Below are positions 1 to 64,000 of a stretch of 64,000 nucleotides of DNA, in pieces. Where the stretch lies: assembly GCA_003313425.1 (NCBI GenBank), contig NHZP01000006.1, positions 1,736,001 through 1,800,000 of the forward strand, given 5' to 3'. Below the pieces are notes generated by a model that saw only the letters and a list, made by a program, of their open reading frames with translations, did no database searches and was not told where the DNA came from. The position numbers and the translations under genes were made by a program. Numbering within the stretch: the stretch's first letter is position 1; every line of letters starts with the position of its first letter. This DNA comes from Pseudopyrenochaeta lycopersici (lineage: Eukaryota; Ascomycota; Dothideomycetes; Pleosporales; Pseudopyrenochaetaceae).

Positions 1-465
1 GTAAAATATTAATTCTATCCTTACCTACCTCAATTTTCTTCTTCCGATCGGCTCTATCTAAAAAAGCTCCGACGTGCCAAGTTCACTTGTACGCCAGCCC
101 GACAATTAGCCGGCCTGACAGAAACACTAACTGTCTATTATCTGCACCTGCCGCTGCAACACCAACAGTGAATTGTCGCAATGTATCTAAGAGTCCAGAA
201 TACGGGCCACAACTACTATTTTCTAGTGAATGTTCACCGCACTATAACTCTACGCCACGTGGACTAATTGTGACTCTGGGGTCGTAATTTGATCGCATTA
301 CACTTAATATTTAGTCTGGTACCCCCTTGCGCGTCTCACAGCGTCTAGGCTGTTGGAAGCCGGTCACGTGATCAAGAGACTGGGAACTATATAATTAGTC
401 CGGCTCCCTGAGTCGGACCTCAATCAATCAATCACTTACTCCCTACACTCATAACAACATAGGCG
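1..465. other. Unassigned AT-moderate sequence
   Basis: No protein family, RNA gene or terminal repeat is recognised. Short open frames exist but show no domain or codon pattern. The stretch ends where a Tc1 remnant begins. Confidence 0.5.
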
Positions 466-640
466 TCGTGGCATGCTTATGATGAGCTTTCTGATCAATC
501 TATCTGGGGTGGCCAAGGAGGCCTCCTTCAAACCCTCACAAAAGCGATCCCACTCCTCGTGAGAATCTCCAAGTTGGTCAAACTCAGGATGGAGCTCATG
601 AAGCTTCCTTTTGAGTGCCTACTACAATCTGCCCTCACCC
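466..640 (-). pseudogene. Tc1/mariner transposase C-terminal remnant
   Basis: On the minus strand this reads as the last part of a Tc1-like transposase: a KRKLHELHPEF-type segment, then HEEWDRFCEGLKEA, then IRKLIISMPRRL. The same order (KVNKLHPEL, EDWERFCEALKEAW, ILSMPQRL) occurs in the more complete Tc1 copy at 39,680-41,481, so the assignment rests on that comparison as well as on the family. The DDE catalytic part is missing and no terminal repeats are seen, so this is a truncated relic. Homology stops near 640. Confidence 0.7.
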
Positions 641-1721
641 TCCTGGAGCACATGGTAAGTAGCATTATGCTATGAGACACAAGTATACCGCTAATGGTAC
701 TGCAGCCTTTGATCCTCAAACTATTTTTAGGGCACTCTACAAAGATATCTTTGGGGAAGAGAATTATGCTCGAGTCATTGCATTCGATCAAACCAACGAC
801 TTCATCCTGAGGAGCGGCCTCATCGACCTAATCGAACAAGACCTCGTCCGCTACTTTGACGCTCATATCTCTAGTAAAGCCGTAAAGCAAAGTCGGCAGC
901 GGATATACATAGCGATAACCTAACCCGCTTCTAGGATAGATGGTGTGACATCAAGAGCACTAATACGTGCTTGTGTTGCCTACGACGAAGGCACATGCAC
1001 TACAGTATTAGAGTACTCATACCAACACATCCAATCCGTAGAGCTGGCGTGCCTTAGCAAAGCCTCTCTGCTTTATGTCGGGTCATTGATATCCCTTTTC
1101 GAGCACTCTAGCATCAGCCTAAGTCTATACGTTCCTAATGGAAGAAGTGTCTATCTCTGCCGAACCTCCTGAGATGTGTCGTGGAACGATGAGGAACTTG
1201 TACACGACCCAGAGGGCTGACAAAACCAGAGCACACATTCCTGTTGTCAAGCATGTGGCCAGGGCAGGCTGCGACCAGTGGCCATCGCGCACCTTAATAT
1301 TGATCAACGTTGTGATTAGACCTATAAGGGAATTTAAGCTACCGGGCCTGTATTTTGTCAGGTGTGGGATCGATGGTCGAGACTGGTACCTACAGGAAGA
1401 GTCTATCGATTAGCCAGAGATAATCGCATCAACGCTTGCGCCACAACCAGCAGATCCCAGCGATTCCTAGGATGAAACAGACCAGCGCAATTGCTAAGAG
1501 CGGGGTATTCTGCGTCGCGTGCTGAATGACTCTACCTGAAGTGCTGTCCTGAAGTGGAGCAGATTCCTGAAGAGAAGGGAATGTCGCCGGGAACAAGGCC
1601 CGCTGAATAGAAGGGCGAGAAGGATATTATTGGGGTGATAGAATATAAGAGTTAGATTGAGTAACAAGTTAAGCAACGCGCTCTTCTTTCTATAATAACG
1701 TACATGCAGGAAGGTGACTGT
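641..1721. other. Unassigned region with short open frames
   Basis: A plus-strand frame at about 672-922 is open (AFDPQTIFRALYKDIFG-like start) and is preceded by an intron-like stretch at 654-705 (GTAAGT, CTAAT, TGCAG). No family is recognised. Further open frames at 945-1172 and 1138-1413 overlap in different frames and are probably chance. The stretch may be a decayed host gene, but I cannot support a function. Confidence 0.3.
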
Positions 1722-4700
1722 CAGAGATGTCAACAATCAAGCTACAATCAAGCACTTGATTGATTGGCTTGACGATCGTCAATTCGATCAATCTAAGCCT
1801 CGTCCTAGTATTTTTGCAATTAAATTAAGCCTTAATACGAAGCTTAATTAGTTAGCTTAATTAGCTTAATATTTTAGTGTTGCGGGAGTGTTTAGTAACA
1901 TGTTTTAGCTTTAATTTTAATAAGTCTACTAAGTTTGCTATACGAGCAATCTTGCGATACTTTCCTGGTGTTATAGTTAGCTTAGTAAGTATCTTAGCTA
2001 CCTACCTAAAGCTACTTTACGCGTCTATCTTACGCGTTATCTACCTATACTGTCGCCTTTGCCTATATAGATAGTTACTTAGTAGTTTTTTACGCCCCTA
2101 TTATTGCTATGCCGCTTAATAAAGCCCCTAAACGTCCCTGTAACAGCGCTGCTGTCCTAAATAAGCGCCTAAGGGTCGCTGCTTATAGTATTAAGTCCTA
2201 GCCTATTAACGTTAATACGACCTAGCAACTATCTTAGCGTCTATCGCCGCGCAAAGTACTAATAACTGCCGTGTCTTAGGCTACTGAGCCACCTACCTTT
2301 AAGTCGCAGTTGCGCGAGTCTTAGCCTAATGTTGCGATCGTCACGTCTATTAAGGGCAGCAAGGCTGCAATAGTAGCTACGTTAGAAGATAATAATAATA
2401 GTAGTAAGGGCTTTAATAAGCGCTTTGCAGACAACTTTAAGGGGATTAATTAGTTACGTTTACCTTAATACTGTAAGCCGTTAGCTACGTAGAGGTAGAA
2501 AAAGAGCTGGGTATACCTCTACGGCTTTCGCGTTGCGCTTATTAAGGACCTAGACTGCACCTTCTTTGTCTGTTGCTATTATTATAAGCACAAGATTATT
2601 AACGCTGGTGGCGGCGGCATATACAAAACAACGCTATCAACGTTAACCTTAGCGCGCTATTTAGAGCAGAATAAACGCGGCTATTATTACGCAGCTCTAG
2701 GCAAAGCGCACGCTGCGACGAAGGCAGGTAAGAGCGGGCTGCGCGCTGTCTTTAAGGCCGGCAAAGTCAAGGTATCCTAAGACGTTACTAACGAGCTTGC
2801 CAGCTTTAGTATTTAGGATTTTTAACATACTACTGTCGTATAGCTCGTCAAGAACAACTATCCAATTTCTGAGTTTAAGTCCCCTGCGTTTCGACGGCTG
2901 CTTAAAGCTACAAATCCTAAGGCAGTGGCGGCATTGTGGACCTCCTATGCGAGTGTTTCACGCTTTGTAATGCGCCGTTTTAACTTTATGCAGCCGCAGG
3001 TTGTCGCTGAGCTGTTATAATTAATAAGCAAGGTCTATATCAGCTTTAACAGCTAGACAACTAAAGGCGGTAAGCGTAGCTTCTTAGGCGTTATTACTTA
3101 CTACGTTAACAGCGTTAGTGACCTTATAGACGTACCTATCGCGCTGCTGCAGCTAACGGGCGCTCACACTAGCAAGAAGATTACTAAAGTAGTTAGTAAA
3201 ACGCTGCAGCAGTTTAGCATAAATCCGCGTACAGTTAGCTACTTTATGCTTAACAACGCTACTAACAATAACGCTGCCATCCTTAAGCTCGCGCAGCAGA
3301 TAGGCTTTATCGCTCCCCATCGCCGCCTCTGTTGCGGCCCTCACATCCTTAACCTCATCAGTTAGACGCTACTCTAGGGTAACAACAACAACGCGTACGA
3401 TAATGATAGCGGTAAGCTTGCTGCTGAGAGCGAGTTAATACGCAAATAGCGCGAGGATAGGCCTTTAGGCGTGCTTCTTAGCGTTATTAACTATATTAAA
3501 ACGCCGCAACAACATAAGCTTTTTAAAAACTTTTAGCGCCTTACTAACGCTGAGCTGCCTACAGATCAACACAGGATACTTAAGCTAATTAAGCTAGTTG
3601 TTACGCGCTAGAACTCGTACTACTCTGCCTTTAAGCGCGCCGTAGAACTGCAGCCAGCAGTTAACGCCTACGCTAACTACTATATACGCCGCGTGCGAGA
3701 TAAGGACACGTACGCGATAAGTCGCGGTAACAAGCTGCTAGAGGCAGCGCCCTAGATGCGATCGGACGGGCTAACAGCCGCTGATTAGGCAGTTGTTACT
3801 AAGTACATAGACGTACTAAAGCCGCTAAAGTTAGTAATAAAGCAGCTTAAAGGTCGCGGTAAAAGTAGCTGTTATAGCGCTATTGCTGAGGTTATCCTAG
3901 TCTTTAAGTTTATACTTACTTACTACGAGCAGCGCGTTAAGGTGTACGAGGCAGTCAACTATAATGCGCACGACGACGCGCCTAAGGACCATCTTGCGAT
4001 CAACCTTCGCGCTGCCTAGGCGAAGGCTAGCGATTACTACAATAAACTCAACCTCTCACCAGCGTACTACACGGCAACAATACTCTATCCGCGCTATAAA
4101 ACTTACTACGACGTTACCTAGGCTGATAAGCCTAAGTGGCTAGACGCTAATAATTGCGCGTTCCGCGCGCTTTAGGCTGAATACAACCGCTCACCACGCC
4201 TAGTGAGGCGGCCAAAGGTTGTTACCAACGATATCGACGAGGCTATTGAAGCCCTCATCGATCCTAAGGCTAGCGCGGCTGCTAAGGACAGTGAGATGGA
4301 CGAGTTTAATAGGTAGAAGAGGTGCGAGCTAAGGGTTAAGAAGGGTAGTAATGCCGCAAACTTCCCAATTAAATACTGGGTAAGCTTACGCGATCGCTAC
4401 CCTAATCTCTCTAAGATGGCTATCAACGTTATCTCTATCCTAGCGTCAAGCTGCGAGTGTGAGCGTATGTTCAGTGAGCTTAGCGACCTGCTTAAGCCCC
4501 AAAGGCGGAAGATCTCACCCTAGTTACTGGCTGCTATTTAGTGTATAAGGCGGTGGTATAAGGCTGGCTTTGATCAAGGCAGCAGCGTTGCTACAGTAAG
4601 AATAACTGACACTAAAATAGACGCTATATACAAGTTGTGCTATTGGGGCCAGGAGGTCGAGTAATTAGTATAGCCGAGCGATCTCTACAACAATAAACAA

Positions 4701-4840
4701 TTAAGCCACCAATTAAGCTTTAAGCCAAGCCAGCCTCATCTAAGCAATCAAGTCAAACAAGTCAAGCCTAACGACTCCAAATCAAGCCTTAAGCCAAGCC
4801 GACGACGAGGGCTTGATCGGCTTGATTGTTGACATCTCTG
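1722..4840 (+). mobile_element. hAT-1 DNA transposon, complete, RIP-mutated
   Basis: A 3,119-bp element bounded by inverted repeats: CAGAGATGTCAACAATCAAGC at 1,722 and its reverse complement ending at 4,840. It contains one long transposase frame. Flanking bases (GTGACTGT on the left, CCGAGATT on the right) do not form an 8-bp target duplication, which may reflect RIP or later rearrangement. Subterminal GATCAAGC/CTTGAT repeats are visible at both ends, as is common in hAT elements. Confidence 0.85.
2109..4664 (+). pseudogene. hAT transposase (BED finger, DDE, hAT dimerisation domain), RIP-stopped
   Basis: From ATG at 2,109 to TAA at 4,664 the sequence is one uninterrupted frame of 852 codons with no net indel; it is broken only by TAG/TAA codons. 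A BED-type zinc finger lies near codon 150 (FFVCCYYYKHK). The catalytic region includes TTKGGKRS and, near codon 380, FMLNNATNNN, where the usual hAT Asp-Asn reads Asn-Asn (a G-to-A change). CGPHILNLI follows. The hAT C-terminal dimerisation block is near codon 780 (SSCECERMFSELSDLL). Length fits a full fungal hAT transposase. Its product would have cut and pasted this element in the nucleus; it cannot be made now. It is the only gene in hAT-1. Confidence 0.9.
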
Positions 4841-5439
4841 CCGAGATTGGTGTTACGTAACTATCCCTCTTGTGTCTGCACATGACGTAGGCTGGCTGGA
4901 TGTTCCAGGTACCTATTATCTGACAACTACCAACACCTATATTTAAATACCTCTCGCGCTTCCATCGCCCGTATAGCGTTTCTAGCGTATTTTAAGTAGA
5001 ACGCTGCTCTATACCTAGCTTAAAGTAATCTTTCTATAATTTTCTAACCTCCTGAACTACTCTATTAATGTCAGTTTTCTCCTATAAATCTAAGTTCTAG
5101 AGATAAGCTTTACGAAGTAAAGGATGTAGAAGAATTATAGTAGTATAAGCTAGAGACTCTTCTGTTATTTTATAATACTCTCTAAACTTAAACTAACTAG
5201 TTAAAAGGCGGTTCTCTATTATAAGATCTTTACAGTCTTTATATAGAGTGTAATGGGCTGCGCCCTTTAAGCAGGAGAGGCTTCGCTACTATCGCACGGG
5301 GAAAGAACTCCTTAATCTCCTCTGCCCCCTTTTCTTATTAGCTCGTATAAGTTAGCAGCTAGAGGAGCACGTTCCTCTTCGCTCGTATAAATATATATAT
5401 ATATCCTCTAAGGATACCTATAACCTCTTCTCTATCTTT
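4841..5439 (-). pseudogene. Decayed hAT transposase remnant and AT-rich filler
   Basis: Between about 5,040 and 5,265, minus strand, a frame reads FKFREYYKITEESLAYTTII followed by LLHPLLRKAYL. This resembles the segment before the dimerisation domain of fungal hAT transposases (EYYKLTD...LHP). No termini were found. The stretch to 5,439 is AT-rich with a short TATATA run and an inverted GCTCGTATA motif near 5,340-5,390. It may be part of the adjoining pogo 3' end or a separate relic. Confidence 0.4.
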
Positions 5440-6248
5440 CTCCTTCTGTAGTATAGGACAAATGCACACTCGTTAGTCAGGCCTCTTCGCCCATAACAGT
5501 TAGTAACTAAATTTATTAAGGACGAACAAGGCTTAGAGGGTAGTACTAGGTTAATTACACCTAACCTGTTAAGCACCTTATTAGGATTAAATAGAAAAAT
5601 GCTAGCGGCTTTAAAGGCGCTTTTAATATTACTATTACTTAGCGCGTAAGGACGAGCTGCAGTGTAGATCTAAAGGAAGTCGTCTACATTAACGTGGTCC
5701 TAGCTATCACGCGCTAATATCTCTACCCCTTAATAATAGCGCTTCTTAACTAAACTAAAGCAGGCAACATCTAATAGTTACAGAATATGCGAGGAATGTA
5801 AGGGTAGCTATAACAGGATAATATTGTTTTTCCTTACGTAGGTCTTAAATAGCTCTAAGCAGTAGCTGCTGTGTCTATCTATAATAAGGAGTCGATTAAC
5901 GCCTTTAGTAGGTTGCTTTATACAAGGGTTAAACACCTCTGTAAGCTATATATAACCTAATCTATTATTAGACTATCTGGTTTCGCTATAGGCGATTACC
6001 TAGTTATCTGGAAGGCCTGCGTCCTTATTAAACTAGACGTTCTAGAAGACCTTCTCTTTAGCGATAACTATAGCTAGTATGCGGCGTTTAGCGACATTTA
6101 TGCATTTAATAACTGTTATCTAGTTATAATCACTAGGCTGTATGTAGTATTTAGGGCTATCTCTTGCCGTCACAACTTTAGCTGTACTAATATTACCTCT
6201 TAGAAAGCCTATCTCGTCTATGTTATAGATATTATCGTCTTGTATACT
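5440..6248 (-). pseudogene. pogo-A transposase, C-terminal half (DDE_1 domain)
   Basis: Continues the gene interrupted by copia-1. The pogo catalytic motifs appear in order on the minus strand: NIYNIDEIGFLRG near 6,230 (family: NIYN-D-E-GF), LLIIDRHSSYCLELF near 5,880 (family: LDGH-SH), and LPLHSSHILQLLDV near 5,790 (family: PPH-SH-LQPLDV). All three aspartates survive, although Gly and His residues around them are changed. Stops are TAG/TAA at expected Gln/Trp. The function was cut-and-paste transposition at TA sites. Confidence 0.85.
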
Positions 6249-6444
6249 TGTCAGATACATGCTACTCTACTAGACAATGTCAGTAGTAGGCAATATAGTA
6301 GGGCCGATACGACGGAAGTCCCGGAAGTATAAAAGGCAAGAGAACACAGTAGAAAAAACAAAAAAAACACAATCATGATTAACACACAATCGATTTATCG
6401 CAGTCATCAATTCTAAAAAACGCATTTCAGCATTTTATCTAACA
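6249..6444 (+). repeat. copia-1 5' LTR
   Basis: 196 bp, starts TG and ends CA. It differs from the 3' LTR by scattered C/T and G/A transitions only, as expected after RIP of a once-identical pair. Confidence 0.95.
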
Positions 6445-6462
6445 ATTAAGAGTCTTACTGCC
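6445..6462 (+). promoter_or_regulatory. copia-1 primer binding site, half-tRNA type
   Basis: Immediately after the 5' LTR, ATTAAGAGTCTTACTGCC is nearly identical to the same position in copia-2. Its complement reads like a tRNA-Lys(CTT) anticodon arm (GAGACTCTTAAT), which suggests priming by an internally cut tRNA as in Drosophila copia. The identity of the tRNA is inferred from memory of Lys(CTT) arms. Confidence 0.5.
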
Positions 6463-6823
6463 TCAACCTTACGCGAGAAGCAATGGCACAACTAATAAAC
6501 CGCGATTCCGACATTATCCTTACAGATTATATGAGCTAGAAGCCTTAGTACGAGCAGCTAGAAGCCAGATGCCTATCACTTATAGTGTAGCACCTTGTCG
6601 ACCCTACGAGCGATGCTGTGCCGAAGACAGAGCCGACCCCTCTAACTAAGCCAAACATCGAAATTTATAAGAAACGCGCGGCGATTAGAGACTAACCTCT
6701 AGCAAATCCATCTGATTTAACTAATAGTAGACAAACCGCATTTAAAACTAATGTTAATTACTATAAGACGCGACTTAACTTGTACAAAGTTATAGTAATA
6801 AACTACAAAGACGAAGATGTAAA

Positions 6824-7217
6824 TGTGACAAATCTTAAAAGCTATTAGTGAGGATAACTAATGAGATTGTAAGGTTAGTTCTCTGGGATAGAGTGAGGGA
6901 CTAGATAGAAGGGGGGTTTAATACTAAGACAGTAAGAGGGTGCTTCTGTAAAGAGTACTAAGGGTTAAGAATAATTAGTATTACTATTACTATACTATAG
7001 AGTATAATATTAAGTTAAATATAATAAGCTATAAGGGTTCATTATGGTGATCTATATACATAACGCGCTCGTCGCGCTCGCCACAAGCGCTGCGAGCGCT
7101 CGTCCTTGGCTAAGCGAGCGGTCACGTGACACGTGATAGAGTGGAACACTAGCGCTTCCCGACTAGCTGTCAGCACCTAAGGCTTTCCCTCCTTGTCCGG
7201 GATTCTAGATCCTAACA
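6824..7217 (-). repeat. gypsy-1A 3' LTR
   Basis: 394 bp, the left-hand LTR of the minus-strand element. It contains the CpG-rich block of GAGCG/CGCTC units followed by TCACGTGAC near 7,070-7,135. Confidence 0.95.
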
Positions 7218-7317
7218 CTATCCCCCTCCTTCTTTAGGATTCGTCTTAAATTACGTAATATGTAGGTAGATTAGCTTAAAGGCAGCGTACCTCGCGTCTG
7301 TAGTAATATAAGACAAA

Positions 7318-7746
7318 ATATTATCTAAGTCCTAGATTCGTAATCTACGTCTTTATAATAAAATCCTCCGTGCTAAAACTATTACTAAGTTTACTTATAA
7401 TAAGTATTTTAGGGATAATATTATTTATTATATTATGCTAAATTTAAACTTAAAGTGTGCTAAATATACTTATTTAGGGAAACTGTATATAAATATATTC
7501 TAGGCTTCTCTAGATAAGACTTGTAATAAGTACTAGAAGAAGGTAGATAATAATAAGAAGTTACTAGTAACTGTAATCGCGCAGTTACTTTAGAATAAGG
7601 CGATTTTAAAGCAGGCGGAAGAAAGAGCGCAGAAGAAGGCTTTGTGTCTTGCGTTAGAGATGCATAACGACAGAGAGTTAGAGTTTGCTAAGGAAGCTCC
7701 TTATCTAGCTATTAATACCTTAGTTAGTTTTTCTCTAATAGTATAG
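7318..7746 (+). pseudogene. gypsy-1A antisense gene, 143 codons, start ATG lost
   Basis: Lies antisense to the retroelement between the chromodomain end and the 3' LTR. The frame aligns codon for codon with the antisense gene of gypsy-1B (51,044-51,472): same length, no indel. The start reads ATA (7,318-7,320) where gypsy-1B has ATG, and there are at least four TAG stops. The C-terminal half is clear (KAILKQAEERAQKKALCLAL) and predicted helical with a charged, coiled-coil look. No family recognised. It could be a regulatory protein of the element or an unrelated captured gene. Confidence 0.6.
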
Positions 7747-7789
7747 TCTACTATAGGCGCCTTAGATTAGCTAGTAACCCTAGCAGAGC

Positions 7790-10700
7790 CTAGGCAGGCT
7801 TCTACTTTCTAGGTTTATTTTTTCTTTTTCTTTTCCTCCCTCTCCTAATATTCTCTAATTTTCTCTTAGCAGTTTCTTAGATTTTCTAGTAGTTCCCACG
7901 TACTTTCTACGCTTAGGTATCCTTTCTATTTAACTAGGTAACTAAAGCTTAGTTCTAGGTTGTTAACTCTCCTATTCTATTAGTACTCCTAGATTTTCTT
8001 AACTTTAAACTCGTTTTCTTCTTTAGGTTTATACTAGAATATTTTCTGTAATAGTATAGTAGGGTTAGCTAGTTCTAACTTAGAGATATAGAAGCGGGGG
8101 TAGATTTTTGTATCTAGTAGTAGCTTAAGTGTATAGTTTATAGGTCTGTTTTATTCTTTAACTAAAAATAGTCTAACTTTAACGTAATTAAGTCCTTTAC
8201 TTAGTCGCTTATTGCGTAGATTTTTTATAAGTAAGTATACTTTATCCCCCTTCTCTAGTTAAGGTACTATTTTTCTTTTCTTATTTTAGTAGGAAATACT
8301 GTTACGTTATACTTTCTTAAGGTTCTCTTAGAGTTATTTATGTACTTTCTTTATTTCTTTAGCTATTTTTATAGCTGCTTTAGTCTTTCTACTAGGATAT
8401 AACTTTATAAAGAGATTAGGGTGTCTCCTGTAGTTAGCAAAGAACGGTGTCTTTCTAGTTAATTCTAATAATTTGTTATTATAGGCTAGTTATACTATTA
8501 GTAGTAATAAAACCTAATTATTTTGCTGTTAATTACTGTAGATCCTTAGGTAGGTTTTTATTATCCTGTTAGTTCTTTCTATTTATCTATCTGTTTATAG
8601 GTAATAGGCTGTTAATAACTTTCTTTTTATTCCTATCGCGGCCATTAATGTAGACTAGAAGTTAGATGTAAAGAGCTTATCTCTATTACTAATAATTAAC
8701 TTAGGTATACTATAATATTATATTAGTCTGTCTAAGATAATAAACGCTAGTTATTCTGTATTATAATTATTCCTAAACAGTATTATTTCTGCTACTTTTA
8801 TAAATCTGCAGACTATATTAAAGATAGCGTTATACTTAATTCCTGTCGCGGGATCTTTAGACAGTAGTAACCCTATTACAAAGTCTATAGAAATATCTAT
8901 CTAAGGTTCGTTAAGTAGCTCTATAGCTTACATTTCTCTGTAGAGTGCGTAGGTACTGTGTTTGTTCTTATAACAGTCCGCGCATTTTTTAATAAACTAT
9001 TTAACCTTATCCTTTATATTTTTAAAGCTGTAGTGTTGATATATAAGTTCTATCGTTCTCTTAGTTCCTAGGTAACTATATACTAGGTTATCGTAGTGTT
9101 GTCAGATAATTGCTTCTTATAATTCTTTAGGTACTTTAAACGTAATTATTATAGTGTTGTTTAATAACTTATTAGGTCTTAAGCTTCTATCCTAGTTAAC
9201 TTAAAGGATAGCATTACTAACTATTACTTTTGTTCCTGCAATGTCTAATCTGCGACTAAGAGCATCAGCTCTACTGTTATCCTTTCCTAGCGTATATATA
9301 ATCCTAAACTTATATTGTCCTAGCATTTTAGCCTATCTAACCTGTCTATAGTTTAAAGTCTTAGTAGTAGTAAAATAAACTAAGTTCTTATAATCTGTAA
9401 ATATTATAAGATCTAAGTAACTCTCTGCGTAGATTTGCTAGTAGTTGAGGGCGTTAACGACTGCTATAAGCTCTTTATTATATACATTATAGCGTTCTTT
9501 AGCGTCTATGAATTTTCTTAAGTAGTACGCGATTAGGTACTATTTCCTATTACGTTCTTATTTTGCTGTTGCACCTAGTGCAAGGTCTGAGGCATCTGTT
9601 TCAAACTGTAGGGGTTCTCTTATTTAGAATGTAATTAACACTAGAGGTATAATACAGGCTTCCTTAAGTATCTAGAATGCTTTCTTTTATTTATTTCTCT
9701 ATTCCTATTTTATATCTTTCCTTATAAGTTTAGTAAGTAGGATAGATTTTGTAGAGAAGTCTTTAATAAACTATTAGGTAAAGTTAATAAATCCTATAAA
9801 TAACTATATATCTTTAACTGTTTTAGGTTTAGGCTATTCTTTTACTACTCTTATTTTTTCTTTGCTTATTTTTACTCTGTATGCACCTACTATATATCCT
9901 AGAAATTTAACCTCTTCCTTATAGAACTTACATTTCTTAGGTTTAAGCAGTAAACTAAATCTTCCTAAGCAGGTAAGAACTATTTTAACGTGCTTAATAT
10001 GTTCCTGTAGATTATTAGAGTACACGAGGATGTTGTTAAGGTATATAATAACGAATACGTCTAGGTATTCCCTTAACACGTTATTAATAAGTGCCTGGCA
10101 TATTGCTAGTGTATTAGTAAGACTAAAAGGTATTACTATATACTTGTAGTAGCTGTAGCGTGTTCTAAACGCAGTCTTCTATTCTTTACCTTTCTTTATA
10201 CGAATAAGGTTATACGCTCCTCTTAAGTCTAATACTGTAAAGACTTTCGCAAAGGCTAGTTAATCTTGTAATTCTGCTATATTTAGTAGAGGGTATTAAT
10301 TTTTTACTATAATATTATTAAGTTTCTAGTAGTTAACGTATAATCTTAGCTTCCTATTCTTTTTTAGTACGAATAGTATAGGGTATCCTGCTAGTAATTA
10401 TAATTCTCTAATAAATTCTTTCTTTAAGTTTGTCTTAATGTATTTACGCAGGGTTTCAAGTTCTTTTTCTAATAAACTGTAAATTAGGCTAAAAGTTAGT
10501 TACTTCCCTTCCTATAGGATTATCTTATAATCGTAGAGTTAATGCTTAGGTAATACTTTTATAGTTATCTCTTCCTAAAAGAGTAACTCGTATTCTTTAT
10601 ACTTGTTAGGGATTACTAGAGTTACGCTTTACTCCTTAACTCTAGCTTGTTAGTCTAAGGGCCTCCTATTAGTACCTACTAAGTCGGACCCTCGTGTCTT

Positions 10701-11200
10701 AAGGTTATCTTTATTTAAAGTGAGGATCCTAATTATTATCTTCTTATCTACCTAGGCACTTGGCTGCAGCGTAGGCTTGCTTATAGTTGCGTCCGTTCTA
10801 CAGTATTTAAATAAGAACTTTTTTCTTTTCTAATCTATGTCTAGACTATGTTCTCTTAACTATAGGAGTCCTAGTATTACATCGTGTTATAATAGTCTGA
10901 AGACGTCTAGGTTAATCGTTTCCCTATAGTTCTAGATAATAAGTTGCACGCTCTATACTTCGTGTGTAATTATAGACTCTGATAGTATTAGTTACCTATT
11001 AGCTACTATTAATAAATATAGTACTATCTTTAATAATAGAATAAGGCTAGCTTATTTTATTGCTCGCGTAGAAATATAGCTCTATTATACTCTAGAATCT
11101 ACTAGTGCCTTTATCTAGCTTCTGTTAAGCTTAATATTTAGCTTAAGAAGTCCTTATGTGCCTGTTGCGCATAGAGTTCGCAGTTTTTGCCTATTAGTAG
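7790..11200 (-). pseudogene. gypsy-1A pol (protease to chromodomain)
   Basis: Minus-strand pol. The RT catalytic segment at about 10,028-10,060 reads VIIYLNNILVYSNN where gypsy RTs have YLDDIL: both catalytic Asp codons became Asn through G-to-A. The open stretch 9,834-10,079 is the RT palm and thumb. RNase H, integrase and a chromodomain follow leftward, matching gypsy-1B positions. At about 3.4 kb this is normal for a chromovirus pol. Dead copy. Confidence 0.85.
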
Positions 11201-12399
11201 GCGTAACCCTAAAAAAGGCTCTTCCTAATACCTGTTTAGTATCTTAATGTCTTTATACTTAAGGTAATCTAAGTTAAGGCACGTTTACTATTATTGCTAA
11301 TTATATTCTCTATTAAAGACCAGCTGCATCGCTATAGTAGCCGTAAGGTTGTTATTTCTTAGGAAGTAGAGGACAGTCCTCTTATCCTATAGGTGGTTGT
11401 CGCATTTAACTTTAGAATAATCATACTATTAGTATTTGTATTAGTAAAATAAGTAAAGGAAGTATCCCTATTCTGTTTTACTTAAATAGTGTATAGCGTA
11501 CAGGTCTGTAGTACAGAAAGACTAGTAGACAACACCGTGTTGCTTATTGCGTGGATCTATTAAGTAGTCTAGTACTAGTTTCTATAGTCTTTTACGCATA
11601 GTATGTAGGGTCTAAGCTGCCTTAGCGTGCTTATATATTTCTTAGGCTTCTTTTTCTATAAGATGCTAGAGAGAGTTAATATTCTCTTTATTATTCTCCT
11701 AATATATTTATTATTTAAGCTGTATATAGATGTCTTGCTTCTTACTATCAGTAAGCACAATTTCGCTATAAGAATTAACTTAAAGGTACCCTTATTATAC
11801 TAGGTCCTAAGTGTTAAGCACGTAGAAAGCATCTTCCTGTGTTAGTAGTAGTATTATTTAGCGTTGTAATATATATTTAGGGGTCTTAACTACTAAGGGT
11901 TCTAGTACCTATATTTATCTAGCTCTCTAAAGTTTCTATAGTGCGTCCCTAACGCTTACAGGTTACTATACTTCTTTAGCCTTTTTTACCTATTCTTATA
12001 TTACCTTTATGTAATGTTTAGGGTAATAGTAGTATTCCTGTAATATATCTTATATTGCTTGTTTAGCTAGAATAATTATACTTATTCCTTATTTTATAGC
12101 TGCTTCCTATTCTTCTAGGGTTAACGCGTTAATATATTATACTTCGTATATATACTGTGCGTGTAGTTAGCAGTTAAGTTCTATAATATCTTTTTCTGCC
12201 TCTATAGGCGTTAACGGCCTTAAGGTTCCTAGTTAATATTACTTCTAGAAGTTTTCTTTTTTCTAATTCTTAGTTAAGAGCACTATAGTATTATTAAGGT
12301 CTTCCTTAGTGTCTTTGTAGACTAGGGATAAGGAGCTGCTGCTCTCTTCCTTATCTTCGCTATACTAGGTTCCTAGAATCCCTTTCTTAGTAGGTTCTA

Positions 12400-13372
12400 A
12401 GGGAGGTAGCTGTAATAACTGCGTATCTTAAGCCTCTTCCTCTCGCGTTGCGATAACTTCCTATGTCTTATTGTCGCTATTTTCTCCTTTTATAACTATT
12501 ATATTAATCTAGGGGGTTACCTTATTTTTTATTCTACAGTCCTTAGCTATATAGCCTTTCTTATTACAGTTAAAACAGGTAATTTCTTTCTTCTTCCCGC
12601 CTTTATCTAATTTTTCCTTATTAAGGTTATCTAGATGTATTACCTTAAGGCCTCCTAACATGTATTATATAGGCACTCTCTGTAGTTAATACTAGTGTCG
12701 CGGGCAACTATTATTTAGCTTATTATAATAATCCTTTCGCAGTTTCTTATCTTCTTTTGTTTATCTAGGTTGTTGTCCCGCGAGTTGCACGCGAAGCTCG
12801 TAGAGCTCTATATCTAGTCAGATAGTCTTATTAATTAGGTCGTCTAGTGTTATAATTTTTATGCCTGTACGCATAAGCTTAGTCTAGACGTCCGCTTTTA
12901 GGCCCTGTTTATACATAGTTTTTAGGGTATTGTTATTCTAGCTAGTCTGTCTAGCGTAACCTAGAAATTTGTTAGTGTAGTTAGCTACAGACTTAGTTTA
13001 CTGCATATTTTAAATCTTACGTTCTATAATAGTTGCTACGTTTAGAAGTCTAAACGCTTAACGCATGCATACTTTAAACCTTTCTGTATTTTTAAACATA
13101 ATAATTAGTTCTTAGGGCTTCTCTTTATCGCTTATGTACTTAACTAGGTAGGGTTTCACCTATTTAGCAGCTTCGCCTCTTATATAGCTTAATATAAGCA
13201 CTGCTTAGTCGTCGTCGTCTATAGTAGTCGCATTAAACTTAAAGAAGAGGTTAAACTAGAGTAACTACTCTTTAAGCTTAAAGTAATCTCTATAGAAGAG
13301 GTCTAGTTTAGCGACAGCGTTACCTGGCCTAGTAGTATAATAGTTCGTGTTATCTATCTTAGTGTCACTTAT
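12400..13372 (-). pseudogene. gypsy-1A gag
   Basis: The start codon reads ATA at 13,372 where gypsy-1B has ATG. The frame matches gypsy-1B gag, including the DDDD run near 13,215 and the same TAA codons at former Gln positions. A CCHC zinc-knuckle remnant lies near 12,580. It is the retroelement capsid/nucleocapsid precursor, broken by RIP. The left limit is approximate because the gag-pol boundary cannot be seen through the stops. Confidence 0.75.
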
Positions 13373-13389
13373 CTTAAGGGTGTTTAAAG

Positions 13390-13783
13390 TGTAATAAATC
13401 TTAAAAGCTATTAGTAAGAATAACTAATAAGATTATAAGGTTAGTTCTCTAGGATAGAGTAAGGGACTAGATAGAAGGGGGGTTTAATACTAAGATAGTA
13501 AGAGGGTGCTTCTGTAAAGAGTACTAAGGGTTAAGAATAATTAGTATTACTATTACTATACTGTAGAGTATAATATTAAGTTAAACATAATAAGCTATAA
13601 GGGTTTATTATAGTAATCTATATACATAACGCGCTCGTTGCGCTCGCCGCGAGCGCTGCGAGCGCTCGTCCTTAGCTGAGCGAGCGGTCACGTGACACGT
13701 GACAGAGTGGAACACTGGCGCTTCCCGACTGGCTGTCAGCACCTGAGGCTTTCCCTCCTTGTCCGGGATTCCAGATCCTAACA
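13390..13783 (-). repeat. gypsy-1A 5' LTR
   Basis: 394 bp, right-hand LTR. It differs from the 3' LTR by transitions. Followed by the GTAAA duplication. Confidence 0.95.
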
Positions 13784-14689
13784 GTAAAGTTAGACAAGCT
13801 GTTAGTCTACATTCGAGCAATAGTCTCTGTCTACTTAAAGAAGACGTGCTGCAGACTAAAGCTCTTAATCTAAGAATAGGTAGCTACTTTAAAGAGCACT
13901 GTCAGCATCAACGATAAGGAAGAGCAACTGCGCGCTTAGGATTAATACATTGCAGCCTTAAAGCTAATAAGATAACTAACGCATTAGGACAGCTAGCTAA
14001 CTAAGTATGATTACGCAGTAACTATTGCAGAGACTGAAGAAATTAGAGAAGTCTAAAAACTTAATTATGTAATATAAGATTTCCTAAACGCAGTCAGTAA
14101 GGTCAGCCCTAACTAGGTGCTATTATTCTAAGACTAAGGAAGACGCGAGCTAGGAATAAATTAAAAAGAAATAATAAAACGCTTCTAAGATTATATAAGC
14201 TTATACTACCTAAAAGGGAGACAGTAGAAGGGCGCTTTTACTGCAAGTAAAGCTTTATATCTTGCTAGTAGTAGTAAATCTACCTAGGACACAGATAGGG
14301 ACGCCTCTCTTATGCCTAATAGCGTATTATCTAACTAACCTAAACAGGGGTTAAGGAGGAAGTCCTTATTAAAAAAACGCCTAGCCAGTTATTTTACTAT
14401 ATTTAAGCAGTCTTAGAATTAGGATAAAGCAGCAGCTAGAGGTATAAAATACCCTGCTTATAGACTACGCTATCTTCTTACTAACTGCCTCTATATTAAT
14501 AATAATAATGCCCTAGACTAGTTTAAGCTAAGGGAATTAATATTAGAGCTAGTAAAGCTACGCCTATAATATAATCTTAATATATAGGAATAAGTAAAGG
14601 CATTAAAAAGATAATAAATATAAACACTAAGCTTTAAGAACTCTTACACTCCTACGCTTAAGATATCTGCTAACTAACTTAAAGGTTAG

Positions 14690-17600
14690 AAGATTATAAT
14701 AATTAGTGCTGCGTTTATTACTGTATCTTTCTAAGCTGAGTATTTAGACTACTTACTAAGATAATCCTTTATCCTTAACTTAGGCTCGACGATCTACGTT
14801 ACGAACAACCAAACTTAACTTTAAAACCTGCGTCCTCTTACTAAGGCAGATTTTATATTAGCTAGGAACACACGAATTTAGATATAAGGATATAGAATAG
14901 TGTGGCTTAACCTAAGAGGGCTATATAGGCTAACAAGGCTTGTGCTGAACGATGTGGCATAGTGTCTGGAAATCCTATGCAATCTAGTATTATTCAGGCT
15001 GCTTAGGTAATAGGGCGTGTGGTAGGACAATAAGAATGAGCCTACGACTCTTAAGAGGCGAGACAACTTAATAATCGCATGCCTAAAAGAAGCACATAGA
15101 TAATAGATACTTGAGTAATAAGACGAAATCTAGGCAGTCTTTCACACAAGAACAATTAATTCTTGGGCGAAGCGAGTACTACAGAAAGCTGATGCGATGC
15201 GCTGGCATAAACGCATAGGACATCTAGGGCTGGCAGCTATCGAACACCTAGTCTAGTAATCTGAGGGAGTGCGCATTAAGGGAGTTATAACAGTTAAGTG
15301 CGACGCGTGCGGAAGAGCTAAAACTAAGCGTTAAATATAACGCGCGTCTTGATTAAACTACGAAGGCCCTAGAGAAAGACTAGCTATTAACTTCTATTCT
15401 TATAAGGAGGGAAGCTTAACAAAAGAGAAGAGTTAAATGCTTATTACTAATTAATACTCTGGTTTTATATAGGACTTTTACTTTAAGGACAATTAACTTA
15501 GGAAGTTAATTATTAGGTTACTAGATATTATTATCTAGTTCCTAAAGAAGTAGTATAATATTACTGTTAAAGTAATTAAATATAATAGTAAGATTGTAAC
15601 TACGAAGCCGGAGGTAGCACGATAGTGTACCGCGTAAGTAATACAACTTGAGCCTTCAGCTCTAGATACCTAAGCACAAAACAGTAGTGCTGAACGCTTA
15701 GGGGGTGTAGTTAAAGATAAATCTCGCGCGATAAGGCTAGACGCAAACTTGCTATAGGAGCTATAGCTAGTGATTACACGAGCAGCAGTGTATCTATACA
15801 ATTAAACGCTGAACTACTTGAATTATTAGAAGTTACTGTATAAAGTTTTCTTTACATTTGCAGCTCTCCAAAACGGTATCGCTACAACACCTTAAAAACT
15901 AAACCTAGCACACCTAAAAGTATATAGCTGCAAGGCCTTTACCTTAACTAATAATACTCTTTAAGGTAAATTACAACTCTAACGTCTTAATCCGCGAGCT
16001 TAGATTAGATACCTAGTTAGATATTAGTTATCTAATATCTACAAGATCTAGATTCTAACTATAGGCAAGGTAATTAGTACTTAAGACGTAGTGTTTAATA
16101 AAGATATAATATTTAACAGGAAGACAAAAGACATTATAGATAATCTTATGCACAGCACCTTGAACGAGATAGCTGCATGGGTGAGATCTGCTGAGCTTCT
16201 AGAACCTACCTACGATTAACTAAAGACTAAAACGTTCTTTAAAGATAACATAACATAGGATACTAAGCTAACCTAAGAATATAATAGCCTAGGATACTAC
16301 TAAGGAAGGAAGACGGGGTACACCTATCCTACGCTACTAGCGACTCTACCGCTAGTAGCGCTGCTTGCGCATCTGCTAGCAGGCGCTTATTAGGAAGATA
16401 CTTAAGACTTAGATGCTTTATTAAAGACTGTCCTATAGAAGGCCGTATTTATGGCTAGGACACAGGCTAGGAACATTAGTACGTACGAAGGCAGGCTAGT
16501 AGATAAAGCTTAAATAAACCGAATGCTAGCATAAGGACTAAGGCCTTATCTTAACTAACTTCTACTGCTACTGTTAACCTAGAGGCAGGTAGAAGAACAT
16601 CTACTTAGAGACTACTAGAAGAAAGCCTAGAGAGAGTATCTTAAGAGTTATAAGTATATAAAATTATAGTCTAAAGTGCCTGTAAAGAAAGTAAAAGTAA
16701 AGGGTTAATAGATCTTAGACTGTATGTAGGTGTACACCTATAAGCTTAATAAGGACTATCGCTTTAAGAGCTGTAAGGCGCGATTAGTTATCTAAGGAGA
16801 CTAACAGAGAAATATTACTTCTTAGGAAACCTATGCAGCTACTCTCGCAAGCTGTTTATTTTGTATGCTAATAGCGATTGCTGCTTATTTTGATCTTAAG
16901 CTTAAATAGTACGACGTTACGAATGCTTTCATTTATGCAGTAATAGACTAAGAGATCTATATAAGAATGCTACATAGCTATTAGAAGCCTAGGACAGTAC
17001 TATAAGTTAATAAGGCCTTATATAGGCTCTAAATATTACTAGTCCTCTAGCAGAAGGAATTTATATTAACTCTTAAGAAACTGGGCTTTTAGAGTGTCCC
17101 TTACAAGCTATACTATCTAATTAAAGACAGAATTATTATATTCTTCTATGTTAATAATATTATTCTTATATACAGTAAGTAGAAAGAGACTAAAGCCTAA
17201 TAAGTAATTTAACATCTTAGAGATAAGTACTTAATAACCAGCAGAGATAATCTTTAATAGTTTCTTAGAGTTAAAGTTATTAGGAGCTAAGAGCAGCGTA
17301 AGATCTAGCTATTACAAGCAGTATACGCGGATAAGATTAGCCGTTAGTTAACAGAAGGGACATCTGACACAACACTCTAATAGCGGCCATTAAACTTAAG
17401 CCTTAGGAAGGCCTAGCTACTCTTTTAGAAATTAATAAGTACTAGTAAAAGATTAGATCTCTAATGTTTACAGCTGTAACTACTCGTCTAGACATTGTAT
17501 TCGCGACGTCACAACTAGCACGCTTTCTAATGAATCTAGGATAGGAGCATCATGATGCAGCCGATCGAGTTCTCCTCTACCTGCAGAGCACTAGAAATCG

Positions 17601-18275
17601 AGCGCTCGAGCTCAGCGGAGATAGTCAACTAGAAGTCGCGAGCGACGCCTCTTTTGCTAATAACACACTAGACAGAAAGAGCTTGCAGGGATATATAATT
17701 AAGTTGTTTAGTGGCCTAATTACTTAGAAAGTAAGTAAGTAAGATATAGTCACAACCTCGACGACAGAAGCTAAGCTTCTTGCGCTATTATAAGTTATAA
17801 AAGAAGCTATATTTATATTATAACTACTTAAGGAACTGCAAATTAAACTGCCTAAGGACATAATTACGATATAATGTGATAACACTTAAACTATCTAGCT
17901 AATTAATAAAGAGGTCTCACGATTGCAAACTAAGCTCTGGTATGTAGACATTTATAATTATTAGCTAAGATAGGAAGTGTTAAGAAGAAGTATTTAGGTT
18001 ATCTATGTCTAATTAGCTAACATGCTAGCTAATAGCTTTACAAAGGCGCTCCTAGCTAACAAATAGGCACAGTTTCTAAGCTAAATAAGCCTTATAGAGC
18101 GTACAGGAAGTATAGATCTAACAGCAGCGCACCTTAAAGAGATCTAAAGCTAAATTAAGAAGCTAGAGATTAAACAGGCGTAGCTAGACGGTAATTAACG
18201 CTTCTTGCACACGAGCTCTAGGCTTATTAGAAGACAATATAAGCAGTTCTTATCTAGCTTAAAACGGTTTCTAAG
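14690..18275 (+). pseudogene. copia-1 pol (protease, integrase, RT, RNase H)
   Basis: Domains in order: protease with ILNLGSTIYVTN near 14,775 where copia-2 has ILDSGSTAHICN (catalytic Asp lost); integrase zinc region HKRIGHLGLAAIEHLV near 15,210 and KCDACGRAKTKR near 15,300; integrase core near 15,380 with LAINFYSYKEG (Asp to Asn versus copia-2 AIDFHDYE); a GGVVKDKSRAIRLDANL block near 15,700; and RT with FFYVNNIILIY near 17,147, where Ty1/copia RTs have YVDD. RNase H follows. Every change is G-to-A or C-to-T. It once copied and integrated the element; it is now non-functional. Confidence 0.9.
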
Positions 18276-18286
18276 CTGAGGAGGTG

Positions 18287-18482
18287 TGTTAGATACATGC
18301 TACTCTACCAGACAATGTTAGTAGTAGGCAATATAGTAGGGCTGATACGACAGAAGTCCCGGAAGTATAAAAGGCAAGAGAACACAGTAGAAAAAACAAA
18401 AAAAACACAATTATGATTAACACACAATCGATTTATCGCAGTTATTAATTCTGAAAAACGCATTTCAGCATTTTATCTGACA
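18287..18482 (+). repeat. copia-1 3' LTR
   Basis: 196 bp, preceded by a short purine tract (GCTGAGGAGG) at 18,275-18,284 that could serve as the polypurine primer. Followed directly by the ATACT target duplication. Confidence 0.95.
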
Positions 18483-18961
18483 ATACTATACTTATTCGCT
18501 ACATTCTTAAGAAGCTGAAAATGCTCCTTAATTACCTCAGGGTCCTCCTGTTCTGCTCTTTAGTAGTCGTATTTCTTACTCTACGCAATTTACACTTTAG
18601 GGTTGCGTCTAACGTAGTTGTTAACCTAATTAACACTAACTAGTAGGTTACCCCGCAGTCGACGTAGCAAGTTTGCGGTATCTTTAACTATACGCTTGCG
18701 AGGTAGGTATCTGCAGGTGGCAAGGTCTAATATCTACTTAGTTAATGTCTGTTCTTTATTATTGTTAAGGTTTCTGTTATTTATAACAGTTTTAGTGCGT
18801 ACAGGGCGGCCTTAGAGGCGGCGTCTGAGTGTTTTATAGTTTACGCGATATATACTTACTGCTCTCCTAATGCTTAAGATTTTATTCCTTTGCAACGCTT
18901 TTATTGCACAGTTAATTCTTCCTTCTTACGTATTGTCCTGAATCTTTGGATTTACAGGCAT
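18483..18961 (-). pseudogene. pogo-A transposase, N-terminal half (HTH / CENP-B type)
   Basis: Starts with ATG at 18,961 (MPVNPKI, then a stop at an expected Gln). The N-terminal helix-turn-helix reads RINYAIKALQRNKILSI-like, followed by a YKTLRRR...GRP segment and a second HTH ending in LPRKRIVKDTANLLRRR. This is the psq plus CENP-B/Tc5 DNA-binding order of pogo-superfamily transposases. The frame runs into the copia-1 target site at 18,483-18,487. The first 100 residues match pogo-B apart from transitions. Confidence 0.8.
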
Positions 18962-19055
18962 AGTGGTGATGAGGTAGAGGGATGAAATGTTTTGGTGGGT
19001 GTCTTGGCACACTTGACTAATTCGCTTGTGTGACTAACTCGCTTGTAAAGTACGT

Positions 19056-20370
19056 TAGATAAGGCTATATAATTATTTAATAAAGCTCGGTCCTCTAGTC
19101 GACTAGAGTCTAAGTCTACTATGTTAAAAAGTGACTGTTGTTTCGTCCTATTTAGTTACAGTTACTTCTCTTTATTAATTTAGTAGACACTTTCTATATA
19201 TCTATTTACTTAACTTATAAATGCAGAATCTTATATGTGCGTAATTGTAGCCCACTTTTGTATCTTTGTTCCCACGCCTATCCAGTCCGCACACTCCTTC
19301 CATGCTTGCGCATGCAATAGCCTAGAAGACGGCTTCAATTGATACCTTCGTGACGGATGTAAGCGACCGCGGGGGTCGTAATAGATCGAAATCAATGGGG
19401 CTGTCAAGGTTGCTGTAAGCGGTAGAAGGCGCAGTGGAAAGGCCTGCTGATGTGCTGTCAGCGTGAGAAGACCTTGTCATCAAACACTGGCGAGGACTGT
19501 CAGCTTCCAGACCAGCTTCTACGCTCGCTGCTCTGAGTGACAATGGAATAGAGGGACAGATTCGAGGAAACACACGACGGTAGCACTCCCGCTAGGGCGT
19601 ACGAGCTGACATGTAGATTTGGAATCTACAGTTGTGAGTTGCGTTAAGATAGCATTACGTGTAAAGTATGACGTGTAAAGTATAATGTGTTACGCAAGCT
19701 AGTAGGGTGGTCAGCTCGCTCATGAGCGACGTTAATATTAGTTTAGTATAGTAGTTCCCTACATTTACCTACTCATATTAGGAAGACGTTAGGCGATGCC
19801 TAGGTTGCACTAGTACTGTCCGGGTAGAAAGACGAAAACCCTCCTAATAAAGGAGCACGGGGTGGTAGAGTCCACAGAAAGCTGACATCTACCCTTCATG
19901 AAATTGGTGTCGCAAGGGCGAAGAGGGGAGGCTGAGTTTCAGTCAGTATAACAACCATACTCTTATGGGAGACAGCCGAAGCCTTAATGAAATTTCATCG
20001 ATGTCGTTAAAGTGCAGAATATTGTTCTCTCTAGATATGATAGATTGTTGGAGTCATATGAGAGGTGGCATCTCGGACATCTCGGGGTAAAGCAGCTGCA
20101 GGAGGCGAGGTGGTAGGTGGATAAAGACACTGCTGGGGTTTGCAAATCAGAGGAGCCTGTAGATTCTGCCAAGAGAGGATCCAGAGCTGCACCAGCCCAT
20201 CCATCAGGCACCTGGTTCCACGTGGCATGCACGTGGGAAAGCAGAGAGCGTATTGCTGTAACGCTCCCCAGTGTCGTTGGATGGTTGTACACAGTCATGG
20301 ACCGTGCACTTGTGGGGGCGGATCCAGCCGTGCCATGCCGTGCCAAGCTCGATGCTCCTCTTGACAGGCA
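19056..20370. other. Unassigned sequence between pogo-A and mariner-1
   Basis: No gene recognised. A minus-strand open frame at 19,322-19,573 (83 residues, Ser/Pro-rich) has no known domain. At 19,984-20,470 five or more overlapping frames on both strands are open at once in GC-richer sequence, which argues that openness there is due to composition rather than coding. No terminal repeats were found. Confidence 0.4.
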
Positions 20371-20558
20371 CACGCGGAAAGCAAAATAAACCGCACTGCA
20401 AAATAACCGAGGATGGCCCGCGTTCCCCAACACCACCCAAATCACCACCAAAACAATGAATTACAGGCATAATAGGCTAGTAATAGTTGAAGTGAAGCTG
20501 CTGGGAAGCATAATATAGCTATATACATAGAAGATTCATGGTGTTGGGCCCAATTTGG

Positions 20559-21186
20559 TCAATACCCAGCCATTCTACCCTCCATATTGATACATTCTTG
20601 AAGCCTTGTTGGCATACTATGAACTCTCTCATTTATAAAGTCTTGTGAGACTAGCTGCCAGCCCTCATAAGCTAGCTCTCTCATCTCAAACTCATCCCAA
20701 TGGGTATACTTCTTAGGGTGTTGCTTTGGTGGTTGCCAACAGTTCTCAATAGGAGCCAGGTCTGGTGAATTAGGACAATTAAAGAAGTAGTCTAGCTTAT
20801 TCTTCTGCTTCCACTTAGCTACTATATTCTAAGCTGACTTGCCTCCATGACCAGAGTCATTATCTTCCTCAAGAATGAACTTATCTCCGCGATCAAGCCA
20901 TAGCTTGATGATAGGCTCAAGAATCTGATCACGATAAGTAGTAAGGGATAGCTTCTCATTCTTATTACTTAGTACCTTATAAAAGTGGAGGTCACTCTTG
21001 AAGTTATATCCTATTGCAGCCCATGAGTGAGCAGCTTCAAACTGCTTCTCATCATCTCGATCACGCTGCTCTTGAATGCAGTCTCCACAGTATCTCTCCC
21101 CAGGTCTCCTGATGATCCTCATCTTGCCTTGAGGCCCTACTCGCCAGTGTACCTCATCAGAGAATCTAACATCCTCCCAGTCCTCC
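20559..21186 (-). pseudogene. mariner-1 transposase, C-terminal DDE part
   Basis: If hAT-2a and one 8-bp duplication are removed, 24,756-24,284 plus 21,186-20,559 gives 1,101 nt: 367 codons in a single frame, typical for Tc1/mariner. The catalytic triad is visible: VRFSDEVHW, then ILEEDNDSGHG, then NSPDLAPIENCW. Only one internal stop remains (TAG at 20,829-20,831), just after the second Asp. Except for that stop and the hAT insertion, the gene looks capable, so it was young when the hAT landed. Confidence 0.9.
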
Positions 21187-21194
21187 TCTTCAGG

Positions 21195-24100
21195 CAGTGT
21201 GAGGAATGGATGGATCTGAAATGGATGTGCTTGGAAAAGCCATCCAAATCTCGGTTATCTAGATGCGGAATAGATATCCACATCCATCTATTTCAAGGCG
21301 TCTGTCACAGGACTGTCCTGTGATACTTAAGTAACACTACGCTATTGCCTAGCCCTTTTGTACTACGGTAAATTGCCTACTTAGGATGGCGCGCAAACGC
21401 GCTCTGTCCTAATTAGGATCTATCTTTCTGCATCCTACATCTCTGCTACCTCTACTTCATGCAACACCCTGATTATAATATACTAATCCTAGCTACTGCA
21501 ACATATCTGAATAGAGTATGTCGTACCTTATCATACTGCCTCACACAGAAGCCTTAAGTCTGCTATATCTAACAGATCCGTAACAGCGTCCGCACACGAT
21601 TTCACCTCCACTATTACTCAGCCATTACCTCTACAGCTCTACTATTATATTCAATATCACATTTAATATATGCAGGGGTTTAGAGGTTATCACATTCTAT
21701 TATACTATTACTATATTTACAAATATCGCTGCAGGCCTATAGATTCTTCTATATTTAACTTTCTAACTGTCTATTATATAGGTAGTTCTGTATTATAAAG
21801 AAAGTGCAGTAAGCTTATCCTAAGCATCTCTTAATACTGTCGTTACTAATGTTATCCTTAGCGTTATTACTAGACGTTACTTCTAATACTACTTTAGATG
21901 CCCTAAGTTACTTAAAGGAGCTAATAAATTCGCGTATAGAGGACGCTATTCTAGATAAAAAATTAAAATTTAAGTATAATTATATTAACTAGTCTTAACT
22001 TCCTAGCTTTAGCATTCTAATTTTAAGGTGTACAGCTAGACTTAACTCACCTATATAGAAATTTAGCGTACTAACTAAACATACCCTAACTAGTGCCTGC
22101 TAGTAGCTATGTGTTTACTGCTATACTTCTAATAAAGTTTTATAAATATGTTACGCTTATTATTATAAGGTTAACAGCAGAAGTATAAATATAATTAAAC
22201 ACATCTACTAGGTTTACAGTAAAACTTAGACTAGAGATAGGGAAATTTTCCCCTTTAGAAGAAGGGGGGTGCTAGTGCTAGCAGACCTAGATACTAACAA
22301 GTCCTAAGAGCAGGAGATCTTAAATACGCTAGCTTTAGCCTTTAATAAAGCTACCTTCTAAAAGCTTCTTATCTAATAGATTATTTATAATAATATGTTA
22401 TTTTAGCAGGTTAATAGTAAGCTATTTTACGATCTTCTTACTTATCTATCGCCTCGTGTAAAGAATATAATACCTAGCAGAAAGACTATTAAAGACTAGA
22501 TTATAAAAGGCTATAACACTTATAAGGCTAAAATTAAATAAGAGTTACAGGAATCTATAAGTAAAATCTATATATCCCTTAACCTTTAGACTTCTAGTAA
22601 CTGCCTCTCGCTTAATAGTATTATTACTTACTTTATTAATGCGGAATTTTAGTTAAAAATAATCCTCCTAGCAACTCCTAAGCAAACTAACTTGTATGCG
22701 GGTATAGATATTACAGAGCAAGTTATTTCTGTAATTAAGGACTTTAGCATTTAAGATAAGCTTAGCTATATTATCCTTAATAATGCTTTAAATAATAATT
22801 TAGTAATAAAAACAATTAGAGGATAATTTAGTTTTAATCCTAACAAACGTTGCCTGCGCTGCGCAGGCTATGTTATTAACCTTATTACCTACTATCTTAT
22901 ATTTAGCTTTAATAAGAACCTCTTTGAATTTAAAGGCTTGGTGCTAGCAAATCTAAAGGAGGAATTAAATTAGTAGAGGCGAACAGGACCTATTAGTAAG
23001 GCTTATAATCTAATTATTTAGACATACGTAAGTCTACAAAGACAAAAACGATAGCATTATACCTAATTTAAATACTTTAAATCTATTATTAATTTAACTA
23101 AGTAGTATACGATTAAAATACGAGAGCTCTATAGAAGCAACAACACCTACTAGAATAGTATCTATAACGAGATTAAGACGCTTCTTAAGCTATAAGCCCC
23201 TTTTAAGGACTTCTTAATATCTAAGTACTAACGTATTAGAAAAGAGAAGTCTAAAAGACACTAGACTTAGGATAAAGATTATTCCTAGAATACTATTCTA
23301 AGAGATATACTTAATACAGAAGACTAGGATATCTTAATCTAGTATTAAAAACTTTTAGAGCCTTGTTAGCTTATAATAGTAGATCTCTAAAGCTAGCTAG
23401 GAGATAGTAAATCCTATAGGATTAGCAAAGTTTAATTTAATCTTAAATTTATTATTAAGGAACTTATAGCTGCATATAATTATTATAAATATACTTTGCT
23501 AGCTACAACTAAAGGCTAATAGCATTTTACTGCGCAGATTAAGCTTACTCTAGATAAAGCTAAAGAGTACTACGCAAAACTTAGCGATTTACCGGCATAT
23601 CTTGCAGCAGCTGTGCTGCATCCTACCTATACCTAGAGAGTTATTAAGTCTTAATAGGTAAACAGGAAGTTATAGATTATAACTAGCAGAAAGGCAGTTA
23701 AATCGCTATAGAATTCTACCTATAAGCAACTACCTATCTTAGATACTATATTACTAGTAAAAAAGGTAATAACACACGAACTAGACACGCTAGAAACATT
23801 TTATAATTGCGTAAAAAGCCTAGCTAAGGCATAAAGTAAAGTCTAGAAAGTAGTTATCCTAGATAAGTTTAAGCGATATAGCAACTAAGAGCTAACTAAC
23901 CTTAGACTTCCGCTTAAATAGTAGCGAACTATTAGTAGTAATAAATACCCGCATCTAGCTTAAATAGCGTTCGATATTCTCTTAATTCTAGCAATAAGCG
24001 ATAAGGCCGAGCGTGTATTCAGCCGATTAGGGCTTATAATTACGACCTGACGCAATTATCTTGAACAGCCTACGATACAAGCAGCTTAGTATTTGCATTC

Positions 24101-24283
24101 TTAGGATAAGGTAAACATTATTACTCTTAAATAAACTAAAATATAACCTATATAATAGTAAAAAAAATTAGTAACGTTATCTTGCATAAGTAATTTCGGA
24201 TGTTTCTGGAAATTTTTCCAACATCCATCCAAGCCCCAGTTGGCAAATGGATGCGCTTCCATATCCATCCATTCCTCACACTG
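21195..24283 (+). mobile_element. hAT-2a DNA transposon inserted in mariner-1
   Basis: 3,089 bp. The inverted repeat CAGTGTGAGGAATGGATGGAT opens the element and its complement closes it. The 8-bp target duplication TCTTCAGG is exact (21,187-21,194 and 24,284-24,291), diagnostic of hAT. It contains one plus-strand transposase. A perfect palindrome CACAGGAC-T-GTCCTGTG lies near 21,305 in the 5' leader. Confidence 0.95.
21849..24155 (+). pseudogene. hAT-2a transposase, RIP-stopped
   Basis: One frame of about 769 codons from ATG at 21,849, broken by many TAG/TAA codons but with no net indel. A zinc-finger-like LCVYCYTSNKVL...CYAYYYKVNS is near codon 95. The catalytic region is near codon 300 (IILNNALNNNLVIKTIRG; the family has D-N-A-x-N-N) followed by LRCAGYVINLI. 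The C-terminal dimerisation block is SDKAERVFSRLGLIITT near 24,005, then YLEQPTIQAA. The stop is uncertain: TAA at 24,132-24,134 or at 24,153-24,155; copy hAT-2b supports the latter. Confidence 0.85.
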
Positions 24284-24756
24284 TCTTCAGGCTTCAGAAC
24301 AAGCATAGTCTCACTATACTCTACTCTATTTCTAGCATTTGAGGCAGATACCCAGCCTTTCTGGCAGGCTATACACTTGTGATACTCAAGAGAGCCCATA
24401 GCTCGTCTCATTGTATCACTACTAACATTGAAGTCAAGCCCCTCAGCTAATTGAGCCCAAGTTAAGACGCGTGCTTCCCATCCTGCATCATTGAGGAATC
24501 TGTCTGCCTGCTTGATCATCTTTGGTGATAATAGAGGCTTCCTGCCTCGCTTTTCTGGCTCTTTATTATGCCCGTGGCATCTATCTACACTGCCCTCGCT
24601 GATCATGGCCCATCCTTGGCGGTGACTGACTTGATAATAGTCAAACACATCATTCTTGGAGCGAGGGATCCTACGCGCCTCCATGTACTCAATAGCTCCA
24701 CGGACCTTAGCTTTTTTGGGCGTGTGATGATGACCATTATTCCAAGGGTCTGCCAT
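24284..24756 (-). pseudogene. mariner-1 transposase, N-terminal part
   Basis: The likely start is MADPW at 24,756; an upstream in-frame Met at 24,771 is also possible. The first 155 residues hold the paired helix-turn-helix DNA-binding part (AIEYMEARRI...VFDYYQVSHRQGW; RGRKPLLSPKMIKQADRF), then SDTMRRAMGSLEYHKCIACQ. The open frame runs without a stop into the hAT-2a insertion at the codons for LKPE. Base composition is much less RIP-altered than the nested hAT. Confidence 0.85.
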
Positions 24757-24874
24757 TTTAATTTGGTTCAATTTGGGCTTGAGATGGTGGAGTTATAGGG
24801 GGTGGTTGGCAATAGGGGTTGAAGTTGGTGTTGGTACGCGATTTTGCAGTGCGGGGAACTTTGCTTTCCGCGTG

Positions 24875-25725
24875 ACAGGGTATGCAATCATGAGGTATGA
24901 GAGGTCACTTGAAGTGTCCCGCCAGCACTCTTCGCTCCCGTTATTGTATTCGCTGTCCATTATCTCCGACTATATGTCCATCCTCCATCTCATATTAGAG
25001 TGGGGTTAGCGTGACAGCATGCAGGGTTGCTAATATGAATCTATGCCTTGGATGGACGGCTATGCTCTGTCCTGCTATTTGTGGACGATGTCGGTAATCA
25101 GGCGGGCCGTTGATGTCGGGGCAGCCAATGACACCATGTTAGGATCACATCTCAGGTTTAACACCAGCCTGAGTATTTGTTCAAGAACAGCGTAGCTATA
25201 GGAGAAAGCGAAGGAGGCAAAGGAGGAAGCGCCACTGTTGTAAAGTGGCTTGCTTGAAAGCCTTAGGAAGCCCCTCGGCGGATGTATGGTCCCCGGGTCA
25301 ACCGCGCGAGCATGAACTAAAGAGCGGACGGGCGGAGAGGCTAATGGAAGTCCAACGACACCTCCTAAGCCTCTTCGTATCTAGCAAGGGCTTCTGCCCG
25401 CATCTAGTGATATCTAGTGGATACCTCTCTAAGCCCGGACGAAAAAGTTGACTAATTACAGACTATCCCCGACTTACAGGCCCCACGGCAGATGCATACG
25501 ACGACTTGGCAGGGTTGATTAGGAATTGAGAGGCGGAGAATAGGTAAGCTTCTCCAGATCCTCTACCCGGGATCCTAGACCCCAGAATTACCGGGTGGCA
25601 GTACCTAAAGATGTGGTCCCAGGAGTGGACAAGATGAAACCCTAAAACTTAAAATTAAAAGACGCTGTGTTTCCTACTATCCCAGCAACACTTAGGCCCG
25701 TCCACCTGTTAAAAGCCTTGCAGCT
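24875..25725. other. Unassigned ordinary-composition sequence
   Basis: Lies between mariner-1 and the MFS pseudogene. GC content is visibly higher than in the repeats. An open frame at 25,245-25,451 has no recognisable domain. The last 150 bases would be the promoter side of the transporter gene. Confidence 0.4.
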
Positions 25726-27286
25726 ATGGCGAGCGACAAGTCCTTGAGTCCCGATGCGATTTATAATGAGGAAGCTGGGCTTCCTACTGTGGGAGCCTTT
25801 GATAAGGCTAGGGAGGCGAAGTTGATACAGAAGATTAATCTGCGATTGCTTCCTATTCTCGGAGCTCTTTATTTGATATTATTTATTAACTGCGGAAACG
25901 TATTACCCCTTATATAAACTGACTAGATATTGAACGCTGACAATCTATAGATTGGTGTCGCCCGCGTTGCTGGCATGGGCCAAGATCTCCAGCTCTAGGT
26001 CGGGAACCGATCCACTACTGTCCTCGTACTTTTCTTCCCTACCTACTTCTTGCTTGAATTGCCCTCTAATATTGTGCTACGCAAAGCTGGAGTGGCTAAT
26101 TAGCTGTCATTTATCGCCTTCTCCTGGGGTGTTATCATGATTGGACAAGCATTTGCTAAAAATTGGTGGTCTCTTAGTATCTGCCGTCTTCTCGTAGGCG
26201 CTATGGAGGCAGGTTTCTTACCGGGCTGCGTATACCTGATTACTTGTTGGTACCTCAGATACGAGGCACAAAAGCGGTTGGGTGGCTTGTACCTTTTCTC
26301 GGTTGCGATAGGTGGCTTTACTAACCTCCTCGCCTACGGCCTTATGCAAATGGAAGGCCTAGGTGATGTGCGCGGCTGGCAATGGTACGTGGTATTAACT
26401 ATTCGATTGCATGTGGTACAAGCGCTGACTGTACACCTCGATCCAGGATCTTTATTATTGAAGCAATCATCACCTGCGTCGCTGCAACCATAGCCTAGTT
26501 TTTTATCGACTTCCCTGATAAGGTAGAGAAAAAGGGATTCTTAACCCACGAAGAAGCTACCTTTATCTTGTAAAGAATTGAAGACGACCGAGGCGATTCT
26601 GTGGCAGATCTGTTAACATGGGCTGTACTATTCTACTATCTTGGAGACTGGAGGCTGTGGGCATATGCTGTCCTCTTTATGTTAATAACAATGCTAGTTT
26701 ATGTATTCTCGTATTTCCTACTGTACCAATTATTCTCGTTGGTATGGGATACACAGGAGGGTAAGTAAATGCTTTACCAGCTCCTCCTGCTATTACTGCT
26801 GCTGTGGTTGCTTTTGACTTTGCATGGCTAGCTGACAGGAACCAAATCCGCACTCTATTTATCGCCATACAAAGTCTTATTGTTATTACTGGACTTATGC
26901 TCGTTTCCTACGCTACTAATAACCACGTTCGTTATTTTGGAACCTTTCTTGGTGTCATAGGTGCGCAGGGAAACGTACCTGCTATTCTTGCCTACTAAAG
27001 CAACAATATTAGAAGTCAAAGTAAGAGATTAGTGGGAAGTGCTCTATAAATCGGATTCGGGGCCCTTAGTGGCATCCTTGCCTCTACAACCTTCTAGCAG
27101 AAAGATGCACTAAAATACGCAACCGGCCTGTGGGTGAGCGCTGCCCTACAGTTTCTGACTCTTTTTATCCTGTGTATAACCTCCGTCTATTTCTGGAAGA
27201 TGAACAAGAAAGTTAAGAAGCAGGAGCAGAGGGGAGAACTGGTGGACCTTATCGAGGGCCAGGTGGGCTTCAGATATACGTACTAG
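25726..27286 (+). pseudogene. MFS transporter of the anion:cation symporter (Dal5/Tna1-like) family, broken
   Basis: ATG at 25,726. Intron 1 at 25,900-25,950 (GTATTA, CTGAC, ATAG) and intron 2 at 26,385-26,446 (GTACGT, CTGAC, CCAG) splice in phase. The spliced product has about 481 residues, normal for this family: NIGVARVAGM after TM1, WWSLSICRLLVGAMEAGFLPG in the first half, RIEDDRGDS in the loop, GMGYTGG and DFAWLADR in the second half, and the family's C-terminal GFRYTY. It would import an organic anion or vitamin-like solute at the plasma membrane. It is broken by about seven TAG/TAA stops (first near 25,996, last near 27,094) and a net +2 frameshift near 26,733. The frame is single-copy in this window, so mutation may have spread from neighbouring repeats. 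Confidence 0.85.
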
Positions 27287-28375
27287 TTCATAGATGAGGT
27301 AATATTTATGCTTAGGCCGTTTAGTACCTTCCCTTTTATCACTATACCTAGATTCTATAGATTATATTGCCTTCATTCGTTTTAAATTTGCACTTACTTG
27401 CCGTTATCCTGACGATAAAGAGACTCAGTTGGCCAGTCTTACCACGCAGCTATTTCAGGATGCCACAGGCCAGAATAGAGTATATCAAGATGAAAAAGTT
27501 AAGTTAAAAATAGCTGTCATCTAAGATGTAGACACATCTTCTATGGGAGAGTATTTGAGGTAAAGGGCCTTGCTAGTCAGTTAGGTAGGTGATCACACTT
27601 TTCTGCTGCGGATTGGAACAAGGAGGTATGGAAGACAGGGTGATTCTTTGTAAATTCGGGCAGATTGAGTCGGTACGCGTGTGAGGAGGTCTTCGTAGCT
27701 AAGCGATACGGTCCAATGTTCTTCCAATTCAAGTTCCTTGAAGCTCGACATGGGAGTAGGTGTACGATTATTGGAACGTTCTGGTCACGGGGTTCACATC
27801 CTTATCTACTACGCTATCAAAGGACGAAGGACTTATACCGGACCTGTTACATACGTTCGGCGCAGCGAGTAAATAAGCATTAAGTTTCTTAGCCGTACGG
27901 ACTATACTTGACGTCGTTACGACTAGTTAGTGTGTTTATGGATACGCGTAACATCATTACAAGGACGTAATAAGTGGCGCTCTTCTAGTTGATTTAATAG
28001 ACTGTTCTCTTTGTTTCTCCTAAATGTGAATGTCTCTAGACGTGCAGAAAATTGATGGGTAGCCTCTTTTAGTAATGCTAACTGAGCACGGTGATGGGGC
28101 ACTATGTGTCTTATTGAAATACCTTGAGCTACGTTAAAGAGAATTAGCTAACAGCAGATCTTTAAAATTTTGGCAAAGCTGCTGTGTCGCTATAAGTGGA
28201 TTGCCTTTAAAAGTATTCTGCACCTTTTTAAAGCAGTGTAGGAGAAAAAGATTTATAGTTAAATTTCTTACGTGAGGTTTTACTTTTTAGGGTGGATTGA
28301 GGTATTTCGAAAACCACTATTGCTGATCAGCTCGTTCTTCCCCCTGACTAACTCTCTAGTAAGGACCCCGCAACC
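27287..28375. other. Unassigned stretch with a decayed coding fragment
   Basis: At about 27,350-27,570, plus strand, a coherent reading (FIRFKFALTCRYPDDKETQL, then LTTQLFQDATGQNRVYQDEK) looks like a fragment of a real protein, but I cannot name the family. The remainder to 28,375 shows no gene. A 72-residue open frame at 27,665-27,883 is unsupported. Confidence 0.4.
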
Positions 28376-28790
28376 ATGGCATCTCTCTCTATACTAGGAG
28401 TTGCCATCATTCTCGCACTTTGCGCTTACTGCTATATTATCTATCTAACATTCTTTTACCCTCTTTCTAGAATCCCTAATGCTCACTTTACTTGCTTGGT
28501 CTATCCCTTGCGGATGTGGTGGAAACGCAGGGGCGGCCGTTAGGGAATCTACTCTATCTTTTCCGCCCATTAACGTAAACGGCCTATTGTCCGTCTAGGG
28601 CCAAATAAGATTAGTGTTGCTTTGCTTGACGGCCGTTAGGTCTATGTAGGCGGGTTTAGGAAACCTGTGTGGTATGCTGAGTAGTTTATTAATTACGGAA
28701 CGCTAAACCTGGTTTCGATGGCGTCGCCTAAGGACTATGCGGATTGCACACCGTAAAAGAGAACATGCTGGACGAGTCGTCCTTATTATA
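28376..28790 (+). pseudogene. Cytochrome P450, N-terminal fragment
   Basis: ATG at 28,376 opens an N-terminal membrane anchor (ILGVAIILALCAYCYIIYLT) and the hinge FYPLSRIPNAHF, then KGPIVRLGPNKISVA-like (here KRPIVRLGPNKIS), a GGFRKPVWYAE segment and FINYGTLNLVSM. This order is typical of microsomal fungal P450 monooxygenases. Three or more stops occur (TAG/TAA near 28,541, 28,572, 28,639). Recognisable homology ends near 28,790; I do not see the I-helix, ExxR or the heme Cys loop downstream, so the gene is truncated or decayed. Together with the MFS pseudogene it suggests the relic of a metabolic locus. Confidence 0.75.
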
Positions 28791-30904
28791 CACTACGATT
28801 ATTGTTATAAATCGCCCTGCTTGTCTACGGCACAATATCTAACTTGAGACGACGTAATCACAAATATTCCCGAACTTGAGAGCGTTAAGCAAAGCGCAGC
28901 ATTATACCACGCAGTAACATGCCCCAAAGACACCGCGATATAAACATTACTCGCGTCCTCAACTGCTCTAGCTAAAACTGCGCTGCGCTGTAACTGAGAA
29001 AGATTCGGAATAGCACGGACACGTCCTGACTCTTCGCTCAAGGATGCCTGGGAATGCCTAGGACTTTCTAGAAATGAGGCATTGGTTGCTATGAAAACGC
29101 AAGAATCTGGATTATGTCGAGACTCGAATTTTGGAAAATTCTTGCTATGGTACACATGCTAGGCTTTCTGAACGGGCGTGCCTAATCCCAGGACGCGATC
29201 ACAGACTGCTTGGTGAGTACATCTCCTAGGGACAGCCGGCGCATTTAACCTAGAACACATTTGCACTTGCCTTTAAAGAATATTAACACATGCACGGTAT
29301 TCTAACAGTCCGCGCTACTAAGTTCAAGAGCGGATTGTTATAACTGAACATCTGTAGTCGGCGAGAAGAACCGTGGTTCACACTCGTGTCTGAAGTGTGG
29401 GGTACTTAGCTGGATTACTAATGCAGATGTTTCCTGGCCTTTGACACTATAATTAGTATGAGCTGGCCATCGCTTTGGTTGTTCAGGCACGTTTTGGTTG
29501 CGGACGAAACTTATGGGCTTTATTGTATGATATAGGAGGATGCAATGTCGCGTAAGCTACCGCGGGAGGACCGTCTTTGGCGGTTTTAAAAGAGTTCACA
29601 TACGCTATTTTAGGGCGGTACTTGCTTTTTTCCCGAAGCAAAGATGCTGCACTTGGTAGCTATCTCTGGCCGTAAGCGTAAGGAAAACCTTAGAAATTTG
29701 TTACTATACTATATGCTCTATTTATAGACTGGCATTAATTATTTAGCTTTCGGTTAGTCTGCTAAATATTTAAATGCGCTTCTGCTTAAACAACTCGTAC
29801 GTTAAGCCTCTGTCTTACAACGTAGTTACTCTGGATCCACCCAACTCCAACCCTCGCATATTCGCTATCCACACTGGTTGGTCTGAAAACTAAGATCCAG
29901 TACTTCGTATTCCTTACTTGGGGGTCGGTTCCATCGACCTCCCTCCTAACAACAACATACTATTTGGCATGAAGGTCCTCACTCGCCTCAATGTTATACT
30001 GAACCCATCCTTTTTCTACTTTGCTTATGTCCAAGATGGTATAGCCTACATCCCTTTGTTCCAAGCTACAGTTCATGAACACACCAACGTCGGTGACCAA
30101 CGCGTCTTTTGCCTCCTCCTTTTTTGTCTTCTTGAACCACCTAGTTTTATACCTCTGGGTGAATTCGAGGGTGGTATTCTATTCTATATTGCCAAAAAAA
30201 ATGTCTATGAAGTTGATGCCTCTGTCATATGCTATCTAGGGCTAAGATGGCACGATCCGGGTTTCAGGCGCAATACGCTTCATCTCCTCTACCTTAGACC
30301 TCTGCTATAGGAGATTCCTATAAAGATAGCGCTGAAAGACTCCGTATCTGCTTTAACACCCCCTTGCGTGTGCAATTCTGCGCTCTAGCCCAGATATTGC
30401 GACAGATCTGTTAGTTTTCACTGCTAGGCCGCGCTTTGAGTAGTCTTTAAAAAGAAAGTGAACGAATTCGATGGTACGTCGGTGGCCTGATGCGATAAGC
30501 CGGTCTAGGAAGTTTGGATCAAGCATAAAATAGATCTTTTGAAATGAGCTGAGGAGCAGAATACCTAGGTTAGAAAATTGCTATTTTTAGGTTTTGCAAA
30601 GCTCTTACCTTTGTAGTCTAATAAGATTCTCGCAATAAATCCCTTCGCCACATTCCTAGTAACTACGTTTGATTAGCAGCAAAATGGATAGTTCGTCGTG
30701 CCAAAACTCTTTCTTGCATTACCTAGGCTAGAGGCGTCTTGAGTATAAACATACTCACTCTTCACGCTCCGCTCAAGGAATCCTGCGTTTGAATTAACAG
30801 CAGAAGTTGCAGTAATCGTGCAGTACGCCGACGAGAAGACGTATTTTATTAACTAGGCTTCGCGCTCCCAATCTTTCTGGTTCTACTGAATTATGCAAAG
30901 TGAG
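28791..30904. other. Unassigned; possible decayed gene near 29,850-30,310
   Basis: An open plus-strand frame at 29,918-30,310 is preceded in another frame by PPNSNPRIFAIHTGWSEN (29,840-29,890), which looks protein-like. No family could be named. Remaining sequence shows no termini, repeats or RNA genes that I recognise. P450 sequence may extend into 28,790-29,270 in a form too degraded to read. Confidence 0.3.
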
Positions 30905-31488
30905 TCGATCTAGAGGTATTAGATGCCCAGCCCTTGGCTGCACACCTACTGTGTATCTGGCTCCTTAATAAGAACGTGCTAGCGCATGCGAAGAAACACT
31001 ATAAAGGCCAGCCGGAGGAAGAATGGCAGAAATTCTACAGCGCCTGGAATGATGTGATCAGGAGCGAATCAATCGCCACGTTTAAGACCCGGAATGATCA
31101 GCTACATGAGAAATTTGCTGAAAAGAAAGTCCTGCTAAATTACCTGGATGACACATGGCTGCTCTATAAAGAGTGCTTCGTTGTGGCATAGACTCGGCAA
31201 CATACTTATTTCGACTACACAAGCACGTCACGAGGTGAAGGAGCTCATAATTTCGTGAAGGCATACATTGCGTCAGCAGCGTGTGATTACACATTCGCAT
31301 TCGAGCACATTCCCATGGCACTGGACGATCAGCTCCGACAGGCTGAACTGGAATGTGCTAGGGACTCGATTCTGACGTTGCATGCAGCTGAAGGGCCATT
31401 TTATGCTAATGTTCTCGGCCGCGTCTTTGACAGGCAAACAGCAAAATCGTATGAAAGGAGAAAGCACATCCTGCTGAACATTGAATAA
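30905..31488 (+). pseudogene. MULE (Mutator-like) transposase, C-terminal fragment
   Basis: The plus strand reads AAHLLCIWLLNKNVLAHAKK, matching the HLLCIWH-NKNV block of fungal MULE transposases. It continues with EEEWQKFYSAWNDVIRSES, EKFAEKKVLLNYLDDTWL and, after a TAG (an expected Trp), TRQHTYFDYTSTSRGEGAHN, then KAYIASAACD and HAAEGPFYANVLGRV. It ends with TAA at 31,486-31,488. The first half, with two of the catalytic Asp, and the terminal repeats are missing. Only one internal stop is present, so this fragment has suffered little RIP. Confidence 0.85.
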
Positions 31489-33519
31489 TAGGGATAGCTA
31501 ATAGACTTTGCGGCTATATTGTTTCCTACACTGATGTGCATTAAGTCCAGGTTCCCAGTTACTGCCTTTGTAGGAGTGAGCTATCAGATTCAGCCACGGC
31601 TATGGTGTAAGCGGTGTTTATTGATGACGTGGTCGGAGTGCTTGTGCTGAAGTTATGCAGTTCCTGTGAAGCAGGGCTCTTGGACGATCACCTTCGCTTG
31701 TTTATGACGAGCTCGATGGTAATGGGCTGGCGACTTGATCACCGGTGGAGGGTATACTTTGTCCTTAGCAAGAGTTAGCCCTCAATAGGCGTGAGAGGTG
31801 AGGGGCCTACAAGAGTATCTCGATCTGGCGGCGACCAAGGCTGCCCTGTCTTATCTATAGATGCGAAAACATTGTATCGACTGTTGTGATACGCTAGGAA
31901 GTATATGTCCGCGTTGTATTCGTGGCACAGCTTTGACAGTTCTCTGTAGAGAGTTTTCAAGAGCTTCTGCTAGTTGTTGTTGGCGGCTCGTCTTCCCTTC
32001 GTATGCGCTACCAGCTGGGACTGCGATTGGGACGACATGGCTGCAGTGCTGGAAACACGACCTGGTCGTCTTCCTTAAACTATGAATGTGAGCAGAATAA
32101 ATGGAATCATACTAAGAAAGGGATTCTACTGCCTGTAAGATGTCTATTAAAGTGGCGGTCGCTCTTTTAGACCTATGTATCATGCTGGCAAGGGATGGAT
32201 GCTACTACTGACGACCACGCTAGAAATCACGCTGGCAGCGACTGTGTGCGATAGCTATGAGCCAGTTCACGATGGATGGTAGGTCAACTGTGGTGATACT
32301 CTTCAGCGGTTGCGCTTGGCATAACTGCAATGCTATTGTCTGTATGCTGTACCGATAGCAGCGCCGACTGCGAGTCTGAGAAGATCGCATGCTGGCTGCT
32401 AGTGTTGGGAAGCATTTCCCATCAAGAGCTATACATGGCGGACACTGTAGCTGGTTGGCCGCCTCGTTGATAGAAAACAGTCCTGCAGTCTTGTTGAGGG
32501 TATGTTCCTTACCATGAGTATGGAGCGCATGATGAGCGAAGGTCTTCACAGGCAATGCAATAACAGGGAAAGCGACAGTGTGCAGAAGGAGAGGAAATGG
32601 AGACAAAGGGCGAGTGCAACCACATAGGCCTAGTCAAAGAGAGGCTAAGAGTGGAATGAAGGGTGGAGGGTAAGGACTGCTGAGTGTGGAGTACGAAATG
32701 GGCTCCGCACCAACGTCGAAAGTAGCCTTTCTTCACACGCAGATCTAAGTTTAGAAGCTTACATGTCTTACTCCGCCATTTCGAGTATAGCTTGCGAATG
32801 TGCCGCAACAACTGATCACTTCTAGTCTCTGTTTCCCTTTTTCTTGTCTTTTAAACGTGTGAGACTTGAACAGGTAGCCTCAGCCTCGGCAAGCGTAGGT
32901 GCTCGAGGGGCATGGCTTGGATCGTCCGCGCACACGCTGCTTGTGGGTCTATTAATTATCACTCTCCATAGAACGAACCACAATTGCCAGTACTTTGACC
33001 TACTCTGAAAGGCACATGCACATGTGGAGGCGTGAGAGGAGGATGTAGGTGGCACAATCGGTCCGTAGTAGCTCGCCAGGATGGCCTCCTCTTCCATCGC
33101 CCACAATCAGTATCACTGCGTGCGGCCTAAAGGCGGCTAGAGCCACAGGGTCACCGAAAGGCCCCAATCTTGGCCAGATTATGAAGTGGCCGATCACAAA
33201 ATAATCGAGAATGTCTGTTGCGTTCTTCGGCTTGATTAACTTAGCTTCTTCACATTTCCGGATGCGGAACTGAATGTGTCGCACTTGGGTGTGCTGATGA
33301 TGATGCATCAGGAAGAATTCATGATGAGCAGAAAAGTTGTATTGTGTGTGTATTGTGTCTTGGTCTGGTGAACCTGACCCCGCACGTCTTAGATTATATG
33401 GCAAGATTACTAATGCAGTTTCTTCCTCAGGCTCCCTGAGATGACACCTTGGCCTGCGACAACGCCTGTCACAACCTGCTTTGACGCGTGCCTCTCCCCA
33501 TCTCTCAAACACTATAACC
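31489..33519. other. Unassigned, ordinary-composition sequence
   Basis: Several open frames overlap on both strands (for example minus 32,220-32,606 and minus 33,000-33,536) without any recognisable domain. No tRNA, terminal repeat or tandem repeat was recognised. The last part should contain the 5' end of the mariner-2 element that starts coding at 33,520, but I could not locate its terminal repeat. Confidence 0.35.
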
Positions 33520-33769
33520 ATGACGCCGCCATCCACACCAAAGCGCCGCCACGTCTATCTTACTCGTGATCAACGTGTACGCGTAGACACCCTTCGTCAG
33601 GCTGGCTTTACCTACCAAGCGATTGCAGACCAGCTCTGCATCACAACTAGACAAGTTGGCTATGCTATCAATAGTTAACGCGTCACTCCTAAGAAGCGAA
33701 AAGGTCCACGCCGACATCTCAGCGATGCTCAGATAGACGAGCTTATTACATATATACAACAGTCACGAG
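33520..33769 (+). pseudogene. mariner-2 transposase N-terminus, cut by hAT-2b
   Basis: ATG at 33,520 begins MTPPSTPKRRHVYLTRDQRV, the start typical of fungal Tc1/mariner transposases. It continues through a helix-turn-helix (FTYQAIADQLCITTRQVGYA), one TAA at 33,676-33,678, then RVTPKKRKGPRRHLSDAQID and ITYIQQSR, where the hAT-2b terminus begins. The rest of the gene is not found on the far side of hAT-2b (after 37,966), so it was lost or moved. Confidence 0.85.
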
Positions 33770-33896
33770 CAGTGTGAGGAATGGATGGATTTGGCGGCGC
33801 ATCCATTTGCCAACTTGTAGTTGGATGGATGATGGAAAAATTTTCGGAAAAATCCGAAATCACTTATGCGAGACAAGATAATAGGTTTTTTTACCG

Positions 33897-36210
33897 CTAT
33901 ATAGGCGCTACCTCCGTTTCTTTAATAGTAATAATATTTACCTTATCCTAAGAATGCAAACACTAAGCTGCTTATATCGTAGGCTGCTTAAGATGGTTGC
34001 GACGGGTCGTGATTATAAGCCCTATTTAGCTAAATACACGCTTAGGCTTATCGCTTATTGCTAGAATTAAGAGAATATTAAATGCTACTTAAGCTAGATA
34101 CAGGTACTCCTTAATACTAATAGTCCGCCACTATTTAAGTAGAAACTTAAGCTTAATTAGCTCTTAGTTACTATATCGCTTAAACTTATCTAGGACAGCT
34201 GCTTTTTAGTTATTACTTCGTGCCTTAGCTAAACTTTTTACGCAGTTATAAAATATCTCTAGCGTATTAGGTTTATATATCGTAGTCTTCTTTACTAGTA
34301 ATATAGCATCTAAGAAGGGTAGTTACTTATAGGTTAAACTCTATAGCGACTTAACTACTTTTTAGCTAGCTGTAATCTACAACTTATTATTTGCTTATTA
34401 AGACTTAATAACCTTCTAGGTATAGGCAGGATGTAGCACAGCAGCCGCAAGATGTGCTGGTAAGTCGTTAAGTTTTACGTAGTACTCTTTAGCTTTATTA
34501 AGTGCAAGTTTAATCTGCGTAATAAAGTACTATTAGCTTTTAGTTATAGCTAGTAATACATGTTTATAACGTTCGTAAGCAGCCGTAAGTTCCTTAATAA
34601 TAAATTTAAGGTTAAATTAAACTTTGCTGATCCTACAGGACTTACTATTACCTAGCTAACTTTTAAGGTTTATTATTATAAGCTAGTAAGGCTCTAGTAG
34701 TTTTTAATACTAAGTTAAGATCTCCTAGTCTTCTAAATTAAGCGTATCTTTTAGGATAGTATTCTAAGAATAATCCTTGTCTTAAATCTAGCGTCCTTTA
34801 GACTTCTTATGTACGACACGTTAGCGCTTAGATAATAAGAAGTCTTTAAAAGAGGCTTAGAGTTTAAGGAGTATCTTAATCTTGTTATAGACGCTGTTCT
34901 AGCGTATATTATTACTTCTGTAGAGCTTACGCGTTTTAATTATATTCTATTTAGTTAGGTTAATAATAGACTTAAAGTATTTAAGTTAGGCCTAGTGCTA
35001 CCGTTTTCGTCTTTGTAGACTTGCGTATATCCAAACAACTAGATTATAAGCCTTACTAACTAGTCCTATTTACCTCTATTAATTTAACTCTTCCTTTAAA
35101 TTTGCTAGCACTGACCCTTTAAATTTAAAGAGGTTCTTATTAAAGCTAAATAAGAGATAGCAGGTAATAAGGTTAATAATATGGCCTACACAGCGCAGGC
35201 GGCGCTTATTAGGATTAAAGCTAAATTCTTCTCTAATTACTTTTATTACCGAATTATTGCTTAAAGCATTATCTAGTATAAAAAAGCTAAGTCTGTCTTA
35301 AATACTAAAGTCCTTAATTACGGAAATAACCTACTCTATAATATCTATACCCGCATGCGAGTTAGTTTACTTAGGTATTACTAGCGGTATTGTTTAGTTC
35401 TTAAATTCCGCATTAATAAAGTAAGCAATAATACTATTAAGCGAGAGGTAATTTCTAGAGGTCTAGAGGTTAAAGGAGATATAGATCTTGCTAACAGAAT
35501 CCTATAACTCCTGTTTAACTTTAGCCTTATAAATCCTATCGCCTTTTATAATCTAGTCTTTAATAGTCTTTATAGTAGGTATTGTATCTTTTACGCGGGG
35601 CGAGAGATAGGTAAGAAGGTCGCGAAACAGCTTACTATTAACCTGCCTAATTAACATATTATTATAGATAATCCAGCAAATAAGAAGCTTTAGAAGGTAG
35701 CTTTATTAAAGGCTAATGCCAGCGCATTTAATATCTCTTACTCTTAAGACTTATTTATATCTAAGGCTGCTGGCACTAATATACCCCTTCTTTTAAAAGA
35801 GATAATTTCTCTCTCCTTATTCTAAGTTTTGCCGTAAACTTAGCAGATATATTTAACTATATTTATACTTCTACTGTTAACCTTATAATAATAAGCGTGA
35901 CATGTCTGTAAAATTAGGTCGGAAGTATGGCAGCGGACACATAGCTACTAGCAGGCGCTAGTCTTAGTATGTTTAATTAGTACGCTAAACTTCTAGATAG
36001 GTAAGTTTAGCCTAGCTGTACGCCTTAAGATTAAAATACTAAAGCTAGGAAGTTAAGACTAAATAACACTATTGTATTTAAATTTTAATCCCTTAATTAG
36101 TAAGGCGTCAGCTGTACGCGCTTTTATACTCTACTCTAACTTAAAAGTTAGCTCTGTTAAGATGTCTAAAGTAATATTAGAAACACTATCTAGTAATAAC
36201 TTTACTAACG
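33897..36210 (-). pseudogene. hAT-2b transposase, RIP-stopped
   Basis: Minus-strand counterpart of the hAT-2a transposase. The dimerisation block reads SDKPKRVFS, stop, IGLIITTRRNHLKQPT near 34,010, with the same residues as hAT-2a apart from transitions. The C-terminal tail reads KETEVAPI before TAG at 33,897-33,899. The start is approximate: the ATG of hAT-2a has no exact counterpart here. It is more heavily mutated than hAT-2a in places and less in others, so the two copies were RIP-altered independently. Confidence 0.8.
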
Positions 36211-36484
36211 ACGTTAGCGAAGACAGTAATAAAGGTTGCTTAGAATAAGCTTGCTAAGCCTTCTTTATAATATAGAAACCTTTTTAATATAGAAGTTTAG
36301 AGAGTTTGTACGTATAGTACAGAAAGTTATATAGAAAAAGGTTAATAGTATAAGATATAATAGGTCTGCGGTAGTATTTATAGATATAGTAATAGTATTA
36401 TTAAATATAATAGCCCCTAAGCCCCTGCATATAATATTAAATATAATATTAGATGTGATATTAAATATGATAGTAGATGTGATA

Positions 36485-37835
36485 CAGTGCCCTTCCAAAA
36501 CTTCTCGCCGCGCACGCAACGAGCCACCCTCACCAGCACATGGGCACAAAACTTCAACACCATAAATCTCAGCCAATATATAATATAATTTAATTTTTTT
36601 TAAAGCAGTAGTTGCGCACGGGTTCAGTATTTCGTTTGCTACCCTCGCGCTTTCTTGCATGCATTAATTCGTTGTGGCATGCTCATGATGAGGCGCCGAA
36701 TCAGGCTGGCTGGTATGCGACGCCAGCAACTTTTCAATGCAGCGCAAAAGCTATCCCACTCCTCTATAGCTTAACTATAATTATTATACTAAGGATAGGA
36801 TCTATATATAAGCTTTTTAAGATACTACTAGAGGTGCTTAATTAGGTTGAGATTAGGTGAGTAGGGTGGCCAGTCAACTGTACTGATGTGGTGCTTAGCT
36901 AGAAATCTCCTTGTGGCTGCAGCTGTATGTACGCGCGCGTTGTCCTGCATAAAAAGCTGTGAACAACGCTATAATTGTAAGAGGCCTTTCTTTAAAGCCT
37001 TAATGTAACTTTTAGCGGAGTATCTATAGTTTAGAGCTTTAGGATCGCGCTCTATTATAACTAGAGGGCTCCTCTGTGCACGCCTACGTTCATCCAGCTA
37101 TATTAAACCCCACACTATCTATGCTACCTTCTTACTACAGCTATAGGTTTAAAGTATTATTATCTTCTATTTCTCTTGTAAATTGCGAAATACCTACTCT
37201 TATGTTTGCCCTAAGCCCTTCTAAAAGGAGCACTTATCTAAGAAGCGCATAGTGCGTTAATGCTATAGGAAACAAGAGTACTCTCTACAGAACTTAAGCC
37301 GCTGTAACGCACGCGATTTGTTAAGCTTTAGACGCTTTTTATAAGGAGATTTAGTAAGGCCTTGTCCTTTAAGATACCGCCGCAATGTGGAATAGCTAGG
37401 TGGCTTCAAAGTAGTACTATCTAGATTTATAACTACTGCCTCTTCAGCTAGCTCTTTGTACGTAATTTTTAGCTGTGCGCGTGCTTTGCGATAGATAATC
37501 TTCTTCTAATAAAGCAATAGTATAGGTGGTCTACTGCTGCGAGGTTTATCTGTTGTTTTGCTAGTTTGTTAATATCTTTTCCTAATGTTGCGTATACCGC
37601 GTTCACGGCGGCTAAACGCGTTAGCAACTTCAGCGACTGTAGCACTACTATGCAGCATGCTAATAATTTAATTCTGCTGCTGGACTGTTAAATTAGGACG
37701 TCTGCGCGTATTTTGGTCTATTTCTTAAAGAATTTGGCGTTGTGGTGGCATAATTATAATACTGCAAAGTTGAGGTGGTGTTGTTGTGATGGTGCGCGTC
37801 GCACTAGCGCGGCGAGAACTTTTGGAAGGGCACTG
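36485..37835 (-). mobile_element. Tc1-A transposon nested in hAT-2b
   Basis: 1,351 bp with inverted repeats CAGTGCCCTTCCAAAACTTC (left) and its near-complement at the right, each flanked by TA (36,483-36,484; 37,836-37,837). Standard size for Tc1/mariner with one gene. Confidence 0.95.
36590..37751 (-). pseudogene. Tc1-A transposase, RIP-stopped and frameshifted
   Basis: ATG at 37,751 (MPPQRQIL). The paired HTH region includes LTVQQQN and ATVAEVANAFSRRERGIRNI, then the linker DKPRSSRPPIL. The catalytic part includes TMRFLDKCSF (family: RFSDE; catalytic Asp retained, following Glu now Lys) and LFMQDNARVHTAAATRRFLA (second Asp retained), then VDWPPYSPNLNLIKH, where the expected DLNPIE has lost both acidic residues (Asn and Lys). 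Stops are TAG/TAA and the total length is not a multiple of three, so at least one frameshift is present near the middle. Confidence 0.9.
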
Positions 37836-37966
37836 TAGTAGAGGCAACATACTATACTAATGCCTTAAAATAGATGGATTTAGATATCCATTCTGCATCT
37901 AGATATCTAAGATTTAGATAGCTTTTCTAAACACATCTAATTCAGATCTATCTATTCCTTACACTA

Positions 37967-39677
37967 GATATAACTATTTTAACTAGATAGAGAAAGAGGC
38001 CTACTAAGGCTACAGGAGAATGTAATAGCTAGCGCTTAGGCTAAACTTTTTAGGAACGATGATGTGCTACATATTATCGCAACACTATGCTGTGTGTAGT
38101 TCGCTGTCTCACAAGAATAAGTGCTAAAGCGATTAAAGTAAGAGTACGAGATTCTTAAGCTACACAGTACACTACTTAACGACTTTACCTCTAGAAGAGT
38201 GTTTAAATACCTTTAGTATATAATTTTCGGGAAGGGTCCTGTATAGTAAGTATATGCGGATTAGCGACTGTAGACAGTACTAAGCATAATTTCAGCTGCC
38301 CCGACATGGAGAAATGCTACCAGGATCAATATGGAACGGGAAGGAGGAAGCCATCGAGTTCTGCAAGCATGCTTGAGTTGTCAGCTCAGTCTCAAGGGTG
38401 AGGTGTGGTACTTAGCTGAGATGGCAATACCTTTATGGGTGGAGGGTTGATGTTGTACGGCAGTCACCATCCTGTGAGTCCCTAGCGCTCAGTTTCGTGT
38501 TTTGGTGGGGCACGGACTCGCGGTGCGGGCTTTTTTGTCACCCGCGTGAGTGGTAAGGATCGTGCTTCAGCAGTTCGGGCCGACGCCACACTCTCGCATC
38601 GGCCTCTCTCAGCCACATACTTGGGCCACAGGCCCTGTTCTGCCCAAGCTCGAGCAGAAATAGGGCGGCCATCATGTACTAGTACGATAATGTTCGGGTG
38701 ATTGCAAAGATCCGTCTAGTTCCCAAGCCTGGTGGAAGATGTGTCTCTCTGAAGGTGCGGGAAGAGTGCAGAGTTCTCAGCCGGGAGGAGTGCGAGCTTT
38801 CTCGGTGGACATGCTACAACTGTCCAGGCTCGCTGGGGTGGGTGCAACAATTTCTACTCACCAAGGATACGCAGCCAAATTGTGTGGCCAATAACTCAAG
38901 ATCTAACCAATTAAAAACGACACTCGGTTAACCGCCTCATTTATTCCGAGTGGCTTAGTGCTGAGCTGGTGCTGAACTGTGCGAATCGGCGAATCCTCGG
39001 ACTATGCCGGCTAGCATGACCAGACACGCCTTCCACTCAACACCACCGATTCTATGGACGACGTGCATTGTTCTACTGCGGCGCAGTTCAACTTCAGTCG
39101 TGCTCGACAGCGCCAAGAAAAGTCAAGGGAATGTACTATGGCGGTTTTCACGAGATCTGCGGAGACGAGGCAGAGGTAGCCGCTACGTCACCAAACATTA
39201 CTAGAATTGGCAAGCGCAGCCCACAGCCGGTTCATCTTAACTGCATGTCCATTCACATCTGCGGGTGATGTCGACAGTTCAGGAAAATAACTTCTATCCC
39301 GCATGCCGCGCTATTAATGGACTCGCTGAAGATGAACTGGCATATAAGCTACGACTATACGGCCCCCAAGAGTATGCATAACTCGAAGTCATTGGTCGAG
39401 AGGGGAGAAGTCAAAAGAATGCACTATGGCGGCTTGCACGAGGCTTGCAGAAGGAAGTTACATCAAATCATTGCGGAGTAGTTGGTCCGTACAGTCTAAG
39501 AATCCACGGTGAAGTTCTCTCAAGCGCACCAACACACGGTATAGGGGCAGACAGGTTAGACTTTTTCGCAAGATCTCTCGCTCCAAACGTTCAGCTTGAG
39601 GGAAACCGGTTCGTTTGAGATAATCGATATACATTCTCGAGAATGTAATAGCGCAGAAACGGCCCATGTAGTGCAGC
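37967..39677. other. Unassigned sequence with a short imperfect repeat
   Basis: No gene recognised. A frame at 38,698-38,931 is open but unknown. Two imperfectly matching segments near 39,117-39,150 and 39,407-39,440 share a GAATG-ACTATGGCGG-TT-CACGAG core, suggesting an old local duplication. The first 200 bases after hAT-2b are AT-rich and RIP-like, unlike what follows. Confidence 0.35.
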
Positions 39678-39817
39678 TACAGTACTAGGACAAAAGTTCG
39701 GTTCACCGACAACCGAATACGAGGTCCGAACATCAACACCTCTCTCTACCCTATCTATTGATAAACCCCCAAAAGTCGTAATAACGTAAAAAGAGGCGTC
39801 AATTTATTGCAAAAAGC

Positions 39818-41398
39818 TCAATATTTTGTTTGATAACCATGCGCATGCCTCAGAGCAGCAAGGCGTTGCGGCATAGATAGAATAGGCGTCTTCACGTACA
39901 GTCACATGAATAAAGTTTCTTCCGCCAAGTTTTTTCCCCACCAGACTACACCAAAAAGTTATTAATTATAAGATAACCCTAACTTCTTAGATTTTCAATA
40001 AATTATATTAAAATTAAAAAGCAACATAGATAATATCTTATTATTTTATTTAAAATTATAAATATTAGAATATATACTTATAAGCGTAGTATATATAGTT
40101 ATTTATAAAAAAAGGTAGAAAAAAAGTAGAAAAAGTCGCTTTTTACATACAAATTTAAGGAAAATTAATTTTTCTTATCTTTAAAGATATATTATATAAT
40201 TAAAGAATTTTATTTTTATTTTTACTCTTAACTAAACTAAAGTTTTAGTAAAGTTTTATTAATATTATTACTTTTAAAAGGATTAAATATGTAGATAGCG
40301 AGTAATTTTAGTATAAAAAGTGGTTGTTTTGGTGTAAAATCGCTTAGCGGAAGAAACTTTTTTCATGTGACTGTACGAATCAGGGATCTTCTGCCATGCT
40401 TCCTTCAATGCTTCGCAAAATCGCTCCCAGTCCTCTGCAGACTCGCCAGTCGTGGCCAGCTCTGGGTGAAGCTTATTTACCTTCCTTTTTAGTACCCACT
40501 ACATGTGCTCGATAGGGTTGAGGTCTGGTAAGTAGGGTGGGAAGTTGACAACGTTCATACAGTGCCTCCGTAACCACTCGCCAGTTGCTCGTGCAGTGTG
40601 TATGCGTGCATTATCCTGTTGGAAGAGGTCGCCCCTCCGATAATCGTGGAGGAGACCTTCTAGCGCCTGGGTATAGCTCTAAGCTAAGTAGCTATTATGG
40701 GGGGCGTTAGGGTCCCTCTCTATAATCACTAGCGGACTCTTCTGAGCCCTCCCCCTTCTATCAATCCAGATTAACGCCCACACCATCTGCGCAGGAGGAC
40801 GCGACGTATCATGCTCCTCTATCATCTCATGCCTCCATTTCTTATTAGGATAGCGGAAGCACTATTCCTGGTTAGAACCAGAGCCTTTCTAAATAGAGCA
40901 CTCATCAGAGAAGCGCATGGTCCTCCTCTTCTAGTCAAAATGCCGCCACTTCCTCTCCCACGCTCTTCTTCTTCCTGCCGTATATCGAGTGATCTTAGGT
41001 CTACGCTTGCATCTGAACTTCTTTAGGTTATACCTCTTAAGCACTCTGTACGCAGTTTTAGCAGATATTTAATTAGTGAGGGCAGCTTCTTTAAGGAGCT
41101 GCCTATACTCTATTTTAGGATATTTTCAAGCTATTTAAAACAGTACTTGCTCGTCACGTTGCAATAGTATCTTAGGGCGCCTAGATTGAGGTAGGTCTTT
41201 TGTAGTGTGGTGGACCTGCTATCGTCGCAAGGTGTTGCGTACACATTTGGGTGTGACGTGAAATTCTTCTGCCAACTCCTTCGCGCCACACCCTGCTTCC
41301 GACTTCGCGATAATTCTTATGCGTTCATTCGGGGTTAATCGGGTGGTTGTTCTTGTATTACCACTTATTTCCTGGCCAAATTGACGGCGTTGTGGCAT
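39818..41398 (-). pseudogene. Tc1-B transposase, nearly full length, interrupted by MITE
   Basis: ATG at 41,398 (MPQRRQFGQEI), stop at 39,818-39,820. Removing the MITE and one TA gives 1,104 nt: 368 codons in one frame. N-terminal HTH: LTPNERIRIIAKSEAG and AKELAEEFHVTPKCVRN. Catalytic motifs: TMRFSDECSI, LFQQDNARIHTARATGEWL, VVNFPPYLPDLNPIEHM (all acidic residues intact). The C-terminus is ILSMPQRLAALRHAHGYQTKY. About six to eight TAG/TAA stops fall at expected Gln/Trp. Least damaged Tc1 in the window; the MITE inserted in the codons after KIPDS. Confidence 0.92.
39899..40373. mobile_element. 475-bp AT-rich MITE nested in Tc1-B
   Basis: Inverted repeats CAGTCACATGAATAAAGTTTC (left) and the complement of CAGTCACATGAAAAAAGTTTC (right), flanked by TA (39,897-39,898; 40,374-40,375). 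Inner sequence is very AT-rich with no coding capacity. It is a non-autonomous Tc1/mariner-type element. Its ends share only CAGT and an AAAGTTT-like core with Tc1-B, so it probably used another transposase. Confidence 0.92.
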
Positions 41399-41483
41399 TT
41401 TGGTAGTGGTTTGAAAATTTGGTGTTGATAAGGGACGCTTTGATGCGTCGCTTCGCGAACCGAACTTTTGTCCCGCGACTGTA

Positions 41484-42760
41484 CTAGTAATTACGCTGAA
41501 GTGCTCAACAGTAGTAGCGATGCGTTCTAAGGCTTTTCTTTTCCTGATTCGATCAGATTAAGGGTTACTTAAAGCGCAGTGTCACCACTATAACCCTATA
41601 CTCTATATATACATACTTAGCCCAGGAAATCTCGCTTGGGTATCTGGTTACTTTGTACCCGGGGCCAAACTAACCCCATCGATATGAGTGCTAATTCACT
41701 GGCAGTCAATGCAGTCACAACCACCCACAGCCGGTCCAACGACATGGAACCATTCCGCCGGAGATATCCAGCAGCAGAACGGAGTAAGAACCAGGAATAA
41801 TGTGATTGCAAGAACTCTTGTTAGCGCTTCTTTGCATGATCGAAGCGCTTTGCCGATGGAGCGTTTCCAATGGTGGTAATTCGTGGAGCCAGACTTAATT
41901 TTTTGGCGGATTTTTCGTGTGAGATGGAGGAGCGAGGAATGGTGGTGGTGACGCTCGCGGCAAAATCGGGGGGGCTTATTTGCAGCGTTTGGCGGTGCAG
42001 GAGGGGAACCACTTCGCTTCTTAGTCCCCTTTTCCTGGAGGAGGCCCGTAGATGCATTGTTGGAAGGCGGAAAACATGAGGGTGAGCAACTTGGTGTATC
42101 GTTGCATTCCGTATAAGGTGGAAGAGTGGAGGTGATGGTTGACGATTGGGACGAACGGAGCGACTTTTCGCCCATTTTAGGAGATGGGAATACGCCCTTT
42201 TGACAGCTACTTTCCAGACTCTGGCTCAGTGAAAGAATGGGAGCTACTGAACCATAGCAGTTACAGGACATTCAAGAAGTGCATGCGGGGTTGACGATAC
42301 GAGATAAGATCATGTGACCGTCAGCGGTACGCGTCATCTCGTGTTCAGTGGTGGAACGGTTAGAAACGGGCTAACATAATGTTGATTTCCTGCCTTGGCA
42401 AGGGCTCCAAAACTGGATTCTCCTCGCTGGTCAGGCCCAAAATCGCCGGGGTAGGGTTAGAGAATTAAGGGAAAAAGATAAGGAGGAAGCCTACATAGCA
42501 ATAGGAGGGCAAGCATTTTATAGATGTTAAAAGTGGCGGGTTAATAGGGCGAGGAGCAATACCTACACGCTTGACGCGTAGTCTAGAGTATCCACCCAAA
42601 TTTAGAGGTTGAGTGAACATATATCAGGTTGGATTCTCTATGGCACTATTACTGAGAGCTGAACGTAGAGACTAGTATCGCTAAATGAATACTAACTTCT
42701 GCCAGACGGTAACTTCTGCTGCCTCCCCGTCCAGGATACCGTCCACATAAGCTTCGCTAA
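41484..42760. other. Unassigned region with one longer open frame
   Basis: Ordinary composition. A minus-strand frame (41,696-42,271) is discussed separately. No terminal repeats or RNA genes seen. The right end should hold the upstream part of the LINE at 42,764, but no CCHC finger is recognisable. Confidence 0.35.
41696..42271 (-). CDS. Hypothetical protein, 191 residues, possible membrane segment
   Basis: This is among the longest uninterrupted frames in the window. The product would be Ser/Pro-rich with a basic middle and a hydrophobic run (RVLAITLFLVLTPFCCWIS) near residue 155, consistent with one membrane helix near the C-terminus. No family is recognised, no intron or neighbouring gene supports it, and two overlapping frames are also open here, so it may be chance. 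No RIP stops are seen, in contrast with everything around it. Confidence 0.25.
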   Translation of the reverse strand: MSCNCYGSVAPILSLSQSLESSCQKGVFPSPKMGEKSLRSSQSSTITSTLPPYTECNDTPSCSPSCFPPSNNASTGLLQEKGTKKRSGSPPAPPNAANKPPRFCRERHHHHSSLLHLTRKIRQKIKSGSTNYHHWKRSIGKALRSCKEALTRVLAITLFLVLTPFCCWISPAEWFHVVGPAVGGCDCIDCQ

Positions 42761-42782
42761 CGATTGCGTATTTTCCATCAAC

Positions 42783-43103
42783 GTGACGTCGACAAATGTA
42801 AGGAACCTGAGCCCCCCCGAACAAGTGCAACGATATCACGTCGTTTGGCATACCACATCGACACAGGTCATCCAGCTCACCAGGAACCGATCGCAGCCCG
42901 GACGACGACAGAAGCGAACCAATACCGGAACGACAATCAACCCAACGGACCAGGAAAACATGCCGCCATCAGGAGCTGGCAGCCAGCGACCGCAGAGGAC
43001 CATCATGCCGAGCCGTAGAGCGCTAGAGACAATTGGAGCCAACACACAACTTCCACAAAGCAGCACTCAGAATATGGAACTCGATTCTACGACTGAAGCA
43101 TGA
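42783..43103 (+). pseudogene. LINE ORF1, C-terminal part
   Basis: An open frame ending at TGA 43,101-43,103, with the ATGA overlap to ORF2 (ATG at 43,100) that is common in non-LTR elements and suggests translational coupling. Composition is Gln/Thr/Arg-rich (GSQRPQRTIMPSRRALETIG). The zinc-knuckle region that ORF1 proteins usually carry is not visible, so the N-terminal part is missing or diverged. The identification rests mainly on position upstream of ORF2. Confidence 0.5.
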
Positions 43104-43605
43104 ATCAGCACACTACATTAAGCATACTACAGTATAACGTGCGCAAATCGAGAGATACAGTGATGGCAACTCTGCTTCGGGATCCTAAAGTCCACGAGTA
43201 CGACATTCTAGCCATCCAGGAGCCGTGGAGGAACCCGTTCATGGCGACAACTCACTATCCGGCGAAGGACGTTTTCCACCTCTGTTACCCAGCAGCAGCC
43301 GAAGAAGGCCCAGCCAGAGTCTGCTTCTTCATAAACAAGAGAATAGACCACAAGCAGTGGCGATTCAAGGAACACACGAAAGACTTCTGTTCTCTCATTA
43401 TTGAGCCAAGCGAAGCACGACAGGAGCAGCAATGACTGACTATACACAATATATACAACCCTACAAGGAACAGTACTAACGCCGGATCTACGTTGACGGA
43501 TATTCGTACAGTCCTTAACGAGCACAAGGACAACGAGCAGATACTTCTTGGCGACTTTAACCTGCATCATCCCCTGTGGGGAGGGTCGAACGTCTCGTGC
43601 AGGTG
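43100..43605 (+). pseudogene. LINE ORF2, endonuclease domain fragment
   Basis: Starts MNQHTTLSILQYNVRKSRDT. An exonuclease-endonuclease-phosphatase fold is evident from QYNVRKS, the EYDILAIQEPWRNPF block containing the catalytic Glu, and LLGDFNLHHPLWGG with the metal-binding Asp/Asn/His. One TGA stop interrupts it at 43,435, before LTIHNIYNPTR. The fragment ends soon after GDFNLHH; the RT domain is absent. This enzyme would nick target DNA for target-primed reverse transcription. Confidence 0.9.
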
Positions 43606-44600
43606 TTGTAACCATATATAAGATTTTTGAGGTGAGGTAGCTGTGCAGCTATGCCGAAACCGCTCGCTACCATGAGAACTGTCTCGTATTTTCCTACCGA
43701 TGCGCTAATTCCATGTAAGTTAGAGGTCTGACTTGGAAGTTAGCCTAGAGGGTGGCCACGCTGAGCAGAGTTTCATGTAGCGTCACTGGGCGCTAAATGT
43801 TAGTCACTGTGGCTTCACCCAGCGATGGCTTCTTGGAGGCGAAGACTCGCCATGGTAGACTAGGCATCACCGCATTAGCAATCACGCTGCGGGTGGCTAG
43901 CTCCCTTTGAGAAACTACCTGCGTGAGCTGTGCCTAGGAATGCATCGACGAAGTGGAAAACTATCAGATGGTCAGACCTCACTAAGCTAGTAATGACGCT
44001 GGCTGGGGTGCCAAGGCTTGCGACCCCTGGAGCTGGTAAGCGTTGGGAACCGCGCTAGAGATCACGCTGGTAGCGATGGTGCATGGGCTTCGGTGAGTGT
44101 TTCGATGAACCAAGGCAGCGCGGTTGCGCAATAATGCTGTGGCATTCATGCTACCCTGAAGCTGCGGGTCACGTATAGGAAGTGCAGTTGCCTTGGCTGC
44201 GCTAAGCGCAGCAGTACTGACGTTGGAGAGTGGTGGTTCAGCACTGTCAATCTCTACCAGCAAATAAAACCATTTACGACATGTGCTGCGCTGCACATGA
44301 CCCTGCCAGCGTGATTTGTGACGCGCCAGAGAAACCAATGGGCTCTCAACGTTTGAAAGGTATAAAGTATATCTAGTTGATGTAGCTTTTCCCTTTCGTC
44401 TTCTGCCATCGCTATCATCTTTTCCAATGGCCGATCCATCTCCGCCAGCTCCACCTACATATCCTGGGCAGGTTCCAGCGCCGGAATGCCTATGGAGGAT
44501 TAGGAATGCTAGACACCAATATGAATTTACAACAAGGGCCAGCCTAGCGTGTGGGACTTCCGTGACATCTGGAGTGCGTCAAGGAAACATATTTCGGAGA
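43606..44600. other. Unassigned region
   Basis: Minus-strand frames at 44,254-44,454 and 43,982-44,338 overlap in different phases and could be one frameshifted gene (SRWQGHVQRSTCRKWFYLL is protein-like), but no family is recognised. CGCTAGAGATCACGCTGGTAGCGA near 44,053 is closely matched near 32,218, suggesting a dispersed low-copy repeat. Confidence 0.3.
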
Positions 44601-44602
44601 TA

Positions 44603-44991
44603 ACGTACTTCACAAGCGAGTTAGTCACACAAGCGAATTAGTCAAGTGTGCCAAGACACCCACCAAAACATTTCATCCCTCTACCTCATCACCACCATGC
44701 CTGTAAATCCGAAGATTTAGGACAATACGCGAGAAGGAAGAATTAACTATGCAATAAAAGCGTTATAAAGGAACAAAATCTTAAGTATTAGGAGAGCAGC
44801 GAGTATATATTGCGTAAACTATAAAACACTTAGACGCCGCCTCTAAGGCCGCCCTGCACACACTAAAACTGTTACAAATAACAGAAACCTTAATAATAAT
44901 AAAGAACAGACATTAACTAAGTAGATATTAGACCTTGCTACCTGCAGATACCTACCTCGCAAGCGTATAGTTAAAGATACCGCAAACTTAC
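44603..44991 (+). mobile_element. pogo-B transposon, 5' part, cut by gypsy-2
   Basis: Starts next to TA (44,601-44,602) with ACGTACTTCACAAGCGAG, matching the pogo-A terminus. Homology to pogo-A ends at 44,991 where gypsy-2 begins; CTTAC (44,987-44,991) would be the target duplication. The remainder of pogo-B is not in the window and should lie beyond its right end. Confidence 0.85.
44697..44991 (+). pseudogene. pogo-B transposase, N-terminal fragment
   Basis: ATG at 44,697 (MPVNPKI then TAG). About 98 codons covering the psq-type HTH (INYAIKAL, ILSIRRAAS) and the start of the CENP-B-type domain (YLPRKRIVKDTANL). Identical in order to pogo-A with a few transitions; stops lie at former Gln codons. 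It ends at the gypsy-2 LTR. Confidence 0.85.
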
Positions 44992-45003
44992 TGTTAGGGA
45001 CTG

Positions 45004-45400
45004 TGTTAGGATCTGGGATCCTGGACAGGGAGGGAGAGCCTCAAGTACTTACAGCCAGTCAAGAAGCGCCAGTGTCCCACTCTGTCACGCGTCACGTGAC
45101 CGCTCGCTCCGCCAAGGACGAGCGCTCGCAGCGCTCGCAGCGAGCGCGACGAGCGCGTTATGTATATAGATCACCACAATGAACCCTTATGGCTCATTGT
45201 GTTCAACTTAATATTATACTCTACAGTATAGTGATAGCAATACCAATTATTCTTAACCCTTAGTACTCTTTACAGAAGCGCCCTCTTACTGTCTTAGTAT
45301 TAAACTCCCCCCCGTCCATCTAGTCCCTCACTCTATCCCAGAGAACCAACCTTGCAATCTCATTAGCCATCCTCACCGATAGCTTTTAAGATTCTTCACA
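45004..45400 (+). repeat. gypsy-1B 5' LTR
   Basis: 397 bp, TG...CA. It contains TCACGTGAC, a CpG-rich inverted block of GAGCG/CGCTC units (45,118-45,158) and a TATATA (45,163-45,168). It differs from the 3' LTR by transitions, mostly C in the 5' LTR and T in the 3'. Confidence 0.97.
45163..45168 (+). promoter_or_regulatory. Likely TATA box of gypsy-1B
   Basis: TATATA lies in the LTR just after the CpG-rich block. A start 25-35 bp downstream would fall near 45,195-45,200, at the GTGTTCAA that is complementary to the sequence after the LTR (see primer site). Inference from position only. Confidence 0.4.
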
Positions 45401-45412
45401 CTTTGAACACCC
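45401..45412 (+). promoter_or_regulatory. gypsy-1B primer binding site, possibly self-primed
   Basis: CTTTGAACACCC follows the 5' LTR directly. It does not begin with TGG, as a site for a tRNA 3' end would. Eight bases (TTGAACAC) are complementary to GTGTTCAA at 45,199-45,206, near the predicted RNA 5' end, resembling Tf1-type self-priming. Confidence 0.35.
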
Positions 45413-45417
45413 TCAAG

Positions 45418-46330
45418 ATGAGTAACACTAAGATGGAAACCACCCACTATTATACCACTAGGCCAGGCAACGCTGTCGCTAAACCAGACCTCTTCTATAG
45501 AGATCAATTTAAGCTCAAAGACTGGTTACTCCAGTTCGACCTGTTCTTTAAGTTCAATGCGACTACCATAGACGACGACGACTAAGCGGTACTTATAACA
45601 AGCTACATAAGGGGCGAAGCTGCTAAATGGGTGAAGCCTCACCTAGTTAAGTACTTGGCTGAAGGAACTAAACTAGAAAAGCTGATTAAGATGTTCGAAG
45701 ACACGGGAGAATTTAAGACACGCATGCGATAAGCATTTAGGTTGCCAAATAAGACTACTATTGCAGAACGTAAAATCTAGAACATACGACAAACCTAGTC
45801 TGCAGCTAATTATGCCAACGAGTTCCTGGGGTACGCCAGACAAACTAACTAGAATGATAACACCCTAAAAACCATATACAAACAAGGCCTAAAAGTAGAC
45901 GTTTAGACTGAACTAATGCGCTCCAGTATAAGTATAGCAACACTAGACGACTTAATTAATAAAACTATCTAACTAGATATAGAGCTTTACAAGCTTCGTG
46001 AACGACTTAGAAGACAACTACTAGAACAAACAAAAGAAGACAAGAAACCCCAGAAGGATTATCGCAACAGACTAAATAACAGTCGCCTACGATACCAGTA
46101 CCAGCCACGAGGAGTGCCCGGACAGTACATGTTAGGAGGCCCCGAGGCAATGCATCTAGATAATCTTAATAAGGAGAAGTTAGGTAAGGGCGGGAAGAAA
46201 AAAGAAATAACCTGCTTTAACTACAACAAGAAAGGCTATATAGCTAAGGACTATAGGAGTAAGAATAAGGTAACCCCCTAGATTAATATGATAGTAGTAA
46301 AGGAAGAAAACAGCAACAACAAAACATAGG
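45418..46330 (+). pseudogene. gypsy-1B gag
   Basis: ATG at 45,418 (MSNTKMETTHYYTTRPGNAV). The capsid-like part includes FYRDQFKLKDWLLQFDLFF, ITSYIRGEAAKWVKPHL and YANEFLGYARQTN. A single CCHC knuckle near 46,213 reads CFNYNKKGYIAKDY: two of the Cys and the His now read Tyr, consistent with RIP of both strands. Stops at 45,583, 45,730 and later are TAA/TAG at former Gln codons, several shared with gypsy-1A. It would form the particle shell and package RNA. Confidence 0.9.
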
Positions 46331-49300
46331 AAGTTATCACAACCCAAGAGGAAAGGGCTTAAGACACGGAAACAACACAGCTACCTCTCCTGGAACCTAC
46401 TAAAAAAGGGATTCTAAGAACCTAGTATAGCGACAAGAAGGAAGAGAGCAGCGGCTCCTTATCTCCAGTCTATGAAGATGCTAAGGAAGACCTTAATAAT
46501 ACTATAGTGCTCTTAACTAAGGATCAGAAAAAGGAGAACTTCTAGAGACAACATTAACCAGGAACCCTAAAGCCAACAACGCCTACAGAGGCGGAAAAAG
46601 ATATTGCAGAACTTAACCGCCAACTACACGCGCAACATATATACGAAGCACAATATATTAACGCGTTAACCCCAGAAGAATAGGAAGCAGCCATAAAATA
46701 AGGAATAAGTACAGTTATTCCAGCTAAATAAGCAATGCAAGACATATTGCGGGAACACTACCGTTATCCTAAACATCATACGAAGGCAACATAAGAATAG
46801 GCAGAAAAAGCTAAGGAAGCATGGCAACCCGCGAGCGTCAGGGACGCACCACAGAAACTTCAACGAGCTAGACAAACATAGGCACCAGAACCCCTAGTAG
46901 TTAAGACCCCTAAATACGTATCACGACGCTAAATAATACCACCACTAACACGGGAAGACGCCTTCTATATACCAAACACCGAGAACCTAGTATAATAAGG
47001 GTATCTTTAAGTTAACTCCTACGGCGAAATCGTGCTTACAGACAGTGAGAAGTAAGACATCTATACGCAGCTCGAATAATAAATGCATTAGGAGGATAAC
47101 AAAGAGAATGTCGACCCTCTCTGGCATCTTACAGAAGAAGAAGCCTAAGAAATGTATAAGCACGCTGAGGCGGCTCAGACCCTACATACTATGCGTAAAG
47201 GACCACAGAAACTAGTACTAGACTACTTGATGGATCCACGCAATAAGCGACACAGTGTCGTCCACTAGTCCTTTTGTACCACAGACCTGTGCGCGATCTA
47301 CTATTCAAGTAAAACGGAACAGGGATACTTCCCTCACTCGTTTCACCAATGCAAATACCAATAGTATGATTATCTCAAAGTTAAATGCGACAACCACCTA
47401 TGGGATAAGAGGACTATCCTCTACTTCCTAGGAAATGACGACCCTGCGGCTACTATAGCGATGCAGCTAGTCTTTAATAGAGAATGCAATCAGCAATAAT
47501 AGCAAACGTGCCTTAACTCGGATTACCTTAAGCATAAAGACATTAAGACACTGAACGGGTATCAGGAGGAGCCTTTTTTAGGGTCACGCCTACTGATAGG
47601 TAAGAACTGCGAACCCTATGCGTAACAGGCACATAAGGACTCCTTAAGCTAAATATTAAGCTTAACGGAAGCTGGATAAAGGCACTAGTGGATTCTAGAG
47701 CACAACGGAGCTATATTTCTGCGCGAGCGATAGAACAAGCTGGCCTTGTTCTATCGTTAAAATTAGTACTATATCCATTAACAGTGGCTAATGGACAACT
47801 AATGCCATCAGAGTCTGTAATCACACACGAAGTACAGAACGTGCAACTCATCATCCAGAACCATAGGGAAACGATCGACCTAGACGTCTTCGGACTATCA
47901 CAACATAATGTAATACTAGGACTCCTATAGTTAAGAGAACATAGTCCAGATATAGATTAGAAAAGGAAAAAGTTCTCGTTTAAATGCTGTGGAACGGACG
48001 CAACCACAAGCAAGCCTACGCTGCGGCCGAGTGCCCGGGTAGATAAGAAGATAACAATCAGGATCCTTACTTTAAGTAAGGACGGCCTTAAGACACAAGG
48101 GTCTGACTCAGCAGGTACTAATAGGAGGCCCTTGGACCAACAAGCTAGAGTTAAGGAGTAAAGCGCAACTCTAGTAATCCCTAACAAGTATAAAGAATAT
48201 GAGTTACTCTTTTAGGAAGAGATAACTACAAAAGCATTACCTAAACATTAACCCTGGGATCACGAGATTATCCTACAGGAAGGAAAGCAACTAACTTTCG
48301 GCCTAATTTACGGTTTATTAGAAAAAGAACTTGAAACTCTGCGCGAATATATTAAGACGAACTTAAAAAAGGGATTTATTAGGGAATTACAATCGCCAGC
48401 AGGATACCCTATATTATTTATACTAAAAAAGAATAGGAAGTTAAGATTATGCGTTAACTACCAGAAACTCAACAACATTATAATAAAGAATTAATACCCT
48501 TTACTAAACATAGCAGAATTACGGGATCAACTAGCCTTTGCAAAAGTCTTTACAGCATTAGACTTAAGAGGAGCGTACAACCTTATTCGCATAAAGGAAG
48601 GTAAAGAATAGAAGACCGCGTTTAGAACACGCTACAGCCACTACAAGTATATAGTAATGCCTTTTAGTCTTACTAATGCACCAGCGACATGCTAGGCACT
48701 TATTAATAATATGTTAAAGGAATACCTAGACGTATTTGTTATCGCATACCTTAACGACATCCTTGTGTACTCTGATAATCTACAGGAACACATTAAGCAC
48801 GTTAAAACAGTTCTTGCCTGCTTAGGAAGATTTAGTTTGCTGCTTAAACCTAAAAAATGCGAGTTCTATAAGGAAGAAGTCGAATTCCTAGGATATATAG
48901 TAGGTGCACACGGAGTAAAGATGAGCGAAGAAAAAATAAGAGTAGTAAAAGAATAGCCCGAACCTAAAACAGTTAAAGACATACAGTTATTTATAGGATT
49001 TGTTAACTTTAACTAACAGTTTATTAAGGACTTTTCCAGAAAATCCATCCCACTTACTAAACTTATAAGAAAAGATACAAAATAGGAATAGGGAAACGAA
49101 TAAAGAAAAGCATTCTAGATGCTTAAGGAAGCCTGCATTACACTACTAGTGTTAATTACATTCTAAACAGGAGAACCCTTACAGTTTAAAACAGACGCCT
49201 TAGACCTTGCACTAGGTGCAACAGCGAAATAAGAACGTAATAGGAAATGGTACCTAATTGCTTACTACTCCAGGAAATTTACAGACCCTGAGGAACGCTA

Positions 49301-50935
49301 CGACGTGCACAATAAGGAGCTTATAGCCGTCGTTAACGCCCTTAACTACTGGCGGATCTACGCAGAGAGCTGCTTAGACCTCACGATATTTACGGATTAT
49401 AAGAACTTAGTTAACTTCACCACCACTAAGACCTTGAACTAAAGACAGGTTAGATGGGCTGAAATGTTAGGATAATACAAGTTTAAGATTATATATACGC
49501 CAGGAAAGGATAACAGCAGAGCTGATGCTCTCAGCCGCAGATTAGACATCGCAGGAACAAAAGTAATAGTTAGCGATGCTATCCTTTAAGTGAACTAGGA
49601 TGGAAGCCTAGGACCTAATAAGTTATTAAACAACACTATGATAATTACGTCTGAAGTACCTAAAGAATTATAAGAGGCAATTATCTGACAACACCACGAT
49701 GACCTAGTACATAGTTACCTAGGAATTAAGAGAACAATGGAACTTATATAGCGACACTACAGCTTCAAGAACATAAAGGATAAGGTTAAACAGTTTATTA
49801 AAAAATGCGCGGACTGTTATAAGAACAAACACAGTACCTACGCACCCTACGGAGAAATGCAAGCTATAGAGCTACCCGACGAACCTTGGGCAGACATTTC
49901 TATAGACTTTGTAATAGGGTTACTACTGTCTAAGGATCCCGCGACAGGAATTAAGTATAACGCTATCTTCAACATAGTCTGCAGATTTACGAAAGCAGCA
50001 GAGATAATACCGTTTAGAAACGACTACAACACAGAATAACTAGCGTTTATTGTCCTAGACAGACTAATACAATATCACGGTATACCTAAGTCTATTATAA
50101 GTAACAGAGACAAGCTCTTCACATCCAACTTCTGGTCTACCCTAATGGCTGCGATAGGAACAAAGAGAAAGTTATCAACAGCCTATCACCCACAGACAGA
50201 CAGATAGACAGAAAGAACGAACAGAATAATAAAGACCTACCTAAGAATTTACAGTAATTAACAACAAAATAATTAGGTCTTATTATTACTAATGGCACAA
50301 CTAGCCTATAATAACAAATTGTCAGAATCAACTAAGAAGACACCGTTCTTTGCTAACCACGGGAGACACCCTAATCTCTTTATGAAGTCATATCCTAGTA
50401 GAAAAACTAAAGCAGCTATAAAAACAGCTAAAGAAATAAAAAAGGTACACAAACAACTCTGAGAAAACCTTAAGAAAGTACAACGCGACAGTATTTCCTA
50501 CTAAAATAAGAAAAGAAAAATAGCACCTCAGCTAAAGAAGGGGGATAAAGCATACTTGCTTACGAAGAACCTACGTAACAAGCGACTAAGCAAGGGACTC
50601 AATCATATTAAGGTTAGACTATTTTTAGTTAAAGAACGAAACAGACCTATTAATTATACACTTAAGCTACTACTAGATGCAAAGATCTACCTACGCTTCC
50701 ATATCTCTAAGTTAGAACTAGCTGACTCTGCTACACTATTATAGAAAACATTCCAGTACAAACCTAAAGAAGAAAACGAGTTTAAAGTCGAGAAAATCTG
50801 GGGGTACTAACAGAATAGAAGAGTTAACGACCTGGAACTAAGCTTTAGTTACTTAGTTAAATAGAAAGGGTACCTAAGCGTAGAAAGCACGTGGGAACCA
50901 CCAGAGAATCTAAGAAACTGCTAAGAAAAAATTAG
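46331..50935 (+). pseudogene. gypsy-1B pol (protease, RT, RNase H, integrase, chromodomain)
   Basis: Linker to about 47,600. Protease near 47,685: ALVDSRAQRSYISARAIEQA (DSG reads DSR). RT 48,330-48,960: [40 protein letters not shown], and VIAYLNDILVYSDN, where YLDD reads YLND. RNase H 49,170-49,560: LQFKTDALDLALGA, FTDYKNLVNF, NSRADALSRR. Integrase: HHCC zinc near 49,690-49,830, core WADISIDFVIGLL, SNRDKLFTSNFW, STAYHPQTDR followed by TERTNR. Chromodomain near 50,860: YLVK, stop, KGYLSVESTWEPPENL. Full chromovirus order, broken by TAG/TAA stops. Confidence 0.95.
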
Positions 50936-51043
50936 AGAATATTAGGAGAGGGAGGAAAGGAAAAAGAAGAAACAAACCTAGAAGGTGGAGGCCTGCCTAG
51001 GCTCCGCTAGGGTCACTAGTTAATCTAAGGCACCTATAGTAGA

Positions 51044-51472
51044 CTATACTATTAGAGAAAAACTAACTAAGGTATTAACGGCCGGACAAGGAGCTTCCTC
51101 AGCAAACTCTAACTCTCTGTTATTATACATCTCTAACGCAAGACACAAAGCCTTCTTCTGCGCCCTTTCTTCCGCCTGCTTTAAAATCGCCTTATTCCAA
51201 AGCAACCGCGCGATCACGGTTGCTAGCAACTTCTTATTATTATCCACCTTCTTCTAGTACTTATTACGAGTTTTGTCTAGAGAAGCCTAGGACATGTTCA
51301 CACACAGTTTCCCTAAACGAGTGTATTCAGCACATTTTAAGTTCGAATTCAGCATAATATAACAAATAATATTATCCCTGAAACACTTATTATAAGCGAA
51401 TTCAGCAATGGTTTTAGCACAGAGGATTTCGTTATAAAGACGCAGATTACGAATCTAGGACTTAGACGACAT
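51044..51472 (-). pseudogene. gypsy-1B antisense gene, 142 residues
   Basis: Runs opposite to the element, between the chromodomain and the polypurine tract. ATG at 51,472, stop at 51,044: 143 codons in one frame with three TAG codons (KS-stop-IRN, NMS-stop-ASL, KY-stop-KKV) at probable Gln positions. The protein would start MSSKS, include AEFAYNKCFRDNIICYIML and LATVIARLLWNKAILKQAEE, and be strongly helical and charged. The gypsy-1A counterpart at 7,318-7,746 has exactly the same length. No family recognised. The downstream antisense position recalls antisense ORFs described in some plant gypsy elements. Confidence 0.65.
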
Positions 51473-51572
51473 TTTGTCTTACATTACTATAAACGCGGGG
51501 TACGCCGCCTTTAAGCTGATCTAGCTACACATCACGTAATTCGAGACGAATCCTAAAGAAGGAGAGGGATAG

Positions 51573-51969
51573 TGTTAGGATCTGGGATCCTGGACAGGGA
51601 GGGAGAGCCTTAAGTACTTACAGCCAGTTAAGAAGCGCCAGTGTCCTACTCTGTCACGCGTCACGTGACCGCTCGCTCCGCCAAGGACGAGCGCTCGCAG
51701 CGCTCGCAGCGAGCGCGACGAGCGCGTTATGTATATAGATCACCATAATGAACCCTTATGGCTTATTATGTTTAACTTAATATTATACTCTACAGTATAG
51801 TGATAGTAATACTGATTGTTCTCAACCCTTAGTACTCTTTACAGAAGCGCCCTCTTACTGTCTTAGTATTAAACTCCCCCCCGTCCATCTAGTCCCTCAC
51901 TCTATCCCGGAGAACCAACCTTGCAATCTCATTGGCCATCCTCACCGATAGCTTTTAAGATTCTTCACA
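51573..51969 (+). repeat. gypsy-1B 3' LTR
   Basis: 397 bp, preceded by the polypurine tract AAAGAAGGAGAGGGATAG (51,555-51,572). Confidence 0.97.
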
Positions 51970-51974
51970 GACTG

Positions 51975-52167
51975 TTAGTAGAGGTCGAGGTTAAGTAATA
52001 GGGGATAGTATTAAGACTAATCCTTAACCTCTACTCTAAGGGGGTAGCTCTTATTTATATACTAGCCCGTCTCTAGTGTAGTCCTAAGCCTTTCTAGGCT
52101 CTATCTAGTATAGGTCTAAGGGCCCTCCGCTGGGTCGTCCCCCGCTAGGTCTAGTATGTTCGTGACA
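51975..52167 (-). repeat. gypsy-2 3' LTR, main part
   Basis: The first 12 bp of this LTR (plus-strand view) lie at 44,992-45,003, before gypsy-1B. The junction is supported by the GACTG duplication on both sides of gypsy-1B. The reverse-complement start TGTCACGAACATACTAG is adjacent to the tract AAAAAAAAGGGGAGAG, fixing the orientation. Confidence 0.8.
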
Positions 52168-52839
52168 ATTACTCTCCCCTTTTTTTTAAGGGTTGTCCCT
52201 AACCCGTATAGACGTTACGCGCACGCTGTTTACGCCGCCCTAGTCCTAACGCGTCTCTAGTCGTTCACTAGGTAACGTAATATATTTCCTGTAAGCGGCT
52301 TTTACAGCTTTACCTATAAATCTTTTTACGTAAAGTAGCTGCCTTTACGACTGTTGTACGGTCGCCGTTTCCTAGCTGCCTTAGCGTATTCCTTTCTTAC
52401 AACTGCTGTTAGCTAGGGCCTTACGTGTTTAGCTTATAAAGTTTGCGTATATAACGCTGTTGCGTAGGTAAGTTATTATAGCCTGTCCCTACTAGCTGCT
52501 TGTTACCCCTTCACGTGGTTTGCCCTTTACAGGTAAGTTACTAGCAAGCTGCTGCCTACAACTACCCTAGTAAGAGGCTAGGTTTTAGAGGGTCTGTAGG
52601 CGCAGAGGTGTATAAGTATACTACTCCCCTTCTCTCTACTACCTATATCTACTTCCTTCTTCTAGGCAATTATACTGCTCTTTAACTTACTTAATAGGTT
52701 CTTAAATACTAACTAGCGTAAGTAACGCGCCTCTTCCTAGTTATATCTATAGTTTACCTAGTAACATACAGCTGCAGCTGTTACTTACTTAGTTTTAGTA
52801 TAAGGCCTACATCTCTGCTCTCTCTACAGTGTCCTGCAG

Positions 52840-53900
52840 GGACCCCAACAGCACAGTTCAGGGCATGTGTTACACGTTTCGCTCGGGCGAAGGCTATTAT
52901 ATCCGTAAGAATAACTTTAGTATATGCGGCTATTATTCCTCCTAAAAGAAGGGGGGTTATATTAAGGTAAGTAACTTACCCTTACTTCTAGGTTTAGCTA
53001 ACAGGTCTCTTAGATCAAACCTTCGTTTCAGCGTGCTATTAATTTACTTAACTAGCTAATTATAGTTATAAATTATAAAACTAATACAGCCTTATCCTGT
53101 CTTTAACCTAGGGATTCGCTGTCTAAGATCTTTATCGTTAATAATTATATTACGCTTGCCTAGACGCGTACTTATAATTATGCTATAGAGTTATGTTAGG
53201 CCTTCTCTACTATATCGCAGGCCTATAATTACCTTATTTATTCCTATCCTAAGGGGGAGATTAAGTTTAAGAAGGCCCGCTAGGTGTCTTAAGAGTTAAA
53301 TGTTAAGTAATACAAAGTAACTTTCTTACTGCTTCTTTTAGTAATACATAGCTAATATGTGCAGTTAGGAATTAGTACGTCTAGTTTAAAGTGCCTAGAA
53401 AATATAGTTATAGATAAAGGTATTAAGCGTAACTTTTAGTCTACTAGGTATTGTAGTAACTATAAGCGTCGCTAGTACTATTATAGAACTAACATTCCTG
53501 CTAAGTCTAATATTAGTTTGCCCTTTACCCCTTCGCCTATTAAGAAGTCTATTTGTTTAGGTTTACCTCCTACCTTTAGTAGTTCTATTAGTAGCTAGGC
53601 TTTAGCGCTTAGGATTATAGCTATGTTAGGTCCTAAGTAAGATTATAATACCTCTATGTTACCTTCCTTTTAGCCTTCTGTTTCCCCTAGCGCTTAGTCT
53701 ACCTGCCCTTAAGCTACCCTTTATTCTATAGAGTCGCCCTTAAGTCCTGTTCCTATAAATGCGTTTAATAAGGTCTTTTGTAGTAGTCCCTCGCTCTTTA
53801 CTAGTCCTCCTACTAGTAGTTATGCGTCGCGTTATTCTAATTACCTGCGTCGGGCGGATACTAGTTAGCGTAGAGGTAGTAACATAGAGATAGGGGACTA
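52840..53900 (+). pseudogene. gypsy-2 antisense spliced gene of unknown function
   Basis: Runs plus strand, opposite to the retroelement. An exon at about 52,850-52,966 (MCYTFRSGEGYYIRKNNFSI) joins in phase, across an intron-like 52,967-53,013 (GTAAGT, GCTAAC, CTTAG), to IKPSFQRAINLLN and a long frame with only TAG/TAA stops. Later parts read IELCQAFSTISQAYNYLIYS, RYCSNYKRR (perhaps a lost Cys-x2-Cys) and a Ser/Pro-rich tail. Limits are approximate. I recognise no family. It sits where gypsy-1 carries its own antisense gene, which suggests a shared architecture. Confidence 0.5.
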
Positions 53901-54079
53901 AACAGGTCTAGGGCGTGTTTCTAGTAGGCCTTATACAAGGTGTATTAGTTTAGTTTATAGGTATATAGTAATATTATAAATATCTTCCTATTCTCTTCTA
54001 AGCTTCTTCTAGGGCTAGCTCTGTTGTCGTTCTAGTTATCTTCTAAGGGTAGTAAGGGGTGCTTAGAGGTTACGCTCTA

Positions 54080-54815
54080 GAGATGCTAGGTAGTCTTATA
54101 GGAGTTTGTTATAGTAGTTAAGATTCTCCTCTAGCTCCTAGGTCGCATCTTTAATACTCTAACCTAGCTACTTTACCTTAAGCTCGCGCCTCCTTATAAG
54201 AGTTTCCCTATAATCTAGCATTCCTTCTACTTTGTATTAATCTCTTATAGGGGCGTCTACTAGGTCCTAGACAAGGCCTAGTTAGAACCCTCTCTATATT
54301 AGGGGTTCCACCTAGGGCTCTAATAGGGATACGTAGAAGATAGAGTAAATTCGCGCTATTAATAGCGGGAGGGTAAGCCTGTATACTAGCTTACTAATAC
54401 GCTCTTTAATATAGAACAGCCCTAAGTATCTTACCGCGAACTTCTTTAAGGGTCTTAAGGTTACTATATTCTTCGCCTGTAATAGTACTAGGTCTCTAAT
54501 AGAGAAGTGTTAGTTAGACTGTTTCGCATTATACTACTTTATATTACTTTACTGCGCCTTTTCTAGGCGTGCCCTTACCTCCTCCTATTATTAGTACTAT
54601 TCGTTTAGTCTATTACTAACTTACTGCCTAAGTTCTAGTACTCTTACAGAACCCTCCTAGGTTAGAGGCGGTTTACAGAGCTAGTAGCTGTCAGGGATTC
54701 TATTAAATCCCTTTAGGTCTGTCCTAAACGCCGCCTTAATAGAGCTTACGCTATATGCTAAGTAGTTTTTTAAGTTATAGGCGTACTCCGCGTAAGGTAG
54801 TAGCTCTACCTAGTT
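54080..54815 (-). pseudogene. gypsy-2 pol C-terminus (integrase end and chromodomain)
   Basis: Minus-strand reading: VELLPYAEYAYN (late integrase, typical of gypsy) near 54,800; KNIVTLRPLKKFAVRYLGLF and IKERISKLVYRLTLP (integrase C-terminal GPY/F region) near 54,400-54,500; then YKVEGMLDYRE and LEENLNYYNKLLQDYL, matching a chromodomain, near 54,100-54,230. Stops are TAG/TAA at Trp/Gln. The catalytic DDE and RT parts would lie to the right but are displaced by hAT-3. A chromodomain would direct integration to modified chromatin. Confidence 0.85.
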
Positions 54816-55195
54816 TAGGGTGGCAAATGGGTATAGGTTGGGGTTGGGTTGGGTTTGATTACATAAGACCCGTACCCAACCCAGCTCTATACCCAATCTT
54901 TATACGCTAGTGATGGGTATAGGTTGAGGTTACTGTGAATGGGTTGAGGTTAGGGCTAGGGTTATTAGGGTGAGGTTGGCTTAGGTCTGAGTAATCACGT
55001 TTTTTATATTAGGGTTACTACTAACTAATTAGGGTTAGGTATTTACTTCAGCTAATTATCACAGTTTAAGGGTTGCCGTGTTGTTTAGGAACTGTCGTAA
55101 ATTATAATTTATACATTATAACTACTTAGAGAAAGCTACTGCTAGATAAATCTACTGCCTAAAGAAGACTGCTACCCAGAGAAAACTAATGCCTA

Positions 55196-55748
55196 TTAGA
55201 AGAAATCTAGTAGAAACCTATTATAGTATCGCCTTGCTAACGCAGAATCCTTATGCTGAATAGTAACTCTCTTTGCATGGATTGTATTTATTATACAGTC
55301 TACTAAAAATTAGTATATATATAATAAAAATATTAAGGCGATAGTTACCTTTAAAATAACTAACTAGAAACGACTTAACTAACTCTTAGAGAGCCTTAAT
55401 TACACTACTCTAGAAGCGCAGTCCTTGCTAGAACTCTTAGGCTATTTTACAGACGAGGCGGGAGAACGGAAGCTTGCGAATAAGCAGATCAGTAGACTTT
55501 TAGTATCTTTTAATCTCTTAAATTACTACTGCTGTAAATAATTAGCTTATAACTATAATAAGAAACTGTAATAACTTACTGCCTAGCTTCTAGCGACGCT
55601 TTTTCTTAACTGTATTAGAAGTAGTTATTGTCTTTCGCGCAGATTTACTAGCTAGATCCTTTGCAGGCACACTGCCGCCAGTTACAGTCTTCCTAGGAGC
55701 CTTGCTGCTAGTTGTTGGACGCTTAGGAGGAGGTCTAGTTCTAGCTAT
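55196..55748 (-). pseudogene. Histone H3-like gene carried by hAT-3, three exons, RIP-stopped
   Basis: Exons 55,748-55,580, 55,531-55,349 and 55,302-55,196 (minus) sum to 459 nt: 152 residues plus stop. Introns of 48 and 46 nt have GTAAGT/GTAACT donors, GCTAAT/TACTAAT branches and CAG/TAG ends, and splice in phase. The start reads ATA (55,748-55,746), a likely RIP of ATG. Tail: ARTRPPPKRPTTSSKAPRK, then DLASKSARKT and VKK. Fold: GTV, EIKRY-x-KSTDLLIRKLPF, RLVCKIA, LRF-x-SSVIKAL and, in exon 3, TIHAKRVTIQHKDSALARR, all matching H3. Four stops fall exactly where H3 has invariant Gln (RYQKS, IAQ, RFQS, ALQE). Differences: Arg at the K4 and K9 positions, about 10 extra tail residues, and a YYNRFLLDFF extension. 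K27 and K36 equivalents are kept. Loop 1 has no insertion, so it is not an obvious CenH3. Confidence 0.92.
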
Positions 55749-55875
55749 TATATTTAACTTAATAGAGAGTAGTAAATTTAATAGAGCGCAGCTAATTATA
55801 GAGGTAGAAATTTAGTGTAGATAGGTAGAGGAAGAAAGCAGAAATTAAGCTTATTAGACTAATATGTCACCTTTA

Positions 55876-56135
55876 GTAAAGGTAAAGGTGAAGGTAAGAG
55901 CAAGTTAATGTAGCTAGCAAACAGGCTCTCCCGGCGTATAGCGCAGCAACGCTGCGATAAACTTTTGTAATAAACTATAGGACTGTAGAACTTAATACGA
56001 GCTTTTAATTAATCCTATTTTTATAGTAATCTAACTTTTTTTAGAGGTTGTACGTAGGTAGGCACCTATTCTACTCGCTAGCGCAGCGCATAGGCTACCT
56101 GTGTAGCCTGCTGTTTGCTCTCACCTTCACCTCAC
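55876..56135. mobile_element. 260-bp MITE-like insertion in hAT-3
   Basis: Inverted ends: GGTGAAGGTAAGAGCAA on the left and the complement of GGTGAAGGTGAGAGCAA on the right, each within about 30 bp of a TA (55,874-55,875; 56,136-56,137). Internal sequence has no coding capacity. The left end has a 7-bp extra repeat unit. It separates the H3-like gene from the unknown gene and could contain or disrupt their shared promoter. Confidence 0.5.
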
Positions 56136-56241
56136 TACATAATAACTTAAAGGCTTCCCTTGTCGCTTCTATATCTCTATTATTAGACACTAAACTACTT
56201 ACTACTTAATTATTACGTATATTTATTATAATTCCTGCGTA

Positions 56242-57850
56242 ATAGCTTCTACACCTATTAAACAGGAGCTAATTAAAGACACTAACTATCTAGATAGCCC
56301 TAAGGGTCTACTTCTAAATATTTAGTATAATGTACTAGTTAGATTTAATAGCGATAAATAGGAGAAGCTTATAGCAGTATTTATCCTAGTCTATTATTAT
56401 AGTATATGTATACTAATTAAAATAGGGGTTTGCTTCTAAAGAGCAGGAGGTCAACTATATTATCTCTATGCGTGGCTAGATTAGTTCCCGTAAAGGTCGC
56501 CCTACTAATCTATTAGTACTATTTAAAGGCGAACTAAGTAATAATACCTGCGCGATTTAGTAGAGAGATTAAGCTGCCCTTCGCGATATAGAGACTAAAG
56601 CTATTAAAAGCGCTAATGCTTTAGATTATTCTGCTAAAAGCGCGCTTAAGAAGAGGCTAGAGAAGAAGGCTAAATATACGTCTCTACCTAAAGGTATAAA
56701 GAAATAATATCTTAATAAAGAGATAGAGAAACTTTATAACTAGCGCTTTAAGGATTAGAAGAGTAGTAAGTTATAACAGTTATTTATTACATATCCTTAC
56801 TTATAGTCTTTAGGTAAATAGCTAGAATCTTAGCTTAGTTAAGTACACTTAAAATAGGAGAAGCTAAATTATGAAGCCTCTCTTTAAGAGCACTAAAGAG
56901 CCTTAGAGAAGATCTCTACTACTACTTAACGCTCTTTAAGTATATAGCAGCTAGGCTGTAGAATTACGTAAGTTTTTAGAATTAGTAGTGTCCTAGAAAA
57001 GATTATGCGTAAAACCTATTAAGATAGCTTAGTAAAGCTTAATAGTAATACCTTTGAGAGCAAAGAGGCTGAAGCTAAATAGCAAGAGTTTATAAAAGGA
57101 CTTACTACAGAAGAGTTAGCAGTAGTAGCTAATAATAAGTAGCAGTAAGTTTTATTACATTATTTTATAGCGGTTGTGTGCTAATTACACTAGACAACGT
57201 GAGCCTACGCCTATCTTTAATACTGTGTCTAGTAGGGAAGATATCTTACTTAAGAGTAGTATGCTATATGTTATGGGCGATAATAGTAATAAATGTAAGG
57301 TAAAGGTTGACTATAACTCTAAGATTAACGCTATATATAATAAAGGAGAAAATAAGTACGAGACTAGTAGTGAGGAACCTGGCAGTAATTAGTCTAATAA
57401 GATAGATTTCTGGGGCTTCTCTAATTTAGAAGTTGAGGAGGAATAATACTAGACTAGTTAGGAGCATGCATTAGTCTAGTTTAGGTAGTAGTAATTATTA
57501 TAGCTAATAATCTCTTAGTATCTTTATCCCTTAGCCTCTAGCCTTTATATTTAACAGGAGAAGAATATAAACAGAGTAAAGAATATAAATAATTATATTA
57601 AAATAAACGAATTCCTGAGCTGTATTAAAATATTATTACTTATACACTCTATTAGAGTATCCTAGGTCCTATACTCTGCCTAGCAACTACTTTATATTTA
57701 TTATAATATGTTATTACAGCTATATTCCTATTATAGCACTTACTACTTAACCTCTCTAGTTTCCGCACGTCCTTAACTAATTTAAACTTACTGCTCCTTA
57801 GATTATTAAAGGGAATTGAACTACCCTTATCTTACTTAAATATCTAATAA
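56242..57850 (+). pseudogene. Spliced unknown gene carried by hAT-3
   Basis: Divergent from the H3-like gene. The likely start reads ATA at 56,242 (ASTPIKQELIKDTNYLDSPK follows). Exon 1 ends at 56,376; intron 56,377-56,425 (GTATTT, TACTAAT, AATAG). Exon 2 is 56,426-57,144 (MRG, ISSRKGRPTNLLVLFKGEL, LKKRLEKKAKYTSLPKGIKK, IKGLTTEELAVVANN). Intron 57,145-57,193 (GTAAGT, GCTAAT, CTAG) then exon 3 (QREPTPIFNTVSSREDILLK, IDFWGFSNLEVEEE). Both introns are 49 nt and splice in phase; stops are only TAG/TAA. The 3' end is unclear. Lys/Glu-rich and helical; no family recognised. It might be an accessory transposition protein, a captured host gene, or an N-terminal extension of the transposase. Confidence 0.6.
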
Positions 57851-60348
57851 TAGAAGATAAGCAGGATAAGATATAACAAGAGATTGTTTTAAAGTGGAAA
57901 ACGTGGTGGGATATAACTGCCTGGGCACTAGACTTATTATTAAAGAAACCACTATAGGGCTCATCTTTACGTCATAGCCTAATCTAGAGTTAATTTAGCG
58001 AGGCTGCACAAATTATTAATAGTTAACTATATATGTTCTGTTTTAACTGCGGATATATACTTCAACATCTAGTAGTTAATGCGATCAGCACTAAGCACCT
58101 TTTAAATTACTAAAAATCTCAGCTTTATAAGGAGACTTAAGTTCCAGTTTATACTCAGTCACCTTTACTTATAACTTGTTTTTCGCGACCTTTAAATAGT
58201 AATACAGAGTAATTAGTTCTACTATACTCTACAATTACTTTTAAGAGAGAACTCGTACAGGTAGGAATAGATTATAACTAGTCTTTCTAAACAGTAGAGC
58301 GGTCGTCCTTTTAACGCTTTCTCTAGTTCCTTTAGCCTAATCCTATAATAATTACCTGTTATAAATTCTAGTTAATCTTCTAAGCTTAAGTTAAGGCAGC
58401 TAGGGCTTCTCTCCTAGACGACCTTAGAGAAAATACAAAAATTTTAATCGCCTTAGACGCCTAGTCCGCAGGAAATCACCTTAGCTTTCTTGCAGTAAAG
58501 GGATACTATATTACGAACGACTGGCAACTTTATAAGAAACTACTCGATTTTATCCCTATCTGCAGGAGCTATACAGGCGCGTCTATTACAGTAGAAGTAT
58601 TACAGCTTCTAAATAATACAAATACTAAACAGTAACTTTTAGCTATTACCTGCGACAATGCTAGTAATAACGGCACGTTAGCTTGTACTATCTAAATAAA
58701 ATTACAAGAAGAGGATATTATTTAGAATACCACAGAAAATATAATTCTATGCCTAGCTTATATTATTAATCTTGTTATTCAGGATACTATCTAGCACCTT
58801 AAACTAACAGCTCCTACTAAGCTTAAGGTTAAGGAAAATCTACAACAGCGCTATATAAAAGAAATATATACTAAAATATTAGTCCTAAACTCTCTTCGTA
58901 AAGTAAGTTAGCTATTATTATAGCTATTTATTATAGACTAAGCTATAGATAGCTCCAAATAATCTGCAAAGCTATTAATTAATTACCCTAACGCTACGAG
59001 CAGTTTATTAATACACAGAGTCTTCTACTGCTAAAAGAACGACTTTTAGTTATACAGGATGTAAAGACTTAATAGAACTTAACCTTTAATATGTGTAAGT
59101 GTGCAGTTACGCTCTAGGCATATATTAATAAATAGCTTAAGCAGGAAATTAATCTAAAAGCACCTGCGAGGGTTACAAGTAATAGCGATCGTGCTAATAT
59201 AGATTTCTGTGATCTTAAGCGACTCCGGCTATCTTTAACTGAATAGCACTACCTTAAGCTTATTTGTAATATGCTTAAGAGATTTAAGGACGCAACTAAT
59301 TCGCTAAGCTAAAACTAGAAGCCTCAAATTCAGTATATTTAGCTTATATATAACTAGCTTTTTAATTTCCTAGACTAGATAACAGAAGAGCTAGGTAAAG
59401 ATTTAGAAAATAGAGATAATAAAGAGTGGCCAGCAGTAGTAAAGGCAGCAGCTAAAAAGGGTTGATTAAAACTAAGTAAATATTACTCTAAGACAGAGGC
59501 AGAGCGCGGATACCTCTTTAATTGCGCTACTATCCTAGATCTATTACAGAAGCTTACAGCGTATAAGGTACTATTATTATAGCTATTTATTATAGTAAAC
59601 AATCTAACGGCAGCTCTAGGATAATACGTAGGATGCCTAGGATAAACATAACTACTGCTAACAATTTCTTAAATATCTTAATTAATACGATAGTTAAGAA
59701 ACTAGTAGCTCTACTCTATTCTTATTAACTTATCCTTAACGTTCATAAAGTACAGAGTAGTTCTAGAAACCTCTATCCCTAGTTCATTCGTAATTAAGTA
59801 GCCTCTTACGTACAGGGTTAGCATCTGACGAGAGTTAGGATGTAGACCCTAAGGAGGTAGAAGAGGAGAAAGGGTAAACTCGCTAAGAGGGAGAATCCTA
59901 CCTTAGCACCCCTTATGTTATAGCAGGTAATTCTTTTAATGTCCTAGATTAGTAGAAAGCAAACGAGGCTACCTATCCTAAGCTTACCTAGGTTGTAAGA
60001 GATATTTTACTAATCCAGATTGCTACAGTTAGTGTTAAGCGTGTTTTTAATACTGCTAAGGACGTAATTAGTAACCGAAGGCACCGCCTAGGCGCTCAGA
60101 AAATCCAGTCAATTCTTTTCTTTAAACATGCTATCCTTTAGGAAGGAGAGCAGCGGGTAGAGGAGGATAGAGGAGATTATAATAAGGTAGATAATCTATT
60201 TAAGCTTCTAGCCTAGATAGATAATCCAGATAGCGTTAAGGAGGGTTTTATAAATATTAGTAGCGCAGATGAAGAGGAGGAAGAGGACTTGCAACTGCCA
60301 CCACGGAAGCGTCGAATAGTGCGGCCTCCTTCACGTTACCGTAATTAA
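57850..60348 (+). pseudogene. hAT-3 transposase, RIP-stopped
   Basis: A BED-type zinc finger near 58,033 (MFCFNCGYILQHLVVNAIST). DDE region: ILIALDA and LAVKGYYITNDWQLYKKLLD near 58,450-58,540, ITCDNASNNGTLACTI near 58,650 (second Asp kept), CLAYIINLVIQD near 58,750. The insertion domain and helical part read WPAVVKAAAKKG and SKYYSKTEAERGYLFNCATI near 59,430-59,530. The dimerisation domain is near 59,900-60,120: YLSTPYVIAGNSFNVLD and IATVSVKRVFNTAKDVISNR. A basic tail KRRIVRPPSRYRN precedes TAA at 60,346-60,348. First codon ATA is inferred. The middle (about 58,880-59,600) reads in another frame, so small indels or introns exist. Confidence 0.85.
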
Positions 60349-60581
60349 TAGCTGTAATAAAACTAGTTTTCTCTCATATAAATTTAGTAAATGCAGCAGA
60401 GTGCTCCTTAAGGTTCTAGGCCTATATTTATAATATAGTTCTAAAATAGTTTAGTTTCTTTTCTAGGTGTAGTAATTTATCTGTTTTATAAGATAACCCT
60501 AGTAGGTACCCATAACTAAACCTAAACCCATACGTCTATAACCTCAGCCTTAACCCAACCTAGAGTCCGTGCGACCCAACC

Positions 60582-60744
60582 TGTCAGATTATCAAATACA
60601 AGGAAAGAGCGATAAATAGTAGGACTGATAACTATTGCGATCTACGGAACCTCCGGAAGCAGAGGAGCTATAAAAAAGAACAGACAGAACAACAATAAAT
60701 AAATAATTAATTTTCTGACCAACACATTCATTAAAATTCTGACA
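60582..60744 (+). repeat. copia-2 5' LTR
   Basis: 163 bp, TG...CA, with the termini TGTCAGAT and CTGACA shared with copia-1. The partner LTR is outside the window, so limits rest on the copia-1 comparison and the primer site that follows. Confidence 0.85.
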
Positions 60745-60762
60745 ATTAAGAGTCTCACTGCC
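60745..60762 (+). promoter_or_regulatory. copia-2 primer binding site, half-tRNA type
   Basis: ATTAAGAGTCTCACTGCC starts directly after the LTR. Its complement GGCAGTGAGACTCTTAAT has the look of a tRNA-Lys(CTT) D-to-anticodon segment, with CTT inside the loop. One transition separates it from copia-1. Confidence 0.55.
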
Positions 60763-60781
60763 TCGATTACACACCGAAACG

Positions 60782-62100
60782 ATGGCAACCCTAAGCACAA
60801 GGGACGCGACTGTCGTCCTAACCAATTACAACAGCTGGACGGCCTGGTACCGCCAGTTTAAGATGAAGTGCGAATCATTGAGGAACTGGCCCCTCGTCGA
60901 CCCGGAAGGTACTGAAGAACTGAAACGGAAGCCAACAGTTCCACGATTACCGAACATTGCCGATTATCAACCTGCAGCGACAGTTTTGGCGAGGAGCACT
61001 ACGTCAAGCTCTCGAACGCGCGGAAACACGCAACCAACACAACAAGAGGAGATTCCTTCCGCTACTATTCTAACAAGGATCTCCAAACTCTCCCAGAGTG
61101 GACAGGAAGCATATAAAGAGGACCGCGATGACTATAAGATACACCTTAAATCGTACAAGCTCTTAGATAAGGAATATCAAGAAGAAAGGACGAAGTACGA
61201 GAAGCTGATCGAGCATATACTAGCCACTGTCTCACCTCATCTGCAACTAAGCTGCTGTGAGTCGGGCAAGTCGGTCCGGGAATAGGTAACCTCCCTCCGG
61301 GAGACAGTAGGTGTTAACCCACAGGAAGAACGAACTAAAGCGCGAGAGAAGTACCACGCTGCACTCAGGCCAATGAGAACCCCAAGCAATTGGGAAACAT
61401 GGCTGACCGAGTACGATCGAGCAGCAACCCGAGCTGAAACCCTAAAGGTTAGCGAGGTGCTGCAAACAGAAGATGTGAAAAATGACTTCCTAGGCGCTGT
61501 CTCGAAGGTGGCCCCAACATAGGTAGCTACCTTCTCCGGTCCTGGATATGACAGAACGACCATTAATAGGAAGAAGATGATGAAACTCTTCCGCGACTAT
61601 ATAAGCCTATCCCACCCATTAAAGGGCACGCAGAAGAGCGCTTTCGCTGCGGGAGAAGCATCATACGTCTCTAACGGTGCATCCGTTCAGGGCACACAAA
61701 ATGGGGACGCCCTGAGTGTGTCGGAAAGAGCGCCATCTGCCCCCTCACAGGGCGGCCAGGGGAAACCCAGGCAGAAACGAAAACGTGATGGTCAAATAAC
61801 CAAATCCAAGCAGTTCCCGATTAGGAATACAGCGGCAGCTGGAGATAATTGTCCTGCTTATGGACAGCGCCACAACTTATTAGACTGTTACTACGTGTAT
61901 ACTAATAAGGCACCCAAGTAGTTTAAGCCAAATCAAAGTATCACTAAACTAGTACAGTACAAAATTAATAATAATAATGACTTACAGAGGGCGATACAGG
62001 AATCAAGCCCAGAGGCTAAGAAACCGCGCCTTTCCTCCGCATCGCGATCGATTACGCCGCGCATTAAAACATCACAAACACCAGACCTATCAACAGATTG
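60782..62100 (+). pseudogene. copia-2 gag
   Basis: ATG at 60,782 (MATLSTRDATVVLTNYNSW). The first 167 codons are open to TAG 61,283-61,285; the frame continues as VTSLRETVGVNPQEERTKA, a capsid-like NWETWLTEYDRAATRAETLK and FLGAVSKVAPT, stop. A basic region KPRQKRKRDGQ is followed by a zinc knuckle CPAYGQRHNLLDC (C-x2-C now Cys-x2-Tyr). Few stops, all TAG. Strong resemblance to copia-1 gag. Structural protein of the particle. Confidence 0.88.
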
Positions 62101-64000
62101 ACTAGAAGGTCGTGTTATAGCAACTACTAAAGCGGTCATGGCCGCATCAACGTTCAATGCCAGTAGTCGAGAATACCCACTTAAGAATGCATTCATCCTT
62201 GACTCCGGCTCGACCGCACACATCTGCAATAACATCAATCGAATCAAACACCTTCGCGAGCCGGTAATAAGAGACTGCATTTAGGCAGGCAATACACAAG
62301 TCTAGATTAAAGGCTATAGGACAGTGTACGTCAAAACCCAAGGAGTGGAAAGAAAGCATACTCTAAGGCTTGATAACGTGGCTTGGTGTCCTGACCTCCT
62401 CTGTAACCTAGTGTCATTCAGACTACTTAGAAGACAGGGGATCTAGTAGGATAATAAACAAGAGCCAACGACACTACGGAGATGGGACAACTCAATCATC
62501 GCATACCTAACAGAAGCACACGACCAATAGGTACTCGAGCAATCAGATGCAAACGATAGTGCCTTTCACACCCGATTCAACTCTCGAACCAAGCGGGCGC
62601 CACAAAGAGCAAGCGCAATACTATAGCATAAGCGCCTAGGGCATCCAGGGCCCGCAGCGATCGAACACCTCGTCCAACAATCTGAGGGGGTGCGCATCAA
62701 AGGCGTCACTACAGTCGAGTGCGACGCATGTAGGAGAGCCAAATCAAAGCGCAGGATCCGCAGAGAACCTCGACTGAGCGAAGAAGGGCCGGGAGAACGA
62801 ATCGCGATCGACTTTCACGACTACGAAGTCGGGAGCTACTCAAAGGAAAAGAGCCAAATGCTGATCACTAACCGATTCTCGGCATATAACTAGGATTTCT
62901 ACTTCACTAACAACAGACCAGCACGATCTATTATTCGATTACTAGATAATTTCACTTACTTCCTATATACGCAGTTCAATATTTCTGTAAAAGTAATTAA
63001 GACGGACAACGAGATAGTAACCGTCAAGCCAGAAGTTAAAAGATGGTGCACGTCCAAAGGCATGAAGGTCAAGCCTTCTGCTCCTGATACCTAATCACAG
63101 AATAGCGGAGGAGAACGCTCAGGGGGTGTAATAAAAGAAAAGGCACGCACGATACGACTGGATGCTAATCTCCCCTAGGAACTATAGCCAGAAATCACAA
63201 GAGCGGCAGTATACCTTTACAATAGAACGCCGAACTACTCAAACCGCTAGAAAAGCCCATACGAGGTATTCTTCACAAGGGTCGCTACTATGAATAGTAT
63301 CGTCACTAGGCCACAGAAACCAAACCAAGCTCATCTTAAAGCATATAGCTGCAAGGCATTTGCAATAACCGACGATACCCACCAAAGAAAGTCGCGACTG
63401 CAACGCTTGGATCCAAAGGCCTAGATTGGCTATCTTATTAGCTATCAATCTACAAACATCTACCAAGTTTGGATCCCGTCACTAGCTAAAGTTATCAGCA
63501 CAAGAGACGTAGTCTTCAACAAAAGCGTAGTGTTTAGCGGCAAAACGGAAGACCTCATAGACAACCTTATGCACAATACCCTGCACGAGATTGCAATGTA
63601 GGTGAAAACGATTGAACTACCTACACCACCGCGACAGGAACAGCCTGAGACTAGGTCGTTCTACGAAGACAATACAATATTAGGAGAGAGTTCAAGTCCA
63701 CAAGGTCAAAAGTTAAGAGGTTGCCGAAGTAGAAAAGTGATGGACTCATACCTAACGCCGCTAGACACTCCGCCACCTGTAGCTATCCTTAGCCAGGCGT
63801 AGACCGACGAACTTAAAGCTAATAGCACGACGACATAAGGCTCGTCAAAAACAGAACCATAGGCAGCAGCATTTATGGCCGGCACTTAAGCAGGGCACGT
63901 AGGGGAACACGAAGGCAAGCCTATTAACAAGGCACAGCTAAAGAGAATGCTAGCAAAGGGGGTAAAGCCTCACTAAAACCAATTGCCACCTCTTCTAACA
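62101..64000 (+). pseudogene. copia-2 pol, protease and integrase (truncated by window)
   Basis: Protease near 62,193: AFILDSGSTAHICNN with an intact DSG active site. Pre-integrase zinc region: HKRLGHPGPAAIEHLVQ near 62,630 and VECDACRRAKSKRRI near 62,715 (H, C, C present). Integrase core: ERIAIDFHDYEVG near 62,797 (first Asp), VIKTDNEIVTVKPEVKRW near 63,000 (second Asp), NSGGERSGGVIKEKARTIRL near 63,105 (Glu). The linker continues with SCKAFAITDD and NLMHNTLHEIAM. About ten TAG/TAA stops. The catalytic residues survive, unlike copia-1. The RT is outside the window. Confidence 0.9.

Follow-up and report, generated by a model that had tools for sequence, protein, structure and literature searches.

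The window, a 64,000-nucleotide stretch of the Pseudopyrenochaeta lycopersici genome (C6:1,736,001-1,800,000), carries a histone H3 variant gene (H3L) that lies inside a hAT transposon and was spread by it. This element is very probably an H3L-carrying hAT of an already known kind, and its histone gene is likely an old resident of the element lineage first described in Pyrenophora tritici-repentis and no recent copy of host H3. What is new relative to the published accounts is the evidence on the age and origin of H3L, from a tree and from intron positions. Unexpectedly, the same genome also holds a second, different element with an H3 variant.

The H3L gene and its hAT element

The initial annotation reported a spliced H3-like gene of three minus-strand exons at 55,196-55,748, and a gene of this description is present there, as judged from its splicing, stops, homologues, and a core histone domain (Pfam PF00125 Histone, E 1.9e-25, obtained with a preliminary hand-joined, mis-spliced reading). 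The predicted exons cover the N-terminal tail (exon 1, 55,580-55,748, 169 nt), alphaN to alpha2 (exon 2, 55,349-55,531, 183 nt), and alpha3 with the C-terminus (exon 3, 55,196-55,299, 104 nt). They are separated by two predicted phase 1 introns, one of 48 nt (55,532-55,579, GTAAGT...ACAG), the length first given, and one of 49 nt (55,300-55,348). The second had been put at 46 nt; we chose its 3' splice site by best fit to H3 and to the P. tritici-repentis H3L. With a 49-nt intron, the predicted coding length becomes 456 nt including the stop, or 151 codons plus stop, replacing the 459 nt and 153 codons proposed earlier, and the product would be 151 aa long.

The gene contains seven internal stops, at residues 53, 61, 67, 88, 91, 97, and 105, where four had been counted. 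Four of the seven fall on Gln positions of H3 in the alignment (67, 88, 97, and 105); residues 53 and 61 align with Tyr and Arg positions and residue 91 with a Lys position. The gene's DNA has 35 matches in its own genome (62.7-Mb assembly in 188 contigs), 19 of which span essentially all 553 bases, so the window gene is no chance resemblance. We aligned 18 of these P. lycopersici copies, omitting partial ones, and found stop codons in every copy, ATA at the start in 17 and ATG in one, and a Gln codon at residue 91 in one. Intron 1 retains GTAAGT in 17/18 copies and its AG end in all; intron 2 retains GTAACT in all and ends in TAG in 16 and TAA in 2. The gene was probably intact before RIP-type mutation, as the annotation had supposed.

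The hAT element occupies 54,816-60,581, which is 5,766 of its 5,878 bp, the right 112 bp being absent. Its left end at 54,816 is identical across copies whose flanks differ, with one exception: two hAT remnants, L024 (C10:1,154,164) and L025 (C10:1,120,540), match the same parts of the window element and have a common left flank. These lie on one contig and likely reflect a segmental duplication. The left terminal inverted repeat (54,816-54,832, plus strand, TAGGGTGGCAAATGGGT) is the reverse-complement counterpart of the right terminus seen in full copies. These extend 112 bp past position 60,581, where the window copy breaks off, and terminate in the inverted repeat, followed by an 8-bp target site duplication (TSD). 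The repeats are short, about 17 bp, with one mismatch in L010. From the genome we took 20 stretches bearing hAT copies with their flanks; an exact 8-bp TSD was found at six of nine loci inspected (L009, L010, L012, L017, L018, and L027). At L011, seven of the eight bases agree, and the TSD is unreadable at L014, which reaches a contig end, and at L016, whose left end is rearranged.

All further genes of the element lie on the plus strand. The first part of a central open reading frame (ORF), at 56,447-57,139, is a long, coherent, stop-broken frame; the region 56,440-57,160 has 26 matches at the DNA level elsewhere in or across the genome, and a possible second exon was read by eye in another frame at 57,198-57,551. 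A Pfam search of the central ORF returned no family. The transposase gene (about 57,760-60,345) is broken by stops and changes frame twice, likely at introns. It resembles the metagenome-encoded protein P0121 at 45% identity over 57,760-58,935 and, in another frame, at 56% identity over 58,887-59,594, and it includes the hAT C-terminal dimerisation domain at 59,887-60,129 (PF05699 Dimer_Tnp_hAT, E 4.5e-13).

Probing the genome with 1,001 bases of the transposase brought up 26 matches, 16 of them near-complete, and H3L accompanies all 16: 13 uninterrupted and 3 (on C22, C93, and C29) split, apparently by later insertions. The annotation had named full copies lacking H3 as grounds for refutation, and none occurred among these 16. 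The annotation had placed H3L between the left hAT terminus and the transposase, and the same arrangement recurs in copy after copy; together with the paired termini and the TSDs, this sets the gene inside the transposon.

RIP-type decay, neighboring insertions, and other hAT sequences

Six full copies are each exactly 5,878 bp long, and their 15 pairs differ at 235 to 345 positions, including only 0 to 5 transversions per pair (these counts omit L027, which is interrupted, and L018, which exceeds the others by about 20 bp). With so few transversions, the copies were near-identical when they spread and have changed since almost entirely by C/T or G/A substitutions of the RIP type. The RIP indices of the element (TA/AT, 1.81; (CA+TG)/(AC+GT), 0.56) stand against 1.02 and 1.18 in the comparison region at 28,001-34,000 of the window, and the hAT has both the transition differences and the CpA/TpG loss of a RIP-inactivated repeat. 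Read from these sequences, its history is a single burst followed by RIP-type decay. Three diverged H3L copies (L023, L024, and L014b) are more heavily mutated, each showing 5 to 17 transversions against the main group when exons and introns are counted together. A third-codon-position excess of transversions among H3L copies was not consistent, with more in L014b and fewer in L023 and L024, so the transversions give no evidence for selection on H3L; their small number in these three copies also makes this within-genome test a weak one.

The annotation described the element as interrupting a gypsy pol gene, which holds for the left flank. There, a minus-strand frame left of 54,815 includes an SH3_Tf2-1 domain (E 5.8e-11), which we take to mark a Gypsy-type pol end. 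The right flank is a Copia-like element that starts at 60,582, where the hAT right end is absent; L022 has 60,582-62,000 at 88%. Based on a frame right of 60,581 that resembles GAG-pre-integrase (E 2.5e-6; 27.6 bits, under the Pfam cut-off of 28.4), the right end of the hAT was likely removed by a Copia-type element.

Short non-autonomous derivatives of the element also occur. L033, L034, and L035 are 441 to 474 bp long, about 98% alike, flanked by exact 8-bp TSDs, and without H3L. Among the matches listed for a left-end probe, at least 14, of 41, cover bases 1-214 only: these three and 11 further places.

The search for transposase homologues scored the 7,993 candidates with the most words in common with the query, and among these only three metagenome proteins emerged; its 887-aa query was read in a single frame, so that its middle (about 58,930-59,600) was off-frame, as were some Pfam query pieces. 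P0121 and P0123 are stop-free relatives of the transposase on metagenome contigs of 5,638 and 5,663 bp, about the size of the element. Searches of P0121 against viral contigs and of the P. tritici-repentis H3L P0004 against genome contigs found no relative. A separate hAT family in P. lycopersici accounts for 32 of the 70 scored matches (611 candidates), each with a 613-aa frame free of stops and about 28% identity to P0121 (e.g., C41:452,084, C25:487,423, and C122:13,922). Its stop-free frames and near-identical scores suggest that it is probably young and perhaps active.

Relatives of H3L and a second element with an H3 variant

We searched with the window H3L protein, writing X at the stops, and 1,547 of 1,567 scored candidates fell under E 0.001. 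Among the best 120 of these 1,547, three proteins cover the whole query (100%): P0004 and P0005 of P. tritici-repentis, with 53% and 52% identity, and P0018 of Pyrenophora teres, with 49%. P0006 of Alternaria gaisen covers 95% of it, also with 49% identity. A search with an H3L alignment yielded one further H3L, A. alternata P0236, among its best 120 rows, the rest being swamped by tandem H3 of other eukaryotes. The tree was built from 14 chosen rows, namely, five H3L (the window gene and those of P. tritici-repentis, P. teres, A. gaisen, and A. alternata, relatives known here as proteins), three P. lycopersici genes, and six canonical H3, with the outside rows drawn from 238 protein ids.

The five H3L form a single group with support of 94/98, or 97/97 when L029, an H3-variant gene described below, is left out. 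Topology tests, for which groups were named after viewing the first tree, rejected joining the window H3L to host and Aspergillus H3 (p 0.0034; 0.0016 without L029) and joining it to the likely host CenH3, the sole CenH3 row (AU p 0.0139); pairing it with L029 gave p 0.305, no rejection. All five H3L have L103Y, C110N, and I124S (H3 numbering), residues that host H3 does not have, and Y41F is common to the four with a readable residue there. In raw core identity, the window H3L is closest to host H3 (67%, versus 59-63% to other H3L), so what holds the group together is its shared derived residues, perhaps with help from long branches.

Intron positions, a comparison suggested at the outset, agree with the tree. 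The canonical host H3 gene (L032) resembles the window H3L in its histone fold, but its introns lie in codons R8 and Q120, against T45 and D106 in H3L, with none in common; it also lacks the H3L residues and has a standard tail. Bearing predicted introns of its own, the window H3L is no simple copy of a transcript. Taken together, the tree group, the rejected host/Aspergillus H3 topology, and the differently placed introns argue for an old resident H3L and, at least for this element, against recent transcript capture.

The N-terminal tail departs from the canonical ARTKQTARKS in all five H3L, and the A7-R8-K9-S10 segment is absent from the alignment of each. The residues before T/V-G-G are R-K-T-V in the window gene, G-K-T-V in P. 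tritici-repentis, P-K-L-V in P. teres, A-R-D-V-R in A. gaisen, and H-D-A-R in A. alternata, so that a Lys near the place of K9 is retained in three of the five. Other tail lysines are mostly kept in the alignment (K14 and K27 in 4/5, K18 and K23 in 5/5). Loop 1 of the window H3L is as in H3, whereas that of the likely host CenH3 is longer by three residues. The latter gene, L030 (C9:445,400-446,200), is assigned as likely host CenH3 from its longer loop 1 and from an intron that interrupts the core, both read by eye.

Evidence for constraint on the protein is modest. The fold-bearing core is partly conserved: 37 of its 90 columns are identical in all five H3L (X ignored), and 33 of the 37 are as in host H3. 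For the core of the five H3L plus host H3 (six rows), LG+G4 beats LG by 7.7 log units (-767.4 versus -775.1), and such unequal site rates speak for constraint. Neutral-drift simulations left the H3L core stop-free in 143 and 127 of 500 runs, often enough that survival of the ORF is too weak to serve as proof of selection.

Outside the window, we found a second H3-variant gene, L029 (C122:36,267-36,989), with four predicted exons, 191 aa, and no internal stop, apparently intact. Its DNA is repeated in nine listed rows, each beside a terminal repeat of ~145 bp (9/9). One copy of this second element is uninterrupted and 7,773 bp long (L038, C77:95,720-103,492), and the copy holding L029 (C122:24,259-37,280; L040, L036, L029, and L037) is broken by an LTR element. 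Of the eight copies with end pairs, which were compared by eye and some of which are widely separated (by 39 kb on C4, for instance), five have an exact 6-bp TSD flanking TACGG...CCGTA (C122, C77, C2, C4, and C31), one agrees in 5/6 bases (C33), and two have none (C14 and C15). Based on the terminal repeats and 6-bp duplications, the second element is likely a terminal inverted repeat (TIR) transposon of another kind than hAT. Its ORFs gave nothing over the Pfam cut-off except the histone, and no transposase was recognised among them. Upstream of the H3-variant gene, at L029:1,549-2,034, a unit of about 192 bp is repeated in tandem.

The L029 protein has a longer loop 1, and its core is nearly as close to host H3 (55% identity) as to the likely host CenH3 (57%), with 44% identity to the window H3L; its two core introns occupy the same codons, in the same phase, as both H3L introns. 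The two elements are thus alike in being TIR elements with an H3 variant and two matching core introns. They differ in that the second has a 6-bp TSD, TIRs of about 145 bp, a length of about 7.8 kb, no recognised transposase, and the long loop 1.

Origin, possible role, and comparison with known systems

The initial annotation supposed that the transposon had captured and carried an H3 variant. Carriage and spread by the hAT stand; a recent capture from this host's H3 is disfavoured. Such a capture of the host gene or its transcript, in the transduplication sense of Dhillon et al. (2019), has a precedent in the Mycosphaerellaceae (PMC6710886) and would fit the raw core identity, highest to host H3 at 67%. 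We consider it very unlikely given that the host introns lie elsewhere and H3L has predicted introns of its own, that a topology joining it to the H3 of the host and of Aspergillus was rejected, and that the window gene shares residues with the H3L of other genera. Still less probable is a CenH3 carried by the element and acting at centromeres: a histone fold with a divergent tail would suit one, but the longer loop 1 of the likely host CenH3 is lacking, and joining H3L to that gene, the one CenH3 in the tree, was rejected. A host pseudogene, or a separate insertion between hAT pieces, has a negligible probability, since copies with paired termini and TSDs repeatedly have this gene at an unchanged position, and the co-occurrence with every near-complete transposase match likewise speaks against it.

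H3L may have been captured once, long ago, and carried since without benefit, persisting only because the capture predates the bursts. We regard this as a serious possibility, if short of probable: the 2013 authors suggested that the H3L genes may have drifted (PMC3538342), the third-position transversion excess is inconsistent, about a quarter of the neutral simulations left the core stop-free by chance, and short hAT derivatives exist without H3. Counting against a mere passenger are the unequal rates among core sites, the constant association with the transposase, and the H3 variant in a second, different element.

Alternatively, H3L may have had a function. In a live element, H3L would be spliced and translated into an H3 variant that could form pairs with the H4 of the host and enter nucleosomes with it. 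Without the canonical ARKS segment around K9, such nucleosomes could bear weaker heterochromatin on the element; its chromatin would then be harder to silence, and the element could spread until RIP destroyed the family. That H3L nucleosomes hindered silencing and so helped the element is the part of our reading of which we are least sure, and we advance it tentatively. The ESTs reported for P. tritici-repentis H3L (PMC3538342) and the second H3-variant element count in favor of a role, and the tail argument is imperfect, a Lys near the place of K9 remaining in three of five H3L. More broadly, fungal DNA transposons might recruit and keep H3 variants of their own: an old hAT lineage would have H3L as a working part across genera, and a second TIR element has the same intron positions, as if selfish histones passed between elements as a means against silencing. 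We offer this wider idea tentatively, with doubts of the same order.

The annotation's statement that no described hAT family carries H3 does not hold, as such elements were described in 2013 (PMC3538342) and 2019 (PMC6710886); among the papers listed in a literature search, these two were the only ones with H3 genes in hAT elements as a subject of the title or abstract. The first reported a ~5.6-kb hAT in P. tritici-repentis with a transposase, a central ORF, and an H3-like gene (H3L) in 26 nearly identical copies, mostly intact, with ESTs, and Manning et al. considered that the H3L genes may have drifted (PMC3538342). Dhillon et al. (2019) reported a 9.5-kb hAT in Pseudocercospora fijiensis with an 8-bp TSD and one or two copies of an intronless H3, read as a captured transcript (transduplication), and H3-carrying hAT repeats in five relatives within the Mycosphaerellaceae, all RIPed (PMC6710886). 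They judged the P. tritici-repentis H3L to be a recent and independent transcript capture (PMC6710886).

The passages on hAT-borne H3 in the two papers treat these genes as separate captures of host transcripts, that of P. tritici-repentis as a recent one (PMC3538342, PMC6710886). If H3L instead represents one old, intron-bearing lineage, as the tree and the introns suggest, a transposon has long maintained its own histone, and it becomes possible to test whether histone variants serve selfish DNA in shaping the chromatin it lies in. That a second, different element has an H3 variant, apparently intact, makes it more likely that this is no mere accident.

Set beside the known systems, the P. 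lycopersici element is closest to the P. tritici-repentis hAT in layout and in H3L protein. Both join a transposase, a central ORF, and H3L in a single element, about 5.6 kb long there, and their H3L proteins group together (94/98 and 97/97, with the caveat of long branches). They differ in condition: the 26 P. tritici-repentis copies are mostly intact and have reported ESTs, whereas stops interrupt all 18 aligned copies in P. lycopersici (PMC3538342). The hAT-H3 elements reported from P. fijiensis, Cercospora, and Sphaerulina share with ours the hAT class, the 8-bp TSD, and RIP-inactivated copies (PMC6710886). Unlike the 9.5-kb P. fijiensis element with its one or two intronless H3 genes (PMC6710886), the P. 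lycopersici element is 5,878 bp long and carries one H3L with two predicted introns.
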